Assembly (NCBI GenBank): GCA_024103005.1
Contig: JAGFJA010000049.1
Span: forward strand, 1-64,000
Reading direction: 5' to 3'
Length of the DNA: 64,000 nucleotides
DNA from: Saprospiraceae bacterium
Lineage (GTDB): Bacteria > Bacteroidota > Bacteroidia > Chitinophagales > Saprospiraceae
Of the stretch, positions 1 through 64,000 are shown piece after piece (within the stretch, counting starts at the first letter, position 1; each line of letters begins with the position of its first letter). A model generated the notes under the pieces. The model worked only from the letters and a program-made list of their open reading frames with translations, made no database searches and was not told the origin of the DNA. The position numbers and the translations under genes were made by a program.

Positions 1-1
1 A

Positions 2-589
2 ATGTCAGCCATAGGCATTACTCTTGAAATAGAACTTGGAGTTACCGGTGGTGAGGAGGATGGTGTGGACAATTCAGGAGTGGACAGTAGCCGGTTGTAC
101 ACTCAACCGGAAGAAGTTGCCTATGCGTTTGAAGAATTAAGAAAAGTGAGTGAGAGATTTACCATTGCTGCTGCTTTTGGTAATGTTCATGGTGTATATA
201 AGCCGGGTAATGTATCACTTAAACCCGTCATATTGCACAACTCACAGGTCTATGTTGAGAAGAAATTTAATACCGGACCCAAGCCCATCAACTTTGTATT
301 TCATGGTGGAAGTGGTTCAAGCAGAGAAGAAATCCGGGAGGCTATTTCCTATGGAGCTGTTAAAATGAATATCGATACCGACATGCAATGGGCTTACTGG
401 GAAGGTGTAAAGAACTATTATAAATCCAATGAAGGTTATCTGCAAGGCCAGATTGGCAATCCTGACGGAGAAGACAAGCCCAACAAGAAATTTTACGATC
501 CTCGAGTTTGGCTCAGAGCCGGTGAAGCCAATTTTGTATCAAGACTGAAAGCAGCATTCAGCGACCTGAATTGCCTGGATAGAAATTAA
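2..589 (+). CDS. fbaA: Class II fructose-bisphosphate aldolase, 3' part only
   Basis: The gene is cut by the left edge of the window, so only the C-terminal 195 residues or so of an expected 350-360 are present; the methionine near the edge is internal, not a start. The enzyme cleaves and forms fructose-1,6-bisphosphate in glycolysis and gluconeogenesis with a divalent metal. Seen in the sequence: the GVTGGEEDGVDN segment, the zinc- and phosphate-binding FVFHGGSGSS loop, and the substrate-binding VKMNIDTDMQWA strand, all typical of the E. coli FbaA-type (class IIA) enzyme. It converges on csaA with a hairpin terminator candidate between them. Identification is firm; only the start is missing. 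Confidence 0.95.
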   Translation: MSAIGITLEIELGVTGGEEDGVDNSGVDSSRLYTQPEEVAYAFEELRKVSERFTIAAAFGNVHGVYKPGNVSLKPVILHNSQVYVEKKFNTGPKPINFVFHGGSGSSREEIREAISYGAVKMNIDTDMQWAYWEGVKNYYKSNEGYLQGQIGNPDGEDKPNKKFYDPRVWLRAGEANFVSRLKAAFSDLNCLDRN

Positions 590-620
590 CTGAATATCTA
601 AAAAGGTTTGTTATAGCAAA

Positions 621-645
621 TACCCCTGTTTTGAGAGTCGGGGTA
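621..645. terminator. Hairpin between convergent fbaA and csaA
   Basis: A 6-bp stem (TACCCC at 621-626 with GGGGTA at 640-645) encloses a 13-base loop and is followed on the plus strand by a short T-rich run. It lies in the 59-base gap between two converging genes and could end transcription from the left. The stem is short, so support is moderate. Confidence 0.5.
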
Positions 646-648
646 ATT

Positions 649-993
649 TTAGCCAACTATTGAACCGTTGAGCATTTCCCGCTCGGGCTGTAGCAATACG
701 ACGCTTTGATCGGGATTAAATGCCCCTAAAATCAAAACATCGGATATAAATCCGGCTATGTTACGCGGGGGAAAATTCACGATGCCGACAACCTGCCTTC
801 CTGTTAACGTATCAGTGTCATATAATTGGGTTATCTGTGCACTTGATTGTTTTATACCTATTTCGGCACCAAAATCAATTTTTAATTTATAGGAAGGTTT
901 CTTAGCCCTTGAAAAATACTCGGCTTTTACAATGGTACCAATACGTATATCAAGAGGGGGAAAACCGGAAACATAGTCAACTTGTGGTTTCAT
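649..993 (-). CDS. csaA: CsaA-like tRNA-binding protein
   Basis: A 114-residue protein consisting of a single tRNA-binding OB-fold (the EMAP-II/Trbp111-like fold), the full size of the CsaA family. Visible features are the opening DIRIGTIVKAE strand, a KIDFGAEIGIKQSSAQ segment and the RQVVGIVNFPPRNIAGF segment characteristic of CsaA. CsaA was described as a secretion-related chaperone and the fold binds tRNA-like structures; the physiological role here is uncertain. It stands alone, converging on the aldolase gene and separated by 65 bases from the end of the permease gene upstream on the same strand. Confidence 0.9.
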   Translation of the reverse strand: MKPQVDYVSGFPPLDIRIGTIVKAEYFSRAKKPSYKLKIDFGAEIGIKQSSAQITQLYDTDTLTGRQVVGIVNFPPRNIAGFISDVLILGAFNPDQSVVLLQPEREMLNGSIVG

Positions 994-1058
994 ATAATGA
1001 TTTTTACTAAAATATAATAATTCATTACTTATCCAGAAAAATAATTCGCTTGGGCAGA

Positions 1059-2306
1059 TTAAGCCTGCCTTATTGCCTCTACAGGATCAAGTCTTGCAGC
1101 ACTATATGCAGGAATTACCCCTGCGAGAATACCGACAAAAACCGAAAGAAGCATGCCTATGGAAATATTGGCAATGGAAAGGCTCATCTCAAAGTCCGTA
1201 AAAGCTGTAGCGATCTTCAATGCACCGAATACAGCCAGCAGGCCAAACAAACCACCAATCAGGCAAAGAACCACAGACTCGATCAGAAATTCAAGCAAAA
1301 TGATACTCCTGTTAGCGCCCAAAGCTTTTTTAATTCCAATAATATTGGTCCTTTCCTTCACTGAAACAAACATGATATTGGAAACACTGAACATCCCAAC
1401 AAGGATAGCAAATCCGCCTATAATCAATCCTGCCAATTTCATCACACCGAAAATACTGTCAAATATTTTATTTAACATGGTAAGTTCATTCAATGAAAAA
1501 TTGTCTTCTTCAATTGGCTTCAACTTTCTCTCTGCCCTAATAATGTAAGTCAATTCATCTATTAAATTAGTAAGAGCAACGCCAGGTCTTGCTTTTACGT
1601 TGACGGAAGACCTAAAAAACTTTCCATTCAAATTAATAAAATAACCTGCTGATTTATAGGAAATAATGCATACCTGGTCAAAATTCAATGGATTAATCAG
1701 GCTTTTACCGGTCTTTTCGATCACTCCGATAACCTGAAATTTCCTTCCACCAAGCTTTATCGGACGACCAATGGGATCAGATTGACCAAACAGATTTTCA
1801 GCAACGTCATGGCCTATGACCACATAATCGCTGTTTCGTAAAATATCTCCAGCATTAAAAAAACGACCATTTACGATATCAATTTTAAAGATATTGGCAT
1901 AATCCTCGCTCACTCCCATTACAAAAGCACCTTCCACGGTATTCCTTTCAAACTTTGCTACCTTTGTACCAATAAAACAGGAATAGGAAACCAATCCTTC
2001 CAGATGACTCTTTTCCCTAATACTCTGATAATCACGAAAACTAATTTCAGGGCGGCTTGCATACTGCCAATAATCTCCTCCGGTGTCTTTCCAAGGCCAC
2101 TTGTCCACATATACGATATCATTTCCCAATTTTTCAAAGCTTGATCGAATATTCGACTCGAGGGAATCTACTGCTGCCTGAATAGCAATGATACAGAATA
2201 TTCCAATCATAATTCCCAGCAATGACAGGAAGGTCCGCATCTTATTATTCCTTAATTCAGATAGAGCCTGAATAAAACTTTCTTTGAAAATGTATAATAC
2301 TCGCAA
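1059..2306 (-). CDS. MacB/FtsX-type ABC transporter permease
   Basis: A 415-residue inner-membrane protein with the MacB layout: an N-terminal transmembrane helix (around residues 25-45, LSLLGIMIGIFCIIAIQAA), a large periplasmic MacB_PCD domain (roughly 50-280), then three C-terminal helices in the FtsX domain (roughly 290-405) with the conserved KERTNIIGIKKALGA cytoplasmic loop and the ending RLDPVEAIR. Such permeases pair with a MacB/LolD-type ATPase and act mechanically on periplasmic lipoproteins, peptides or drugs rather than pumping across the inner membrane. No cognate ATPase or membrane-fusion protein is in this window, so the partner must be elsewhere. A TAATTTTG promoter box lies 24 bases before the start. 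The substrate cannot be told from the sequence. Confidence 0.9.
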   Translation of the reverse strand: MRVLYIFKESFIQALSELRNNKMRTFLSLLGIMIGIFCIIAIQAAVDSLESNIRSSFEKLGNDIVYVDKWPWKDTGGDYWQYASRPEISFRDYQSIREKSHLEGLVSYSCFIGTKVAKFERNTVEGAFVMGVSEDYANIFKIDIVNGRFFNAGDILRNSDYVVIGHDVAENLFGQSDPIGRPIKLGGRKFQVIGVIEKTGKSLINPLNFDQVCIISYKSAGYFINLNGKFFRSSVNVKARPGVALTNLIDELTYIIRAERKLKPIEEDNFSLNELTMLNKIFDSIFGVMKLAGLIIGGFAILVGMFSVSNIMFVSVKERTNIIGIKKALGANRSIILLEFLIESVVLCLIGGLFGLLAVFGALKIATAFTDFEMSLSIANISIGMLLSVFVGILAGVIPAYSAARLDPVEAIRQA

Positions 2307-2329
2307 CGGTAACTATTTAGACAATACGT

Positions 2330-2337
2330 CAAAATTA
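2330..2337 (-). promoter_or_regulatory. Bacteroidota -7 box for the MacB-type permease
   Basis: Reads TAATTTTG on the minus strand, matching TAnnTTTG exactly, 24 bases before the start codon. No clear -33 element was seen. Confidence 0.5.
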
Positions 2338-2425
2338 AAATACAGATCGTATTTAATCATAATTTTTCGATTATTGGCTATAATTCCGATATAAAATGCG
2401 TATTTTTCTTTTCTAACCGAACCTG

Positions 2426-3196
2426 TTAAAATTTCAGATGTTTTACAGTCTTGTGATTTTCTTTCAACATAATAAGAGATTGGATACCGATATTCAGATG
2501 ATCTTCCACGTAATTTTTGGTAACTATCTCGTCGCTTGCATCTGTCTTCACACCTTCCGGAAACATAGGCACATCACTTACCAGCAAGAGAGCTCCTGTT
2601 GGAATTCTATTGTGAAATCCAACAGAAAAAATAGTTGCCGTCTCCATATCAATTCCCATTGCCCTTATATTTGATAGATATTCTTTAAAACCATCATCCC
2701 ATTCCCACACCCTTCGGTTAGTCGTATATACCACACCTGTCCAATAATCCCTTTCCTGCTCACGGATAGCGGTTGAAATAGCTTTCTGAAGTGCAAATGC
2801 CGGCAAAGCAGGCACTTCACTCGGGAAGTAATCATCTGAAGTACCATCACCTCTGATAGCTGCAATTGGAAGGATCAGGTCTCCCACTTTATTAATTTTT
2901 TTCAATCCACCACACTTACCCAAAAACAAAACGGCATTCGGCGAAATCGCTTCCAAAAGATCCATGATAGTGGCGGCGTTGGGACTTCCCATTCCGAAAT
3001 TTATGATGGTGACGTCATTATAACTAGCACTTTGCATAGCTCTATCTTCCCCTAAAACCGGCACATTGTACATTTTAGCAAATCTCACCACATAGTCTTT
3101 AAAATTGACAAGAATGATAAATCTGCCAAAATCCTCCAATGGTCTTCCGGTGTACCTTGGCAACCAATTATTAATAATGTCTTCTTTTGTTTTCAT
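2426..3196 (-). CDS. amn: AMP nucleosidase, short Bacteroidota form
   Basis: A 256-residue protein of the purine/nucleoside phosphorylase superfamily (PNP_UDP_1). It is expected to hydrolyse AMP to adenine and ribose-5-phosphate. Features: GMGSPNAATIMDLLEAI near residue 75, the GKCGGL nucleobase-pocket segment near 100, and the MGIDMETATIFSVGF ribose/phosphate-binding segment near 185, followed by the SDVPMFPEGVKT loop that distinguishes AMP nucleosidases. It lacks the extra N-terminal regulatory domain of the about 480-residue E. coli Amn, as is usual for Bacteroidota. It is transcribed divergently from the DtxR-type gene across a 111-base AT-rich gap. Confidence 0.9.
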   Translation of the reverse strand: MKTKEDIINNWLPRYTGRPLEDFGRFIILVNFKDYVVRFAKMYNVPVLGEDRAMQSASYNDVTIINFGMGSPNAATIMDLLEAISPNAVLFLGKCGGLKKINKVGDLILPIAAIRGDGTSDDYFPSEVPALPAFALQKAISTAIREQERDYWTGVVYTTNRRVWEWDDGFKEYLSNIRAMGIDMETATIFSVGFHNRIPTGALLLVSDVPMFPEGVKTDASDEIVTKNYVEDHLNIGIQSLIMLKENHKTVKHLKF

Positions 3197-3278
3197 TAAA
3201 TTATATTTTGTTAATAATTATATTTTAAAAATATTATTTTTTGTAAAAAATGCCAAAAATGGGTATTTTTATCTTTAC

Positions 3279-3288
3279 TTTGTACAAA
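3279..3288. promoter_or_regulatory. Perfect 10-bp palindrome before the DtxR-type gene
   Basis: TTTGTACAAA is a perfect inverted repeat located 20 bases before the DtxR-type start codon. It overlaps a weak -7-like sequence (TACTTTG, 3276-3282, one base short of the usual TAnnTTTG spacing). Position and symmetry suit an operator for autoregulation, but DtxR-family operators are usually longer, so this is a suggestion only. Confidence 0.3.
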
Positions 3289-3307
3289 TAATAGAAGCCT
3301 TCATAAA

Positions 3308-3994
3308 ATGAAGTTGACAGAGTCAGAAGAAGATCATATTCGGGTTATTTTTTACCTTTTTGAAAGAACAGGACAAGCTGTCTCAACCAATGCTATTTCT
3401 GACCAAATAAATACAACACCTGCATCCGTCACCGATATGATAAAGCGACTTAGCTCAAAAGGCCTCGTCACTTACAGGAAGTATTATGGCGTTACACTCA
3501 ATGCACAGGGTAATACCATTGCCACAAATTTAATCAGAAAAAATCGACTTTGGAAAGTTATGTTAACCCAACGACTAAATTTTAACTGGACAGAAGTCGA
3601 GGATCTGGCTGATCAGCTGGAACATATCCATTCTGATAAATTGATTAATGAAATAGACCAAATCCTGAAATTCCCTAAATATGACGTTTTCGGCGATCCT
3701 ATTCCTGACGAAAGCGGAAAATATATTTTGAGATCAAGATATCCATTGACAGAAATTAGTTTTGGTCAACAGGTTACAATAGTCGGCGTATTAAATCACA
3801 AAGCAGCTTTTTTGACCCATCTGAATAATCACAATTTAAATATTGGAAGCGAAATAATCATCCTGGAAAAATTTGAATTTGACCAATCTTACCTAATTCT
3901 GCATAAAGGCATTGAAAAACAATTATCCAAGCTCGTAGCCCGAAATATCCTTGTGAGATACAACAATAGAATAGACCATCCACAAAATAAATAA
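3308..3994 (+). CDS. DtxR/MntR-family metal-dependent transcriptional regulator
   Basis: A 228-residue three-part repressor. Residues 1-65 form the winged helix (with the recognition segment TTPASVTDMIKRLSSKGLV), residues 70-140 the metal-binding dimerisation domain (RKNRLWKVML, then EDLADQLEHIHSDKLI, then DVFGDPIPD), and the last 75 residues an SH3-like FeoA domain (SFGQQVTIVGV). The family senses iron or manganese and represses uptake genes. In the helix that usually carries a histidine before the glutamates the sequence reads NWTEVED, so the metal site may differ from the standard one. It starts next to a 10-bp palindrome, is divergent from amn, and ends 25 bases before the secreted protease gene, with which it may be co-transcribed. 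Confidence 0.9.
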   Translation: MKLTESEEDHIRVIFYLFERTGQAVSTNAISDQINTTPASVTDMIKRLSSKGLVTYRKYYGVTLNAQGNTIATNLIRKNRLWKVMLTQRLNFNWTEVEDLADQLEHIHSDKLINEIDQILKFPKYDVFGDPIPDESGKYILRSRYPLTEISFGQQVTIVGVLNHKAAFLTHLNNHNLNIGSEIIILEKFEFDQSYLILHKGIEKQLSKLVARNILVRYNNRIDHPQNK

Positions 3995-4019
3995 GTTTTC
4001 CACATCTAAACTAAATCTA

Positions 4020-7000
4020 ATGCGTATTACCTTACTTCTGCTTATCTGCTGCCTATCGTACACCTCCTTTTCTCAAAATAAGGGTCTCTGGACTAAGCTT
4101 CCTGCATCAGACAGGACAGCATACCGTATAAAGACCACTAAATCTGACCTTTATCAACTCGATTTAAATTCGTTAAAGCAAATCCTGGAAAATGCTCCTG
4201 ATGAAAAGGCAAGAAATTCAGATATGACCTTTATAACTATTCCCCTGGAAAATGGTCGGCTTGCTGAGTTCAAGGTATGGCATACCAATACGATAGCTCC
4301 GGGCTTTCAATCAAAATACCCCGGAATCAAAAACTTTATTATTAGGGGAGTCACCGATCCGTCGCTTTACGGCCGGATAGACGTCACCTATCAAGGCTTC
4401 CACGCCCTGATAAACAACCATGGCAAGTCTATTTATATTGACCCGGCTCACAAGGACAATACGGATAAATATCTGGTTTATGACAGCAATGATGCTATCC
4501 GGACGAGTAAATTTGAATGCCTGTTTGACGATAGTCACCAGCCACAGAATGAACCACCTTCCGCCAGCGTTTCAGACAACTACTTCAGGACTTACAGAAT
4601 GGCACTTTCATGTACAGGCGAATACGCACAATTTCATGGCGGCACGGTCGAACAGGTACTTTCAGCAATGAACACTACAATCAACAGGATTAATTTTGTG
4701 TATGAACATCAGTTTGCCGTTCGATTTGAAATTATTGCCAATACAGACACATTGATATATTTGGATCCCACTTCAGACCCATATGACAACGAAGATATCA
4801 ACATGCAGCTCAATCAGAATCAGATTGAATGTGATACGAAGATCGGAACCGACAACTATGATATCGGTCACATATTCAGTACCGGAGGAGGAGGTCTTGC
4901 CGGTTATGCAGTCACCTGCAGCAAAGATCGTAAAGCATGGGGCGGAACCGGCTCAGGGAGTCCCATCAATGACCCGTTTGACATCGATTATGTAGCACAT
5001 GAAGTAGGTCACCAGATGAGCGGTTCACATACACAAAATAATGCATGCAACCGTGATCTGACCGCTTCATACGAACCCGGAAGCGCATCTACCATTATGG
5101 GTTATGCAGGCATCTGTGCCCCGAATGTCCAGGACCACAGTGATGCATATTTCCATGGATACAGCATCAAGGAAATGGGACAATATATCGTCAATGGATT
5201 TGGTGATCAATGCGCCACCAAGACAGATTTACCGGGAGAATTGCCGATAATTACGTATTCAAGCGGAGACTACACCATTCCTGCAAAAACTCCGTTCGAA
5301 CTGACGGCACAGGCTACCGGAGAGGCGCCCCTACTCTATCGTTGGGAGCAATTGGATTCGGAAATCGCCGAAGTTCAACCCCCTGTAGAAACTAATAAAT
5401 TCGGACCTCTTTTCAGATCATACTATGCTGATTCCTCAGGGATTCGGACATTTCCTAAAATGGAATACATCGTCAATAATACGACAAACACATGGGAGAC
5501 CTTGCCAGCTGTAAGCCGAGACATTAATTTTATTTTAACCGTCAGAGAAGATGTGGCCGGAGGTGCTAAACATAGCCAGAAAACCAATAAACTTACCGTA
5601 GATCAGACAAAGGGACCATTCCTTGTCACTTATCCCAACCAGAAATATATCACCTGGTATATCGGCGATAAAGTGGATGTAATATGGGATGTAGCTCAGA
5701 CAGACAAGGGCCCGGTCAATTGCAAACTTGTTCAGATTCTCTTGTCAGAGGACGGAGGCTACACTTATCCTTATCTTCTGACCACTACAGCCAATGATGG
5801 TAGTGAACAAATAACCGTTCCGGATATCATCGGTAAAAATTTCAGAATTAAGATTAAAGCAGATGACAATGTATTTTTTGACATTTCCAATAACAATTTC
5901 GAAATAAAGTCTGGCTTGCCGCCATTCAGCATCTCTCTTGGCACACCCTCCGACCAACTTTGCCAAGGCGACAGTACAGAATTTTATATATATGCCACCT
6001 CAATCGACTCTATTGCGGATACCATCGTCGTTGCACACGTGAGCGACAATCCCGGATTTGATATAAAGTTCAGTCAGGACACCTTATTTGACGGCGATTC
6101 CATAAAAATAACAATAATCAATACAAATGCAGCAATCGGCAATAACAGCCTGCTCTTCCATTTTACGACAAAAAGTCTCACAGTAGAAAAAGGGATTGCT
6201 ATTCAGACTTATTCCTTACCATCAAAACCAAGTCTGTTTAGCCCGGTCAACTATTCTGAAAATGTAACGCCAAATATTCAATTCCGATGGAATAAAATTT
6301 CAGATCAGACCGTAACCTATAATTTGGAGGTTTCTAAATATTCCGATTTTAATGAGTTGGTTTTAAAAGCAAGCGGCTTGGTAAGTAATATTTATATTCC
6401 TGAAACGCCACTGGACAACAACACCATCTATTATTGGCGAATCAATGCAGAAGGTATTTGCGGCAAATCCGTTTATTCAAACACAAATGTTCTACGCACA
6501 GGAGTTTGTTCGCAATTCTATTCATCTATCAGTGACTCCTTACTACTAAATAGTGGAACATCTTATGACAGTATCAGGGTTTCCAATCTCACTTTCGATA
6601 AAATAAAAAGTTTGGAAGTAATTAATCTCAAGGGGTTCTCTGAATCTATAGGCGACCTTTCAGCAGTTTTAAAAGCAGGTGGTCAGGGATCATCAAAGTT
6701 ATGGAACGAACAATGTTCCGGAAGCAAGAACATTGCTTTAAAGTTTTCAGACAATTTTTTAATTGATGAAATACCCTGCGATTCCATTAATTTGCTTTTT
6801 GGAATGTACAAAACACCTATTAAGCCGGTTCAATCCTTTATTAAATTCAAAGACCTTAATCCCGAAAATACATATACCCTTGAAATTCATAACAATAATA
6901 ATACCAATACCGGATTTCTTTACGGTTGGGGATTAAATCTATGCGGTAACCAATCCGTATGTGCACCCCTGCGCATTCCCACTTCAACCAAGCTATATAC

Positions 7001-7796
7001 ATCCAATACATCATGCAAGGATGAAGACGGCTGGACACACTACAGCATCTCCGCCGACAAAAATCCTGTCGGAAATTATGAATTAATGCTTGTCTCATTG
7101 AAATTAAACGAACACGATACCATAGCTCCGGAAGATGTCAAAGTGAGTATTCCTACATCAGCCAGATATACCAAAATTAACAACGCCGAATATATTACTG
7201 ATCCGACCAATTGGACGGTATTAAACAGACACTGGCTGATAAATCCGGCTATTCAGCCATATTATCCTGTAGAAATGAGATTTTACCTAACCGATATAGA
7301 AATTTCCTCATTGTTGGATGCAGCCCAACTTCCGGGACTAACAGACAGCCTTAAGGTATTTTCTGTTTACAGCAACGGCATATTAGATCCTAATCCCGTC
7401 AATAAACACTCAGGTGTTAAGATTACTGATGTCAAACTCCATGAAGCCACACTTGGAAGCTACAACCTTAATAAATACCTTGAATTTACTATACCATATT
7501 TAGCGGATGGATGTGTCGGGGCAGGCGGATCATTCAAAGCAGTCAGCTCTGATAAAAACTTGGTTGCCCACCATATCCGAATATTTCCTAATCCTGCCAA
7601 TTCAATGGTAAGAATAGACGGAATAAACAAAAGTACACTTGTAAGGATCTATCACATTACAGGCAAAGAAGTCATATCGGTGCGCATTGATAACCCTTCT
7701 GACATCGATATTTCAGGACTTGCCGGCGGAACATATATCGTCAAGACACTTGTGGATAGCAGTGAACAGACCTTTAAACTTGTAATAATAGATTAA
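4020..7796 (+). CDS. Secreted reprolysin-type (M12B-like) zinc metalloprotease with T9SS sorting domain
   Basis: A 1258-residue exported protein. Residues 1-18 are a signal peptide ending SFSQ. The catalytic domain carries HEVGHQMSGSHTQ with zinc ligands H327, H331 and H337, catalytic E328, and a following IMGYAGIC segment that fits the Met-turn of metzincins. Further on come beta-sandwich regions, a fibronectin type III-like region (from about residue 735, FSPVNYSENVTPNIQFRWNK) and a P/Homo B-like region (about 830-980). The last 75 residues or so form a T9SS type A sorting domain (IFPNPANSMVRIDG through GGTYIVKTLV). It is therefore expected to be exported by Sec, carried across the outer membrane by T9SS and released or anchored at the surface. 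Substrate unknown. Closely follows the DtxR-type gene. Confidence 0.93.
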   Translation: MRITLLLLICCLSYTSFSQNKGLWTKLPASDRTAYRIKTTKSDLYQLDLNSLKQILENAPDEKARNSDMTFITIPLENGRLAEFKVWHTNTIAPGFQSKYPGIKNFIIRGVTDPSLYGRIDVTYQGFHALINNHGKSIYIDPAHKDNTDKYLVYDSNDAIRTSKFECLFDDSHQPQNEPPSASVSDNYFRTYRMALSCTGEYAQFHGGTVEQVLSAMNTTINRINFVYEHQFAVRFEIIANTDTLIYLDPTSDPYDNEDINMQLNQNQIECDTKIGTDNYDIGHIFSTGGGGLAGYAVTCSKDRKAWGGTGSGSPINDPFDIDYVAHEVGHQMSGSHTQNNACNRDLTASYEPGSASTIMGYAGICAPNVQDHSDAYFHGYSIKEMGQYIVNGFGDQCATKTDLPGELPIITYSSGDYTIPAKTPFELTAQATGEAPLLYRWEQLDSEIAEVQPPVETNKFGPLFRSYYADSSGIRTFPKMEYIVNNTTNTWETLPAVSRDINFILTVREDVAGGAKHSQKTNKLTVDQTKGPFLVTYPNQKYITWYIGDKVDVIWDVAQTDKGPVNCKLVQILLSEDGGYTYPYLLTTTANDGSEQITVPDIIGKNFRIKIKADDNVFFDISNNNFEIKSGLPPFSISLGTPSDQLCQGDSTEFYIYATSIDSIADTIVVAHVSDNPGFDIKFSQDTLFDGDSIKITIINTNAAIGNNSLLFHFTTKSLTVEKGIAIQTYSLPSKPSLFSPVNYSENVTPNIQFRWNKISDQTVTYNLEVSKYSDFNELVLKASGLVSNIYIPETPLDNNTIYYWRINAEGICGKSVYSNTNVLRTGVCSQFYSSISDSLLLNSGTSYDSIRVSNLTFDKIKSLEVINLKGFSESIGDLSAVLKAGGQGSSKLWNEQCSGSKNIALKFSDNFLIDEIPCDSINLLFGMYKTPIKPVQSFIKFKDLNPENTYTLEIHNNNNTNTGFLYGWGLNLCGNQSVCAPLRIPTSTKLYTSNTSCKDEDGWTHYSISADKNPVGNYELMLVSLKLNEHDTIAPEDVKVSIPTSARYTKINNAEYITDPTNWTVLNRHWLINPAIQPYYPVEMRFYLTDIEISSLLDAAQLPGLTDSLKVFSVYSNGILDPNPVNKHSGVKITDVKLHEATLGSYNLNKYLEFTIPYLADGCVGAGGSFKAVSSDKNLVAHHIRIFPNPANSMVRIDGINKSTLVRIYHITGKEVISVRIDNPSDIDISGLAGGTYIVKTLVDSSEQTFKLVIID

Positions 7797-7882
7797 TTGA
7801 ACTGATCAAACACCGGGTTTTACCTGTTAAGGAGATAACAATTAATAATTATTTTTATGTTTTAAAAAGTAAGATTACGATT

Positions 7883-8320
7883 ATGAAAAAGATTTTATTC
7901 TTATCAATATTCACACCAACTTTATTGGTGGGTTGTACAGGTGAATCTTTTGAAAATGCCATCAATGGTTCTTGGAAGGTCATCTCCTTTATGGATTTAA
8001 ATACAGGCATACCTGAATTTAAAAATTCGGAAAACTCATGGAACAGAGACATAACAATCAAATTTGATGCTTTCTCCAATCCCAAATCCTTTAGGGGCAT
8101 AAATATTTCGAATGAAATTTTAGGTAAATTTGAAATTATAGGTAATTATCGTTTCAAAGTCAGTGAATTATTTTCGACGGAGGTTGGACAACCTGAATGG
8201 GCAGACCGTTTTTTGAATGCCTTGGTAGAACATGAGCTGACCTATCAAGTAAATAGTAATTTACTGATATTTTATTACGACAATAAGTCAAAGGCGATTT
8301 ACCTGAAGCGTACTTTTTGA
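7883..8320 (+). CDS. Small lipocalin-like lipoprotein
   Basis: A 145-residue protein with a lipoprotein signal: a hydrophobic N-terminus and lipobox LVGC with the acylated cysteine at residue 18. The mature part opens with NGSWKVISFMD and continues as alternating beta strands, which resembles the lipocalin-like domains common in Bacteroidota lipoproteins; this is by pattern only. No catalytic motif is visible. It follows the protease gene after 86 bases and may or may not be co-transcribed. A real gene is very likely; the function is unknown. Confidence 0.75.
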   Translation: MKKILFLSIFTPTLLVGCTGESFENAINGSWKVISFMDLNTGIPEFKNSENSWNRDITIKFDAFSNPKSFRGINISNEILGKFEIIGNYRFKVSELFSTEVGQPEWADRFLNALVEHELTYQVNSNLLIFYYDNKSKAIYLKRTF

Positions 8321-8395
8321 TATTAATGCTTGCGAAAGGATGGTATCATAAAATTCGATGTTTAAAATAACGATGTGAAGGACTAAGGCAGTGAC

Positions 8396-8893
8396 TTAAG
8401 AGTCAATTCCCTTATTTTTCTGCAATGCAGCGCTAATGGCACCAAAAAATACACCCATAACAAGATTGGTATATGCCGAGTTTTTCATCTGATTTGCCAT
8501 AGTGTAAAAATTTTCAGCGCTCTTTTGGTCAAATCGCCCGTGAGCAACCATATACTTGATCATATTAGGCAAATATTCAGGACTAATAACCGTTATAAAA
8601 ATATATTGAACAATGATGGCAAGGAGGGCAGTCGCCAGACTCATTACCAATGCAAATTTCAAACCTTCTTTGAAATTTATACTTCCGCCATAAAAATGAA
8701 CCTTCTTATCACGCAATCCCAAATAGTATAGTGCGAAATACAGAATGCCTAAAATAGCCATATACCTCATTTGATTATCTAAATGCTGATCATGAAGGCC
8801 TATTATTTTTTCAAAAACCAGCCATAAAAGCGTCACCACTGAAAAAATGACAGCCCATTTTATTTCAATCTTAAAATCTTTCATATTATTCAT
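8396..8893 (-). CDS. DUF4199-type membrane protein
   Basis: A 165-residue inner-membrane protein with four predicted helices (about residues 12-28, 42-60, 78-102 and 138-155). The pattern, including GLRDKKVHFYGGSINFKEGL between helices two and three and the ending GVFFGAISAALQK, fits the DUF4199 family of Bacteroidota, whose function is not known. Its start overlaps the end of the SRPBCC gene by 8 bases, so the two are translationally linked. Confidence 0.82.
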   Translation of the reverse strand: MNNMKDFKIEIKWAVIFSVVTLLWLVFEKIIGLHDQHLDNQMRYMAILGILYFALYYLGLRDKKVHFYGGSINFKEGLKFALVMSLATALLAIIVQYIFITVISPEYLPNMIKYMVAHGRFDQKSAENFYTMANQMKNSAYTNLVMGVFFGAISAALQKNKGIDS

Positions 8894-9479
8894 TTATATC
8901 TGAGCTATCCACAAGCGGAAAAGCATCCATTATGGGAGCCTCAGGTTTTTGATCCATTATCATCTTTAAATTAACCAGTCCTGCGTTCAATTTTTTCCCG
9001 ATACTGCTATCCATGTCCACAATAAGTAAAAAAATATTCATCGGATAATTTAATCTCCCGTCCATTGTCCATGTTACCCTCGTCTTATCTCCTTCAGGTT
9101 TGAAAATTAAGGAAGATTTACCGGTAGATACATGAGGTTCAGTGTACTTTATATCATAGTCTATCCTCTCATTATCAACGATGTTGGCGATTTTCATTTC
9201 ACCAGCTCCGACTTCATTATTCCCCTTCCATTGGTAGGTAAATCCGATATTACCATCGGTGTTGCTATAATTTTTGATGATAGCAGGATCGATCATAGCC
9301 CAATATGAATAAGAATCCTGATTCTTTAAGTACCTTACATATTCAAAAACCTCGCTTACCGGCTTATCTATGGTGATGGTTCGCTCAACGTGATATTCCT
9401 TTTTCAAAAAAATGGCAACAATAAGAGAGATGACCAGGAGGGCAAAAAAGAACACAAAAAATTTCTTAATGACATTCAT
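8886..9479 (-). CDS. SRPBCC (polyketide cyclase/START-like) protein with N-terminal anchor
   Basis: A 197-residue protein with one N-terminal hydrophobic helix (residues 6-25) followed by an SRPBCC fold: ERTITIDKPVSEVFEYVR opens the hydrophobic-ligand cavity domain and VTWTMDGRLNYPMN lies toward its C-terminal helix. This family binds hydrophobic ligands; no specific ligand can be assigned. The helix should tether it to the inner membrane. It is the first gene of a two-gene unit with the DUF4199 protein (8-base overlap). No promoter box was recognised in the 228-base divergent gap, which holds a doubled ATTTATAAC-type sequence near 9531-9551. Confidence 0.85.
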   Translation of the reverse strand: MNVIKKFFVFFFALLVISLIVAIFLKKEYHVERTITIDKPVSEVFEYVRYLKNQDSYSYWAMIDPAIIKNYSNTDGNIGFTYQWKGNNEVGAGEMKIANIVDNERIDYDIKYTEPHVSTGKSSLIFKPEGDKTRVTWTMDGRLNYPMNIFLLIVDMDSSIGKKLNAGLVNLKMIMDQKPEAPIMDAFPLVDSSDINE

Positions 9480-9707
9480 TCCGAAAAGGTAAAGTAGTAA
9501 AATTATTAATGGATTGACTTTTGACCGCTAATTTATAACCGATTTATAACAATTTTTGAATCTGAACAGAAATTCATAAAAATAAATTAATTTGAAAAAT
9601 AATTTGGCCTTAATGGTTAAAGTATTATTAAATAGTAGAATTATTGTATTAAAATTGAACCTTAATTTATTTAAAAGTCGTTTATTTGTAACAAAACATT
9701 TTATGCC

Positions 9708-10265
9708 TTGAAATTAAATATCGTATTCTGGATTTTACTTAGCCTGCTTACAGGCAGTGCAGCCGGTGCTTATTGTCAGGGAGCAGTAAAGGTGAATCAA
9801 AAGACTCAAAACAAGATAAAATGGTACACCTTTGAAGAGGCAGTCCAGCAGAATAAAATAAAAAAGAAGAAAATTATGGTTGACCTCTATACCGACTGGT
9901 GTGGTTGGTGTAAGGTTATGGACAAAAACACCTTTTCAAATGAAGACATCATCTCTTACATCAATAAATATTACTATCCTGTAAAATTCAATGCTGAATG
10001 TCGGGACAAGATCAATTATAATAATAAGGTATATAGTTTTGTAGGCGGTAAAGGCAGAGGCTACAACGAACTTGCCCTATTACTGTCCGGCGGGCGCCTG
10101 AGCTATCCTACGGTGGTCTTTATAGATGAAGATCTTAATGTCATTCAACCCATTCAAGGATACCAGGAACCGTCAGATTTTTACAAAATTATGCGTTATT
10201 TTGGTGAAGATCATTACAAGCAGACTCCCTGGAAGGTCTATATTCAGCAATATAACAAGCTATAA
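9708..10265 (+). CDS. Exported thioredoxin-fold protein (TTG start)
   Basis: A 185-residue protein with a signal peptide (about residues 1-24) and a thioredoxin fold carrying the redox motif C65-G-W-C68 within YTDWCGWCKVMDKNTFS. This resembles the DUF255/thioredoxin_7 type rather than classical thioredoxin, and the cis-proline segment RLSYPTVVFIDED follows at about 130. It probably acts on disulfides in the periplasm. The start is TTG: the only nearby ATG (9703) is followed immediately by CCT TGA, whereas the TTG gives a good signal peptide. It converges on the HhH/barrel gene with 24 bases between them. Confidence 0.85.
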   Translation: MKLNIVFWILLSLLTGSAAGAYCQGAVKVNQKTQNKIKWYTFEEAVQQNKIKKKKIMVDLYTDWCGWCKVMDKNTFSNEDIISYINKYYYPVKFNAECRDKINYNNKVYSFVGGKGRGYNELALLLSGGRLSYPTVVFIDEDLNVIQPIQGYQEPSDFYKIMRYFGEDHYKQTPWKVYIQQYNKL

Positions 10266-10289
10266 TGATAAAAATATTGAATTTTACCT

Positions 10290-12407
10290 CTAATCACCAA
10301 AGCCATACCTTATCTGCGCTCGGATCTCAGAACGTATTGGTCCATTGATTTTATCATTTCCCGAACCGATGTAGGTTTTATTTTTATATTTTGTCATATT
10401 ATAAGAAGCCTCCAGTACAATTCCGTTGTGCATCTTCCATCGCAGGCCGGTAACAAACCTATTCCCTACTCCATCAAAGCCGATATTACGTGAGTCATAA
10501 GCTTGATAATGTTCATAAGAATAAATTCTGCTCTGATAAGAATCAATATTAAAGTGCGTAAACCGGACAAATCCGCTATAAGGCTTGCCCAAAGGCTTCA
10601 TCCACCATTCCTGATACATCAGATATCCGTTTTCGTCCTTATTTCCCGGTAATCTTAAATGATTGTAATCAAGTCGAGAAGCCAAGGTCATCAGACTACC
10701 AACTTTCTTGATAAAATGCAGCCTGACATCTGTCTTTTGTCTGAAATAAAGCGACGGGATGACATCTTTGCTCACGCCGGTCACTTCTTCGGACTGAAAC
10801 CTTATCTGAATATACGACTCCCATTTTTTCCTTTCCTGATATGCTACTTTGAAAAGGTAGGCACTTCCTTCGCTGGGACCGTCAGCTGAGTATGTAGCCC
10901 AATCATGCCTGAAAAGGTCGGCATAGGCATTGATTATCAACTTGGGGAAAGGCTTAATCTCCAATCCGGCATAGAGCCCTGTCTCATTGGTTGTAACTGT
11001 CTGGTCGGAGAAAACTTTCCCATGAAGGCTGTAATATTCCTTTGGAAGATACCTAAATAAAAGTGCCATACTCACCTTTGGGTGCAGCCCGATCAATGCT
11101 CCATTCACGGTGGCGACGGCTCCTTCCGGATTAATTGCTGTCTCTCCGTATAATACAAGATTTCTAATATAAAATGAATAATTTATACTTGAATTGAGAG
11201 CCTCTTGGCCTTTGAAATAGAATCTGTTATATACCCGATCAGTCGGATTGAGTCTTTTATCCAATTTATCATAAATGGTATTCAATCCTATATTCATCTT
11301 ATGACCATTATATTGCAAAGAAGCTCCGGCAGTCAATTGGTTGATATGGCCTTTATTTCGTATTTCACTCAGGGTACGATGGAGTCCTGATTGCTGGATA
11401 GAGGAAATAATTTCATCAGGGTCGTTTGAAAGAGAGTCAGGCAGAATGGCATTTCCATCACTCTTCTTATAACTGCCGAAAGTCATCAGGGTAATGTTTT
11501 CAGACAGATTCAACTCTAATCCTGCGCCTCTTAATGCGTTGATTTCATTGAGGGATGTCGAAGGCCTCAGAGACCTTTCATTTCTCCGGACAGCCGTCGT
11601 AAAGGCACTCCTTCCAAACCCGTAACCGGAAAACAAAATTAAACCCTGACCCATTGAAGCCTGAAAATCTCCAAGCACCACTTTTTTGATCCTCCTGTTA
11701 ACTTTCTCTAAGTACACATGAAAGGTCGTAAAATCAAAAAGGAGCGGATTATATTGAGTATCAAAGGGTTCGCCCACATCTTTCTCGGCTCCGATGCCTA
11801 TACTAACTCTGCCGGGTACCACATGTCTCAGCCTGATGCTAAATTGATCCTGGCTACCCAGATATTTCGGTTCTTCACCTCGGTAACCTGCCTGATTCTG
11901 CAAGACTCTGCCATACCTCACCAGGAGAGTTTTACTCCCCTTATACAACATATCCGGGCGAAATGGAGATATACCATCCAATCCGAATGATCTGACAAAA
12001 GGCATTATTCTCCGGATATCCTCAACTTCCATACCCGGAACAGATTGCAATTCATAGACGGAGATCAGTTTACCATATTTATCTATATGCTGAAAGATGG
12101 TATGCACCTGTAACTCATTGAGGAGTAAAAGTTCTTCGAAAACCTTCAAATCTGAAGAGTTGATGTCAATTTTATGCTCAAAAAGATAGCCCAGACGCTC
12201 GGTAAGGTCATTCAACTGGGCATCAGAAAGGTCGGGATTAGAAGCAATAATTGATTCGACTATGCCATTTACGGGGTTAACATCACGATTAATCAAATCC
12301 TCCTGAGCCTTGAGGGTCAGACACAATGTCAGATTGAAAAAGAACAAAAGAGATAAACTTAGCTTCAAATTTGTTAAAGTTTTGATAATACAACAATTAA
12401 AAAGCAT
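10290..12407 (-). CDS. Helix-hairpin-helix plus outer-membrane beta-barrel protein
   Basis: A 705-residue exported protein. Residues 1-35 hold a hydrophobic signal ending LKAQ. Residues 50-140 are alpha-helical with ComEA-like helix-hairpin-helix repeats (LLLLNELQVHTIFQHIDKYG, then VYELQSVPGMEVEDIRRI). The remaining 550 residues show the alternating amphipathic strands of an outer-membrane beta-barrel and end RAQIRYGFGD. This arrangement recurs in Bacteroidota proteins of unknown function; an HhH module normally binds DNA, so a role in DNA contact at the cell surface or periplasm is possible but unproven. It is monocistronic by context and points away from glnN. Confidence 0.85.
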   Translation of the reverse strand: MLFNCCIIKTLTNLKLSLSLLFFFNLTLCLTLKAQEDLINRDVNPVNGIVESIIASNPDLSDAQLNDLTERLGYLFEHKIDINSSDLKVFEELLLLNELQVHTIFQHIDKYGKLISVYELQSVPGMEVEDIRRIMPFVRSFGLDGISPFRPDMLYKGSKTLLVRYGRVLQNQAGYRGEEPKYLGSQDQFSIRLRHVVPGRVSIGIGAEKDVGEPFDTQYNPLLFDFTTFHVYLEKVNRRIKKVVLGDFQASMGQGLILFSGYGFGRSAFTTAVRRNERSLRPSTSLNEINALRGAGLELNLSENITLMTFGSYKKSDGNAILPDSLSNDPDEIISSIQQSGLHRTLSEIRNKGHINQLTAGASLQYNGHKMNIGLNTIYDKLDKRLNPTDRVYNRFYFKGQEALNSSINYSFYIRNLVLYGETAINPEGAVATVNGALIGLHPKVSMALLFRYLPKEYYSLHGKVFSDQTVTTNETGLYAGLEIKPFPKLIINAYADLFRHDWATYSADGPSEGSAYLFKVAYQERKKWESYIQIRFQSEEVTGVSKDVIPSLYFRQKTDVRLHFIKKVGSLMTLASRLDYNHLRLPGNKDENGYLMYQEWWMKPLGKPYSGFVRFTHFNIDSYQSRIYSYEHYQAYDSRNIGFDGVGNRFVTGLRWKMHNGIVLEASYNMTKYKNKTYIGSGNDKINGPIRSEIRAQIRYGFGD

Positions 12408-12522
12408 ACGATGATATTCAACCTGTCAGTATATATAACCCATTGAGGCTGGCGGAAAAACTGTCTGCAAATTAAGTTATAAAAATTACAATGTGTAATA
12501 TATTCATAAATAATTTTTGACT

Positions 12523-12530
12523 TACCTTTG
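12523..12530 (+). promoter_or_regulatory. Bacteroidota -7 box for glnN
   Basis: TACCTTTG matches the TAnnTTTG box and is followed by GCAG. It lies 46 bases before the chosen glnN start, which supports the downstream ATG over the TTG that would place this box inside the gene. Confidence 0.6.
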
Positions 12531-12576
12531 CAGCGATTTCAATATCTATTTATCAAGTTCAATTTTTTCCCGATTC

Positions 12577-14772
12577 ATGAGTCTAAAAAGATTTAATGCC
12601 ATCGATATCATTCACAATCGGTTTGATATCTCTCTCCCTGATTCCTCTCCTGAAAAACGACAAATCTCAAGTTTTTACGGAGAAAATGTTTTCAATGACG
12701 ATACCATGAGGAAATATTTGCCCGAATCAGCTTATTTCAGTGTCAAAGCTGCCATACAGACAGGAACCAACCTCACCAAAGAAGTGGCAGGTGTTGTAGC
12801 TGAAACAATGAAAAAATGGGCAATGGACAAAGGTGCCACTCATTATGCACACTGGTTCCAGCCACTTACCGGTAAGACAGCAGAAAAACATGATTCATTC
12901 TTCACCATTACTTCGGAGGGTAAAGCCATTGAAGAATTTGGCAGTAAAGAACTTGCACAGCAAGAGCCCGATGGCTCATCATTCCCAGGTGGCGGCTTAC
13001 GATCTACCTTCGAAGCCAGGGGATATACATCCTGGGACCCTTCATCACCAGCCTTCATACTTGAGGTAGGCAATGGCAAAACACTCTGTATTCCTACCAT
13101 ATTCGTTACGTATAGCGGCGAATCACTGGATTACAAATTACCTTTATTAAAGTCAACCAGTTTTATCGAACAGGCTGCACTTAATGTCTGCAAAATGTTT
13201 GATGATACTGTCGAAAGAATTAGCGTAACCCTTGGATGGGAACAGGAATATTTTCTGATAGACGAATCATTTTTACTGGCAAGGCCGGACCTGATGTTTA
13301 CCGGAAGGACACTCCTCGGCAAGCATAGTCAGAAAGGCCAGCAACTGGAAGATCATTACTTCGGTTCTATTCCGGAAAGAGCTCTTAACTTCATGAGAGA
13401 TCTGGAGACAGAATGCCACAAACTGGGAATTCCTGTCAGAACCCGGCACAACGAGGTTGGTCCTGCACAATACGAGCTGGCTCCTATGTTTGAAGAAGTC
13501 AATATAGCAGTAGATCACAATCAGTTACTCATGGACTTGATGGAAAGAGTGGCAAAAAAACACAAATTGGCTGTCCTGCTTCATGAAAAACCATTTGACG
13601 GAGTGAATGGCTCCGGAAAGCATAATAACTGGTCACTGGCTACAAATACCGGTAAAAACTTACTTTCCCCGGGAAGAAATCCAGGCCAGGATCTAAAATT
13701 CCTGACTTTCTTTGTCAATACCATCCGTGCAGTAAAAGAACATGCAGATTTACTCAGGGCAAGTATTGCTTCTGCATCTAATGACCATCGACTGGGAGCA
13801 AATGAGGCTCCTCCGGCAATAATTTCAGTTTATGTAGGAAAGGCATTGAAAGAAGTTTTGGACTTTATCGCACAAGGAAAGGAAAGTAATCAAATCATGA
13901 TAAAAGAAGTATTGTCCTTGCTCAAAAAAACACCCAACCTTGAACTGGATAATACTGACCGAAACAGAACATCACCTTTTGCATTTACTGGAAATAAATT
14001 TGAGATCAGAATGGTAGGCTCGTCTATGAACTGCTCTGGACCGATGACCATCATGAATACCATCGTAGGTGATCAGTTAAACAAATTTAAGCAAGAGGTA
14101 GAACAGCTGATGGCTACCGAAGACAAACCACAGGACAGGGCAATCATGGCCATTCTGCGTAAATATATTAATGAATCACTACCAATCTTGTTTGAAGGTG
14201 ACGGTTACAGTAAAGAATGGGAGGAAGAAGCCGCAAGACGCGGATTGAACAACAGAAAAAATACACCGGAGGCTTTATACGCCTATAAAGATCCTAAGGT
14301 CAAGGAGTTATTCATCAGGTCTGGAGTATTTACCGAACATGAACAGGAAGCACATTATGCTGTTATGTTTGAAAATTACAATCTCAAATTAGATATAGAG
14401 AGTAAGGTGCTGGCTGATTTGTGTAAATCATATATCCTGCCTGCATGCTATGCCTATCAGACCAAAATTGCGAATAATATATTTGCCCTTAAACAGCTGG
14501 ATTTACCTTCAGATAGCTTTGCCTCCCAAAGCAATTTGCTGAAGGAACTTTCAGACCACATTAATCTGGTCGCATCAAAAACCGGCGAATTGGAAGAAGC
14601 CATCCATAGCGCTCATCAACAGCCTGACTTTGAGACAGAGGCAAAAGCTTTCTGCCATCATGTAAAGCCATTGATGGAAAGTATCAGACTATCAGTTGAT
14701 TATCTGGAAGGAATCGTTGAAGACAATCTCTGGCCATTAGCTAAATACAGAGAAATGATGTTTTTCAGATAA
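12577..14772 (+). CDS. glnN: Glutamine synthetase type III
   Basis: A 731-residue enzyme, the usual GSIII size (about 700-730), making glutamine from glutamate, ammonia and ATP. Seen: an N-terminal GSIII-specific domain opening MSLKRFNAI, the ATHYAHWFQPLTG segment, GWEQEYFLIDESF and RHNEVGPAQYELAPMFEE metal/ATP-binding glutamates, EKPFDGVNGSGKHNNWS around the active site, and NRTSPFAFTGNKFEIRMVG near the C-terminal half. An open frame runs 20 codons further upstream to a TTG, but that extension is not GSIII-like and would swallow the promoter box. The gene ends in a good hairpin terminator. It is the main ammonium-assimilating enzyme type in Bacteroidota. Confidence 0.96.
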   Translation: MSLKRFNAIDIIHNRFDISLPDSSPEKRQISSFYGENVFNDDTMRKYLPESAYFSVKAAIQTGTNLTKEVAGVVAETMKKWAMDKGATHYAHWFQPLTGKTAEKHDSFFTITSEGKAIEEFGSKELAQQEPDGSSFPGGGLRSTFEARGYTSWDPSSPAFILEVGNGKTLCIPTIFVTYSGESLDYKLPLLKSTSFIEQAALNVCKMFDDTVERISVTLGWEQEYFLIDESFLLARPDLMFTGRTLLGKHSQKGQQLEDHYFGSIPERALNFMRDLETECHKLGIPVRTRHNEVGPAQYELAPMFEEVNIAVDHNQLLMDLMERVAKKHKLAVLLHEKPFDGVNGSGKHNNWSLATNTGKNLLSPGRNPGQDLKFLTFFVNTIRAVKEHADLLRASIASASNDHRLGANEAPPAIISVYVGKALKEVLDFIAQGKESNQIMIKEVLSLLKKTPNLELDNTDRNRTSPFAFTGNKFEIRMVGSSMNCSGPMTIMNTIVGDQLNKFKQEVEQLMATEDKPQDRAIMAILRKYINESLPILFEGDGYSKEWEEEAARRGLNNRKNTPEALYAYKDPKVKELFIRSGVFTEHEQEAHYAVMFENYNLKLDIESKVLADLCKSYILPACYAYQTKIANNIFALKQLDLPSDSFASQSNLLKELSDHINLVASKTGELEEAIHSAHQQPDFETEAKAFCHHVKPLMESIRLSVDYLEGIVEDNLWPLAKYREMMFFR

Positions 14773-14806
14773 TTAATTATCGCATAATCCTTCATATTAA
14801 TACAGG

Positions 14807-14839
14807 CACCGGTCATTTTACATAGATGGCCGGTGTTTT
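14807..14839 (+). terminator. Rho-independent-type terminator after glnN
   Basis: A 10-bp stem with one G-U pair (CACCGGTCAT, 14807-14816, with ATGGCCGGTG, 14826-14835) closes a nine-base loop and is followed by TTTTA. It lies 35 bases after the glnN stop codon. Confidence 0.7.
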
Positions 14840-14976
14840 AGTCTTATATCCAAAAGAAACAGCCACGTAAAATTATTTACCTGGAACCCTGATCCAAACA
14901 TAGCGTTTGAACATTTATTCAATTTAAGGAATAATAAAAACATTTTTTCTTTATAAAGGAGATGTAGGTTATTACC

Positions 14977-14984
14977 TATCTTTG
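14977..14984 (+). promoter_or_regulatory. Bacteroidota -7 box for dnaG
   Basis: TATCTTTG, an exact TAnnTTTG match, 34 bases before the dnaG start codon. Confidence 0.55.
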
Positions 14985-15018
14985 GTTTCAACAAAAACAA
15001 TTTTCGGGCAATAATATT

Positions 15019-16965
15019 ATGATACCGGCAAAGACCATAGAAGAAATTTTCCAAAAAGCACGTATCGAGGAAGTCGTCGGAGACTTTATGGTATTGAAGC
15101 GACGGGGAGTCAACCTCCTGGGTCATTGTCCTTTTCACAATGAAAAAACACCTTCTTTTACTGTTTCACCCGCTAAGAACATATTCAAATGTTTCGGCTG
15201 TGGCAAATCCGGTACACCGGTCGGCTTTATTATGGAACATGAGAATATGACTTATGTAGAGGCCTTGCATTATTTAGCCCGTAAATACAATGTGCAGATA
15301 GAGGAAGTAGAGCGGAATCCTGAGCAGGTGGAGGCAGACAAGCAGAAAGAGAGTCTGATCCTCATCAACGAATTTGCTATGAAACACTTTCAGCACAACC
15401 TGCTTGAGACACAATTCGGAAGGGATGTTGGCCTTTCTTACTTCACTTCGAGGGGATTTCATCGGGCAACCATTGAAAAATTCGGTCTTGGATTTGCCTA
15501 TCCGGATGGTTACAATTTGCTGAATGAAGCTAAGACCAAGGCTTACAATATAGATTTGATGAAAGAATTAGGACTCATCACATCAAGCGACCGGGATTTT
15601 TTCACCAACAGGGTCATGTTTCCCATTTTTAACCTTTCGGGCAGGGTCATCGGCTTTGGAGGCAGGGCACTTACAACCAATGATAAAACTCCTAAATACC
15701 TGAATTCAGCAGATTCGGAGATATATAATAAGAGTAGAAACCTTTACGGATTTTATCAGGGTAAAAATGCCATTCGTAAGGAAGACCACTGTATCCTGGT
15801 TGAAGGTTATGCAGATGTGACGACCCTTCATCAGGCCGGAATAGAGATTGCCGTAGCTTCATCAGGCACTTCATTGACCGTGGAACAGAGCCAGCTCATT
15901 AAAAGATTTACGGACAATATAACTGTCTTATATGACGGAGATCAGGCAGGTATTAAAGCAGCCATCCGGGCTATTGATATCCTTCTGGAGCAGAATATCA
16001 ATGTCAACATTGCCATACTTCCTGACGAAGAAGATCCCGATTCATATCTTAAAAATCATGGAGCTCAAGCTTTACTGGATTTTATTTCTTCCAATCAGAT
16101 GAATTTTGTTCAGTTTAAGCTAACTCAGTCAGATGATGCATCCCGTAAGGATCCCATTAAAAAAGTAACGTTGGCTCAGGATATTATCCAATCTATCGCC
16201 CGGATTCCTGATATGCTAAAAAGGGAAGTATATGGGACGGAGACTGCCAGGATGCTTGATATCAGAGAAGAGGTAATTTTCACTGAACTGGCAAAGGCAT
16301 TAAAAAAGCATACTGATCAACAGCGGCTTGAAGCATACAGAGACCAAAGGATCAAAGAGAGAGAGTCAACCTCAGCAGACAATCAGGAAAAGGATACAGC
16401 AACTTTTGAATCCGGAACTGAGGAAAATATGCCATTAAACGCTATTATGAAGGTGTTGATACTTCACGGAGATGATATTTATGATTACCAAACCAATCAA
16501 CTTATAAAGGAACGCATAATCGAAGATCTGGAAGAGGAATCAGAATATATAAATCATCCCTTGTATCTCCAATTATATGAAGAGTATAAGACCAGATTGG
16601 AATCTGGACAAACTAATTCCTATGAATATTATATCAATCACTCCAACGCAGATATCAGAAAGATGGTCTTGCTTTGGATCGACCCCGGATATGAATTCAG
16701 CCAAAACTGGATAGACAAATATCAGCATCCATTACAGTACCAGCCACCTCCCGACAAAAATTACATCAATGAATACAATCACTCCATCTTATTGCTGAAG
16801 ATGCAGTCTCTTAATCTGATCGTCGAAGAAAACAAACAAAAAATCAACGAATTAATTGCCAATAAGGACGAGGAAGGACTCATCATACAGTTGAGAGCAC
16901 AGCTTTTAATTGATAAAGAAAGAAAAGAAATTGCCGAAAAGCTGGGTATCGTGGTCATCCCTTAA
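15019..16965 (+). CDS. dnaG: DNA primase
   Basis: A 648-residue primase that makes RNA primers at the replication fork. The N-terminal CHC2 zinc finger has ligands C37, H40, C58 and C61. The catalytic core follows (from about residue 125), with the Toprim domain: VEGYADV with catalytic E262, and YDGDQAG with D306 and D308. The C-terminal 200 residues are the helicase-binding region and end with a helical hairpin. Length is normal for Bacteroidota primases. It sits alone between glnN and a convergent barrel-protein gene rather than in the rpsU-dnaG-rpoD arrangement of Proteobacteria. Confidence 0.97.
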   Translation: MIPAKTIEEIFQKARIEEVVGDFMVLKRRGVNLLGHCPFHNEKTPSFTVSPAKNIFKCFGCGKSGTPVGFIMEHENMTYVEALHYLARKYNVQIEEVERNPEQVEADKQKESLILINEFAMKHFQHNLLETQFGRDVGLSYFTSRGFHRATIEKFGLGFAYPDGYNLLNEAKTKAYNIDLMKELGLITSSDRDFFTNRVMFPIFNLSGRVIGFGGRALTTNDKTPKYLNSADSEIYNKSRNLYGFYQGKNAIRKEDHCILVEGYADVTTLHQAGIEIAVASSGTSLTVEQSQLIKRFTDNITVLYDGDQAGIKAAIRAIDILLEQNINVNIAILPDEEDPDSYLKNHGAQALLDFISSNQMNFVQFKLTQSDDASRKDPIKKVTLAQDIIQSIARIPDMLKREVYGTETARMLDIREEVIFTELAKALKKHTDQQRLEAYRDQRIKERESTSADNQEKDTATFESGTEENMPLNAIMKVLILHGDDIYDYQTNQLIKERIIEDLEEESEYINHPLYLQLYEEYKTRLESGQTNSYEYYINHSNADIRKMVLLWIDPGYEFSQNWIDKYQHPLQYQPPPDKNYINEYNHSILLLKMQSLNLIVEENKQKINELIANKDEEGLIIQLRAQLLIDKERKEIAEKLGIVVIP

Positions 16966-16993
16966 TACACTTCAGTTGATCCGAGGGAAACAT

Positions 16994-18253
16994 TTAATAT
17001 AATCGATATGAGTAGCCCAGACTTGCTTCGAGATAATTTTTATCATCATGCATAGCTCCTACAGAGCCGTATAAGCCATGTCTCGGACTTATATCATACT
17101 TAATACCGATGTTTGCCCCATAATTCCAGCCATCATTTTTAGTTGAATATGTTTTTGAAATATTCTGATATGCAACATTAGAAGAATATGCAAAATCTTT
17201 CACCCTGGAAAAGGCCTGAATAAGTCCGCCGATATTATCATAACGAAGTATTCCGGCAAGGCTTGCAGATAACTTTTTACCAAGTTTTAAACTATATCCG
17301 CCTTCCAGTCCAAGGTCCACTGTAAACGGATTTACTTTATTTGATTCTATTTCAATATTATCAGGTACAAAAAGACTCTGTCTATCAAAAATAGCATTGG
17401 CTTGTTCATTAGCAGACTGAACAATGTTATTATCATGTGTATATCTGACTGATATGGGAATTTTCAGAAATAATTTATCCTTCCTGCCCAGAGAAAAAGC
17501 TGCTTGAGGGATTACCTGAAGGCCACTATATCTATAGGCAATCTCTGAGAAGCTTCCTATACCGATAGCGTATGACCATTTATGACCCGGAGCCGAAATA
17601 TCGTAATTGATTGGTTCTACTTTTGATACAGGATGATCCAAATCAGTCATGGTTAAACCTTCTATCTCCGGTAACGAACTGATCAACCTGCTTTTTATAA
17701 CGACCGATTCACCGTCATTTTCATGATTGTCTGCAAGATTATTCAAAGGAAGAGTCTTATCTATTTGTGACAAAGAAATGTTACTTTCTGTATTATTGAT
17801 CTTGAAACCTTGTTTCTTATTTAAACCAACCTCTGCAATAAGTAAATCATTTTCCTTCAAATTATTTTCTTCATTGCTATATGCCACGGAAGAGTACTCT
17901 ACGAATGGATTGTCTTCATCTGATAAATGATTTTTATCGTGAAGCATATCAGGTAAAACAGCAGCCTGCTTATAATCCGAAATATCTGAAGTATTAATTA
18001 CTTTAGGATCACTAATAATATCGGTCTGTGAATGAGGAACCTTCATTTCTTCCTTTTTGTCTGCAACGACAAATGAATTATCAGCCGGACGGATTAAGAA
18101 ATATTCAAACAGCAGATAACCACCTAAAAGTAATCCAATTACAGCGGCAGCAGCAGGCATCCAATAGAATATACTCCTATTGGAGCGTTGAGGAAGCTCA
18201 TCGTTAAGCCTTTTCAACATATCATCCCATGCCTTATCTTCAACACTTTTCAA
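16994..18253 (-). CDS. Anti-sigma-like membrane protein with C-terminal barrel-like domain
   Basis: A 419-residue protein encoded directly after, and overlapping by 4 bases, an ECF sigma gene. Residues 1-28 form a short charged cytoplasmic stretch (KAWDDMLKRLNDELPQRS), residues 29-52 one transmembrane helix, residues 55-220 a polar low-complexity linker, and residues 225-419 alternating amphipathic strands ending GYSYRLY, as in small outer-membrane barrels. Position and N-terminus suggest a sigma-regulating membrane protein; the C-terminus looks like an OmpW/OprF-type eight-strand barrel. No classical zinc anti-sigma motif is visible. One chain with an inner-membrane helix and a barrel-like end is unusual. 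The function is inferred from context only. Confidence 0.7.
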   Translation of the reverse strand: MKSVEDKAWDDMLKRLNDELPQRSNRSIFYWMPAAAAVIGLLLGGYLLFEYFLIRPADNSFVVADKKEEMKVPHSQTDIISDPKVINTSDISDYKQAAVLPDMLHDKNHLSDEDNPFVEYSSVAYSNEENNLKENDLLIAEVGLNKKQGFKINNTESNISLSQIDKTLPLNNLADNHENDGESVVIKSRLISSLPEIEGLTMTDLDHPVSKVEPINYDISAPGHKWSYAIGIGSFSEIAYRYSGLQVIPQAAFSLGRKDKLFLKIPISVRYTHDNNIVQSANEQANAIFDRQSLFVPDNIEIESNKVNPFTVDLGLEGGYSLKLGKKLSASLAGILRYDNIGGLIQAFSRVKDFAYSSNVAYQNISKTYSTKNDGWNYGANIGIKYDISPRHGLYGSVGAMHDDKNYLEASLGYSYRLY

Positions 18254-18810
18254 CTTACGTTCTTTTGTAAATTATTAATATTCAGCCAGGTTTTTAGTTT
18301 TTTCCTGGCCTCAAAAAGATGCCATTTACTAGTATTTTCTTTAATATCCAATGATTCAGCTATCTCGCGGTGAGAGTAACCTTCTATTGCATATTTTGTA
18401 AAAACGGTACGCATCGGTTCCGGCAGGTTGTCTATCAACCTAAAGATAAAGTCCACATCGCTTTCAGGAGCATAACCGGTTACGCCGTCAAAAAAGGTCT
18501 CAACCAAAGCTACATTCGAAGTGTACTTTTTATTACTCCGATGAAAGTCAATCATAGTATTATAAATAATGCGCCTTATCCAGCCTTCTACGTTTGTCAA
18601 TACCGGGTTTTTGGTAAGATTGATAAATACTTTTAAAAATCCATCATTCACCACACTCTGAATGTCTTCATCATTGAACATATACTTGCGACACATAGCA
18701 ACCATCGAGCCAAAATAGAGCCTGTACAACTTTTCCTGACCAATCCGGTCATTTGCTGCACATGCTTTGATAATGTCCTCGATAGAATTATATTTATTTT
18801 TCCAGGCCAC
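18250..18810 (-). CDS. ECF-type RNA polymerase sigma factor
   Basis: A 186-residue sigma-70 family protein of the ECF class. Region 2 spans about residues 25-90 (LYRLYFGSMVAMCRKYMFN through IRRIIYNTMIDFHRS) and region 4 about 125-180 (GYSHREIAESLDIKENTSK as the helix-turn-helix). It should direct RNA polymerase to a small regulon under control of the overlapping downstream membrane protein. A TAAATTTG promoter box stands 27 bases before the start. The target regulon cannot be seen here. Confidence 0.93.
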   Translation of the reverse strand: MAWKNKYNSIEDIIKACAANDRIGQEKLYRLYFGSMVAMCRKYMFNDEDIQSVVNDGFLKVFINLTKNPVLTNVEGWIRRIIYNTMIDFHRSNKKYTSNVALVETFFDGVTGYAPESDVDFIFRLIDNLPEPMRTVFTKYAIEGYSHREIAESLDIKENTSKWHLFEARKKLKTWLNINNLQKNVS

Positions 18811-18836
18811 AATTATTTTTTAATGACTGAATATCA

Positions 18837-18844
18837 CAAATTTA
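18837..18844 (-). promoter_or_regulatory. Bacteroidota -7 box for the ECF sigma operon
   Basis: Reads TAAATTTG on the minus strand, an exact TAnnTTTG match, 26 bases before the sigma factor start. Confidence 0.5.
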
Positions 18845-19163
18845 CAATTAAAACTTTGGAATTCGAGCCATTTGGTTTACTAAATGACGAAATTATGATG
18901 AATAAGGTTGGTCTTACATGTAACAAAATAAACAATTAAAATTATCAAGTATCGGTTAGAAACAATATAGAAAGATAACATACTCTATTCCACGCTTTTA
19001 ACCCAAATCCAAGTAGCGTTCAACGGTTTTTTGAGCGATTTACCGATAAAAGACCGTAAAAAATTCTACACAACTTTGATTTAGATAAATCGCATCAAGA
19101 GAATTTATCCAAAATCTTGTTCGATTATCCGCAAGTTGTTTTTTTATTTATTGAAAAATTTTT
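18845..19163. other. AT-rich divergent intergenic region with two hairpins
   Basis: The gap between the sigma operon and the four-HhH gene holds no convincing gene. It contains two adjacent small inverted repeats: CGTTCAA (19017-19023) with TTGAGCG (19031-19037, one G-U pair), and TTTAC (19039-19043) with GTAAA (19056-19060). They could be part of a small RNA or a leader, but nothing further supports this. Confidence 0.3.
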
Positions 19164-19171
19164 TATTTTTG
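19164..19171 (+). promoter_or_regulatory. Bacteroidota -7 box for the four-HhH protein
   Basis: TATTTTTG, an exact TAnnTTTG match, 38 bases before the ATG chosen as start. It would lie inside the coding sequence if an earlier ATG were used. Confidence 0.5.
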
Positions 19172-19209
19172 TGCGATCACTCAAAACTTTAAACCCTAAA
19201 TCAAGAATC

Positions 19210-20319
19210 ATGTCTAAATCACTCCCCTCCTACCTGTATATAGGTCAGAGTCAACGTAGAAGCATTATCATCGCTCTTTGTTTGATTTTACTTTATGGCC
19301 TTTTCAGAAATATTTATATTCACAAAAATTCCGGATACTTTGAATCTGCCTATGCAAATCATCCTGCTGAAAGTAGCCCAAAAGAAAGATCGCATAATCC
19401 CAAGCCGGATATCAATCTTAATTTAGCTACAGACAATCAACTGGTTGACCTTGGGCTTCCTCCTCATTTAGCAAAGAGAATGATTCGGTTTCGGGATAAA
19501 ATAGACGGTTTTAACAATTGGGAAAAGGTTTCAAAGGTATATGGATTGACTGAGCAACAATTGTCCCTTCTAAAAGCATGTACGTTTATACCTCAAGGAT
19601 ATGATTCAGCAAAAGAAATTCGAAAGCCTGTACTTACTACATCTAAAAAAAGTACAATAGTTCCTGTTCGTGTCCGTATAAAATCCTTTGATCCGAATGA
19701 AGTAAGTGCGGAGACGTTGAAACTATTGGGTTTGAAGAAAAATGTCATCAATGGGCTGATAAACTTCAGAAAATCAGGATTCAGATATAGAAGAAAAGAG
19801 GATTTATTAAAAATCTACACCATGGATGATGCCTCCTATAAAAAAATCGAACCCTATATTTATTTTGAACAACAACCCGAAAAAAAGTTCGAAAATGATA
19901 TAAAAGCGAAGGTTATCCGACCGGTTGACATTAACAAAGCTACTATGGAGAGTTTGATGGAGCTTCCCGGAATAGGTAAATACTATGCCGGGCAGATCCT
20001 CAGGTGGCGGGAAAGGCTGGGCGGATTTACGTGTCAGGAACAAGTCAGATCTACCTATCATATACCTGATTCTGTCTTTTCAAAAATTTCGGCTTATATC
20101 CGGTTTGACACACCACCGCATAAAATTAATATCAATACTGCTGACATTGTCTCCCTTGCAAAGCATTACTATATCCATAAGAAAGAAGCCGTAATTATTG
20201 TCAGATACAGAGACCATCACGGTCCTTACAAAAAGATCGAAGATTTACTTAATACAGGGGCAATAGACCGGGATTGGCTTAATAAAGCAGGACCTTATCT
20301 TTCCGTCGCAGATGAATAG
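19210..20319 (+). CDS. Membrane-anchored protein with four ComEA-like helix-hairpin-helix units
   Basis: A 369-residue protein with a single transmembrane helix near the N-terminus (about residues 18-35, RSIIIALCLILLYGLF) and four successive helix-hairpin-helix units of 60-70 residues. The third is the clearest (VDINKATMESLMELPGIGKY then AGQILRWRERLGGF). The others begin at INLNLATDNQLVDLGL, at FDPNEVSAETLKLLGL and at ININTADIVSLAKHYY. HhH units bind DNA backbone non-specifically; in ComEA they capture incoming DNA in the periplasm. Four copies on a membrane anchor suggest DNA handling outside the cytoplasm, though the partner competence genes are not in this window. An in-frame ATG 93 bases upstream exists but precedes the promoter box. 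Only six bases separate its end from the convergent SDR gene. Confidence 0.85.
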   Translation: MSKSLPSYLYIGQSQRRSIIIALCLILLYGLFRNIYIHKNSGYFESAYANHPAESSPKERSHNPKPDINLNLATDNQLVDLGLPPHLAKRMIRFRDKIDGFNNWEKVSKVYGLTEQQLSLLKACTFIPQGYDSAKEIRKPVLTTSKKSTIVPVRVRIKSFDPNEVSAETLKLLGLKKNVINGLINFRKSGFRYRRKEDLLKIYTMDDASYKKIEPYIYFEQQPEKKFENDIKAKVIRPVDINKATMESLMELPGIGKYYAGQILRWRERLGGFTCQEQVRSTYHIPDSVFSKISAYIRFDTPPHKININTADIVSLAKHYYIHKKEAVIIVRYRDHHGPYKKIEDLLNTGAIDRDWLNKAGPYLSVADE

Positions 20320-20325
20320 CCTATC

Positions 20326-21093
20326 CTATTTCCTTCCTGACCTATCAATGAGCATGGCACTGCCCTGCTGTGTAGATGTCACCAGAATATCCTGTATATT
20401 TACGTGTGGCGGACGTGTTATTATAAAGTGAATAATTTCGGCGACATCGTCGGCATTAAGCGGTGTAAAATCATCATATATTCTTGCCTTTTCCTGGTCA
20501 CCGTCAAAGCGAACGAGGGAAAACTCAGTGTCTTCGACCGCTCCCGGGCTGACGGATGACACCCTGATACCATATTTATACAAATCCATTCGCATAGCCC
20601 TTGTCAAGGCTTCAACAGCGAATTTAGTCGCATTGTAAACATTTCCCTTAGGATAGGTTTCCTTACCTGCTGTAGAACCGAGATTCAGGATGTGGCCCCG
20701 CCCTCTTGTAACCATTTGCGGGCTCACCAAACGTGTCATAAATAACAAACCCTTAATATTTGTATCAATCATCTGATTCCAATGTTCAAAGGAGCCGGTA
20801 TGGATCTCATCCAATCCTTTAGCAAGTCCGGCATTATTGATAAGGACGTCCACATCCTTGTATTGCTCAGGCAGGCTGTTCCAGAAGGATTGACACGCAT
20901 TTAAATCCCTGACATCAAAGTCATAAATCAGAATTTCGTTGGCACTTTGAGCTACCAGGTCATTCTTTAGAGATGTCAGCTTATTGAGTCGCCGACCGGT
21001 AAGAATCAGCCTGCATTCCATACTTTTATTCAGCAAGGAAGCGGTTGCACGCCCAATGCCGGAGGTTGCACCTGTTATCAAGATTGTTTTCAT
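20326..21093 (-). CDS. Short-chain dehydrogenase/reductase, YdfG-like
   Basis: A 255-residue classical SDR. It has the Rossmann cofactor motif TGATSGIGRATA, the NNAGLA motif, catalytic serine in LNLGSTAGKETYP, and the YxxxK pair in YNATKFAVEAL. The sequence around PGAVEDTEFSLVRFDGD matches the YdfG (3-hydroxy acid/serine dehydrogenase, NADP-dependent) subgroup. The substrate is likely a small hydroxy acid but is not certain. The start codon overlaps the stop of the TlpA-like lipoprotein gene upstream by four bases. Confidence 0.9.
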   Translation of the reverse strand: MKTILITGATSGIGRATASLLNKSMECRLILTGRRLNKLTSLKNDLVAQSANEILIYDFDVRDLNACQSFWNSLPEQYKDVDVLINNAGLAKGLDEIHTGSFEHWNQMIDTNIKGLLFMTRLVSPQMVTRGRGHILNLGSTAGKETYPKGNVYNATKFAVEALTRAMRMDLYKYGIRVSSVSPGAVEDTEFSLVRFDGDQEKARIYDDFTPLNADDVAEIIHFIITRPPHVNIQDILVTSTQQGSAMLIDRSGRK

Positions 21094-22409
21094 AACTTTA
21101 ATAAATTTACAACGTCCTGAGAAAATTCTTTCTTAAAAACGGCATACTCCAGCGTGGCAGGACCGCTAAAACCGGCACTTACCTTAACAACCTTATTGTT
21201 CCTGTCAAGAAATATCATAGTCGGGTAAGCTTTTATCCCGGAAATAAAAGGAACCTTAGATGAAGCCTCCTTATCCGCCATTCCTGCCCAAAGAATCGGA
21301 TATGGCAATTGTAATGACTTCCGGTAATTCTTTAACAGTGTTCGCACTTTGTTTGTATCCCGATAAGCTTCAAAAGCAAGAGCTATTACCTTGATATCCT
21401 GATTCTGATGATTGGTCAAATATTCTTTTAAAAACCTCGCCTCATCCTTACAGTTATGACACCAAGTTCCCATAATGGTAATAATTTTGGGCTTCCCTGA
21501 AAATTCAGGATCGTCGAGGCTTATCAACTTTCCCGTTTCGTCTGGAAATTTGAAGTTCGCAACAGCGCCGGGAACAGCCCTTGTTAACAACCCTGCATCC
21601 GGAAGCTGAGCACTATCTTGCCTGATAGCTGTCCATGTAGCTCTGCCGGTCAACCCGGAATAAAACAATCCTTCTATGTGATCCATATCTTTAATCTTTC
21701 CCGTCACCAGATAGGCAGTTCCCCCATTGAAACCACTTAATAAGATTCGGTCAGATTGCACCGTACCTTCCATAAATCCATAGTCACCCGTCGGAGACGC
21801 AAATGTACCTGTCAGATGATTTAATTTTTGGGCAAACTGACCAATGAGGTTTTCCGTTTCACCATTTGATTCGAAAGTCACCTTCCATTTTCCTGAAATA
21901 TCGCCGGCAGGCTTATCTTTGAGCAAAGTGAACCGATAGTCCTTACCGGCAAGTCCCCGGAAAGGAATCCGCCATTTTTTTCTTGGGTTATACCAGGCAC
22001 CCGTCATTATTCCATCTTCGACTTCTGCAAAAATATACGTATCGAAGGCAACAAAATTAATCCGAACCGTATCTCTACCTGTCTTTCTGCTTCGTCCATA
22101 AAAAGTCTCTTCAGCGCGGACAGTATCACTTCCATTCATAAAATCCACTACCATACTGTCACCCATGTAGCTGACCAAAAAGTTGAAAGGCAGGACACCA
22201 TCTGTAAATGCTTTGGAAATAGTAATATCCTGATCGTTGCCAACCTTTGAAATGTTGCGGGCTAAAGGATTGTTCTCATCCAGATACAATTCGCCACGCC
22301 AAACACCCGGCATCAATTCATCATAATTTTGGCTGGTAGTAATGCAGGAAGAAAGATTTATTATGAAATACAGGGCTAAAATTCCCAACAAATGTTTAAT
22401 TTTTGTCAT
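21090..22409 (-). CDS. Lipoprotein with C-terminal TlpA-like thioredoxin domain
   Basis: A 439-residue protein with lipobox LSSC (acylated C22). The N-terminal 260 residues form beta-rich domains with repeated GxW/GTF elements, common in Bacteroidota TlpA-family proteins. Residues 280-439 form a TlpA/ResA-type thioredoxin domain with redox cysteines C317 and C320 (GTWCHNCKDEARFL) and a cis-proline segment (GIKAYPTMIFLDR). Expected to reduce or exchange disulfides, or assist cytochrome maturation, from a membrane anchor in the periplasm. First gene of a two-gene unit with the SDR. The only promoter box found lies five bases before the ATG, hinting at a leaderless message. Confidence 0.9.
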   Translation of the reverse strand: MTKIKHLLGILALYFIINLSSCITTSQNYDELMPGVWRGELYLDENNPLARNISKVGNDQDITISKAFTDGVLPFNFLVSYMGDSMVVDFMNGSDTVRAEETFYGRSRKTGRDTVRINFVAFDTYIFAEVEDGIMTGAWYNPRKKWRIPFRGLAGKDYRFTLLKDKPAGDISGKWKVTFESNGETENLIGQFAQKLNHLTGTFASPTGDYGFMEGTVQSDRILLSGFNGGTAYLVTGKIKDMDHIEGLFYSGLTGRATWTAIRQDSAQLPDAGLLTRAVPGAVANFKFPDETGKLISLDDPEFSGKPKIITIMGTWCHNCKDEARFLKEYLTNHQNQDIKVIALAFEAYRDTNKVRTLLKNYRKSLQLPYPILWAGMADKEASSKVPFISGIKAYPTMIFLDRNNKVVKVSAGFSGPATLEYAVFKKEFSQDVVNLLKL

Positions 22410-22413
22410 CCTT

Positions 22414-22421
22414 CAAATATA
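22414..22421 (-). promoter_or_regulatory. Possible -7 box immediately before the TlpA-like gene
   Basis: Reads TATATTTG on the minus strand, an exact TAnnTTTG match, but only four bases separate it from the start codon. If used, transcription would begin at or inside the start region. Confidence 0.3.
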
Positions 22422-22512
22422 TAGAAATCAATAAACGGATGATTAAAAATTTTTTACCATGCTATTTCCCAAAAAGGAAATGTCTTATCTTTTATCTTAT
22501 TTTGAGATAAAA

Positions 22513-23037
22513 TCAGGATTTATCACCGACAAACTGCTGGCCCTGATTTTTGAAAAGGATATTAAAAGATGTCAAAGAGCCATATATCCTGGTAATATAT
22601 TGCTGCATATTCACCTTGTCTTCGTCTGTCATGGCAGGATGGCTGTTGACGCGTTGCTCCATAACTCTTAACCTATCACGCAACATCACAATCTTATGAA
22701 AGAAAGTTTCAATAGGAATTTCTTTAGACTTTAGGGAGGGATTTGAAGGTTTTAACTCCATAATGCCGCCCTTCCATTTGTCTCCCAAAGGAACAATTTC
22801 AGAAATATCAGACCATTGCTTCAGAATGCGTATAAGGGATTTCTCTGCCTCCGAAAAATCGACTTCTTCCGCAGCTTCTATTTTTTCTATAACAGAAAAT
22901 CGATCATAGTTCTTTGCGATTTGTTTAATTCCATAAGTCATAAAACAAATGTCATAGTTATCCTGATTCAACTTAATCACCACACCATCACCATAGGAAG
23001 GGTGGCTAATTCTCGAACCTACGCCAAAAATCTCCAT
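22513..23037 (-). CDS. Conserved Bacteroidota protein with N-terminal tudor-like domain
   Basis: A 174-residue cytoplasmic protein. The N-terminus (GVGSRISHPSYGDGVVIKL) matches the small beta-barrel motif also found at the C-terminus of UvrD/PcrA helicases and in CarD-like domains, which usually binds RNA polymerase or nucleic acid. The middle is acidic and helical, and residues 105-165 form a helical region (FFHKIVMLRDRLRVMEQRVN). Function unknown; the tudor-like start suggests a protein- or nucleic-acid-binding accessory factor. It stands alone with about 100-150 bases on each side. Confidence 0.75.
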   Translation of the reverse strand: MEIFGVGSRISHPSYGDGVVIKLNQDNYDICFMTYGIKQIAKNYDRFSVIEKIEAAEEVDFSEAEKSLIRILKQWSDISEIVPLGDKWKGGIMELKPSNPSLKSKEIPIETFFHKIVMLRDRLRVMEQRVNSHPAMTDEDKVNMQQYITRIYGSLTSFNILFKNQGQQFVGDKS

Positions 23038-23187
23038 ATTTTCAATTTATATTTTCCGAATGTAAAGTAAAGACAACTTAGTCAAAACCTAAGAATAAAT
23101 ATATAAATTTTTAAGCAAATAGCATTTGAATCATTTATAATTAGCTTATCGTATGATGCTTATACATAGCACCATATCATAAAATTT

Positions 23188-23769
23188 TTAAAAACTGCAA
23201 AGAGCTTCATACAATTGGGCCATGGGAAGTCCCATGATATTGCTGTAAGAGCCCTTGATCCCATGCACCCTGCAAAGCCCTATCCAATCCTGAATTCCAT
23301 AAGCGCCTGCCTTATCCATAGGAGAATAATGCTTTATATAAAAATTTATTTCACTATCAGTCAGATTTGCAAAATTGACTTTGGAAACTTCACTGAATGA
23401 AAACTGCTTACCCGGACTGACAAGTGCAACACCGGTAACAACAATGTGAACTTCACCGGAGAGGTTTTTTAAAATATTCCTTGCATCATCCTCATCAACC
23501 GGTTTTCCGATTAAATCACCTTTTAAAATCACTACGCTGTCGGCTCCGATAACAAGTGCTTTATCATCCGATAGAGCCGCAAGTGCAGCTTCTGCTTTTT
23601 TCCTTGCCAGGTATTCAGGGACATTTTCAGGTGTAAGGTCAGCCGGGTAATCTTCAGGAACTTCATTATTTAAAATTTTGAATTTAAATCCTGCCAGTGT
23701 CATCAACTCTGACCTTCTCGGACTTTTTGATGAAAGATATAAATTGTAACCTCTGAAAGTTTCATCCAT
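23188..23769 (-). CDS. maf: Maf-family nucleoside triphosphate pyrophosphatase
   Basis: A 193-residue Maf/YhdE protein, full length. It hydrolyses non-canonical or modified NTPs (dTTP/UTP/m5UTP type depending on subgroup) to the monophosphate. Seen: the phosphate-binding LSSKSPRRSELM at the N-terminus, EVPEDYP, ARKKAEAA, the catalytic VIGADSVV with its aspartate near residue 75, GKPVDEDDARNIL and AGAYGIQDW. It follows the UbiA-family gene after 41 bases and probably belongs to the same transcription unit. Confidence 0.95.
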   Translation of the reverse strand: MDETFRGYNLYLSSKSPRRSELMTLAGFKFKILNNEVPEDYPADLTPENVPEYLARKKAEAALAALSDDKALVIGADSVVILKGDLIGKPVDEDDARNILKNLSGEVHIVVTGVALVSPGKQFSFSEVSKVNFANLTDSEINFYIKHYSPMDKAGAYGIQDWIGLCRVHGIKGSYSNIMGLPMAQLYEALCSF

Positions 23770-23810
23770 AAATCAAATATTTAAAAAAGTAGTTCTCATG
23801 ATTCCGGGAA

Positions 23811-24737
23811 TTATACCAGCATAAAAAGGAGCCCGAGAATCAGGAAAATTTTAACAAGAGAACTAAGTTTTGCATACAATTCCTTTCCCTTGTACTTCCG
23901 ATAAGTCCACCACAATCCAATAATATAAATAATAATATATATAATTATGGCAATCAGAATATTACTGCTCATATTCTCTTTCAATCTCAAACCATTCAAG
24001 GCAAGAAAAAGGAGTCCGTAAAGCATAAAATAGAACCTGATAATTCTATTGCTTACAGCCAAGCCCAGTTTAATAGGGATAGTCTTGGCGCCTTGCTGGA
24101 GGTCGCCTTCCACGTCTTCACAGTCTTTAATCAATTCGCGATTAAGGACTAAAAGGAAACAAAATACGCCTATGCACCAGAAAGCATAAGTCAGTTGAAG
24201 GTAATCTTTAGGAAATGAAGTGCTTAAGAGTCGGATATTGGTTTTTTCTACCCAAAATCCTACCAATGTTATGGCACCGCATAGCAGGGCTATGATAAAA
24301 TTGCCCCAAAAGAAACTTTTTTTGAGATACTTTGAATAAAAATATAGCATCAACATTGCCAAAACAGGTATCAGCAAGGAGGACCACTCATAATACTTTA
24401 CCACAAGATACACTGAAATTAAAAATGCAACCGTATTGAGGAAAAAGTACAGTATTTGTGCCTGCCGAAGCGAAACATACAGTGGAATCAGGGTTCTATC
24501 CGGCTTATTGATTAAGTCAATTTCATAATCAAGCATATCATTGATGACGTTGCCGGCTCCAAGGATTAACATACCTGCAAAAATCATCCACAGGTAATCC
24601 ATCCATCCTACTGTCGGTTCAATATGATGAATATCGAGATACCGAAGCAGAATAATCCGTGCCACCATCAACGCAGCAAAGACAATTAAGGCATTGAGCG
24701 GCCTTGTTAGCCTAAGCATTTTCAATACAAGGGTCAT
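23811..24737 (-). CDS. UbiA-family prenyltransferase (geranylgeranylglycerol-phosphate geranylgeranyltransferase-like)
   Basis: A 308-residue polytopic membrane enzyme with about eight to nine helices. The two aspartate-rich magnesium/diphosphate motifs are present: NVINDMLDYEIDLINKPDRT (residues about 63-82) and RELIKDCEDVEGD (about 200-212). The arrangement fits the Bacteroidota group annotated as geranylgeranylglycerol-phosphate geranylgeranyltransferase, which transfers a prenyl chain to a lipid acceptor; a quinone-related acceptor cannot be excluded. It lies between kdsC and maf, 126 and 41 bases away, a neighbourhood I believe recurs in Bacteroidota. Confidence 0.87.
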   Translation of the reverse strand: MTLVLKMLRLTRPLNALIVFAALMVARIILLRYLDIHHIEPTVGWMDYLWMIFAGMLILGAGNVINDMLDYEIDLINKPDRTLIPLYVSLRQAQILYFFLNTVAFLISVYLVVKYYEWSSLLIPVLAMLMLYFYSKYLKKSFFWGNFIIALLCGAITLVGFWVEKTNIRLLSTSFPKDYLQLTYAFWCIGVFCFLLVLNRELIKDCEDVEGDLQQGAKTIPIKLGLAVSNRIIRFYFMLYGLLFLALNGLRLKENMSSNILIAIIIYIIIYIIGLWWTYRKYKGKELYAKLSSLVKIFLILGLLFMLV

Positions 24738-24863
24738 GGCTTAAAGGTAGGTATTGTAAGCCATATATTATCCACTTGCCTCCTGAATTAGGTAAATTTT
24801 AAGCTAAATTAACTTTGAAAGGGATATCTGAATTAAATGTATTTGCAGCGTCAATGCCGGATT

Positions 24864-25391
24864 TTAAACGCCAAATTTTTCGCCCTCATTGAATTCTTCC
24901 CAGCATCCCTGAATCTTCATTACTTTTTCGATGACATCTCTTACGCAGCCCCTCCCTCCGTCATATCCTGATACAAACCGGGCAATTTCAAGGACTTCGA
25001 CAACGGCATCTCTTGGTGCTGCTGCAACACCGACCCTTTTCATAACAGGGATATCAATCAAGTCATCCCCCATATATAAAATTTCTTTGTCTTTCAATTT
25101 ATGTTTCAGTACAAATTGGTCATAGGCATCCATTTTGAACAAAACTCCGGAGTATATATCTTCAATCCCAAGAAGGTTGAGTCTCGCTGAAACTCCCTTA
25201 CTCCTGCCACCTGTTATGATGCCTATTTTGTAGCCATTTGAAACTGCCCGTCTAAGAGCAAATCCGTCACGCACATTCATGGTTCGCGTTTGGTCACCAT
25301 TTTCCCATAAATGTACCAAAGAATCAGTCATTACTCCGTCAACATCGAAAATGAAGGCTTTGATATGATGCATTCCATCTAACAAGGTCAT
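24864..25391 (-). CDS. kdsC: KdsC-like HAD phosphatase (Kdo-8-phosphate phosphatase)
   Basis: A 175-residue HAD-superfamily enzyme of the C0 (capless) type. Motif I is FDVDGVMTDS, motif II the threonine in GIITGG, and motif IV YMGDDLIDIPVM. These, with the tetramer-type length, match KdsC, which removes phosphate from 3-deoxy-manno-octulosonate 8-phosphate for lipopolysaccharide core synthesis in the cytoplasm. The related NeuA-type or sialate phosphatases are the alternative. It starts 6 bases after iscX, so is in the same transcription unit. Confidence 0.88.
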   Translation of the reverse strand: MTLLDGMHHIKAFIFDVDGVMTDSLVHLWENGDQTRTMNVRDGFALRRAVSNGYKIGIITGGRSKGVSARLNLLGIEDIYSGVLFKMDAYDQFVLKHKLKDKEILYMGDDLIDIPVMKRVGVAAAPRDAVVEVLEIARFVSGYDGGRGCVRDVIEKVMKIQGCWEEFNEGEKFGV

Positions 25392-25397
25392 ATAAAT

Positions 25398-25637
25398 TTA
25401 TTGATTGTCACGCCATTCATATACCCATTGAGTTTGAATCTGTTCAAGATGACCTTCAGAACAATCTTCTCTCGTACCTGTGAAATTAGGCAACTCAAGA
25501 ACCCATTCGATCAGGTCAGTAAACCGGATTCTGTAAATTTTACTTTCAGAAAATTCGTCGCCGAATTTTTCATACAGCCCCATAGCTATATCCTCGTGGT
25601 CGTGCCAACCTATTGGAATGTCTTCAAGATTCTTCAT
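25398..25637 (-). CDS. iscX: IscX-like Fe-S assembly accessory protein
   Basis: A 79-residue acidic protein of the IscX/YfhJ family. It shows the family's pattern: IGWHDHEDIAMGLYEKFGDE, then RIRFTDLIEWVLELPNFTG, then the closing HLEQIQTQWVYEW helix. IscX binds IscS and iron and modulates the rate of cluster assembly. It follows the adrenodoxin-type ferredoxin by 29 bases, the same partner as in the E. coli isc operon, but no iscSUA or hscBA genes are present here. Confidence 0.88.
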   Translation of the reverse strand: MKNLEDIPIGWHDHEDIAMGLYEKFGDEFSESKIYRIRFTDLIEWVLELPNFTGTREDCSEGHLEQIQTQWVYEWRDNQ

Positions 25638-25666
25638 AAGTATTTAATAATTTCAAACAACAGTAA

Positions 25667-26005
25667 TTAGTGTTCATGTCCGATAATATTGCTTTGGTCG
25701 GGAATTTCGACGACAATTTCAGCCTCATCGGACAGAATTATGCACTGGCAGCCCAGACGGCTGTTGAGTTTAGGATTGATAGCTCTGTCGATAAAGTCTT
25801 CTTCCTTGTCAGAAATTTCTTCCAAATCATCTTCACCTTCATGTATGTACACATGACATGTACTGCAGGCACAAACTCCCCCACAGTTATGATTGAGATG
25901 AATATCATTTTCTTCAGCCACCTCGAGAATACTCAAACCTTCTTCCACATTTTCAATAACTACATCGGGTTGCTTATCTTCAAATTTAAATGTAACTTTT
26001 GCCAT
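25667..26005 (-). CDS. fdx: Adrenodoxin-type 2Fe-2S ferredoxin
   Basis: A 112-residue ferredoxin. Cluster ligands are C41, C47, C50 and C86 (CGGVCACSTC, then SRLGCQ), the C-X5-C-X2-C-X35-C spacing of Isc-type ferredoxins. C45 and C88 are extra cysteines near the cluster. It should supply electrons for Fe-S cluster assembly. The start is the ATG giving MAKVTF; a GTG five codons upstream coincides with the promoter box and is unlikely. First gene of the fdx-iscX-kdsC run. Confidence 0.93.
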   Translation of the reverse strand: MAKVTFKFEDKQPDVVIENVEEGLSILEVAEENDIHLNHNCGGVCACSTCHVYIHEGEDDLEEISDKEEDFIDRAINPKLNSRLGCQCIILSDEAEIVVEIPDQSNIIGHEH

Positions 26006-26019
26006 ACTAATATAAAACA

Positions 26020-26027
26020 CAAAAATA
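26020..26027 (-). promoter_or_regulatory. Bacteroidota -7 box for fdx-iscX-kdsC
   Basis: Reads TATTTTTG on the minus strand, an exact TAnnTTTG match, 14 bases before the ferredoxin ATG. Its position argues against the GTG start that would overlap it. Confidence 0.5.
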
Positions 26028-26220
26028 GTGTTTATTTATATTTATTCTAATTTAGTTACTCAAACAAACAATCCGGTAGATAGTTCAGATAAATGTAAAT
26101 TGCCTGAAAATTCAATAAAACCGGCATATTTTCCCAATACAAGATACCAACCTAAGCATACAAAGGCTCACAGTTTAAAAACAAGCTATCGGAAATATTA
26201 AGAAAACCTCATAATTGAAA

Positions 26221-26446
26221 TTATCTTACAAACACTACCTGAATTACTTTAAGTATAAGTCTCAAAGTAAAACCCCACCATGCCATAGTACAAGCCTGCT
26301 TTGCCTTTCTTTGTTCTGTGTCCCTCTTATTAAAGTATAATTCCAGCTATGGGTATGCAGAAAGAAAGTATTTTTAACCCTATACCGAGTTCTTCTTCTT
26401 CTATTGGTTCATAGTCAAAATCAGAGAAGTTGTTTTTGTCTGTCAT
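26221..26446 (-). pseudogene. Frameshifted small membrane protein gene
   Basis: From an ATG ten bases after the DUF2085 stop, the frame reads an acidic start (MTDKNNFSDFDYEPIEEEEL) and one hydrophobic helix ending FCIPIAGIIL, then hits TAA at 26330-26332. The adjacent frame continues without a stop as YFNKRDTEQRKAKQACTM, then AWWGFTLRLILKVIQVVFVR, ending at 26221. The two halves join into a typical two-helix small membrane protein with a basic KRDxxxRKAK loop, as seen in many Bacteroidota proteins. The shift equals one extra base or two missing (for instance a 5-bp deletion between TACT repeats). A sequencing error or a genuine inactivation are both possible. Function unknown. Confidence 0.6.
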
Positions 26447-26456
26447 GATACTTTTT

Positions 26457-26801
26457 TTATTTGATGATTAATAATATTTGATCGCCAATAAATTGCCCGA
26501 CGATTGAAATCATTGACATACTGCCGATCCCTGCCATCAAGCCGGTGATTACACGAAGAACATTATTGCTTTCACGGTTAAATATTGCCTGTGTCAATCC
26601 ATCCAAAAAGGTAGGAAGAATTAAGGCTATTGTCACCCAAATATTTAAACTTATGAAGTCAAAGAGAAATAACGGAAAACTGAGATATCCCAGGTGTATG
26701 CCTGTACAACGGGCACATACCGGAAACTGTTTCCCTCGCCAGAAAAAAGAACGATGGGGCAACCTGTGGCAAGCAGTCAGTTGGATCTTGAATTTTTCCA
26801 T
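26457..26801 (-). CDS. DUF2085 membrane protein
   Basis: A 114-residue membrane protein with three predicted helices. The N-terminal signature ACHRLPHRSFFWRGKQFPVC followed by ARCTGIHLGY is diagnostic of DUF2085, with its conserved Cys-His-Arg and CxRCxG elements that look like a metal- or redox-related site. The family has no established function. The frameshifted small membrane gene starts ten bases after its stop, so they form one unit. Confidence 0.88.
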   Translation of the reverse strand: MEKFKIQLTACHRLPHRSFFWRGKQFPVCARCTGIHLGYLSFPLFLFDFISLNIWVTIALILPTFLDGLTQAIFNRESNNVLRVITGLMAGIGSMSMISIVGQFIGDQILLIIK

Positions 26802-27490
26802 ATCAATAAGGCATTTTTATATTCCACTTATTAAATTTAAACATCATCAATACCACACTGCGAATTACTTATATTTTCCAATGTGATCATCCCGATAAAT
26901 TAAATTCGAATTAAAAAAAATATATTAACTCCTTGGATTATTTACAGAAATTCATTCTATAAATAGTCTCAACAGTAAAAATAATTTAAATTATTTTAAA
27001 ATCCTTATTTATTTGGTTTAAATTTAATTTTTTACTAACCTACATAATTCAATACGCTCATTTTCAAGATAATTAATCCAAAACATTTAATTTATTCCCT
27101 ATTGAGAGATTTCCTTTGATAGTCAAAATATCATTCTTAAAACTATTTTTTTTACTAAAAAATATTTTTTTTCATAGCATTTTATATCTTTACTAAGGCT
27201 ATTTTTAAAAAGCCATGGAAAATCTATATTAAAAAAAGCATTGCCCGATTTTAAATACCGGATTATTTATAAATAGGCGCGGGTTAATTCATTCTATTGT
27301 GTCACTCATTTATTTCAATCACGGTATTTAATTTTGATTTCCGGGAAGCAATTATTTTCCAAAGTTGATTTGCTCAATAGTCAACCGAAAATAGATTAAA
27401 TATTTTGAGCAAATCATTTTTCAATATGTTTTTTAAATATAATCCATGCAGAATAGCCGGCCAAGCCCAAACTGTTAAAACCTATATCAC
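26802..27490. other. Long AT-rich intergenic region
   Basis: Nearly 700 bases, strongly AT-rich with long A and T runs, separate the DUF2085 gene from the divergent AAA+ ATPase gene. No open frame of interest, RNA gene or repeat was recognised, and no exact TAnnTTTG box occurs within 60 bases of the ATPase start. A GGCT/AGCC-flanked AT palindrome is present around 27197-27214. Its length is unusual for this gene-dense window. Confidence 0.5.
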
Positions 27491-30121
27491 ATGGGACAAA
27501 TAGATATGCCGCAATCCAAAAAGAATTACAAGTTCAGAGAACTGAAGTGTTATTCTTCCACAGAGTGGCTTTATGACAATCAAAAGAAATACCGTCAGGT
27601 CTTTGACAGGTACGAAGTCGGGTATATCTACGCTGAGCTCTCCTTTATCAATAAGTTATATGACGAGGGTGACTGGCAGGCTCGTATTGAACTCAAATGT
27701 TACCAGATACTTGAAAATAATCAGCGTCAGGAAATCTGTTCACTGCATTTTGACAGAACTGTTTATAAATATGATCCAGTGGTGTATCTTAGGGAGGGTT
27801 GGGGATCAAAGACGGAAGGAAGCTTCTGGAAACAGGGTAGTTATTACTGGGAAGTGTACATCGATGGTGAAAAAGAGGGTACCAAACATTTTTATGTTAC
27901 GGATGCTGACCGTCCCTTCTTCGAAAATGATGACAACCCTTATCTTTTGCTCGAAATGGTCAAATTATACGAAGGATCATACGGTGACGTACCTGCAGAT
28001 GAACGTATAGGTTACACAGAATTTTCAAGCAGTGATACGAGACTTATTTATATCGAACTTACCTTCGATAATTTTTTGCAAAAAAACTGGCAATGCGAAG
28101 TTTTCGTGCGGATATACAATAGCAGCCGTGAGATGAAAGGCCAGATTATCCGAATGGTAAATGTCAAAAAAGAAGATACAGAATTCATTATTACAGCCGG
28201 TTGGGGCACCAATGTTAAGGGCAATTGGAAAAAGGGCAAATACACTTATGAAGTTGTATTTATGGATCGCGTACTCGCCATAGTACCCTTTACCGTCGGT
28301 GAATTCTTTATCGAAGGTATGCCTCAGGTTTACACGATGGATCCGCTAAAACCAAAGGAGCTGACGGATAGAGATGATGACAAGGAAACCTTTGAATCCA
28401 TCATGAAGAAAATCGATAGCTTCATCGGATTAACTGAAATCAAACAAGCCATCCGCAACCACTATGCATATATCAGTTTTCTCAATATCAGGAAGCAAAA
28501 AGGCTTAGAAACAGAGACAAAACTCAATCTCCACTCTGTTTTCATCGGTAATCCCGGAACCGGAAAGACAACCATTGCCGGATATATGGGTAAATTGTAT
28601 AAAAAAATGGGCATTCTCTCTAAGGGTCACGTCCATGAAGTTAACCGGGTTGACTTAGTCGGAGAATATATAGGTCAGACAGCTCCAAAAGTTAAGCAGG
28701 CTATTGACCAGGCGAAAGGTGGTGTACTTTTTATCGATGAAGCGTATGCACTAGCCAGAACCAATGACGATTCGAAAGATTTCGGACGGGAAGTCATAGA
28801 AATCTTGGTGAAAGAAATGTCTAGCCCTTCTTGTGACTTTGCCGTCATCGTGGCAGGCTACCCAAAAGAGATGAAACATTTCCTCCAATCCAATCCCGGC
28901 CTGAGCTCCAGGTTTAAAATGTACTATAACTTTACTGATTATCTACCTCAGGAACTGAGTCAGATTGCCGACTATATCGCAACTGAACTGAAAGTAAGAT
29001 TTACAAATAAGGCCAAATCTCTCTTGGATGAAATCATTCTGGAAGCATTCCGCAAAAAAGACAAAACATTCGGGAACGCCCGATTTGTTTACGATTTGGT
29101 CGAAAAAGCCAAGATAAATCTGGGCATCAGAACAATGCATAAAACCAGCCCTGAAAGGCTTTCAGAATCACAGCTATCGACGATAACAGATCAGGACATT
29201 CTGAAGATCAAAGAAGTGATTAAACCTACCCTACCTAATATACCGGTAGATAAAGAACTGTTGGCTGAGGCCAGGGCGGAGTTGAACGCTTTAATCGGAA
29301 TGGAAGAAATTAAAAAAGACATCGAAGAGGCTATCGGAATAGTTCTTTATAAAAGCAATCACGGCGAAAACCTGCTACACAAATTTTTCTTTCATACCAT
29401 GCTGATCGGCAATCCGGGTACGGGTAAAACAACCGTAGCCCGTATTCTTGCCAAGTTATTTAAGGCCTTGGGAATACTGGAAAGAGGCCACCTTGTGGAA
29501 ACAGATCGTCAGGGGCTGGTCGCCGGTTTTGTGGGACAAACTGCCATCAAAACCACAGAAAGAATTGACGAGGCAATGGGCGGCGTATTATTTATAGATG
29601 AGGCCTATGCCTTGGGAGGTGCCAACTTCAACGACTATGGCAACGAAGCAATACAGGTTTTGCTGAAGAGAATGGAAGATGACCGGGGTAAATTCTATGT
29701 ATTTGCAGCCGGATATCCGGATAATATGGACAGTTTCATAAAGTCCAACCCGGGTCTTTCAAGTAGGTTTGACAAGACATTGAAATTTTATGACTATAGC
29801 CCTGAAGAACTTATGCAGATTGCTGTCAAAATGTTAAAGGAACAATCATTCAGCCTCTCTTCCAAAGCTCATGAGCACCTCCACGCCTACATTCACTTTA
29901 TATGGCAGTTCAGAGATAAATATTTCGGAAATGCCCGAACTATAAGGTTAATCGTCGATGAAGTGATTAAAAAGCATAATATCAGACTTATCCTTGAAAC
30001 AACAAAAGAACCATCGAGAAAGAAAATAAATATCATTGCATTTGAAGATGTCAAATTCCTTGAATTGAAATCTGAAAGTCTTGTGTTTAACAGAAGGGCA
30101 ATTGGTTTTGGCAACCATTAA
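27491..30121 (+). CDS. Double CbbX-like AAA+ ATPase with duplicated N-terminal domain
   Basis: An 876-residue cytoplasmic protein. Two beta-rich repeats of about 95 residues come first (42-138 and 181-272), recognised by matching segments REGWGSKTEGSFWKQGSYYW and TAGWGTNVKGNWKKGKYTYE. Two CbbX/SpoVK-type AAA+ modules follow. The first has Walker A GNPGTGKT (353-360) and Walker B VLFIDEAYA (D416, E417); the second has Walker A at 640-647 and Walker B with D703 and E704. Each has the NPGLSSRF arginine-finger segment. Such ATPases remodel protein complexes (CbbX acts on Rubisco, EccA in type VII secretion). The repeats may recognise the substrate. The gene is isolated, with no obvious partner; the role is unknown. 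Confidence 0.9.
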   Translation: MGQIDMPQSKKNYKFRELKCYSSTEWLYDNQKKYRQVFDRYEVGYIYAELSFINKLYDEGDWQARIELKCYQILENNQRQEICSLHFDRTVYKYDPVVYLREGWGSKTEGSFWKQGSYYWEVYIDGEKEGTKHFYVTDADRPFFENDDNPYLLLEMVKLYEGSYGDVPADERIGYTEFSSSDTRLIYIELTFDNFLQKNWQCEVFVRIYNSSREMKGQIIRMVNVKKEDTEFIITAGWGTNVKGNWKKGKYTYEVVFMDRVLAIVPFTVGEFFIEGMPQVYTMDPLKPKELTDRDDDKETFESIMKKIDSFIGLTEIKQAIRNHYAYISFLNIRKQKGLETETKLNLHSVFIGNPGTGKTTIAGYMGKLYKKMGILSKGHVHEVNRVDLVGEYIGQTAPKVKQAIDQAKGGVLFIDEAYALARTNDDSKDFGREVIEILVKEMSSPSCDFAVIVAGYPKEMKHFLQSNPGLSSRFKMYYNFTDYLPQELSQIADYIATELKVRFTNKAKSLLDEIILEAFRKKDKTFGNARFVYDLVEKAKINLGIRTMHKTSPERLSESQLSTITDQDILKIKEVIKPTLPNIPVDKELLAEARAELNALIGMEEIKKDIEEAIGIVLYKSNHGENLLHKFFFHTMLIGNPGTGKTTVARILAKLFKALGILERGHLVETDRQGLVAGFVGQTAIKTTERIDEAMGGVLFIDEAYALGGANFNDYGNEAIQVLLKRMEDDRGKFYVFAAGYPDNMDSFIKSNPGLSSRFDKTLKFYDYSPEELMQIAVKMLKEQSFSLSSKAHEHLHAYIHFIWQFRDKYFGNARTIRLIVDEVIKKHNIRLILETTKEPSRKKINIIAFEDVKFLELKSESLVFNRRAIGFGNH

Positions 30122-30343
30122 TAAACCTGCCTTTCAACCAATAAGCCACCGGATTTCTGAATTTTCACCTTATCTATGATTAAGCAAGTGTCTCCAATCT
30201 CTTTCCGCCTATTTCATTTATAATCAGTTTAGGGAGAAACAAATGAAAGTCAGAAATAAATGGTATATTCGACCAAATTAATTACTTATAATAATTGTTG
30301 TTAAATCGGGTGTACACACTCATTAACGCCAAATTTTACTTGT

Positions 30344-31021
30344 ATGATAAGTTGGCAAGATATACTAATCCGGCTCGCACTTGCATCCCTTTTCAGTGCA
30401 TTAATCGGGCTTGAACGTGAACGAAAAAATCTGACAGCGGGACTGAGGACGCACATGATGGTATGTGTAGGTTCATGCCTTATCATGATCGTCTCTGCCT
30501 ACGGATTTTCAGACATTCTGACTTCAGATCATGTCAACCTGGACCCTTCCCGGATTGCAGCTCAGGTAGTCAGCGGTATTGGTTTCATTGGAGCAGGTAC
30601 TATCTTGTTTTTAAAACAGGGAACTGTTCATGGGCTGACTACAGCATCCGGATTATGGACGGTGGCGGCCATAGGTCTGGCCACAGGAGGCGGCTTGTAT
30701 TTCGCCGCTGCTGCCACTACAATCATTGCCCTGATTATTTTGTGGGGTCTTCAGCAACTGGAGCACATATATTCCAGCCGTTTTAAGATGAAGTCATTAA
30801 GAATAGTGTCCAATACCCATGATAAGGCAGTGGAAGCGCTCGATTTTCTCGTTAGACGGGAAGATATACAGATGCAGACCTTTTCGCTGGAAAAAGTCAA
30901 GGACGAATTTGTCCTTCAGGTTAAGTTTGAAGATAAGGTACCGGATGAATTGGAAAAAATAATTACTTCATTTGCTAATAATAAAGAAATAAAAGGAATT
31001 TTCTGGGATAAGAACTTATAA
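30344..31021 (+). CDS. MgtC/SapB-family membrane protein
   Basis: A 225-residue protein with four to five N-terminal helices and a cytoplasmic C-terminal domain. The MgtC signature is clear: LIGLERERKNLTAGLRTHMM, then VSGIGFIGAGTIL, then VHGLTTASGLWTVAAIGLATG. The C-terminal 80 residues (from KMKSLRIVSNT) resemble an ACT-like regulatory domain. In pathogens MgtC modulates the F1Fo ATP synthase and magnesium homeostasis; in others the role is less clear. It precedes the first trans-sulfuration enzyme gene by 71 bases. Confidence 0.92.
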   Translation: MISWQDILIRLALASLFSALIGLERERKNLTAGLRTHMMVCVGSCLIMIVSAYGFSDILTSDHVNLDPSRIAAQVVSGIGFIGAGTILFLKQGTVHGLTTASGLWTVAAIGLATGGGLYFAAAATTIIALIILWGLQQLEHIYSSRFKMKSLRIVSNTHDKAVEALDFLVRREDIQMQTFSLEKVKDEFVLQVKFEDKVPDELEKIITSFANNKEIKGIFWDKNL

Positions 31022-31092
31022 TTATCCACAGGAAAGTTTCCGGTTACAAATAATTTAATTAAGCATTTTACATCAAGCAAAATTCTGCACTT

Positions 31093-32358
31093 ATGAAAGA
31101 AGAAAAAAAGCATAAAATGAGGCCGGAAAGTCTGATGATGTCTTATGGGTATAAGCCCGAATTATCTGAAGGAGCGGTCAAATGCCCTATATTTCAGACA
31201 TCGACCTTTGTATTCAAAACAGCTGAAGACGGGAAGGCATTTTTTCAAGTAGCTTATGGGCACAGAACTCCGGAAGAGGGCGAAGAATTGGGTTTGATTT
31301 ACAGCAGACTTAATAATCCTGACCTTGAAATTCTGGAAAACAGGTTGACGTTGTGGGATGAAGCAGAGGATTGTGCCGTTTTTGAAAGTGGTATGTCGGC
31401 TATAACGACTGTCTTACTCGAATTCCTGAGACCCGGTGATACTATCCTCATCAGCAGCCCTTTATACGGAGGCAGTGATCATTTTATCAAAAAAATATTG
31501 ACACAATTTGGGATCAATGTAATCGAATTCAGAGCCGGTAAATCAGAAGGCGAAATTTACAAAACCATTGAAGACAGTGGCCTTAGTAAAAATTTAAAAC
31601 TGATTTACATCGAAACACCGGCTAACCCGACAAATGACCTCGTAGATATTCAAATATGCAAGTCTATCGCTACACATTTCAGCCAACTCACAGGAAATCA
31701 TATCTATCTGGTAGTTGACAACACTTATATGGGACCTGTATGGCAGCATCCGCTTAAATTTGGAGCCGACCTCGTCATATATTCCGCAACCAAGTATATC
31801 GGCGGTCACAGCGATGTCATCGCAGGTGCCTGTCTGGGTTCCAAGGAGTTGATTTCCCGGATAAGGGTCCTGAGGACCTTTCTGGGCAACATGGCAAGCC
31901 CAAATACAGGGTGGCTCTTGCTGAGAAGCCTTGAAACACTAAAGGCAAGGATGGATATCCAGGCAGCTAATGCAGACAAAATTGCTGACTTCCTCAATAA
32001 TCACCCTAAAATAGATAAGGTATATTTTCCGGGTAATCTGACGGAAAAAGACGGCTTGCCCTATCACACCAAGGTTAAACAATGCCTTACTAATGGAGGC
32101 ATGATCTCATTTGATGTCAAAGGCGGTGAGAAAGAAGCATTTACCTTCCTCAATGCGCTTAAGCTGATTAAACTTGCTGTCAGCTTAGGAAGTACAGAAA
32201 GCCTGGCAGAACATCCTGCCACTATGACGCACGTGGACGTAGAACCTCAGCTGTTAAAGGAATTATCCATAACCGGCAAAATGATACGCCTATCTGTCGG
32301 TGTTGAATACTTTGAAGATATTATTGAAGATATCCGGCAGGCACTTGATAAAATATAA
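31093..32358 (+). CDS. Cystathionine gamma-synthase-family PLP enzyme
   Basis: A 421-residue gamma-family, fold type I PLP enzyme. The cofactor lysine is K234 in YSATKYIGGHSDVIAG; other motifs are YSRLNNPDLEILENRL, SGMSAITTVLLEFL, the PLP-stacking SSPLYGGSDHF and ETPANPTNDLVD. An insert (AYGHRTPEEGEELG) before YSRLNNP marks the subgroup usually annotated cystathionine gamma-synthase family or methionine gamma-lyase-like. It probably acts on homoserine esters, cystathionine or methionine; exact chemistry cannot be settled by eye. A strong terminator follows about 180 bases downstream. Confidence 0.9.
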   Translation: MKEEKKHKMRPESLMMSYGYKPELSEGAVKCPIFQTSTFVFKTAEDGKAFFQVAYGHRTPEEGEELGLIYSRLNNPDLEILENRLTLWDEAEDCAVFESGMSAITTVLLEFLRPGDTILISSPLYGGSDHFIKKILTQFGINVIEFRAGKSEGEIYKTIEDSGLSKNLKLIYIETPANPTNDLVDIQICKSIATHFSQLTGNHIYLVVDNTYMGPVWQHPLKFGADLVIYSATKYIGGHSDVIAGACLGSKELISRIRVLRTFLGNMASPNTGWLLLRSLETLKARMDIQAANADKIADFLNNHPKIDKVYFPGNLTEKDGLPYHTKVKQCLTNGGMISFDVKGGEKEAFTFLNALKLIKLAVSLGSTESLAEHPATMTHVDVEPQLLKELSITGKMIRLSVGVEYFEDIIEDIRQALDKI

Positions 32359-32409
32359 TGCTCATGTGATTGTATAGCATGATAGCCGGAACGAAATAAG
32401 TAACGAAAA

Positions 32410-32467
32410 AAGAGAATTTGTTAGCACACGTTTATAAAAGTAACATCTTTTCATGTGCATTTCTCTT
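32410..32467. repeat. Bipartite inverted repeat in convergent intergenic region
   Basis: Two nested arms pair: AAGAGAA (32410-32416) with TTCTCTT (32461-32467), and GCACA (32424-32428) with TGTGC (32454-32458). A small hairpin TTGC-TCTA-GCAA (32466-32477) is adjoined. The region is within a 383-base gap between the converging PLP enzyme and tyrS genes, which otherwise holds only the terminator. It may fold as a long imperfect stem in the 3' untranslated region of either gene. Confidence 0.35.
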
Positions 32468-32535
32468 GCTCTAGCAAAAAAATTACCGCTTAAAGGCCAA
32501 AAGGAATATATAAGGTATAATTGACGGAAATTAAA

Positions 32536-32569
32536 AAAAAGGGAAATGTACTTTTACAATTCCCTTTTT
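32536..32569. terminator. Strong bidirectional hairpin terminator
   Basis: A perfect 10-bp stem, AAAAAGGGAA (32536-32545) with TTCCCTTTTT (32560-32569), extends by TGT/ACA inside the loop after one mismatch. It has A-runs on one side and T-runs on the other, so it can end transcription from both the PLP enzyme gene and tyrS. Confidence 0.8.
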
Positions 32570-32741
32570 AAATGTATTAAGCATCACCCTTTCCAAATCC
32601 ATACCGAAAAATTCTCCGGTCAATAACGGTTATTTGTTCCGTCTTTTAATGATACAAAAATGAAGAATCAATATATTATAAACTTCATGGGAAAAAGTGA
32701 ATTTAAAAATTAGTAGTTTTCATTGATTAATCCCGCAACGA

Positions 32742-34013
32742 TCAGGTCAATTCGACAAGAACTTTTTGTTTCTTGCCGTTTTCAATGAAGACATAACCCG
32801 TGCCAAAAATCTGGTTCGGATCAGCCATTGCATTTACATCTTGTACCTTTACCCTGTTTATCTGAACTGCCTGTCCCTGGATAGCCCTTTTTGCCTCCCC
32901 CTTTGAGGCAAATACTCCCAAATCTTCGGTAAGAATGTCCATCAACTGCCGGTCAGTCGTCCACCGAGACCGTTGCATATTCTTCACCTCCAGCTCTCCT
33001 TTCAAGAGACGGATAGTATGCTCTTCAAGGGATTTAATTGCATTTTCATCAAAACCTTTGCCGTACAATAATGACGAGACTTGCTTAACTGCTTCAAAGT
33101 CATCTCTGCTATGCACCCTGACCGTAATTTCTTCTGCCAGGGCCTTCTTGACTTCATTTGGCTGGTCGACAAGCATTGCATCCAGAGCAAGAATTTCTTC
33201 CCTGGGCTTGAATGAAAAATACCTCAACAATTTCGACATATCTTCATCACTGCAATTGAGCCAGAACTGATAAAACTGGTAAGCATTGGTCATTTCAGGG
33301 TCGAGCCAGATTGCGCCTGATTCGGATTTACCAAACTTGGTACCATCCGACTTGGTCAACAGCGGAGTCGTGACAGCATAAGCCTTTCCACCTATGTTTC
33401 TGCGAATAAATTCAGTTCCTGCCGTAATATTTCCCCATTGGTCAGAACCGCCCATCTGCAGCCTGCAATTATACCGATCGTACAATACCTGAAAATCATA
33501 GCCCTGCAAGAGTTGATAGCTAAATTCAGTAAAGGAAATACCCGTTTCCATACGTTTTTTGACAGACTCTTTACTCGCCATATAATTGACCGTCAGCGTT
33601 TTTCCTACGTCACGCAGGAAGGTGAGGACATTCATATCCTTATAAAAATCATAGTTATTGACGAAGGTAGCCGCATTTGGTCCCTCAAAATCCAATAATT
33701 TTTTGAACTGTTTCATCTGGCGTTCAATATTTACCTGAACCTCTTCGACGGTCTTGAGCACTCGTTCGGCATCCTTGAAAGACGGGTCTCCGATCATGCC
33801 GGTAGCTCCACCCAACAAAACAATCGGTTTATTGCCGGTCCGCTGAAAATGAGCGAGCAACATCACCTGAACCATATTACCAATAGTCAGGGAAGCTGCC
33901 GTAGGGTCAAAACCGATGTAACCGACCACCGGTCCTTGCTCAAAAATATCTTCAATGCCCGGTGTGTGATCCATGAGCATATTTCGCCATTTCAGTTCTT
34001 CAATAAAATTCAT
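32742..34013 (-). CDS. tyrS: Tyrosyl-tRNA synthetase
   Basis: A 423-residue class I synthetase of bacterial TyrRS type, charging tRNA-Tyr with tyrosine. The HIGH-type motif reads FDPTAASLTIGNM near residue 36-48, the KMSKS-type motif KFGKSESGAIWL, tyrosine-pocket residues lie in YQLLQGYDF and QMGGSDQWGNI, and an S4 RNA-binding domain occupies the last 70 residues (ASKGEAKRAIQGQAVQINRV). Length is normal. It is divergent from the LolC/E-type permease gene. Confidence 0.97.
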   Translation of the reverse strand: MNFIEELKWRNMLMDHTPGIEDIFEQGPVVGYIGFDPTAASLTIGNMVQVMLLAHFQRTGNKPIVLLGGATGMIGDPSFKDAERVLKTVEEVQVNIERQMKQFKKLLDFEGPNAATFVNNYDFYKDMNVLTFLRDVGKTLTVNYMASKESVKKRMETGISFTEFSYQLLQGYDFQVLYDRYNCRLQMGGSDQWGNITAGTEFIRRNIGGKAYAVTTPLLTKSDGTKFGKSESGAIWLDPEMTNAYQFYQFWLNCSDEDMSKLLRYFSFKPREEILALDAMLVDQPNEVKKALAEEITVRVHSRDDFEAVKQVSSLLYGKGFDENAIKSLEEHTIRLLKGELEVKNMQRSRWTTDRQLMDILTEDLGVFASKGEAKRAIQGQAVQINRVKVQDVNAMADPNQIFGTGYVFIENGKKQKVLVELT

Positions 34014-34097
34014 CTTCTAATCTATTGATATTGTGTATATTACTTAATAAAAAAGGAATAATATTCGTTTAAAATTTTTTGCAAAGGTATCAAATTG

Positions 34098-34105
34098 TAG
34101 CTTTG
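34098..34105 (+). promoter_or_regulatory. Bacteroidota -7 box for the LolC/E-type permease
   Basis: TAGCTTTG, an exact TAnnTTTG match, 19 bases before the TTG start. A TTTTTTG sequence ends 16 bases upstream and could serve as a -33 element, though the spacing is shorter than usual. Confidence 0.55.
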
Positions 34106-34124
34106 CTAGGCAAAAATTTAAAGA

Positions 34125-35417
34125 TTGAACCTTAGTCTCTTCATAGCTGACCGGATAAACAGGCACGAAAACAGTGCATTTGCATCATTTATTATCAAAT
34201 TAGCCATCATTTCTGTTACTTTGAGTGTCTCAGTGATGATTATCACTACCTGTCTGGTCATGGGCTTTAAGAACCAAATCAAATCGAAAGTCTTTGACTT
34301 CTGGGGTCACATACACCTCAATAGTCCTGAATACAATCAGGCATTGGAACCCCGCCCGCTTCAACTTAGTGAAGGACTACTGGATTCTATCCGACATATT
34401 AAAAATGTTCCCTATACAGATGAAAGAAATCTACTGGGCATTCCCCTACCTCCAAAAGATAGGCATACCGCCGGTGGAATTGAACACATACAAGGAATTG
34501 TCCAGGTTCCGGGTATCCTGACCATCCATAACCAAATAGAAGGTCTTGTCCTGAAAGGTGTTGGGCTTGCCTTCGATACGACCTTTTTGAATAAGTATCT
34601 GATTAGTGGTACAGGTCTTTTAAAAAATGATTCGACACAGCGAACTATCATAATCAGTCAAACTACGGCTTCCAGACTAAAACTCAAAGTCGGAGAAGAC
34701 ATTGTTGTGTATTTTGTTGTAGGAGGTAAACAAATAGGACGAAAATTCAAAATAAGTGGCATCTACAATACCGGTTTGGAAGAGTATGACCAAAAGTTTG
34801 CCTTATGCGCCGCTTCAGTCCTCCAGCAACTGCTCAACTGGCGGTCGGACGAGTTTACAGGATATGAGATTTTTGTAAACAATCTGGACGACCTGGAACC
34901 CATCAATGACTATTTATATGCTGAAGTATTACCGACAAACGTGTTCAGCTCAACCATCAGAAACAAGTTACCCGGTATTTTCGAGTGGCTTCAGTTACAG
35001 GATTACAATGAAGTCGTCATCCTTGGATTGATGATAATTGTTTGTCTTATAAATATGGTGACGGTACTGATTATATTTATCCTCAATCGGCTGAAGATGA
35101 TAGGCATCCTCAAAACTTTAGGCATGAAAAACAGGAGTATGCAGTTAATATTTCTGCTTCAAGCATCCCGCATCATTATATTTGGCCTTATCGGGGGAAA
35201 TCTGATAGGCCTCGGACTTGCATGGATTCAGTATCATTACAAAATAATCCGGCTGAATGAGGCAGATTACTACCTTTCAATAGCTCCGATAGAGTTTTCA
35301 TTTTCGACCATCCTTTTAATAAATGTCTTTACTCTCATAGCTATCATGACCTTCCTCATTATACCTTCGACTATCATATCTCGAATTTCACCGGTAAAAA
35401 CCATTGAATACAATTAA
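34125..35417 (+). CDS. LolC/LolE-type FtsX-family permease (TTG start)
   Basis: A 430-residue inner-membrane protein with one N-terminal helix (residues 20-48, opening IADRINRHENSAFASFIIKL), a large periplasmic domain (50-290) and three C-terminal helices with the FtsX fold. The cytoplasmic loop LKMIGILKTLGMKN and ending ISPVKTIEYN are typical. By family it should work with an ATPase such as LolD to release lipoproteins from the inner membrane, but the ATPase gene is not adjacent. The start is TTG, placed 19 bases after a promoter box; no ATG in frame gives the full N-terminal helix. Confidence 0.9.
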   Translation: MNLSLFIADRINRHENSAFASFIIKLAIISVTLSVSVMIITTCLVMGFKNQIKSKVFDFWGHIHLNSPEYNQALEPRPLQLSEGLLDSIRHIKNVPYTDERNLLGIPLPPKDRHTAGGIEHIQGIVQVPGILTIHNQIEGLVLKGVGLAFDTTFLNKYLISGTGLLKNDSTQRTIIISQTTASRLKLKVGEDIVVYFVVGGKQIGRKFKISGIYNTGLEEYDQKFALCAASVLQQLLNWRSDEFTGYEIFVNNLDDLEPINDYLYAEVLPTNVFSSTIRNKLPGIFEWLQLQDYNEVVILGLMIIVCLINMVTVLIIFILNRLKMIGILKTLGMKNRSMQLIFLLQASRIIIFGLIGGNLIGLGLAWIQYHYKIIRLNEADYYLSIAPIEFSFSTILLINVFTLIAIMTFLIIPSTIISRISPVKTIEYN

Positions 35418-35543
35418 TCCATTTCGGTTTGAGATTACTATGAATAGGGTCAGTCAGCGAATTATTAAATTAATACTTAAATGACTAATTCTTAATTAAA
35501 TGATAATCATACTATTAGAATATAATTTAAGTATCAAATACAA

Positions 35544-36302
35544 ATGCTAAAATTAGGAGCAATCATATTATCTAAATTGTCTTTCTACTTTCTTAGTTTA
35601 CCATTGAGAATATGGCGTCTCATTCTTCATTTATTTTTTCTTTTTAAAATAATTTTCAAGCCTGATAACCTGCCAATTCACTACACTTTTTATAGAAAGT
35701 CAATAATCTGGAGTATCGAACTAATGCACTATCTCATTGACCTGGCCGGTATTCCGGAAATACTTGAAATCACTCTGCAAGTTATTCATCCCGGAAACAG
35801 ACAACTCACTATTATCGAAAAGTCAAAAATTTCAAGCATTTATGGAAATGAAGTCCTGCTATACCCGCTTTCTTTAGATCTGTCACACTCTTTTATGCGA
35901 CAATCTGCATCGGCTTTTGTAGGTGTCAACACCATATTTTTCAATACCGAGCTGAATGATGAAACCCTTATTCATGAAGTGTGCCATTGTCTTCAATATC
36001 AAAGATACGGCTCGGTATATATCATCAGAGCCCTACTCGCACAACGATCCAAGGAAGGATATGAATACGGAGGGTTGCACTTTCTTAAAAAATGGGTAGT
36101 TGACGGCCAAATCAATCAATTAAACTACGAGCAAATGGCCGAAATCCTTACCCATGCTTTTATTTTCAAGTCTGAAACCGGAGAAAATCATTATTCTGAA
36201 AGGGAAAAGATTATGGCAGTGTACGATGTTGCCCGACAAAAAATTTTGGATCAAATCAACGATCAGGATTCGGTATCGAGGGTTTTACGGCTTTGGAGGT
36301 AG
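35544..36302 (+). CDS. Membrane-associated HExxH putative metallopeptidase-like protein
   Basis: A 252-residue protein that I cannot assign to a characterised family. The first 50 residues are hydrophobic and aromatic, as one or two membrane segments. A gluzincin-like signature follows: H144-E-V-C-H148 (HEVCHCLQYQRYG), and EQMAE at E196-E200 as the likely third-ligand helix. This HExxHxxQxQ...EQxAE pattern recalls a Vgr-associated protein group and DUF4157-like domains. It could be an intramembrane or peripheral zinc peptidase, though the cysteine between the histidines is unusual. Its last 40 bases overlap the convergent rluD gene. Before it, 126 AT-rich bases show no clear promoter. Confidence 0.75.
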   Translation: MLKLGAIILSKLSFYFLSLPLRIWRLILHLFFLFKIIFKPDNLPIHYTFYRKSIIWSIELMHYLIDLAGIPEILEITLQVIHPGNRQLTIIEKSKISSIYGNEVLLYPLSLDLSHSFMRQSASAFVGVNTIFFNTELNDETLIHEVCHCLQYQRYGSVYIIRALLAQRSKEGYEYGGLHFLKKWVVDGQINQLNYEQMAEILTHAFIFKSETGENHYSEREKIMAVYDVARQKILDQINDQDSVSRVLRLWR

Positions 36303-37333
36303 TTTCTCCATTTATCAATTAATTGAGCAAAATCATCCGGGAGGGGACATTCAAAATACATATTTTCCCCTGTCGTAGGATGAACAAAACCCAAAGTCCT
36401 TGCGTGCAATGCCTGTCGCGGACAAATTTTGAAGCAATTTTCGACAAACTGGCGATATTTGGAAAAGATGGTGCCTTTCTTGATGGCGTCACCTCCGTAT
36501 CTGGCATCTGAAAACAACGGATGACCGTGATACATCATGTGTGCACGGATTTGGTGCGTCCTGCCTGTTTCCAGCCTGCAATTGACCAGGCTGGTATAGT
36601 AAAAGGATTCAATTGTTTGATAATTAGTTATGGCTTCTTTGCCAACGTCACCTTCGGGAAAAACTGTCATCTGCATTCTATTGGAAGGGTTTCGTGCGAG
36701 ATTTCCTTCAATACGTCCTGAAGGCGGGTCTAATTCGCCCCATACCAGGGCAGAATATTCTCTTCTGACAGTGTGGTCAAAAAACTGTTTTGCCAGATGA
36801 GACATAGCATATTCTGTCTTGGCAATTACCATCAATCCTGTCGTATCTTTATCGATGCGATGAACCAATCCGGGCCTGTCGGCCATATTTCCCACTTTCA
36901 CCGGCAGATTATGCTTAAAATAAAAGGCAAGTGCATTAACGAGGGTTCCTGTGCGGTTGCCAAGACCCGGGTGGACGACCAGCCCTGCAGGTTTATTGAT
37001 TACCATTACCTCATCGTCCTCATATACAATTTCCAGAGGAATATCTTCAGGTTCGACCGAATATTCTTCCGGCGGTTCAGGCAACACGATCTGGATGTCA
37101 TCCAAAGGTCGGACCTTATAGTTTGGTTTGACAACTTTCTGATTGACCAGAGTGCTTCCTGCCCGTATGACATTTTGCAGTTTATTGCGTGTAATGTTAG
37201 GAATTCGATCCAGCAGAAACTTGTCGATTCTGACGGGTGTCTGACCCTTATCCACAATCAGCGAAAAATGGACAAACAGCTCATCCCCTCGACCGCTTTC
37301 GGTTTCATCAATTTCCTGAACAAATTCCGACAT
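36263..37333 (-). CDS. rluD: RluD-type 23S rRNA pseudouridine synthase
   Basis: A 356-residue RluA-family enzyme. Residues 32-95 are an S4 RNA-binding domain (PVRIDKFLLDRIPNITRNKL) and the catalytic domain follows, with active-site aspartate D161 in HRIDKDTTGLMVIAK. Further motifs are INKPAGLVVHP and GRTHQIRAHM. It should convert specific uridines in helix 69 of 23S rRNA to pseudouridine. Its end overlaps the end of the convergent HExxH gene by 40 bases. It is divergent from the second PLP enzyme gene, 51 bases away. Confidence 0.95.
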   Translation of the reverse strand: MSEFVQEIDETESGRGDELFVHFSLIVDKGQTPVRIDKFLLDRIPNITRNKLQNVIRAGSTLVNQKVVKPNYKVRPLDDIQIVLPEPPEEYSVEPEDIPLEIVYEDDEVMVINKPAGLVVHPGLGNRTGTLVNALAFYFKHNLPVKVGNMADRPGLVHRIDKDTTGLMVIAKTEYAMSHLAKQFFDHTVRREYSALVWGELDPPSGRIEGNLARNPSNRMQMTVFPEGDVGKEAITNYQTIESFYYTSLVNCRLETGRTHQIRAHMMYHGHPLFSDARYGGDAIKKGTIFSKYRQFVENCFKICPRQALHARTLGFVHPTTGENMYFECPLPDDFAQLIDKWRNYLQSRKTLDTES

Positions 37334-37356
37334 TTCTGTTACTATCTTTAGTTTTA

Positions 37357-37364
37357 TATCTTTG
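37357..37364 (+). promoter_or_regulatory. Bacteroidota -7 box for the second PLP enzyme
   Basis: TATCTTTG, an exact TAnnTTTG match, 20 bases before the start codon. Confidence 0.55.
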
Positions 37365-37384
37365 AAGATAAATTAGAAGCACAA

Positions 37385-38593
37385 ATGTCTAAAAAAATAT
37401 CAACAAAATCCTTATCCCTACAAACCATTCTCGCGGGGGAAAGGCACCAATTGCCCGTTGAAAAACCTCATTCATTACCGATTTACAGTACCTCATCCTT
37501 CGAGGTTGGTTCTCTGGATGACAGTATTTCGCTGTTTAATGGCGATAAAGATGGATTTGTCTATTCCAGATATAGTAATCCAACCGTCCAAGCAGTCGAA
37601 TCAAAAATAGCAAGGATTGAATGTGGCAATGAAGACGGGAGGGCGATAATGACATCTTCCGGCATGGCAGCTATCTCGATATTGATATTTACGCTCGTCC
37701 ACAAAGGTGATGTTTGTGTAACACACAACGGCCTGTATGGTGGCAGCACGGAAATACTTGAAATGCTTGCCGAAAAGATTGGCTTTCAATTAATATTCCT
37801 TGACCTGAACGATCCTGATGAGCTGGCCGAGGTACAAAAATATCGTTCGATTCGTCTGATTTACTTTGAATCTCCTTCAAATCCCTTGTTGCACTGTATA
37901 GATATAAAGCAATTAACGGAATTTACCCGCCATCAAGGCATTATAACTATTTGTGACAATACCATTTGTACGCCTTTGCTTCAGACTCCCCTTTCATTAG
38001 GTGTCGATTATACCGTTTACAGTAATACCAAATACCTGTCCGGTCACGGGAACACGATAAGCGGCTGTATCGTCAGCAAAAACAAGGATTTTATGGATAA
38101 AAATATCCGCAAATCCATGAGGCTTATAGGGGGAAATTGCTCTCCCTGGGAAGCGTGGTTGACCTACACCGGCATGAAGACCCTTAGCCTGCGTCTTCAA
38201 AGGCAATGTGCCAATGCAACCTACTTAGCAGCATTTCTGAATGACCACCCTCAAGTATCATTGGTAAATCACAATTCTCTCCCAAGTCATATTCACCATC
38301 AACTAGCTCAATCTCAGATGAGTGACTTTGCCCCTTTGATGAGCTTTGAACTGAAAGGTGGTGAGGAAGCAGTAAAAACCTTTATGGCAAATATACAAAT
38401 TGTACGGCATGCTCCTACTTTAGGTGATCTTGATACTCTTGTCCTTCACCCTTATACATCTTCTCACCGAAACCTTCCGGAAGAAGTCAAGAGAAAGTCA
38501 GGCATTACACCCGGATTGATACGCATGTCCACCGGAATTGAAGACCCGAAAGACCTTAGAGATGACATAAGCAGAGCATTACAATTACAATAA
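37385..38593 (+). CDS. Trans-sulfuration-family PLP enzyme (cystathionine gamma-synthase/beta-lyase-like)
   Basis: A 402-residue gamma-family PLP enzyme, different from the one 6 kb upstream. The cofactor lysine is K216 in YSNTKYLSGHGNTISG, where most relatives have S-A/V-T-K, so the residue before the threonine is atypical. Other motifs: YSRYSNPTVQAVESKI, SSGMAAISILIFTL, HNGLYGGSTEIL and ESPSNPLLHCIDI. It should act on homoserine esters, cystathionine or a related sulfur amino acid; two paralogues in one window suggest division between synthesis and breakdown. Followed by an AT-only hairpin (38603-38624, 8-bp stem). Confidence 0.88.
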   Translation: MSKKISTKSLSLQTILAGERHQLPVEKPHSLPIYSTSSFEVGSLDDSISLFNGDKDGFVYSRYSNPTVQAVESKIARIECGNEDGRAIMTSSGMAAISILIFTLVHKGDVCVTHNGLYGGSTEILEMLAEKIGFQLIFLDLNDPDELAEVQKYRSIRLIYFESPSNPLLHCIDIKQLTEFTRHQGIITICDNTICTPLLQTPLSLGVDYTVYSNTKYLSGHGNTISGCIVSKNKDFMDKNIRKSMRLIGGNCSPWEAWLTYTGMKTLSLRLQRQCANATYLAAFLNDHPQVSLVNHNSLPSHIHHQLAQSQMSDFAPLMSFELKGGEEAVKTFMANIQIVRHAPTLGDLDTLVLHPYTSSHRNLPEEVKRKSGITPGLIRMSTGIEDPKDLRDDISRALQLQ

Positions 38594-38660
38594 CAATAAC
38601 AATATTTACAAATATATGTAAATAAGTTACTTATTACAACTCAGTTAAAGTATTAGTTTA

Positions 38661-39560
38661 TTAAAATAACTTTGCAGGATAGGTTCCGTCAATACTCATC
38701 TCCGCAAATTTACGCACAGTAGGTTCTCTATCTTCCCGATAGGTAACGCCTATCCATTCACTATTGGATGGGATAACCTCAAATTCGCTGAGATTCATCT
38801 TAATCATCATATCAACGACGAGAGGAATAAAATATTCTTGTTTTTCATCGGGTTTTGTGTATTTCAGAAAATGCTGAAAACCCTTTTTAAACAACGGAAA
38901 GACATCAGGATGGAAGCCCCAGAAGTTCATCGAAACGATGGATTCTTCAGGCAATTCAAACAGTTTATCATCTTCAGTGTAATAGATGATTCCATCTTGT
39001 CTGGATATCTTTGTACGTTCATTGACGGCGACGAGATGATTTGTAGCATTTACTTCACATACACCTCGCGACACATTCCCGTTGGGTGACAACGTATTTG
39101 CAAGTTTATAACCTATCAGGGCATTATTTGATGGCGCTACCCTGTTGTCCAGAAAATCTACCATCTGAGCAAAAGCTTCTTTTCCATAATAATCATCTGC
39201 ATTTATTACAGCAAACGGTTCATGGATAGCATCCTGACAGACGAGAACTGCATGTCCTGTTCCCCACGGCTTTTCTCTTTCAGGGAAGGAATCTATCCCT
39301 TCTATAGGTGTATCGACTTCCTGATAGACGTGTACAACTTCAACAAGGGAAGCATATTTCGAAGAAACTTTCTCTTTAAATTCCTGTTCAAAATGTGGTC
39401 GAATGACAAAAACCAGCTTTTCAAACCCAGCCCGGATGGCATCATAAACAGAATAGTCAATGATCGTCTCTCCATTCGGACCCAATCCATCCAATTGCTT
39501 CAGTCCGCCATACCTTGAACCCATACCTGCAGCCAGAACAAGAAGTGTTTTTTTACCCAT
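38661..39560 (-). CDS. Sugar nucleotidyltransferase-family protein
   Basis: A 299-residue protein with the nucleotidyltransferase (NTP_transferase) fold. The N-terminal signature LAAGMGSRYGGLKQLDGLG contains the G-x-G-x-R...K nucleotide-binding motif, and VINADDYYG near residue 115 carries the metal-binding aspartates. Family members activate sugar phosphates to NDP-sugars, but this Bacteroidota subgroup has no settled substrate and lacks a second domain. Monocistronic by context; 54 bases separate it from the end of ettA upstream on the same strand. Confidence 0.87.
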   Translation of the reverse strand: MGKKTLLVLAAGMGSRYGGLKQLDGLGPNGETIIDYSVYDAIRAGFEKLVFVIRPHFEQEFKEKVSSKYASLVEVVHVYQEVDTPIEGIDSFPEREKPWGTGHAVLVCQDAIHEPFAVINADDYYGKEAFAQMVDFLDNRVAPSNNALIGYKLANTLSPNGNVSRGVCEVNATNHLVAVNERTKISRQDGIIYYTEDDKLFELPEESIVSMNFWGFHPDVFPLFKKGFQHFLKYTKPDEKQEYFIPLVVDMMIKMNLSEFEVIPSNSEWIGVTYREDREPTVRKFAEMSIDGTYPAKLF

Positions 39561-39613
39561 CTTATAATTTTAGGATTATCAAATAGTTATTATTATTTCT
39601 AAATTAGTGAAAA

Positions 39614-41284
39614 TCAAATGCTTAATAAATTCTTAAACTTAGATTTCTTCTTGACTTCACCGGTACGTGATTTCTTGTTTTCCTCATAATCGGTATAATT
39701 ACCTTCGAAGAAGTAAACGCCCTCATCCTCGAAGGAAATGATATGTGTTGCCAGACGGTCGATAAACCACCTATCATGCGAAATAACCAATACACATCCT
39801 GCAAAATTTTCTATAGCTTCTTCCAGTGCCCTAAGCGTATTGACGTCAATGTCGTTTGTTGGTTCGTCCAGCAAAATGACATTTCCGCCGTCTTTCAGTG
39901 CCATGGCAAGGTGCAGTCTGTTACGCTCACCGCCGGAGAGCATTCCTACTTTCTTACTTTGGTCGGTACCACTGAAGTTAAACTTGCTGATATAAGCACG
40001 GGAATTGACTGTCATGCCATTGACCAGTAAGTTGTCCAGTCCGTTAGACACAGCTTCATAAACGCTTTTCTCCGGCTTAAGGTCTTCGTGGGATTGATCG
40101 ACGTAAGCTATTTTTACGCTCTCACCAATTATTATATTTCCTGAATCAGGTTTTTCCTGACCGGTAATCATCCTAAAGAGGGTCGATTTACCGACGCCAT
40201 TGGGGCCTATGATTCCCACAATGGCATTGCGCGGTATCTTGATATTCAAATCCTTGTACAATGTCCGGTCACCATAGGATTTTGTAATTTGTTCCAGGTC
40301 GATAACCTGATCTCCCAGACGAGGACCGGGCGGGATAAATAATTCAAGGCGGGCTTCTTTCTCAACGGCATTCTCTTCAGCCAGTTTCTCATAGGCGGTC
40401 AAACGGGCTTTGGACTTAGCATGGCGTGCTTTCGGTGCCATCCTGGTCCATTCCAATTCTCTTTTCAGGATTTTCTGACGTTTGGATTCGGCTTTTTCCT
40501 CCTGAGCCAGTCTGTTTGTTTTTTGCTCTAGCCAGGAGCTGTAATTTCCTTCCCAAGGAATTCCTTCTCCCCTGTCAAGTTCCAGAATCCATCCGGCAAC
40601 ATTGTCTAGGAAGTATCGGTCGTGAGTGACAGCTATCACGGTACCGGGGAAATTATGAAGATATTGTTCTAACCAGTCCACTGACTCTGCATCCAGGTGG
40701 TTTGTAGGTTCGTCCAGAAGCAATATATCCGGTTCACTAAGGAGAAGTCGGCACAGGGCAACCCTTCTCCTTTCACCACCTGACAATACACTTACGGAAG
40801 CATCCGGAGCGGGAAGACGAAGGGCATCCATTGCCATCTCAAGCTTGTACTCCAGATTCCATGCATCTTTTTGTTCAAGCTTGTCAGTAAGTTCTCCCTG
40901 GCGCTCTATGAGTTTGTTCATCTCATCGTCAGAAAGTTCTTCTGCAAACCTGGCGTTAACTTCCTCATATTCTTTGAGCAGATCAACAACTTCCTGTACT
41001 CCTTCTTTAACGATATCCAGTACTGTCTTATCCGGATCCAGTGTTGGCTCCTGTTCAAGATAACCTATTTTGTAGTCTTTATCAAAAACTATTTTTCCGT
41101 TATAATTAGGGTCAATACCGGCGATAATCTTCAAAAGAGTAGATTTACCTGCACCGTTGAGACCTAGGACGCCAATTTTTGCGCCATAAAAGAAGGATAA
41201 ATATATGTTGTTAAGGATGGTTTTATTTGGAGGAATGACCTTACTCACCCCGGTCATTGAAAAAATTATCTTGTTATCGGACAT
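39614..41284 (-). CDS. ettA: ABC-F ATPase EttA (energy-dependent translational throttle)
   Basis: A 556-residue cytoplasmic ABC-F protein with two ATP-binding cassettes (Walker A GLNGAGKST and GPNGVGKST, each followed by LSGGER and an LLDEPTN Walker B) and an arm between residues 95 and 140 typical of EttA. EttA binds the ribosomal E site and gates the first peptide bond according to ATP/ADP ratio. The ending EVKKKSKFKNLLSI is basic. It lies just downstream of a second ABC-F gene, with its own promoter box in the 48-base gap. Confidence 0.95.
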   Translation of the reverse strand: MSDNKIIFSMTGVSKVIPPNKTILNNIYLSFFYGAKIGVLGLNGAGKSTLLKIIAGIDPNYNGKIVFDKDYKIGYLEQEPTLDPDKTVLDIVKEGVQEVVDLLKEYEEVNARFAEELSDDEMNKLIERQGELTDKLEQKDAWNLEYKLEMAMDALRLPAPDASVSVLSGGERRRVALCRLLLSEPDILLLDEPTNHLDAESVDWLEQYLHNFPGTVIAVTHDRYFLDNVAGWILELDRGEGIPWEGNYSSWLEQKTNRLAQEEKAESKRQKILKRELEWTRMAPKARHAKSKARLTAYEKLAEENAVEKEARLELFIPPGPRLGDQVIDLEQITKSYGDRTLYKDLNIKIPRNAIVGIIGPNGVGKSTLFRMITGQEKPDSGNIIIGESVKIAYVDQSHEDLKPEKSVYEAVSNGLDNLLVNGMTVNSRAYISKFNFSGTDQSKKVGMLSGGERNRLHLAMALKDGGNVILLDEPTNDIDVNTLRALEEAIENFAGCVLVISHDRWFIDRLATHIISFEDEGVYFFEGNYTDYEENKKSRTGEVKKKSKFKNLLSI

Positions 41285-41309
41285 TAAAATATTGTTTTTT
41301 AATTCGGTG

Positions 41310-41317
41310 CAAAAGTA
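41310..41317 (-). promoter_or_regulatory. Bacteroidota -7 box for ettA
   Basis: Reads TACTTTTG on the minus strand, an exact TAnnTTTG match, 25 bases before the ettA start. A TTTG on the same strand (41334-41337) could be a -33 element with a 16-base spacer. Confidence 0.5.
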
Positions 41318-41332
41318 CCTAAAATTAATTAA

Positions 41333-43210
41333 TCAAATCAGCGATTCCCATTTTTCCATTTCAGTATCCAACTGCTGTTGAGTTTCCTTGTATTGCGTCG
41401 TAACTTTCTCATAATCAGGTGAGTTATAAAAATCCTCCACCATCATCTTTTCATTCAATTTCTTTAGCTGGGCTTCCAACTCCTGAATTTTTTTCTCAAT
41501 TTTATCAAGTTCTTTCTGTTGCTGTTGATTATCCCGGTTTGGGATTTTGGCAGCATTTGTCTGAGCAGGTTTTTGACTTGCTTCTACTTCACGGAAAGTA
41601 TCCATCTTTCTCTTTTCGAGGAAATAGTTGATATCACCCAGATACTCCTTGATGGAATTATCCCTGAACTCTATTGTTTTTTCGGTAAGGCCCTCCAAAA
41701 ATGAACGGTCGTGTGAAATGACCAGCAGAGTACCATCATAGTCCATAATTGCCTTTTTAAGCACTTCCTTGGCTTTCAAATCCAGGTGGTTGGTTGGTTC
41801 GTCGAGGACCAAAAGGTTGATTGGATGAAGCAGCAATAATGCCAGAGCAAGTCGTCCTCTTTCTCCTCCTGACAGCACACTAACTTTCTTATCCACATCT
41901 TCTCCGGAGAACATCAGTGAACCAAGGATGTTTCTCAATTTAGTACGCATTTCAGGTGGCGATTCATTTTCCATCGTTTCTAGCAAGGTACGATCTCCTT
42001 CCAGTACTTCTGTCTGATTCTGAGCATAGTACCCTAGGAAGGTATTGGTGCCCATCATCACGGTTCCACTGTCGGATTTCTCTTTGCCGATTAATATCTT
42101 GGCAAGGGTTGACTTTCCCATACCGTTCTGACCGACGAAGGCGACCCTTTCACCTCTGGTTATCCGGAAGTCAATATTTTTAAAAACATTGATGCCATTG
42201 TATGATTTTTCCACATCTTCTGCCTGAAGTAACACTTCAGCTGAGCGGGGAGCGGGTGGAAAGTTGAGGCGAATGGCCGATGTATCCTCATCCTCAATCT
42301 CTATTCGTTCAATTTTATCCAGTTGCTTTTGCATGGATTGTGCCATGGAGGTTTTGGTTGCCTTGGCCATAAATCTGGCAATAGTCTTTTCTCTTTGTGC
42401 AATCAGTTTCTGCTGATTTTCATAGGCAGCAGCCATCAAAGTCCTTCTTTCTGCACGTTGGATTAAATAATTTGAGTAATTAGCCTGATAGTCATAAATA
42501 CGTCCCAGCTCTATTTCAATGGTTCGTTTTGTGATTTTATCCAGAAATATTTTGTCGTGGGAAATCATAACTACAGCTCCCTTGTAGTCACTTAAAAAGT
42601 CTTCCAACCAAATGATAGACTCAATATCAAGGTGGTTGGTAGGCTCATCCAGCAGCAAGAAGTCAGGCTTCGTAAGCAACATCTTGGCAAGCTCAACGCG
42701 CATCTGCCAGCCACCTGACAGCTCCTTCACTTTTTTGTTTAATTCATGACTTTTAAATCCAAGACCTTTCAGAATCTTTTCTGCATTAGCTTCTTTTTGG
42801 TTGCCGCCGCGATATTCAAACTGCTCTGTATAGTGTGTCAGGTTGTCTATGAGCATGGCATAGGACTCAGATTCATAGTCTTCCCGTACAGCAAGATCTT
42901 GTTCAGCCTTGTGTATCAATCTTTCAATTTCATTGAGCTCCTCGAAGGCGGTCAGTGCTTCTTCGATGACGGTATGGTCGCCGCTGATTTCAATATCCTG
43001 ATGTAGGTAGGCGACTGATTCACTTTTGGGTTTATCTACAACTCCCTCATAGCGGGTAATTTCACCGGCAAGGATTTTTAAAAGAGTGGATTTCCCGGCG
43101 CCATTGCGTCCAGTAAGTCCGATTTTCTCACCGATATTGATAGTAGTCGAAATCGAATCAAAGAGGATTCTGTCACCGTATTGAATATATAAGTTACTGA
43201 TTGATATCAT
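41333..43210 (-). CDS. ABC-F family ATPase (Uup/YheS-like)
   Basis: A 625-residue protein with two ABC cassettes: Walker A GRNGAGKST and GQNGMGKST, both with LSGG signatures (ELSGGWQMR and VLSGGERGR) and LLDEPTNHLD/VLDEPTNHLD. A linker between the cassettes (about 240-320) is followed by a charged coiled-coil C-terminal extension (about 560-625, KELDKIEKKIQELEAQLKKL), a feature of Uup-like proteins that bind nucleic acid or ribosomes. It probably resolves stalled translation; antibiotic-resistance ABC-Fs are related but usually lack this C-terminal coil. Upstream of ettA on the same strand. Confidence 0.92.
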   Translation of the reverse strand: MISISNLYIQYGDRILFDSISTTINIGEKIGLTGRNGAGKSTLLKILAGEITRYEGVVDKPKSESVAYLHQDIEISGDHTVIEEALTAFEELNEIERLIHKAEQDLAVREDYESESYAMLIDNLTHYTEQFEYRGGNQKEANAEKILKGLGFKSHELNKKVKELSGGWQMRVELAKMLLTKPDFLLLDEPTNHLDIESIIWLEDFLSDYKGAVVMISHDKIFLDKITKRTIEIELGRIYDYQANYSNYLIQRAERRTLMAAAYENQQKLIAQREKTIARFMAKATKTSMAQSMQKQLDKIERIEIEDEDTSAIRLNFPPAPRSAEVLLQAEDVEKSYNGINVFKNIDFRITRGERVAFVGQNGMGKSTLAKILIGKEKSDSGTVMMGTNTFLGYYAQNQTEVLEGDRTLLETMENESPPEMRTKLRNILGSLMFSGEDVDKKVSVLSGGERGRLALALLLLHPINLLVLDEPTNHLDLKAKEVLKKAIMDYDGTLLVISHDRSFLEGLTEKTIEFRDNSIKEYLGDINYFLEKRKMDTFREVEASQKPAQTNAAKIPNRDNQQQQKELDKIEKKIQELEAQLKKLNEKMMVEDFYNSPDYEKVTTQYKETQQQLDTEMEKWESLI

Positions 43211-43376
43211 TATAAAAACCGAATGTTCTCCGAATTAAGGCTGCAAAGTAACACAAAATTCAAATTTTAGTTCTTTTCTTAAGTACTAAATGATATTTTT
43301 ACCTTCTGCTTATGATTAAATCTGCAACATCAGTGTTCCATTTCCATAATTCCAAATTCTTCCTTACATTTAACCC

Positions 43377-44072
43377 ATGCTTACACAGGACCAAATCAAG
43401 GAAAAAATAGGAAAATATGCCGCTGATTATGTCAAGCCGGGCATGAAAGTCGGATTAGGTACCGGCTCAACAGTCTTTTATCTTTTAAAGGAACTGGGGC
43501 GAAGAAAGGCACAAGGCCTCAGCTTCACTGCCGTATGCACTTCCGTACAAACCCAGCGTATCCTCAGTGAAGAAGGTATCGAATTCCGCACTCTGGATGA
43601 AGTGGACAGGCTTCAGGTTGCGATTGATGGCGCTGATGAAATCGATCCTGCCGGAAATATGATCAAAGGCGGAGGCGGGGCATTGCTCCGTGAGAAAATC
43701 GTAGAATACAATGCCGACGAACTAATCATCATCGTCGATGAAAAAAAATTGGTTGACCATCTTGGTGCATTTCCCTTACCGGTTGAAGTAGTCACCTTTG
43801 GCTGGAAACAGGTTCGTCAGCAATTAGTCGATAACTATAGAATTGATGCATCCAGACGTGAAAAGAATGGCACTCCTTTCATTACAGATCAGGGAAATTA
43901 TATCCTCGACTGTCATTTTGGCGTGATTACCGATCCGGTACAACTTAATACCGACATCCACTTAATTCCCGGTGTCGTCGAGACAGGACTTTTTACGGGC
44001 ATGGCAGACAAAGCCATTACAGGATATGCAGATGGCACTATCAAATTAATTGAATATAATCAATCATATTAG
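43377..44072 (+). CDS. rpiA: Ribose-5-phosphate isomerase A
   Basis: A 231-residue enzyme of the pentose phosphate pathway interconverting ribose-5-phosphate and ribulose-5-phosphate. Family motifs are all present: the GLGTGSTVFYLL phosphate loop, VAIDGADEIDP with catalytic aspartates, IKGGGGALLREKIV and the VDEKKLVDHLG lysine region, and PGVVETGLF near the end. Full length. It is monocistronic and divergent from the ABC-F gene. The nearest promoter-like sequence, TACATTTA, is one base off the consensus and very close to the ATG. Confidence 0.96.
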   Translation: MLTQDQIKEKIGKYAADYVKPGMKVGLGTGSTVFYLLKELGRRKAQGLSFTAVCTSVQTQRILSEEGIEFRTLDEVDRLQVAIDGADEIDPAGNMIKGGGGALLREKIVEYNADELIIIVDEKKLVDHLGAFPLPVEVVTFGWKQVRQQLVDNYRIDASRREKNGTPFITDQGNYILDCHFGVITDPVQLNTDIHLIPGVVETGLFTGMADKAITGYADGTIKLIEYNQSY

Positions 44073-44278
44073 TCTGGTATTCACAATATTATATCGAAGT
44101 AATTAACTATGTACTCCCCAAGTGAGTAAATACCTTAAATTATAATATACAAAATATGCTATCCATCATTATTTTGGCCTGCATCATACAAAAACGATAA
44201 GTTAAACCTTTCCTTAAATATTATGTTGATGATTTGATATGTTGAATAAATCTAATTTATAATTATAAATATTTTAAT

Positions 44279-45139
44279 ATGAGACTAATTTCCGGACTAT
44301 TTTTATTTGCAACCTGTCTATTTTCTGGGTTGATACTTAATGCACAGATTAAGACACCTGCGCCTTCACCTTTTTCTACCGTTAAAGCTGCTGTAGGTTT
44401 GGGTGAGGTAACCGTAGAATATTCAAGACCTTCCATGAAGGGAAGAATCATTTTTGGCGATCTGGTTCCTTTCGGTAAATTGTGGAGAACAGGTGCCAAT
44501 GCTGCCACCAAAGTTACATTTTCAGAAGATGCCACTATCGGTGCTTCTCAATTGACTAAAGGAACTTATGCTATATATACCATTCCGAATCCCAATGACT
44601 GGACTATTATTTTTTATAAGGACCTCACCAAAGGTGGCGGCTTAACCGATGACAATATCGATCAAAGCCAGGTAGCAGCCAAGTATGTTGTGAGACCTGC
44701 GACTTTAAGCCCGGAAGTAGAGACCTTCACAATCGACATTTCAGACGTTTCCAATAATGGCGCAAGTCTTGCCTTAAAATGGGATAAAACTATAGTTAAG
44801 GTACCTTTTACTTACAATACGGATGAAGCTGTAATGGCCAATATCAAAGCCAAGATGGCAGGACCTTCGGGGGATGACTACTTTGCCGCTGCGAGATACT
44901 ATTATGATACCAACAAAGATGACAAGCAGGCTCTGGAATGGATAAAAAAGTCAACTGAACTGAATGGTGAAAGATTTTGGGTACTCAGACAACAATCTTT
45001 GATAGAAGCCAGATTAGGCATGTATGACACAGCAATTAAAACAGCTGAAAAATCATTGGCACTTGCAAAAAAAGCAAACAGCGACGCCTACATCAAATTA
45101 AATTCCGATTCTATCAAGGAATGGAACGCTAAAAAATAA
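44279..45139 (+). CDS. Exported DUF2911 protein
   Basis: A 286-residue protein with a signal peptide (residues 1-22, ending LNAQ) and a DUF2911 domain over residues 25-190. Markers are EYSRPSMKGRIIFGDLVPFG, then LWRTGANAATKVTF and KGTYAIYTIPN. The C-terminal 90 residues are helical and TPR-like (YYYDTNKDDKQALEWI, RLGMYDTAIKTAEKSLALA). The function is unknown; the family is widespread in Bacteroidota periplasms. It ends in a strong terminator. Confidence 0.9.
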   Translation: MRLISGLFLFATCLFSGLILNAQIKTPAPSPFSTVKAAVGLGEVTVEYSRPSMKGRIIFGDLVPFGKLWRTGANAATKVTFSEDATIGASQLTKGTYAIYTIPNPNDWTIIFYKDLTKGGGLTDDNIDQSQVAAKYVVRPATLSPEVETFTIDISDVSNNGASLALKWDKTIVKVPFTYNTDEAVMANIKAKMAGPSGDDYFAAARYYYDTNKDDKQALEWIKKSTELNGERFWVLRQQSLIEARLGMYDTAIKTAEKSLALAKKANSDAYIKLNSDSIKEWNAKK

Positions 45140-45157
45140 AATTGTAAACATCAAAAT

Positions 45158-45187
45158 AAAAAGGCGTGTCTCATGATACGCCTTTTT
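45158..45187 (+). terminator. Strong rho-independent terminator after the DUF2911 gene
   Basis: A perfect 10-bp stem (AAAAAGGCGT, 45158-45167, with ACGCCTTTTT, 45178-45187) with a 10-base loop and a T-run within the 3' arm, 18 bases after the stop codon. Confidence 0.85.
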
Positions 45188-45265
45188 AGTATCCTTAATA
45201 CAAGGATCCTAAACTACTGACCAAAAAGTCAATCACCTTCTTCAATAAATTTCATCAACTTTCTT

Positions 45266-45273
45266 TACATTTG
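45266..45273 (+). promoter_or_regulatory. Bacteroidota -7 box for the cytochrome c-anmK-SDR-ligA operon
   Basis: TACATTTG, an exact TAnnTTTG match, 21 bases before the cytochrome start, and located after a strong terminator, so likely the operon's promoter. Confidence 0.55.
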
Positions 45274-45294
45274 GTCATCATAATCAAATGTTGA

Positions 45295-45630
45295 ATGAAA
45301 AAATTGCTATTCATCTTAACGCTCCTCATAGTCCTAACCGGATACTATGCCTGTACCGGACCAACAACCAAGGCAAATCAAGAGAAGCCAAAAGACAGAA
45401 TGGAAGAAGGCAAAGAATTGTTTTCCTCCACCTGCACCTTATGTCACGGCGTTGATGGTACATTAGGGCTGAATAGTGCAAAAAATTTAGCAACTTCAAC
45501 CCTTTCCAAAGCTGAAAAAATTAACATCATCACCCACGGCAAAAATGCGATGGCAGCATACGGGAATGAACTTTCTCCAGAAGAAATTGAAATACTTGCG
45601 GATTATATTGAAACATTAAAACAAAAATGA
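45295..45630 (+). CDS. Small monohaem cytochrome c, probable lipoprotein
   Basis: A 111-residue exported protein. The N-terminal hydrophobic stretch ends in YYAC, with C20 as probable lipidation site, although tyrosine at -3 is not standard. Residues 38-111 are a class I cytochrome c domain with haem motif C47-T-L-C50-H51 and probable axial methionine M86. It should carry electrons in the periplasm. Its stop overlaps the anmK start by four bases, making it the first gene of a four-gene unit. Confidence 0.88.
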   Translation: MKKLLFILTLLIVLTGYYACTGPTTKANQEKPKDRMEEGKELFSSTCTLCHGVDGTLGLNSAKNLATSTLSKAEKINIITHGKNAMAAYGNELSPEEIEILADYIETLKQK

Positions 45631-46751
45631 TGAAAGTTTATCACGGTCTGGGAGTGATGTCGGGATCCTCTTTAGACGGCATTGACTTTGCTTTGTGCAG
45701 ATTTGATTTTGACGAAGAGAGAGACAACCCTATAGCCTCATGGCACATTGTGGAAGCAGAAACTTTTGAATTGAGTGTCTTTTGGGAAGAAAGACTTAAA
45801 AAAGCCTTTCTGTCATCCGCCAAGGAGCTTTGGATGACCCATGTCACCCTGGGGAAATACATAGGCGACCTTGCTAACACTTTTCTGAAACGTACGGCTA
45901 TTAAACCTGATTTCATTTCATCACATGGCCATACCGTATTTCATGAGCCACAAAATCACATGACACTTCAATTGGGACATGGTGCTTCCATAGCAGGGGC
46001 AACCGGATATCCGGTGATATGCGACTTCAGAAGTACAGATATTGCTTTAAATGGTCAGGGTGCTCCCATGATTCCCATCGCCGAAAACCTATTGTTTAGC
46101 GAATATCCTTTATGTCTGAATATCGGAGGCATAGTCAATGTGAGTGCCCGCGTCAAAGACCATTATATTGCCTTTGATGTGAGCCCTGCCAATCAGGTTC
46201 TCAACAAACTGGCTTCCTTAGCCGGCCAGGCCTTCGATCAGGATGGCCTCACCGCTCGCAAGGGCATTTTACAACCTGAATTGATAATTGCATTGAATAA
46301 AATGGAATACTTTAATGCCCCCTACCCTAAGTCACTTGATAATAACTGGATAATGAAGGAATTGTATCCTATTGTAAAATCCTTTGATTATTCTCCGGAA
46401 GATAAATTAAATACCTTCTGCAACTTCATCGCTCAGCGGATAATTCAAGAACTGAAAGTCGTAGGCCAAAATGAAGGAACAGACTTTGCAGGCAAGAAAA
46501 TGTTAGTCACCGGCGGTGGAGCATATAATCAATACCTCATGGAATGCATCTCTGATGTCTGCAGCAACGAGTTAGGTATCCAGGTTTCCATACCTCCAAA
46601 AGTAATCATCGAGTTTAAGGAAGCACTATTAATGGCTTTGGCAGGATTATTACGCATAAAAAATATTCCCAACATGCTCCACACCGTCACAGGTTCGACC
46701 GTGGACAATATAGGCGGATGTATCTATCAGGGAACCAACGTTTTAGTATGA
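45627..46751 (+). CDS. anmK: Anhydro-N-acetylmuramic acid kinase
   Basis: A 374-residue enzyme of peptidoglycan recycling that opens and phosphorylates 1,6-anhydro-MurNAc to MurNAc-6-phosphate. Motifs: GVMSGSSLDGIDFALCRF at the start (ATP/metal loop), SSHGHTVFHEP, GAPMIPIAENLLF, LNIGGIVNVSA, and VTGGGAYNQYLME near the end. Length is normal. Translationally coupled to the upstream cytochrome gene (ATGA overlap) and 16 bases from the SDR gene. Functional link to the cytochrome is not obvious. Confidence 0.94.
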   Translation: MMKVYHGLGVMSGSSLDGIDFALCRFDFDEERDNPIASWHIVEAETFELSVFWEERLKKAFLSSAKELWMTHVTLGKYIGDLANTFLKRTAIKPDFISSHGHTVFHEPQNHMTLQLGHGASIAGATGYPVICDFRSTDIALNGQGAPMIPIAENLLFSEYPLCLNIGGIVNVSARVKDHYIAFDVSPANQVLNKLASLAGQAFDQDGLTARKGILQPELIIALNKMEYFNAPYPKSLDNNWIMKELYPIVKSFDYSPEDKLNTFCNFIAQRIIQELKVVGQNEGTDFAGKKMLVTGGGAYNQYLMECISDVCSNELGIQVSIPPKVIIEFKEALLMALAGLLRIKNIPNMLHTVTGSTVDNIGGCIYQGTNVLV

Positions 46752-46767
46752 ACCAATTAAAATAATT

Positions 46768-47811
46768 TTGTTGAAAAAAGTTAATTATAAAATATTAGTT
46801 ACAGGGGCAACAGGACTGGTAGGATCGTATGTAGTCAGAACTTTACTCCTGAATGGATATGCCAACGTAGCGGTCACCACGAGGAAGAATAGCAACCTTA
46901 CCTTGCTGGGGGATGCCGCAGATAGAATAAAAATTTTTCATGCTGACCTGACGGACGTCATTGGACTGGAAGATGCCATCCTGGGCAGAACACATATCAT
47001 ACATTGTGGCGCCCTGGTTTCCTTTGACTCCAGAGACAAAAGACCCCTTATCAAAACCAATGTAGAAGGTACTGCCAACCTCATTAATTTGAGCCTGGAA
47101 CACGGCATTAAAAGATTTATTCATCTGAGCTCCATTGCCGCCCTCGGCAGAAATAACAAGGAAGGTGGCCTGACGGATGAATACACAAAATATGAAGACA
47201 ATCCATACAACTCATATTATTCTATCACCAAACACCTGGCTGAACTGGAAGTATGGCGCGGTAAGGCGGAAGGTCTGGATGTCAGAATCCTACTGCCCGG
47301 ACTAATACTAGGCAGTGGATACTGGAAAACAGGCACCAATGGCTTTTTTAATCATGTCTGGCGCAAAAGCCCCTTCTACCCCGGCGGCAGCAATGGATTT
47401 GTGGATGTACGGGATGTGGCTGCTTTCGCTGTACGGATGCTTTCCTTTGATGGCGATGAAGAAAAATTTTTGATGATCGGCCACAACGTGACTTATAAAG
47501 CGTTTTTGGACACAATTGCAAAATATCTGAAAGTGAAACCCCCATCCATCAAGGCTAAAAAATGGATTCTTGGCACGGCTTGGCGCTTAGACAAACTTAG
47601 GACTCTTTTCACCGGCGGAAGACCCATGCTCACAAAAGAAACAGCTGCAACTTCCGTAAAAAACTATCGTTTTGCAAATGACAGATCTTTAACCGTGCCG
47701 GGATTTGATTATACACCCTTTGAACAAACTATCCGGGAAATTGCAGATCAGTATCTGGAAGCATCTAATAGTCAATTCCAACCGACAGTCCTTAACGTGC
47801 ATAAGCTATGA
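46768..47811 (+). CDS. Extended SDR (NAD-dependent epimerase/dehydratase-like) (TTG start)
   Basis: A 347-residue extended short-chain dehydrogenase. Rossmann motif VTGATGLVGSYVVRTLL near the N-terminus, SSIAALGRNN active-site serine region, and the catalytic YxxxK in YYSITKHLAELE. The subgroup resembles dihydroflavonol-4-reductase-like enzymes; substrate unknown. The start is TTG (two TTG codons in a row at 46768 and 46771); an ATG in frame would remove the Rossmann strand. The stop overlaps the ligA start by four bases. Confidence 0.87.
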   Translation: MLKKVNYKILVTGATGLVGSYVVRTLLLNGYANVAVTTRKNSNLTLLGDAADRIKIFHADLTDVIGLEDAILGRTHIIHCGALVSFDSRDKRPLIKTNVEGTANLINLSLEHGIKRFIHLSSIAALGRNNKEGGLTDEYTKYEDNPYNSYYSITKHLAELEVWRGKAEGLDVRILLPGLILGSGYWKTGTNGFFNHVWRKSPFYPGGSNGFVDVRDVAAFAVRMLSFDGDEEKFLMIGHNVTYKAFLDTIAKYLKVKPPSIKAKKWILGTAWRLDKLRTLFTGGRPMLTKETAATSVKNYRFANDRSLTVPGFDYTPFEQTIREIADQYLEASNSQFQPTVLNVHKL

Positions 47812-49922
47812 ATGAAAATCTAAACGAAATCGTAAATTTTTCCAGACAAGTACTTCAAAATGAAGTTGCAATAAATGATGCACAAAAATTGAAACTACTT
47901 GTGGATGCTATTCGTTTCCATGAATGGAGGTATTATATCCTCAATGAGCCCATCCTGAGTGATACCGAATATGATTTTCTTTTCAAAAAACTTGAAGAGA
48001 CAGAGAAGATCCACCCTTCCTGGAAGGTCATCAACTCACCAACGGATAGAGTCGGACTGGATATTACCGAAAATGCACGACAAATCGGCCATCTCAGGCC
48101 TATGCTCTCCCTCGCCAACTCATACAACGAACATGATCTGCTGGACTTTGACATGCAAATCAAAAAGTTATTGAAAATAAATGTAGAGGATGATATCGAG
48201 TATAGCGTGGAGCCCAAATATGACGGAGGAGGCATTTCTTTAGTCTATGAAGATGATCAGTTGATAAGAGGAGTAACACGCGGTGACGGCGCCTCCGGAG
48301 AAGAAATAACCAATAATGTCAAAAGCATCAGATCTATTCCACTTTATGCCCCCTTCAGCAAATTGGGTATAAAAATCATTGAAATCAGAGGTGAAGCCAT
48401 TATCTCCGCCGAAAATTTCAAAAAGGTCAACCAAAAACGGCTGGAACAGGGCGAACCACTCTTTGCCAATGCTCGCAATGCTGCCACCGGTGGATTGCGC
48501 ACTAAAGATCCCAAGGACACGGAGAGTCGCAAGATGGATGCATTTATTTATACGGTTTCCTTTGCTGCGGATCATCAGAATAATGACGTCCTCGACACAT
48601 TTAAAACCCAATTTGAAACCATCAGTGCCATCGGTCGACTCGGAATAAAAATTCCATCAGAAGGCCGAAAACTATGTAGAAATATCAGGGAAGTCATAGA
48701 CTTTTGCCATTTGTGGCAGGAGCAAAGAGGACAATTTCCCTACGATATTGACGGTATGGTAATTAAACTCAATCGCATTGATTATCAAAGGCAAATAGGT
48801 GCCACTGCCCACCACCCCCGATGGGCAATTGCATTTAAATTCCAGGCAAAACAGGCTGCAACCAGGTTACTTGAAGTGGAATATCAGGTGGGAAAGATAG
48901 GCTCTATCACACCGGTAGGCAAACTGGAACCGGTCTCACTTGCAGGTGTTACCATTAGCTCGGTTTCCCTCCACAATGAGGAGTTTATTAAGAGCAGAGA
49001 CCTCAGATTAGGTGATATGGTGGTAGTAGAAAGAGCGGGCGATGTCATCCCTTATATCGTTAAACCACTAACAGATGTTCGCACCGGCATTGAACAAGAA
49101 ATCATATTCCCCACATCCTGCCCTTCCTGCCACACACCTCTGGTACGACAGGAATCAGAAGCTGCATGGCGATGTATCAATCCCAACTGCCCGGAACAAC
49201 TAAAGCAACGGCTCATCTTCTTTGCTTCCAAGGACGCTATGGACATCGACGGCTTCGGTAAGTCAATCATTGAAAAATTTGTCGAACTGGGGTGGCTGAA
49301 ATCATTTACTGACATCTACAGACTAAAAGAGGATAAAATAGCCCAATTGGAAGGATTCGGTAAAAAAAGTGCCGAAAACCTGATTGCAGCCATCAATAAA
49401 AGTAAAAGTAACCCAATTCACCGCCTTCTCCACGCCCTGTCCATACACCACGTCGGCAAGAAAGTATCAAAACTTTTGGTAGAAAATATAGAGTCACTCT
49501 TTGACCTGAGTAAAGCTTCCAAAGAAGATATAGAAACTATTAAAGATATCGGCCCCATCGTGGCACAGAATGTATATAATTATTTCAGAGAACCGGCCAA
49601 TATTGAGATGCTCAGAGAACTGGAATCATTGGGGGTCAATATGCAGGCAATATCCGGCGACCGAAAAGTAATTTCAGACAACAGTAACCATTACCTCTAC
49701 GGCAAGACCATCCTCTTCACGGGCACACTTCACCGGATGGGAAGAAAAGAAGCCCAGGAAAAGGCAGAAGCGCTGGGTGCAAAAAATCTCAGTGCCGTAA
49801 GCTCCAATCTGAATATTCTCGTTGTTGGAGAAAACGCAGGCAGTAAACTGAAAAAGGCAAAAGACCTTGGGAGTATAGAAATATGGTCAGAAGATGAGTT
49901 TTTACAAAAAATTGAAAACTAA
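47808..49922 (+). CDS. ligA: NAD-dependent DNA ligase
   Basis: A 704-residue LigA that seals nicks using NAD. Domain order: Ia (residues about 15-80, HEWRYYILNEPILSDTEYD), adenylation domain with nucleophile K137 in EPKYDGGG, OB-fold (KIGSITPVGKLEPV), zinc finger with four cysteines (CPSCHTPL then CINPNCPEQ), HhH domain (AMDIDGFGKSIIEKFVELG and on), and a C-terminal BRCT domain (from about 625, LYGKTILFTGTLHRMGRKEA). All essential elements are present. Last gene of the cytochrome c-anmK-SDR-ligA unit. Confidence 0.97.
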   Translation: MNENLNEIVNFSRQVLQNEVAINDAQKLKLLVDAIRFHEWRYYILNEPILSDTEYDFLFKKLEETEKIHPSWKVINSPTDRVGLDITENARQIGHLRPMLSLANSYNEHDLLDFDMQIKKLLKINVEDDIEYSVEPKYDGGGISLVYEDDQLIRGVTRGDGASGEEITNNVKSIRSIPLYAPFSKLGIKIIEIRGEAIISAENFKKVNQKRLEQGEPLFANARNAATGGLRTKDPKDTESRKMDAFIYTVSFAADHQNNDVLDTFKTQFETISAIGRLGIKIPSEGRKLCRNIREVIDFCHLWQEQRGQFPYDIDGMVIKLNRIDYQRQIGATAHHPRWAIAFKFQAKQAATRLLEVEYQVGKIGSITPVGKLEPVSLAGVTISSVSLHNEEFIKSRDLRLGDMVVVERAGDVIPYIVKPLTDVRTGIEQEIIFPTSCPSCHTPLVRQESEAAWRCINPNCPEQLKQRLIFFASKDAMDIDGFGKSIIEKFVELGWLKSFTDIYRLKEDKIAQLEGFGKKSAENLIAAINKSKSNPIHRLLHALSIHHVGKKVSKLLVENIESLFDLSKASKEDIETIKDIGPIVAQNVYNYFREPANIEMLRELESLGVNMQAISGDRKVISDNSNHYLYGKTILFTGTLHRMGRKEAQEKAEALGAKNLSAVSSNLNILVVGENAGSKLKKAKDLGSIEIWSEDEFLQKIEN

Positions 49923-49996
49923 GCCATTTAGTCACATCTCCTAAAGTTTGATTGATTTTAAAGATATTAAGCTCGGAAAGAATAGCATTAAATACC

Positions 49997-50004
49997 TACC
50001 TTTG
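49997..50004 (+). promoter_or_regulatory. Bacteroidota -7 box for pheS
   Basis: TACCTTTG, an exact TAnnTTTG match, 17 bases before the pheS start codon. Confidence 0.6.
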
Positions 50005-50021
50005 CATTCAATTTTTATCAG

Positions 50022-51047
50022 ATGAGTGAGACATATAATAAGATTATAGAAGAAATGGAAAGCCAGATTGAGTCTTTCGCCATATCCACCAAAGAAGAAC
50101 TTGAGGCATTTCGCATAGCCTTTCTGGGATCTAAAAACAAGCTCAAGGACCTTTTTGCACTTATGGGCAAGGTGGCCGCTGAAGAAAGAAAAAACTTCGG
50201 CCAGGCATTGAATAAGTTAAAGTCAAGTGCTGAAGCCAAATTTGCACACTTTTCTGACTCTATCAGTAACACAGACACCGGTGATGCAGTCTCCAAGTCT
50301 GACCTTACACGTCCCGGCTTCCCTACCCCACTTGGTACTCGCCATCCTGTATCTCAGACACTTAACAGAATCATCGAAATATTTACCAAAATCGGATTCA
50401 CCGTAGAAGAAAACAGAGAAATAGAAGACGAATGGCACAACTTTACAGCACTAAATACCCCGGATGATCATCCTGCCAGAGATATGACGGATACTTATTA
50501 CCTGACAAATGACCTGACACGAATGTTACGCAGCCAGACTTCGACCGTTCAGGTCCACGTCATGGAAAACCAAAAGCCACCCATCCGGATCATTTCTCCC
50601 GGTCGTGTCTATCGTAACGAAACCATCTCTGCCCGCTCTCATTGTCAGTTCCATCAGGTGGAGGGTCTTTACATCGACAAGAATGTCAGCCTTGCAGATA
50701 TGAAACAGACGCTCAACTATTATGCAAGAGCAATGTATGGACCCAATGCAAAAACCAGACTAAGAGCATCTTACTTCCCTTTCACTGAACCCAGTGCAGA
50801 AATGGACGTCTATTGGGGTCTTAATAATGAAGATGATTATCGTATTACCAAAGGTACTGGTTGGCTGGAAATTTTAGGCTGTGGCATGGTCGATCCGGCA
50901 GTACTGGAAAACTGCGGTATCGATCCCGAAGTGTATAGTGGCTTCGCCTGGGGGATGGGAATAGAACGTCAGGCGATGCTCAAGTACAAGATAACGGATA
51001 TCCGCTATTTCTTTGAGAATGATATCCGCTTCCTAAGCCAATTCTAA
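50022..51047 (+). CDS. pheS: Phenylalanyl-tRNA synthetase alpha subunit
   Basis: A 341-residue class II synthetase subunit. An N-terminal coiled-coil arm (residues 1-85) precedes the catalytic domain with motif 1 around FTKIGFTVEENREIEDEWHN, motif 2 (RVYRNETISARSHCQFHQVE) and motif 3 (AWGMGIERQAMLKYKI). It needs PheT to charge tRNA-Phe; pheT is not adjacent, as is common in Bacteroidota. A hairpin CCTCTG-TTT-CAGAGG (51136-51150) lies downstream but lacks a T-run. Confidence 0.97.
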   Translation: MSETYNKIIEEMESQIESFAISTKEELEAFRIAFLGSKNKLKDLFALMGKVAAEERKNFGQALNKLKSSAEAKFAHFSDSISNTDTGDAVSKSDLTRPGFPTPLGTRHPVSQTLNRIIEIFTKIGFTVEENREIEDEWHNFTALNTPDDHPARDMTDTYYLTNDLTRMLRSQTSTVQVHVMENQKPPIRIISPGRVYRNETISARSHCQFHQVEGLYIDKNVSLADMKQTLNYYARAMYGPNAKTRLRASYFPFTEPSAEMDVYWGLNNEDDYRITKGTGWLEILGCGMVDPAVLENCGIDPEVYSGFAWGMGIERQAMLKYKITDIRYFFENDIRFLSQF

Positions 51048-51164
51048 ACCATCTGTTAGGGTATCAGTTATCTCTAACCGAGGCAACAAACAAATGCTGC
51101 CAATTCTGACCAATCATACGACAACCAATAACGTTCCTCTGTTTCAGAGGCAGCATATCCTGTT

Positions 51165-53075
51165 TTACTTTTTCTCTGACTTAATGTAACCAGGTTCATT
51201 TTGAAGTTGATCCAGCTTAACTTCAGATTCTAAATTGGGATCCTGAGCAGTTATGGTAAACATTCTGACATTGGCTCTCTCTGAACGCATTTCTTCCAAG
51301 GTCATCGGCCTTCTTGCTATATCCCATTTAAATCCGGGAACCTGAATAGCAGCATGATTGGCCTTGTTCATCGGATAGTATTTCCCGTCATTTTTTTTGT
51401 AAAACTTGATATTATCCAGTTTATTATCTTCAAAATACGCTGTCAGGTGAGAACAGTCAAGCGTATTGACACCTGTATATTCTTGCTTGTCATTTTTATT
51501 ATAAAAGACTGTCTGGGCGTTACCATTGACCCGGAGAGATTTAAGCTTATTATCACTGATAAAAGCCTGAATGGTTTTCCCGGCTATCTGGTTGAAATAG
51601 ACCTCATCATCCGTACTTAATATTCTCGCCTTCTCTTGCAGGAGCAATTGGGATAATTTATTGTCTTTTTGAAAGATCAAAATCGTATCACCTGAATATT
51701 GATTGGTCGTATCCGACCACAAAACAGGCTGATCATACAATCGGAATATCGAGTCAAGAGACGTATAATAAATCGAATCGCACGCACCCTGAAAACTTTT
51801 TCCGAAGATTTTTACATCATTATATGCCTGAATAATCCGGCTTGTATCTCCGAAAGATGTATCCCGCCGATACGACAACAAGGTGTCTGCGCTTAGATAT
51901 ATAGTATCGCTATCATTTACAATACTGACCATTGCCCGTTTTCCGTAAGCCTTTATAAAATCATTCTTCCTATCCATTACAGCTTCTTCTGCATGTATGG
52001 CTGTTTGGTTTTCCTTATCATACAGAATGACATTTCCAGAAGAGCTGCCCTTACCGACTTGATTGTTAAAATCATTATTATCCGACTCAATGATGAAACT
52101 TTTATCTTCTATACGGCTTCTGCCGGTCGTCTTTAGGATATCATTTTTCTTATCATACTTAATTACCTTCCCCTTGAGCATCTGTGCGGAATCCTGCAAA
52201 AATGCAAAGCCCTTCCCCCCGTCTATTTCAAAGTATTCTTTCTTTTGATAATATTTAATCGACTGGCCCTGAACATACCTTAATGAATCCTGATACCTTG
52301 CATCGCCCAACAAATAGTAATACAAACGAGTCCCGTCATATACCATCCGATCCTTAGCGATGGCCTTCACATCATCCTTCTGATACTGGGGATTGCCATT
52401 AAATTCACCGTATTTTTTTCCGATGTCATAAAATCCTGATTCACTGTATAACTTTGTACCATCCTTTTGTTTGACTATTATCGGCGCCAGAAAGGTCACC
52501 AGACTTTTTTTGGAATTGTACTTTAACTTAGTCGTTTTGATATCAAAATCCGGATCCTGGACGAATACTCTGTCATTCAAAATGATATCATCGGTTTTTG
52601 TATCATAAGTGGCTGAATGACTTTTGACCCAGGTTGGCCCATTAGTAAAGGTTCCATTGTTGTCATAAGCAGCTATCTTTGTTTCGGTATTATATGATAG
52701 TTTTTCGGTATATAATTTCTGATCCACCTTGGTAAAAGATACATTGGAAAATAATTCACATTGCCGTGTATCTGCATTGTAGTGGAGTGAGTCGGCAAAT
52801 ATCGACAATGTATCACCCTGCTGGATTAATACATTACCTATTGCCTTAATAAACTGACCTGTTCGAACTACCGTATCGGCATAAAAATAGACGCCATTGT
52901 GATTAAATGCTACCTCTCCGGTAAAAATACTTTTCTTTTCCTTTGTGTATATCTCGCCGTGCTTTGCCTCTTCAAAATTGATAAAATCAACGGTATCTTT
53001 TACCTGAGCGGTGATCATCCCCGGCATGAAATAAAGTAAAAAACAGAATAAATATTTCAGGTGGCTAGGCCTCAT
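51165..53075 (-). CDS. OstA/LptA-like exported protein
   Basis: A 636-residue protein with a signal peptide (residues 1-23, ending GMITAQ) and repeated beta-jellyroll units of the OstA/LptA type, seen as recurring phrases such as ADTVVRTGQFIKAIGNVLIQ, DKENQTAIHAEEAVMDRKND and TAYFEDNKLDNIKFY. Length and layout match the Bacteroidota OstA-like protein family, thought to be part of the lipopolysaccharide transport bridge across the periplasm, here without the LptD barrel. Follows the FAD oxidoreductase gene by four bases. Confidence 0.88.
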   Translation of the reverse strand: MRPSHLKYLFCFLLYFMPGMITAQVKDTVDFINFEEAKHGEIYTKEKKSIFTGEVAFNHNGVYFYADTVVRTGQFIKAIGNVLIQQGDTLSIFADSLHYNADTRQCELFSNVSFTKVDQKLYTEKLSYNTETKIAAYDNNGTFTNGPTWVKSHSATYDTKTDDIILNDRVFVQDPDFDIKTTKLKYNSKKSLVTFLAPIIVKQKDGTKLYSESGFYDIGKKYGEFNGNPQYQKDDVKAIAKDRMVYDGTRLYYYLLGDARYQDSLRYVQGQSIKYYQKKEYFEIDGGKGFAFLQDSAQMLKGKVIKYDKKNDILKTTGRSRIEDKSFIIESDNNDFNNQVGKGSSSGNVILYDKENQTAIHAEEAVMDRKNDFIKAYGKRAMVSIVNDSDTIYLSADTLLSYRRDTSFGDTSRIIQAYNDVKIFGKSFQGACDSIYYTSLDSIFRLYDQPVLWSDTTNQYSGDTILIFQKDNKLSQLLLQEKARILSTDDEVYFNQIAGKTIQAFISDNKLKSLRVNGNAQTVFYNKNDKQEYTGVNTLDCSHLTAYFEDNKLDNIKFYKKNDGKYYPMNKANHAAIQVPGFKWDIARRPMTLEEMRSERANVRMFTITAQDPNLESEVKLDQLQNEPGYIKSEKK

Positions 53076-53079
53076 CGCT

Positions 53080-54210
53080 TCAATTATTTTTAAGAACTAA
53101 TTCTGAAAGCTGCAGACCTACCAGAGAAGATATAGCTACTCCCATGCCTCCCATTCGCACACCGATAAATATTCCCGGAAAAACTTCCTTTATTATAGGT
53201 TTCTTGTCTGTACCAACGCCCAATATTCCGGACCATTGGTACTCTATTTTTGGAACAAAATCTATATCAATGTGTCGGCTGATAAATTCAGTCAATAAAT
53301 CACGTGCCTCCACTGTTGTAGCCATCTCTGATGTCTCTTCCGGTTGACCCAGAACATGCCTTCCCCCACCGATAAGCAGCCGCTGATCAACATTCCGAAA
53401 ATAATAATAACCGCAATCCATGTGGTAGCAACCTTTCAAGTCCAATCCGGGTATTTTCTCGGTAACTAAAACCTGATTTCGCACTGCTCTCACACCGTCC
53501 ACATGCAGGATGTCATTGACAAACCCATTCGTTGTCACAATAATCCTGTCTGCACTAATCACTTCATAGTCACCACATTCAACAACCTTATTTGTCGCAT
53601 TGACTTTATTTACATTGATACCGAATAAGAATCTGACCTTATGCTTTAGGCACAGCTCATACAAAGCCCGGTTAAATAAAGCAGTATTCAAACTACCCTC
53701 TTCCTTATTGTAAATGTAATGAGTAAAACCTTTACATCCGGAAGGATTTCCCATCCTGATACTAAAAACATCCCGAATGCCGGTGGCCTGACAGACAATA
53801 TCATTGGCTTCATCCAGGCGACTACTGCATTTTTCAAATAGAACACCTAACTGACCATTAAAAACTTCAATACCTCCACATGGGTCAAAGCCGATGGCTT
53901 CATCTGAAAAAATTTTTCTGCTGAGTGCGAGGCCGTCATATCTCATCTTTACGGTTTCGACAACCCTCTCTTTTTCGTAGTGATCCACATCGTCCAACAG
54001 TTCAGACACACTTCCGAAGCAGGCAAATCCTGCATTCTTAGTACTGGCACCCTCACTGAAAGGTCCTCGTTCAACGACCAGAACGTCGGCGTCAGGATTG
54101 TTTTTTTTGATAAAATACGCAGTGTACATGCCCACGAGGCCTGCACCTACAATCAGATAATCCGGATTTTTCAAATAGCCAATAGACTCCCAGTAACTTC
54201 TATTCACCAC
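53080..54210 (-). CDS. FAD-dependent oxidoreductase (DAO family)
   Basis: A 376-residue flavoprotein. The FAD-binding dinucleotide fold is at the N-terminus (YLIVGAGLVGMYTAYFIKK), followed by GASTKNAGFACFGSVSELL, which resembles the PuuB/glycine oxidase-like amine oxidases; a second GG motif (RMGGMGVAISSLVG) lies near the C-terminus. It probably oxidises an amino acid or amine; the substrate is unknown. It overlaps the end of the DUF7009 gene by 11 bases and is 4 bases before the OstA gene, so sits in a tight unit after glnS. Confidence 0.9.
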   Translation of the reverse strand: MVNRSYWESIGYLKNPDYLIVGAGLVGMYTAYFIKKNNPDADVLVVERGPFSEGASTKNAGFACFGSVSELLDDVDHYEKERVVETVKMRYDGLALSRKIFSDEAIGFDPCGGIEVFNGQLGVLFEKCSSRLDEANDIVCQATGIRDVFSIRMGNPSGCKGFTHYIYNKEEGSLNTALFNRALYELCLKHKVRFLFGINVNKVNATNKVVECGDYEVISADRIIVTTNGFVNDILHVDGVRAVRNQVLVTEKIPGLDLKGCYHMDCGYYYFRNVDQRLLIGGGRHVLGQPEETSEMATTVEARDLLTEFISRHIDIDFVPKIEYQWSGILGVGTDKKPIIKEVFPGIFIGVRMGGMGVAISSLVGLQLSELVLKNN

Positions 54211-54577
54211 TTGACTTTGGATTGGGAAACATATTGCTCTGATCCTCTGAAGTATTATCGAGGCATTTAAAGTCTTTTTCCAAAATAATTTTTAACACTG
54301 CTTCTTCACCTATCTTTTGTTCGGCATAAATTCCTACTTCGTCTGATGAAGCCCAATGACGCCCAATACTTTCAGGAATCAGTAATTTAATCCCCCTGTC
54401 ATCATACATCACTTGCGGGTCAGCTACATCTGATAACTGAACAGAATATGCCAGCTTTTCATCAAGCCTCGGTCCCATCTGAACAAAAACGCTGACCAGA
54501 CCGCTATGTGCAAATTCATTCACCTCAGAGACCTGCATTCTGAATCGAATAGAATTTTGATAGAGACGTAATTTCAT
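54200..54577 (-). CDS. DUF7009-type small protein
   Basis: A 125-residue cytoplasmic protein. The start MKLRLYQNSIRFRMQVSEVN and ending KDFKCLDNTSEDQSNMFPNP fit a small conserved family I know as DUF7009, with the EDQSxxFPNP tail as its most recognisable part. Function unknown. It lies 31 bases after glnS and overlaps the oxidoreductase gene by 11 bases. Confidence 0.8.
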   Translation of the reverse strand: MKLRLYQNSIRFRMQVSEVNEFAHSGLVSVFVQMGPRLDEKLAYSVQLSDVADPQVMYDDRGIKLLIPESIGRHWASSDEVGIYAEQKIGEEAVLKIILEKDFKCLDNTSEDQSNMFPNPKSSGE

Positions 54578-54608
54578 ATTTTATCGGACTTGATATGTAC
54601 GAGAAATT

Positions 54609-56270
54609 TTATTTTTTCTTAAAACCATCTTTGAGTGAAACAGTTCGGTTAAAGATAAGTTTATCCTTCGAGCTGCTCTTATCAGGACAAAAGTATCCCA
54701 GACGCATAAACTGATAATATTGTCCGGCCTCATCTGTCGCCAAAGCCTGCTCACCTTTCGCATTATCAACGATTTTCAGCGAATCTTTATTGATATAGGA
54801 TTTAAAATCTCCTTCCTCATTTTGTGGATTTTCTACCAAAAACAACCTGTCATATAGCCTGACTTCAAAATCAACGCAATCTTTGGCATTAACCCAGTGG
54901 ATTACGCTCTTGACCTTAAGCCCGGATGTATCCTGACCGCTCTTACTTTCAGGCACATAGCTGCATTTCAGCCCGGTTAAATTGCCTTCACCATCTTTCA
55001 CGACGTCTTCACACTTGATTATGTATGCATTTTTCAATCTGACCATAGAGCCGGGAGACAACCTGAAAAATCCATCTGTTGGATTCAGCATAAAATCATC
55101 CTGTTCGATATATATTTCATTTGAAAAAGTCATGTTCCGTAATCCGGCAGAAGGATCTTCCGGATTATTTTCTGCAGGCAGCAATTCATGAAAAGTGTCA
55201 GTCAGATTGGTAATTGTAACTTTTAGAGGGTTCAAAACAGCCATCCGTCGAAGAGCGATTTTATTCAAATCTTCGCGCACACAAAATTCTAACAATCCGA
55301 AATCAATGACATTTTCCCTTTTGGCTATACCCACCCTTGTAGCAAAATCCCGAATGCTTGCAGGTGTATAACCTCGTCTTCTTAACCCTGAAATCGTGGG
55401 CATACGCGGGTCATCCCAGCCTGCAACATAACCTTCATTAACCAATTGGAGTAATTTCCGTTTACTCATTACGGTATAATTAAGATTTAGTCTCGCAAAC
55501 TCATATTGTTGTGACGGAAAGATTTCAATTTTTTCTATAAACCAATTGTACAACGGGCGATGATGAATAAACTCCAGCGTACAGATTGAATGCGTTACCT
55601 GTTCGATGCTGTCACTCTGCCCGTGAGCAAAGTCATACATCGGATAAATACACCACTTGTCTCCGGTGCGATGATGATGGGCGTGTTTGATCCGATAAAT
55701 TACAGGGTCTCTCATCAACATATTTGGTGAAGCCATATCTACTTTTGCTCTGAGAACTTTCTCTCCGTCTTTATACTTGCCATCTTTCATTTCAGCAAAC
55801 AAACGCAGATTCTCCTCGACAGTCCTGTTGCGATAAGGGCTTTCTTCGCCGGGAACCGTCGGGCTGCCTTTTTGAGCAGCAATTTCTTCCGGAGTGGAAT
55901 CATCCACATAAGCTAACCCTTTGTTTATCAACTTAATAGCAAATTGATGCAACTGTTCAAAGTAGTCACTTGCAAAGAACTCGTTATCCCATTCAAATCC
56001 AAGCCAGCGGATATCATCTTTGATAGAATCAACATATTCAACATCTTCGGTAACCGGATTTGTATCGTCAAACCTAAGATTTGTCATGCCACCGTATTTA
56101 TCTGCCAAACCAAAATTAAGACAAATGGATTTTGCGTGACCAATGTGAAGATAACCATTGGGTTCGGGTGGGAACCTCGTCAAAACTCTGCCTCCGTGTT
56201 TACCTGTTTTCAGGTCATTTTCAATTATCTCTTCAAGAAAGTTCAGACTTTCACTTTTATCTATGCTCAT
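54609..56270 (-). CDS. glnS: Glutaminyl-tRNA synthetase
   Basis: A 553-residue class I synthetase of GlnRS type. The HIGH motif is H42-I-G-H45 in PPEPNGYLHIGHAKS, followed by RFDDTNPVTEDVEYVD; the KMSKS-type motif is VMSKRKLLQLV near residue 265. The C-terminal two beta-barrels carry the anticodon-binding region. Having GlnRS means tRNA-Gln can be charged directly rather than only through the GatCAB route. First gene of a four-gene run with a promoter box 20 bases upstream. Confidence 0.96.
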   Translation of the reverse strand: MSIDKSESLNFLEEIIENDLKTGKHGGRVLTRFPPEPNGYLHIGHAKSICLNFGLADKYGGMTNLRFDDTNPVTEDVEYVDSIKDDIRWLGFEWDNEFFASDYFEQLHQFAIKLINKGLAYVDDSTPEEIAAQKGSPTVPGEESPYRNRTVEENLRLFAEMKDGKYKDGEKVLRAKVDMASPNMLMRDPVIYRIKHAHHHRTGDKWCIYPMYDFAHGQSDSIEQVTHSICTLEFIHHRPLYNWFIEKIEIFPSQQYEFARLNLNYTVMSKRKLLQLVNEGYVAGWDDPRMPTISGLRRRGYTPASIRDFATRVGIAKRENVIDFGLLEFCVREDLNKIALRRMAVLNPLKVTITNLTDTFHELLPAENNPEDPSAGLRNMTFSNEIYIEQDDFMLNPTDGFFRLSPGSMVRLKNAYIIKCEDVVKDGEGNLTGLKCSYVPESKSGQDTSGLKVKSVIHWVNAKDCVDFEVRLYDRLFLVENPQNEEGDFKSYINKDSLKIVDNAKGEQALATDEAGQYYQFMRLGYFCPDKSSSKDKLIFNRTVSLKDGFKKK

Positions 56271-56290
56271 GGATTAATAATATATGACCA

Positions 56291-56298
56291 CAAAATTA
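56291..56298 (-). promoter_or_regulatory. Bacteroidota -7 box for the glnS operon
   Basis: Reads TAATTTTG on the minus strand, an exact TAnnTTTG match, 20 bases before the glnS start. Confidence 0.5.
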
Positions 56299-57001
56299 AC
56301 TAAAATTGTTATATCTGCTAAATAACCGATTTTTTATAAGCATTCATATCCATCACCATAAAATTCTAATGACTATTGTCCGATTAAAACAATAACGGCG
56401 TATAACTCACATCTTCATTTGCAAATAATGTAATAAAAGTCGCATTTTCGAAAATGTACTAATCGATAAGAATATAGATAGCTTTCAAATCCAGGAAACT
56501 CAATATAATCAGGCTTAAATGTTCGAAAAATGAAGCCACATTATATGCTTACCATTAATATCTCAAGTAGTGGAGTCTGCATATATCAGAAAGTCTTAAT
56601 GATATAAATTATTAAAATTACATTCATATATATTGTTGTTTATGTGCTACTTATGTCGATTTCTGTATTTACTGACTAAATTCTAGTTGCAATTCCTCTT
56701 ATATTGACCCTAAAGTCTCATCGACTGGCATTTGGGTAATTATAAAGTCAGGGAAATCAAACGGACGAAGCCCCACCAAACGGCGAAACCAACAAACAAC
56801 GGAGCTAACAAACTACTCAATAACGACATTCTCAAACCGAACTCCTGAATTAAATCGACACTCGGAAACTTCAGTTAAATAGTACCCAAACTTCAGCTAT
56901 TTTCATTATCCCATAAAGAAATTTCAAAAAAAAATCAAATTCCATTTCTCAATACTGAATCATACCAATTACCTTTATATTGCTATAAATACTAAGCTAA
57001 A
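56299..57001. other. Intergenic region before the M60 gene
   Basis: About 700 bases, mostly AT-rich. A central patch (about 56740-56860) is GC-richer than its surroundings and holds a hydrophobic minus-strand small open frame, listed separately. TACCTTTA (56970-56977), one base off the promoter box, is 24 bases before the M60 start and is the best promoter candidate. Nothing else was recognised. Confidence 0.45.
56740..56829 (-). CDS. Possible 29-residue hydrophobic small protein
   Basis: The frame reads a membrane-like peptide, opening MSLLSSLLAPLFVGFAVWWG and closing FVRLISLTL. An AGGAG sequence stands 12 bases before the ATG, which is notable in a genome that rarely uses Shine-Dalgarno sites, though the spacing is long. 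The frame is open upstream for 15 more codons to a TAA. Composition suits a small membrane protein or a gene remnant, but there is no independent support. Confidence 0.25.
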   Translation of the reverse strand: MSLLSSLLAPLFVGFAVWWGFVRLISLTL

Positions 57002-60000
57002 ATGAGAAAGAATTTTTTTTCGATACTTTTTATACTTTTTTCTGTTGGGACCGGATTTTCGCAAGTTCAAATGCCGGTTTATTATGCTACTTCATCTCAA
57101 AATCCTGAGCCCGGGCAAGATATAAGCAATGCCTTAGATGGCAATGTCAACACAGACTACCATACGAAATGGTATGAAAATGGAATACCTGACACATTGA
57201 CTTTTTATTTTTCAAGTATTGTTCAAAACGTCAACCGACTGGAATATACTCCCAGATTAGAAGGCTACAACGGAATCTGGTCAAAAATCAGCTTATTTTA
57301 TTCATCCGGATCAACTTCAGGTCAGTTCATTCCCGTAACGGATTCTTCTATCATCTGGCAGGTTGACAATGAAGTAAAAGAATTCTCCTTCCACACTGCC
57401 ATTACTGATATTAAGGCAATCAGAATCATCGTCGAAGAAGGTTATGATAACTTTTCGAGCTGTGCGGAGCTGAAATTTTTTGGAACACTTCCCCTTTTGC
57501 CTGACGGCAGTGACGACTGCAGCCTGAATGGACTAGAGGGATCAGTAAACAGAGATATTAAACTCACCATAGACCCCAACGGCTCAAGTGCATCTTCCTT
57601 CCAACCATTTGAAAATATTGAAAATAGTTTTGACGGGAACTATAATACGCTTTACCACTCCAATTACGATGCCAACCCTGATAATTTTCCGATTGAACTG
57701 ATATATCATTTTTCCAATCATCCAACCATTGATTATTTTGTGTATTATCCGCGTCCCGACTGGAATCCGAATGGCAATTTCGGCAATGTCAAAATTTATT
57801 ACAACACCGCATCCAATCCTGATTACATTTATTTGAAGGATTTTGATTTCAAAATGAAAAATCTTCCGACTGAGGTCGCTATTCCGGCAACCACAGAGGT
57901 TAACAACATCAAAATAGTCGTGGAAAATGGCGCAAATAATTTTGCAAGTTGCGCAGAAATGGAATTTTATACCAAGGCAGATAGTTCCGATCAAAGTCCT
58001 TATGACGACATTTTCGGGGATGAATTATATACTACATTAAAAGCTGGTGTGCAGCAGGCACAAATAGATACCATAGCTTCACCGTTTTTTAAAGCACTTG
58101 CACAGTGTATCTATAACAGTTCATTCGATACAGAAAACCGGGTACGCACCTATCATGCCTACGAATCCATTGATCATCTGCGACAAAGATTGAAAGTCTC
58201 ATCGTATGACCAATATGAAAACCCTACAGGAATTGTATTTGACAAGGACCTTCATGCAATCGTTGCAGCCAAAGGTATCGGAGAACAGCAAGTTTATCTC
58301 AAAGTTCATAATTGGGCGAACGAACCATCTCAGGCTGACCACATCTACCTCCTCAGAGACGGCATCAATAGTATTATGATGAAAGATACAGGACTTGCCT
58401 ATATTTCCTTTTATGTTGATACACCCGAAACAGCTCAGCCTATAACCCTCAATATTATCAACGGTCGCATCAATGGTTATTTTAATCCTGATACTGACAA
58501 TGCCGGTGATTGGGTCAAGTTAATGACCAATCAGGCATATCCTAAATTAGATATCCTGGGTAAATATGTTCACCTGGTGTATGACAAATCAGCACTCCGA
58601 AACAATTCTCCTTTTGATGGTCATCATCTCATAGAAGTCTATGATACCATAGTCAACTGGCAAAAAATCCAGATGGGCCTTTATAAATACAACTATGAAT
58701 ACAACAATCATATCCTTGCCATCTGTGAGACCGGTGGAGGATATTACGCAGGTGGTGAAGGTGCCCATTTTGACCTCACATGGGGACCCGAAGCAATTAC
58801 CAACCCAAATAAGTTGGGCCTATGGGGCATCGCCCATGAATTCGGCCATGTCAATCAAATCCGACCCGGGCTTAATTGGATAGGAACAACTGAAGTTACA
58901 AATAACATCTATTCCCTGTGGGCTGATTACCACCAAAACAAAGAAAATAAATTATATACCCGTCTGGAAGAAGAACGCTTTACCAATGGAGATGCAACTC
59001 AAAACTGGAGTATCAACAGGTTTAATATATGCCTCGACTCCACCTATGTCAACGGTAAAGCCTTGCAGGATGTCAGCAATGACTACCCTTTCAAAGTATT
59101 GGTACCATTCTGGCAACTCGAACTGTACTATCAACTGGCAGGTGCATGTCGAAATGCTCCGATTCTGACTTATGAAACTAACCCGCCTGTACAGGGAATA
59201 GATTATGCCCATTGGTACGGTTATGTGGCACAACAAGCCCGCACACTTTCGACTTATGATATGACAAATGGTGAGCACCTGCTTAACTTTGTCAAATTTA
59301 CATGCGAGGCAGTGCAGGAGGATCTGTCCGACTTTTTCATAAAAACCGGCTTCCTCAGGCCTATTGACAAAGACATTGACGATTACGGAATTGGCAGGCT
59401 TACCATCACACAAGATCAGATAGACCAGTTGATTCAGTATATAAAATCTCATTTCCCCAACAAGCCGGTTTCGCCTGTCATTCACTATATTACAGCTCTC
59501 ACCAAGGACATTTATCTTTATCGCAGGGAGCTTTCAGGAGAAACAGGTGAAGGAGTTACACTCGTAACAGATGAAGTGTCTCCTTATCTGCTAATAGATC
59601 ACTCTGTGTGGCAAAATCCGGTAGCATTTGAGACCTACGATAGCACAGGTACATTAAAGCACGTCACCTTAAGCGGCACGGGCGACATTACCAATAAGAC
59701 AACCTCTGTCCTATACAGAGAAGGTGATTATCAGGTCTATGCTGTAGGCTTCGATGGCAAAAAAATTCTCGTGTACCCCAAAGAAATAGTAAACAGTAAA
59801 AAAAATAATGCCTTGCGGCATTTTACTGTCTTTCCCAATCCGGTAAATTCTATTCACAATATTCATCTGGAAGTAAAGAATGAACAAGGAATGTACCGAT
59901 GCGATATTTACAATAACTTGGGTAAAAATGTCTTCCAATCAAATGGAAATCTAAAGTCGATCAATAAAGCAATTAACGGGATAAATGAATTATCTCCCGG

Positions 60001-60064
60001 AACATACTTCATTACATTAAGGCAGGGGAAAAATGTTTTAAATTCCCGATTTATAATCAACTAA
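57002..60064 (+). CDS. Secreted M60-family metallopeptidase with two discoidin-like domains and T9SS sorting domain
   Basis: A 1020-residue exported protein. A signal peptide (1-20, ending GFSQ) is followed by two F5/8 type C-like carbohydrate-binding domains (about 22-160 and 185-325), both with the pattern NALDGNVNTDYHTKW / NSFDGNYNTLYHSNY. The M60/enhancin-like domain spans about 380-800, with zinc ligands H612 and H616 in AHEFGHVNQIRPGLNW, catalytic E613, and E631 as the likely third ligand. The last 75 residues or so are a T9SS sorting domain (VFPNPVNSIHNIHLE through SPGTYFITLRQG). M60 enzymes cleave mucin-type glycoproteins, so an extracellular glycoprotein substrate is likely. Ten bases precede the CotH-like gene. 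Confidence 0.93.
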   Translation: MRKNFFSILFILFSVGTGFSQVQMPVYYATSSQNPEPGQDISNALDGNVNTDYHTKWYENGIPDTLTFYFSSIVQNVNRLEYTPRLEGYNGIWSKISLFYSSGSTSGQFIPVTDSSIIWQVDNEVKEFSFHTAITDIKAIRIIVEEGYDNFSSCAELKFFGTLPLLPDGSDDCSLNGLEGSVNRDIKLTIDPNGSSASSFQPFENIENSFDGNYNTLYHSNYDANPDNFPIELIYHFSNHPTIDYFVYYPRPDWNPNGNFGNVKIYYNTASNPDYIYLKDFDFKMKNLPTEVAIPATTEVNNIKIVVENGANNFASCAEMEFYTKADSSDQSPYDDIFGDELYTTLKAGVQQAQIDTIASPFFKALAQCIYNSSFDTENRVRTYHAYESIDHLRQRLKVSSYDQYENPTGIVFDKDLHAIVAAKGIGEQQVYLKVHNWANEPSQADHIYLLRDGINSIMMKDTGLAYISFYVDTPETAQPITLNIINGRINGYFNPDTDNAGDWVKLMTNQAYPKLDILGKYVHLVYDKSALRNNSPFDGHHLIEVYDTIVNWQKIQMGLYKYNYEYNNHILAICETGGGYYAGGEGAHFDLTWGPEAITNPNKLGLWGIAHEFGHVNQIRPGLNWIGTTEVTNNIYSLWADYHQNKENKLYTRLEEERFTNGDATQNWSINRFNICLDSTYVNGKALQDVSNDYPFKVLVPFWQLELYYQLAGACRNAPILTYETNPPVQGIDYAHWYGYVAQQARTLSTYDMTNGEHLLNFVKFTCEAVQEDLSDFFIKTGFLRPIDKDIDDYGIGRLTITQDQIDQLIQYIKSHFPNKPVSPVIHYITALTKDIYLYRRELSGETGEGVTLVTDEVSPYLLIDHSVWQNPVAFETYDSTGTLKHVTLSGTGDITNKTTSVLYREGDYQVYAVGFDGKKILVYPKEIVNSKKNNALRHFTVFPNPVNSIHNIHLEVKNEQGMYRCDIYNNLGKNVFQSNGNLKSINKAINGINELSPGTYFITLRQGKNVLNSRFIIN

Positions 60065-60074
60065 TGGTGTAAAA

Positions 60075-61991
60075 ATGAATAAGAATTTCTTACTACTAAT
60101 CTGCATATTCATTTCTTTCCGGCTGTTCGGTCAATCAATCAAAAGCGATGTGAATACAACCGGAAACTTTAGCCTCCCGGCAATTGAAGATTTTGTTAAT
60201 CCAAGGAATATTTTATCCCTTGACAGCAGTGCACTACCCATCCTGAAAATTGAAACCAATGGCCAGGAAATTGTGGATGATCCAAAGATCCAGGCAACAC
60301 TGCAAATAATCTCCAACGATCAGGGAAATTTTAATTACGTCAATGATACCAATTATACATACTCCGGATACATCGGCATCGAAATAAGAGGGTCAAGCTC
60401 ACAGTCGTTTCCTAAAAAATCTTATGGATTAGAAACATGGGACGCAACCGGAGACGACATCGATGCTTCACTCTTAGGCATGCCAAAAGAAAGCGATTGG
60501 GTTCTCAATGCCCATTATACAGACAAAACCTTATTCAGAAACAATCTGTCCTATGAATTATTTAATCAAATGGGTCATTACGCCCCTCGAACACAATTGG
60601 TTGAAGTTATTCTGAATGGTGAATACCGGGGTGTTTATTCCTTTATGGAAAAAATAAAACGCAATAAAAATCGGGTAAATATTCCGAAAATGTCCGAAGA
60701 TGCCAATTCCGGAAGTGCCCTAACCGGTGGTTATATTTTTAAAATTGACCGTGCAAACGGCAGTGGTGGCGATGGTTGGCAATCCAAATTTGAAATACCT
60801 GCCAGACCCGGGGAATACACTACTTTTCTGTATGAATATCCTAAAGATGACAAAATAACCACACCACAAAAAATCTACTTGCAATCTTTCGTAGATAGTT
60901 TTGAACAGGCCATGTATTCAGACCAATTTACAGACCCGGTCAATGGCTGGAGGAAATATGCCGATGAACTCTCGATGATTGACTTTATGCTGGTGCAGGA
61001 AATGTCAAAAAATGTAGATGCCTATCGCCTGAGCACCTTCCTTTACAAAACCGCAGATAACGAAGATAATAAAATTCACTTCGGTCCGGTATGGGATTTC
61101 GATATTGCGTGGTTCAATGCGGATTACTGTGAAGCCTTCAAACCGGAAGGATGGGCATATAATAACAATTACATCTGTTGGGACGGCAGATCACCTTTCT
61201 GGTGGGAGAAAGTAATGACCGATCCGCTCTTCCTTCAAAATTTAAAATGTCGCTGGGAATCCCTGCGACAGACTATTTTATCGACGACCAATATTGGCAG
61301 CATCATCAACAGTTATGTAGATAAGATGGCAGGTGCAGAGGATCGCAATTTTGAAAAATGGCCTATTCTTGGTGTCTATGTCTGGCCCAATCCTCAACCT
61401 ATACCTGATACTTATGAAGGTGAAATAAATAAATTAAGATATTGGATAAATGTCAGATTTGCCTGGATGGACAATATTATCCAAACCATCAGCCCGGATG
61501 TTCACATTAATATTGAATCTACCTATAATGCCGATGAAGACCAATATCATTTTACGCATGGAGATGCCTTAGGCGGCAGTTTTTCATGGGATTTTGGTGA
61601 CGGCACAAATTCTACGGAAGCCAATCCTGCCCATCACTATGAAAATCCTGGAGATTATGTCGTTACTGTCAATTATAATAATGGCTTCGGATGCGATCAA
61701 AGTGCAACCTACATCTTAAAGGTATCCGGACTCAGTAATCATGACCTTAACCAATCAAATTTAATCCTCTACCCCAATCCCACTGGTGACTTCTTCTATC
61801 TGAATACAGAATTTATCACAGGAATAAGTAAATTAAAAATTACAACTACGGGTGGAACTCAGGTTTATTCAACTACCATTGGTAAAGGGAAACATGAAAA
61901 AATTGATGTAAGGAACTTACCCGGAGGAATATACCTGATAACTCTTCTGTCAGAAAACCATATCTCACAGGGGAAATTAGTCAAGTTATAG
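60075..61991 (+). CDS. Secreted CotH-like protein with PKD and T9SS sorting domains
   Basis: A 638-residue exported protein with signal peptide (1-19, ending LFGQ). The CotH kinase-like domain spans about 85-440, recognised by GIEIRGSSSQSFPKKSYGLE, ESDWVLNAHYTDKTLFRN, NGEYRGVYSFMEKIKRNKNR, and GPVWDFDIAWFNADY. A PKD domain follows (SFSWDFGDGTNSTEANPAHH), then a T9SS sorting domain (LYPNPTGDFFYLNTEF through PGGIYLITLLSE). CotH proteins in spore formers phosphorylate coat proteins; in Bacteroidota the substrates are unknown. The gene directly follows the M60 peptidase gene and is probably co-transcribed. Confidence 0.93.
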   Translation: MNKNFLLLICIFISFRLFGQSIKSDVNTTGNFSLPAIEDFVNPRNILSLDSSALPILKIETNGQEIVDDPKIQATLQIISNDQGNFNYVNDTNYTYSGYIGIEIRGSSSQSFPKKSYGLETWDATGDDIDASLLGMPKESDWVLNAHYTDKTLFRNNLSYELFNQMGHYAPRTQLVEVILNGEYRGVYSFMEKIKRNKNRVNIPKMSEDANSGSALTGGYIFKIDRANGSGGDGWQSKFEIPARPGEYTTFLYEYPKDDKITTPQKIYLQSFVDSFEQAMYSDQFTDPVNGWRKYADELSMIDFMLVQEMSKNVDAYRLSTFLYKTADNEDNKIHFGPVWDFDIAWFNADYCEAFKPEGWAYNNNYICWDGRSPFWWEKVMTDPLFLQNLKCRWESLRQTILSTTNIGSIINSYVDKMAGAEDRNFEKWPILGVYVWPNPQPIPDTYEGEINKLRYWINVRFAWMDNIIQTISPDVHINIESTYNADEDQYHFTHGDALGGSFSWDFGDGTNSTEANPAHHYENPGDYVVTVNYNNGFGCDQSATYILKVSGLSNHDLNQSNLILYPNPTGDFFYLNTEFITGISKLKITTTGGTQVYSTTIGKGKHEKIDVRNLPGGIYLITLLSENHISQGKLVKL

Positions 61992-62090
61992 GGAAAACAA
62001 AAGAGTTGTATTCTGTGTCTTTAAAATTAAATCACGGAATAAAAAAAATGACATTATGGCGTTGACAGATGTCCACTGATTTCTTTAAAA

Positions 62091-62111
62091 AACCATTAAG
62101 GCGTTATGGTT
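62091..62111. repeat. Degenerate inverted unit
   Basis: AACCAT (62091-62096) and ATGGTT (62106-62111) flank TAAGGCGTT, forming a hairpin that resembles the better-conserved units downstream. Confidence 0.45.
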
Positions 62112-62160
62112 ATACAACTAAATGCAGTTAATCCGATATGATTTCCTGCATGAAAAACCA

Positions 62161-62187
62161 AAACCATAAGGACGTAACGATGGCACT
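62161..62187 (+). repeat. 27-base palindromic repeat, copy 1
   Basis: Shares 25 of 27 bases with the copy at 62382-62408; the two differences are AA instead of CC after GGACGT. Outer arms CCAT and ATGG are kept. A partial third copy of the closing half, CCGATGGCGCT, occurs at 62228-62238. Confidence 0.75.
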
Positions 62188-62242
62188 TGAATCCCATTTT
62201 TAATCAACGTTCTTATAAAAGCTCGCACCGATGGCGCTTTTA

Positions 62243-62283
62243 AAATGAAATTACCGAAATGAAAAGTCTCGATAGAAACAACC
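62243..62283 (+). repeat. 41-base direct repeat, copy 1
   Basis: Matches 62413-62453 at 39 of 41 bases; it contains ACCGAAATGAAAAGTCTCGA then TAGAAACAACC. It is 55 bases after its palindromic partner, whereas the second copy is only 4 bases after. Confidence 0.75.
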
Positions 62284-62320
62284 TTGTGGTAGTATGATGA
62301 AAATAATAGAAACAAGTTTT

Positions 62321-62340
62321 GTAGGGATGCCCTTATGGTT
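62321..62340 (-). repeat. Related palindromic unit in opposite orientation
   Basis: Reads GTAGGGATGCCCTTATGGTT on the plus strand; the reverse strand starts AACCATAAGG like the forward units and contains the palindromic core AGGGCATCCCT. A GTAG tetranucleotide stands at its foot. Confidence 0.6.
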
Positions 62341-62381
62341 CGTTCAATCTCCTTTATGAATTTTCAAGTATTCAATTTTAA

Positions 62382-62408
62382 AAACCATAAGGACGTCCCG
62401 ATGGCACT
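62382..62408 (+). repeat. 27-base palindromic repeat, copy 2
   Basis: Contains the perfect inner palindrome GGACGTCC within CCAT...ATGG arms, so it can form a 20-base imperfect hairpin. Followed after four bases by the 41-base repeat. Confidence 0.75.
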
Positions 62409-62412
62409 GTGG

Positions 62413-62453
62413 AAATGAAATTACCGGAATGAAAAGTCTCGGTAGAAACAACC
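62413..62453 (+). repeat. 41-base direct repeat, copy 2
   Basis: Differs from copy 1 by two A-to-G changes, both of which sit at the ends of a possible TACCG/CGGTA stem that only this copy can pair completely. Confidence 0.75.
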
Positions 62454-62503
62454 CTATTAAGATATAGACACAGGGCTCAACTAAAAACCAAGAACTATAC
62501 TCA

Positions 62504-62758
62504 TTACAAATATATTAAACAGGAAACTATACTTATTAGCAAAATAAAGACAAGTACAACCCATTTAGGAAATAGAGAGAACGCTGAAAATTTTTCCACT
62601 TTACTAATTTTAGCAAATACCAATCCCACAACTACTAACATTAATAAAATAGTGATAAAGTAATAATCAGGGAATTTGGATCCAAATAAATATAGAAAAA
62701 AAATGGCTAATAATCCATTTATAACAGCTCTGTAAGATGAAGGCATTAAATCTTTCAT
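62504..62758 (-). CDS. Small membrane protein of AT-rich cassette
   Basis: An 84-residue protein with three predicted helices (about 10-25, 29-47 and 62-82) and almost nothing outside the membrane. I do not recognise a family. The start is the ATG giving MKDLMPSSYRAV, ten bases after the stop of the preceding lipoprotein gene; the frame is open further upstream but would then overlap that gene by 65 bases. Base composition is much richer in AT than the rest of the window. Pairing with an exported protein ending in a Gly/Ala-rich segment recalls toxin-immunity gene pairs, but this is conjecture. Confidence 0.6.
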   Translation of the reverse strand: MKDLMPSSYRAVINGLLAIFFLYLFGSKFPDYYFITILLMLVVVGLVFAKISKVEKFSAFSLFPKWVVLVFILLISIVSCLIYL

Positions 62759-62768
62759 GATATTAAAT

Positions 62769-63422
62769 TTATTTTTGACAACAATTATTATTTTGAGCCT
62801 CAGTGTTACAACAAGCTCTTTTATTAGACTCATAACTCATTGTAACATAAGCAGAAGTAGCAACATACCCAGCCACTGCTGTCCATGGTCCTGTCACTAC
62901 ACCAAAAGATGAGGTTAAGTAACCGATGGCAGCATCTAAAGCAGCTTGATTTTTAGCATTTTTCATACAATCTTTATAGTCTGCACAAGGATCCAATCTT
63001 ACTTCTAAGTCCATTCCATCAAAACTTAAAAGAGTTACATATATCAAATTTATAACTTCATTAGAACTATAATTACTATAGTTTAAATTCAAATAATTAT
63101 CCAAATCTTCATATGAGTTACATATATCATAATAATTTGAACAATTGTTTTTCATAAAATTAGTAAAAATCTGAAAACTATCCACATTTTCCTGACTTAG
63201 AATAGCTTTATAATAATCAAAAGTATCAGACGGTATTTGTTCAGCTTCGACAAAAATAAAATCATAGCTTGGTTCAAGTAAAGATTTTAAACTATCATCT
63301 AAATTTCCAAAGTTAATAAGATTTGAATTTAAAAGATTTTCTTTATCAACAGAACCAATATTATTCTTTTCACATGAAATAAGAAATAATGTAAATAAGA
63401 AAAAAAGAGCTATCTTTTCCAT
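62769..63422 (-). CDS. Lipoprotein with Gly/Ala-rich hydrophobic segment and Cys-rich tail
   Basis: A 217-residue exported protein with lipobox LISC (acylated C17). Residues 20-140 are acidic and asparagine/tyrosine-rich. Then DPCADYKDCMKNAKNQAALD introduces a hydrophobic glycine- and alanine-rich stretch (about 167-195, GYLTSSFGVVTGPWTAVAGY and on). The ending RACCNTEAQNNNCCQK holds paired cysteines. Such C-terminal halves occur in many uncharacterised Bacteroidota lipoproteins and look bacteriocin-like, without known activity. Codons are strongly AT-biased, unlike the neighbours. The (AAAG)n microsatellite lies about 155 bases before its start. Confidence 0.75.
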   Translation of the reverse strand: MEKIALFFLFTLFLISCEKNNIGSVDKENLLNSNLINFGNLDDSLKSLLEPSYDFIFVEAEQIPSDTFDYYKAILSQENVDSFQIFTNFMKNNCSNYYDICNSYEDLDNYLNLNYSNYSSNEVINLIYVTLLSFDGMDLEVRLDPCADYKDCMKNAKNQAALDAAIGYLTSSFGVVTGPWTAVAGYVATSAYVTMSYESNKRACCNTEAQNNNCCQK

Positions 63423-63575
63423 AATAGTAAAAAAATTAAATATTATATAATTGCTACTCTTTTCAAGTTATTTTCTCTTACAACTATTCTTAATACATGA
63501 TATAAAAATGAAATGTTACTTTGGCGCCTTAGAATTGTATATCAAATCAATTTTTATTGATATTTAAGATATTGC

Positions 63576-63611
<36 letters not shown>

Positions 63612-63612
63612 C

Positions 63613-63645
63613 TATTAACACAATATTAACACAATATTAACACAA
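63613..63645. repeat. Three perfect 11-bp tandem repeats
   Basis: Three identical copies of TATTAACACAA follow the microsatellite after one base; a partial TA starts a fourth. One helical turn per unit (about 10.5-11 bp) would place any bound protein on the same face. Confidence 0.85.
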
Positions 63646-63892
63646 TAAGGGTACTGGATGCGGCTCTTTGGGATAGGTCAGCCATTAGGGGAACAGGGAC
63701 ACTCGGTTGAATACCCCATATTTGTTGATTTTATAAAAACGGCGTCAAAGACTATTGCTTTCAAAATGATGTAAGGATAAATTATCCATTAGTGGGAAGG
63801 TAGCTCGAATTTTTGTTGTTTACTTTTTAAAACAATAAGAAATAAAGGAAGATTGAGTAAATTTTAGGTGGGCTGGTTCAGTTTAATGAAAT

Positions 63893-63917
63893 AAAAAAGC
63901 CCTGAGTTCTCACTCAA
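63893..63917 (-). terminator. Possible terminator for a gene entering from the right
   Basis: On the minus strand TGAGT-GAGA-ACTCA forms a 5-bp stem followed by GGGC and six T residues. It lies 36 bases after the only minus-strand stop that leaves a frame open to the window edge (TGA at 63953-63955). The stem is short. Confidence 0.35.
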
Positions 63918-64000
63918 TGCCTTGTATTAATCCGGCAACGTCTGGATTGAAATCATGGAGTAAAGCGTTCCATGGTTATAATCATGTTAGCGTAGCGATA

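Follow-up and report, generated by a model that had tools for sequence, protein, structure and literature searches.

The window analysed here, a stretch of 64,000 nucleotides, carries on its plus strand a gene for an 876-residue protein in which two related beta domains are followed by two AAA+ modules and a short C-terminal tail (Table 1; domain boundaries are approximate). Sequence comparison confirms the open reading frame as a double AAA+ protein of the CbbX/SpoVK clade behind two related domains. The gene stands alone after about 700 AT-rich bases, as the original prediction described: the upstream gap measures 689 bases, its two 300-base bins have GC contents of 21% and 26%, and an Rfam search of it gave no match. 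The broken operon that had been placed beyond this gap did not hold up. The minus-strand genes there, encoding a ferredoxin, IscX, a KdsC-like protein, a UbiA-like protein and Maf, are intact, and the same ferredoxin-to-Maf block adjoins the gene in relatives; Maf was named by Pfam and the other four by reading their sequences.

Table 1. Coordinates of the ATPase gene, its upstream gap and the features of the encoded protein
Feature	Position in window	Strand	Basis
Intergenic AT-rich stretch upstream of the ATPase gene	26802..27490	.	No Rfam match
Gene for double-ring AAA+ protein, 876 residues	27491..30121	+	Single ORF, ATG start
First Ig/FnIII-like beta-sandwich domain, residues 11-138	27521..27904	+	AF2 model, pLDDT mostly >90; fold matches
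Second Ig/FnIII-like beta-sandwich domain, residues 148-275, duplicate of the first	27932..28315	+	hhalign, AF2 model
AAA+ module 1, residues 305-572	28403..29206	+	Pfam AAA and AAA_lid_6; TIGR02881 278.8 bits
Walker A, module 1, residues 353-361	28547..28573	+	Invariant in 38 relatives
Putative pore loop, module 1, Y-I-G 393-395	28667..28675	+	I394 and G395 invariant, Y393 at least 90% in 38 relatives
Walker B, module 1, residues 412-417	28724..28741	+	D416 and E417 invariant in 38 relatives
AAA+ module 2, residues 592-845	29264..30025	+	Pfam AAA and AAA_lid_6; TIGR02881 254.2 bits
Walker A, module 2, residues 640-648	29408..29434	+	Invariant in 38 relatives
Putative pore loop, module 2, F-V-G 680-682, consensus Y-V-G	29528..29536	+	Alignment of 38 relatives
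Walker B, module 2, residues 699-704	29585..29602	+	D703 and E704 invariant in 38 relatives
Conserved C-terminal tail F-x-(K/R)-(K/R)-x-I-G-F, residues 866-873; ClpP-docking-like tripeptide 871-873	30086..30109	+	Alignments, homologue counts

Both AAA+ modules are complete, as had been proposed. Pfam gives two AAA and two AAA_lid_6 stretches, and the nucleotide-binding motifs are invariant in an alignment of 38 relatives. The aromatic triplets Y-I-G and F-V-G are presumably the pore loops of the first and second module. The same 38 relatives show no variation in the sensor-1 AGY (455-457 and 740-742), which carries the GY signature of the SpoVK/CbbX/EccA clade, in R474 and R759 of the arginine fingers, or at the sensor-2 positions G528/N529/A530/R531 and G813/N814/R816, among them the clade's sensor-2 arginine. 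The asparagine that the clade carries before the first arginine finger has counterparts that are likewise invariant (N468 with R474, N753 with R759); PMC10659427 spaces it four residues from the arginine finger, and plain counting gives a spacing of six in the window protein, where it may be another asparagine than the one described there.

The best families for the modules are AAA, AAA_lid_6 and SpoVK/CbbX/EccA, and a Clp/HSP100-type AAA+ module was not found. A Foldseek search with the full model returned CbbX first, followed by Cdc48/p97, NVL and ClpA of ClpAP, and the top solved match, 3syk (CbbX), has about 40% identity over one module. We considered whether the protein is an orthologue of SpoVK, CbbX or EccA with that protein's known job, and the whole protein does score 520.8 bits against TIGR02881 (SpoVK), above the cut-off of 422.95. 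That score exceeds the cut-off because the two modules are summed; each module alone falls below it (Table 1), and TIGR02880 (CbbX; 434 bits against a cut-off of 459.25) and TIGR03922 (EccA; 428.2 against 466.65) stay below theirs even with the modules summed. A search of the window's genome for the Rubisco large subunit (PF00016) gave no match. On these grounds orthology was rejected as highly improbable. Because the summed modules exceed the NCBIfam SpoVK cut-off, automatic annotation may name the gene stage V sporulation protein K, a name that the evidence does not support. A defence system was rejected as well, the PADLOC matches being partial and confined to parts of the AAA modules.

The duplication at the N-terminus is genuine. 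When residues 10-140 and 148-275 were compared as profiles by hhalign, the probability was 99.0 and the E value 2.7e-18, and an HMM built from either repeat recovers all 34 copies of the other with E < 0.01; the window protein's two copies alone align by BLAST at E 2e-8 with 31% identity over 85 residues. The same profile comparison puts the repeat unit at about 125 residues, and not at the roughly 95 first estimated. Structure prediction and a search with the resulting model, the check suggested for this part of the protein, gave tandem duplicated Ig/FnIII-like sandwiches: AlphaFold2 (61 sequences; mean pLDDT 89.3) predicts two of them with eight strands each, within the seven to eight of such a two-sheet fold. 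The best solved Foldseek match of the domain pair is RbmA, a tandem FnIII protein, with an E value of about 1e-8 and a TM score of only 0.3 over both domains. With VIA-align, single domains matched numerous Ig-like domains at Z 10-11.5, those of AlkC and Wzt among them, the best match reaching Z 11.5 over 106 residues at 2.8 Å. From these models, and among the fold families that the structure searches listed, we predict an Ig/FnIII-like fold class for the front domains; the structure matches fix the class and no function.

The front domain was described as unassigned, in agreement with our searches: no Pfam family was found for it among the 34 members searched (best E 0.015-0.03, scattered), and a PHROGs search gave no match. 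DUF6941, matched in only 3 of the 34 members with weak, scattered E values, was rejected as a name; DUF3859 was matched at E 0.0024 from one distant relative only. In its interpretation of the protein the original prediction was right about the double CbbX/SpoVK-type ATPase and about a duplicated beta domain outside Pfam, and mistaken about the broken operon and the repeat unit; the conserved IGF tail, the other architectures of the beta domain and the status of the gene as a core gene in the family had been overlooked.

Those other architectures are varied. An HMM of the domain pair matched in 28 of 395 genomes of the phylum. Apart from orthologues, proteins of about 1300 residues that combine TPR stretches with three CbbX-like AAA modules contain the domain, with a single match each. 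A single-ring protein of 598 residues has the pair, and the domain is also present in a two-module protein of 764 residues, the second Walker A of which appears degenerate by eye. AAA-less ORFs of 278, 661, 224 and 153 residues carry it too, some with an apparent signal peptide by eye. The 278-residue ORFs, in which the pair stands alone behind what looks by eye like a signal peptide, and the match to the Wzt O-antigen domain (Z 10.7 over 104 residues, rmsd 2.2) would fit a membrane- or envelope-linked remodeller whose Ig-like domains bind glycan or envelope precursors. However, the fold is common, many unrelated sandwiches lie within 1 Z of each other in the VIA-align results for the front domain, and a shared fold shows no ligand, so we regard this explanation as unlikely. 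The front domains may recruit the substrate, by analogy with the recruiting domains that occupy the same position in the clade (PMC10659427).

The ATPase gene is a core gene of its family and no oddity. Of 37 sampled genomes from the window's family, 33 have a full-length homologue, two more have fragments and two have none; elsewhere in the order, full-length homologues occur in 7 of 23 genomes from other families. Some match was obtained in 57 of the 60 relatives searched, many of these being generic AAA matches only. The best 80 of 562 confirmed relatives in named records are assigned to Saprospiraceae, Saprospirales, Lewinella, Phaeodactylibacter, Chitinophagales, Sphingobacteriales or Bacteroidetes/Bacteroidota/Bacteroidia, and the nearest species-named relative among these 80 is Candidatus Parvibacillus calidus. 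The window's own genome holds a second copy that is 40% identical (G000:C28). Phage and plasmid origins were both rejected: the N-terminal part has no relative in viral contigs, and none of the 269 matching plasmid records covers 80% of the query.

The protein ends in a conserved tail (Table 1), after which 0-13 variable residues lead to the chain end. A strict IGF occurs within the last 30 residues in 71 of 75 complete homologues and in 1 of 521 other proteins of the same loci, and the looser pattern [ILV]G[FLY] in 73 of 75 against 42 of 521. The background consists of the other proteins of more than 150 residues from these loci, and the complete homologues are those with a true stop among 82 homologous ORFs, one of which (L149) is a 675-residue fragment. 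The loose pattern is missing from two complete homologues: in L074, from Ca. Parvibacillus calidus, KIGFGSR followed by a stop is present in another frame, and in L104 the IGF sits immediately before the last 30 residues.

Conservation is concentrated on the tripeptide. Among 38 divergent relatives, I871, G872 and F873 are conserved at 92, 95 and 95%, columns 855-865 at no more than 39%, and the last three residues at 37, 24 and 18%; among 53 close relatives the tripeptide residues reach 98, 100 and 98%. It reads IGF in 32, LGF in two and VGF in two of the 38 rows (36 matches), and IGF in 51, IGY in one and LGF in one of the 53 close rows. A docking-type tripeptide therefore lies within the last 30 residues of 36 of 38 and 53 of 53 aligned relatives, on the tail and on no internal loop. 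One relative (L046) ends ISY and another (L166) has MGF. Residues 863-876 have pLDDT below 50 in the full-length monomer model and are predicted to be disordered, as expected of a docking peptide. According to PMC8745299, (L/I/V)-G-(F/L) is the tripeptide consensus with which Clp ATPases engage the hydrophobic pockets of ClpP.

As far as tested, the tail is special to this subfamily. It is absent from a Rubisco-linked CbbX, from a Bacteroides single-ring AAA protein and from the triple-ring relatives whose C-terminus was read, the pattern match in L168 being an ILGL stretch away from the chain end. It is kept in a single-ring Ig-bearing protein (G203, IGF) and in a 351-residue single-ring protein without an Ig match that ends LIGYTN (G098, IGY). 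When AAA modules were placed in a tree of 48 rows, all 21 that bear a tail came to lie to the same side of a branch with 100/100 support, and a single change is needed. The rows were a chosen set, made up of the stop-ending ORFs among the relatives read at the C-terminus, 15 rows of the 38-row alignment A1, P0001-P0003 and three first modules; a tail was scored as [ILVM]G[FY] within the final 22 residues or as an ISY end, so that the MGF of L166 and the ISY of L046 count as tails in the tree only. It thus looks as if the tail had a single origin and was retained while rings and front domains were gained or lost: the tail-bearing last modules form one clade that includes single-ring proteins with and without Ig, and the tail would accordingly outlast changes elsewhere in the protein.

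We tentatively favour a two-ring unfoldase that docks ClpP by its tails, with the Ig-like domains recruiting and the two rings threading. The protein would form a hexamer of two stacked rings, in which the Ig-like domains would capture a substrate or adaptor and the pore loops of both rings would thread the polypeptide. Six C-terminal IGF tails would hang from the far face of ring 2 and plug the hydrophobic pockets of ClpP, like the IGF loops of ClpX, leading to degradation of the substrate. Such a machine would work in the manner of Cdc48 or ClpA, the tail replacing the internal docking loop. Proteasomal ATPases dock by C-terminal HbYX tails, and docking of IGF tails onto ClpP would be comparable. 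We prefer docking to ClpP because it alone predicts this particular tripeptide. On its side are the intact motifs in both rings, the near-invariant disordered tail with its docking-like alphabet, and the presence of ClpP and ClpX in the window's own genome, where clpP, at C25:46324-46848, adjoins clpX and the ClpX loop reads IGY. Among 29 ClpX docking loops read from 30 loci in genomes of the same group, 15 have IGF, 12 have IGY and two have VGF.

Against docking to ClpP stand the ISY end of L046, the finding of no operon link between the ATPase gene and clpP, and two draft genomes, G007 (96% complete) and G024 (92%), that carry the ATPase gene and in which neither ClpP nor ClpX was found. The ATPase of G007 has the IGF tail (row L068). 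In the genus of G007, represented by G007, G451 and G452, ClpP was found in one of three genomes, the 100%-complete one; among the three, the ATPase gene itself is established for G007. In a further genome (G003) ClpP was found and ClpX was not, and one of its two ClpP matches is cut at a contig end. Since clpP and clpX are adjacent wherever seen, a single gap could hide both, and one assembly gap hiding the two genes in the ClpP-less drafts (92-96% complete) is plausible; a real loss of ClpP there is possible. Two published observations also count against ClpP docking: the published clade members show no peptidase association (PMC10659427), and a linear IGF peptide, in the one prior test, is reported in PMC8745299 to have had very little activity on ClpP. 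That peptide was tested without the avidity of a hexamer.

A protease-free dedicated chaperone or remodeller, in which the Ig-like domains hold one client, the rings pull and the IGF tail binds another partner or a neighbouring subunit, is nearly as likely, because every clade member characterised according to PMC10659427 is of that kind. There, CbbX, SpoVK and EccA are narrow chaperones, no peptidase link is known in the clade, and N-terminal domains vary widely across it. The failure to find ClpP in the gene-bearing G007 and G024 points the same way. However, the tail keeps a nearly ClpP-docking alphabet and is disordered in the monomer model, and the ATPase gene has no conserved client gene beside it. 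The original prediction held that the partner is not obvious, and our comparison of 81 loci (80 plus the window) agrees: there is no general neighbour, and no conserved partner or client gene was found among them. Of 57 testable loci, 17 have the ferredoxin-to-Maf block near the gene and 24 have a divergent ClpA/B-like gene of 1100 residues, which is the immediate neighbour in 17; one or the other is upstream in 33. On the downstream side, 24 of 58 loci have a methyltransferase. These are the commonest neighbours.

We rejected the ClpA/B-like gene as an obligate partner, since no more than 14 of 60 relatives have it and the window's genus lacks it. By a pattern of our own, 17 of its 28 copies carry LGF, LGY or, in a single case, VGF at the position of the ClpP loop or close to it, and 11 do not; contig ends truncate some of the copies.

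If the tail docks ClpP, the protein could give the CbbX/SpoVK/EccA clade its first AAA+ protease component, feeding ClpP through its IGF tails behind an Ig-like receptor, with the tail-bearing single-ring relatives as smaller members, a proposal that we advance with slightly more reserve. In the open-licence PMC literature, under the terms searched, we found no paper on this architecture or on a ClpP link for CbbX/SpoVK-type proteins. Docking would give a clade held to consist only of dedicated chaperones a proteolytic branch, and a bacterial family an uncounted ClpP partner whose receptor domain is of a new kind; use of the chain end for docking would be a second solution beside use of an internal loop. 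Even without ClpP, the analysis defines a core-genome ATPase that automatic naming would likely mislabel as a sporulation protein, and an Ig-like family without a Pfam entry that is spread over one- to three-ring ATPases and stand-alone proteins.

Several known systems resemble parts of the window protein. ClpX, ClpA and ClpC, which have aromatic pore loops, have in common with it the (L/I/V)-G-(F/L) tripeptide and the layout of a ring unfoldase, but carry the tripeptide on an internal loop and not at the chain end, and their AAA modules belong to another branch. Cdc48/p97, NVL and Afg2/Drg1 likewise place two stacked AAA rings behind N-terminal domains, and the Foldseek matches span both rings; they have a p97-type N domain, whereas the window protein has an Ig-like front and CbbX-like modules. 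CbbX shares the fold and sequence of the AAA+ module but has one ring, and that of S. meliloti lies beside Rubisco genes and has neither Ig-like domains nor an IGF tail. With the SpoVK/EccA clade, as described in PMC10659427, both window modules share the sensor-1 GY and the sensor-2 arginine, and a variable N-terminal domain is a habit of that clade; the window protein differs in its two rings, tandem Ig-like domains, IGF tail and modules that singly score below the SpoVK cut-off. The TPR-Ig-triple-AAA proteins of the same phylum (L156, L158-L161 and others) differ in having TPR stretches, one Ig-like match, three AAA modules and no IGF tail, and are built from the same Ig-like domain and CbbX-like modules.

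The double AAA+ protein has a divergent paralogue, found in the genome of the window and at a second locus, where it is split into two ORFs. In the two genomes of the genus in which the paralogue was seen, a conserved protein of 144 residues comes after it on the same strand. A Pfam search with this small protein returned no match, and it may be an adaptor.

ClpX docking loops were read at 29 of 30 loci, the 30 comprising the clpP/clpX locus of the window's own genome (L174, contig C25) and loci L207–L235 of the same group, and 12 of the 29 loops carry IGY, not IGF. Among a chosen set of seven genomes searched for ClpP, three larger genomes of the family (G018, G032 and G003) have two matches each, one of those in G003 being cut at a contig end. 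A divergently transcribed ClpA/B-like ATPase of 1100 residues occurs in 28 copies, and an LGF/LGY-type tripeptide lies near the ClpP-loop position in 17 of them. Its N-terminal region (~200 residues) is without a Pfam match among the matches listed.

The Ig-like domain is probably also present outside the cytosol, because stand-alone 278-residue ORFs, made up of two copies of it, bear an apparent signal peptide. Elsewhere, single ORFs of 1386–1712 residues encode a row of four or five CbbX-like AAA modules, which is unusually many for one bacterial polypeptide.

Features near the ATPase gene and at related loci (L, locus; G, genome; C, contig)
Feature	Location	Strand	Remark
DUF2085 membrane protein gene	window:26457-26801	-	between ferredoxin block and ATPase gene
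Divergent paralogue with the 144-residue protein	L053:162-3266		genome of the window, C28
Divergent paralogue with the 144-residue protein	L045:8067-11136		paralogue split into two ORFs
ClpA/B-like ATPase	L057:4450-7737		27 more copies
Stand-alone Ig-like ORF	L154:7475-8311
Stand-alone Ig-like ORF	L153:7526-8362
Stand-alone Ig-like ORF	L155:37-873
Multi-module ORF	G123:C139 (L181)
Multi-module ORF	G127:C15 (L187)
Multi-module ORF	G173:C40 (L185/L205)
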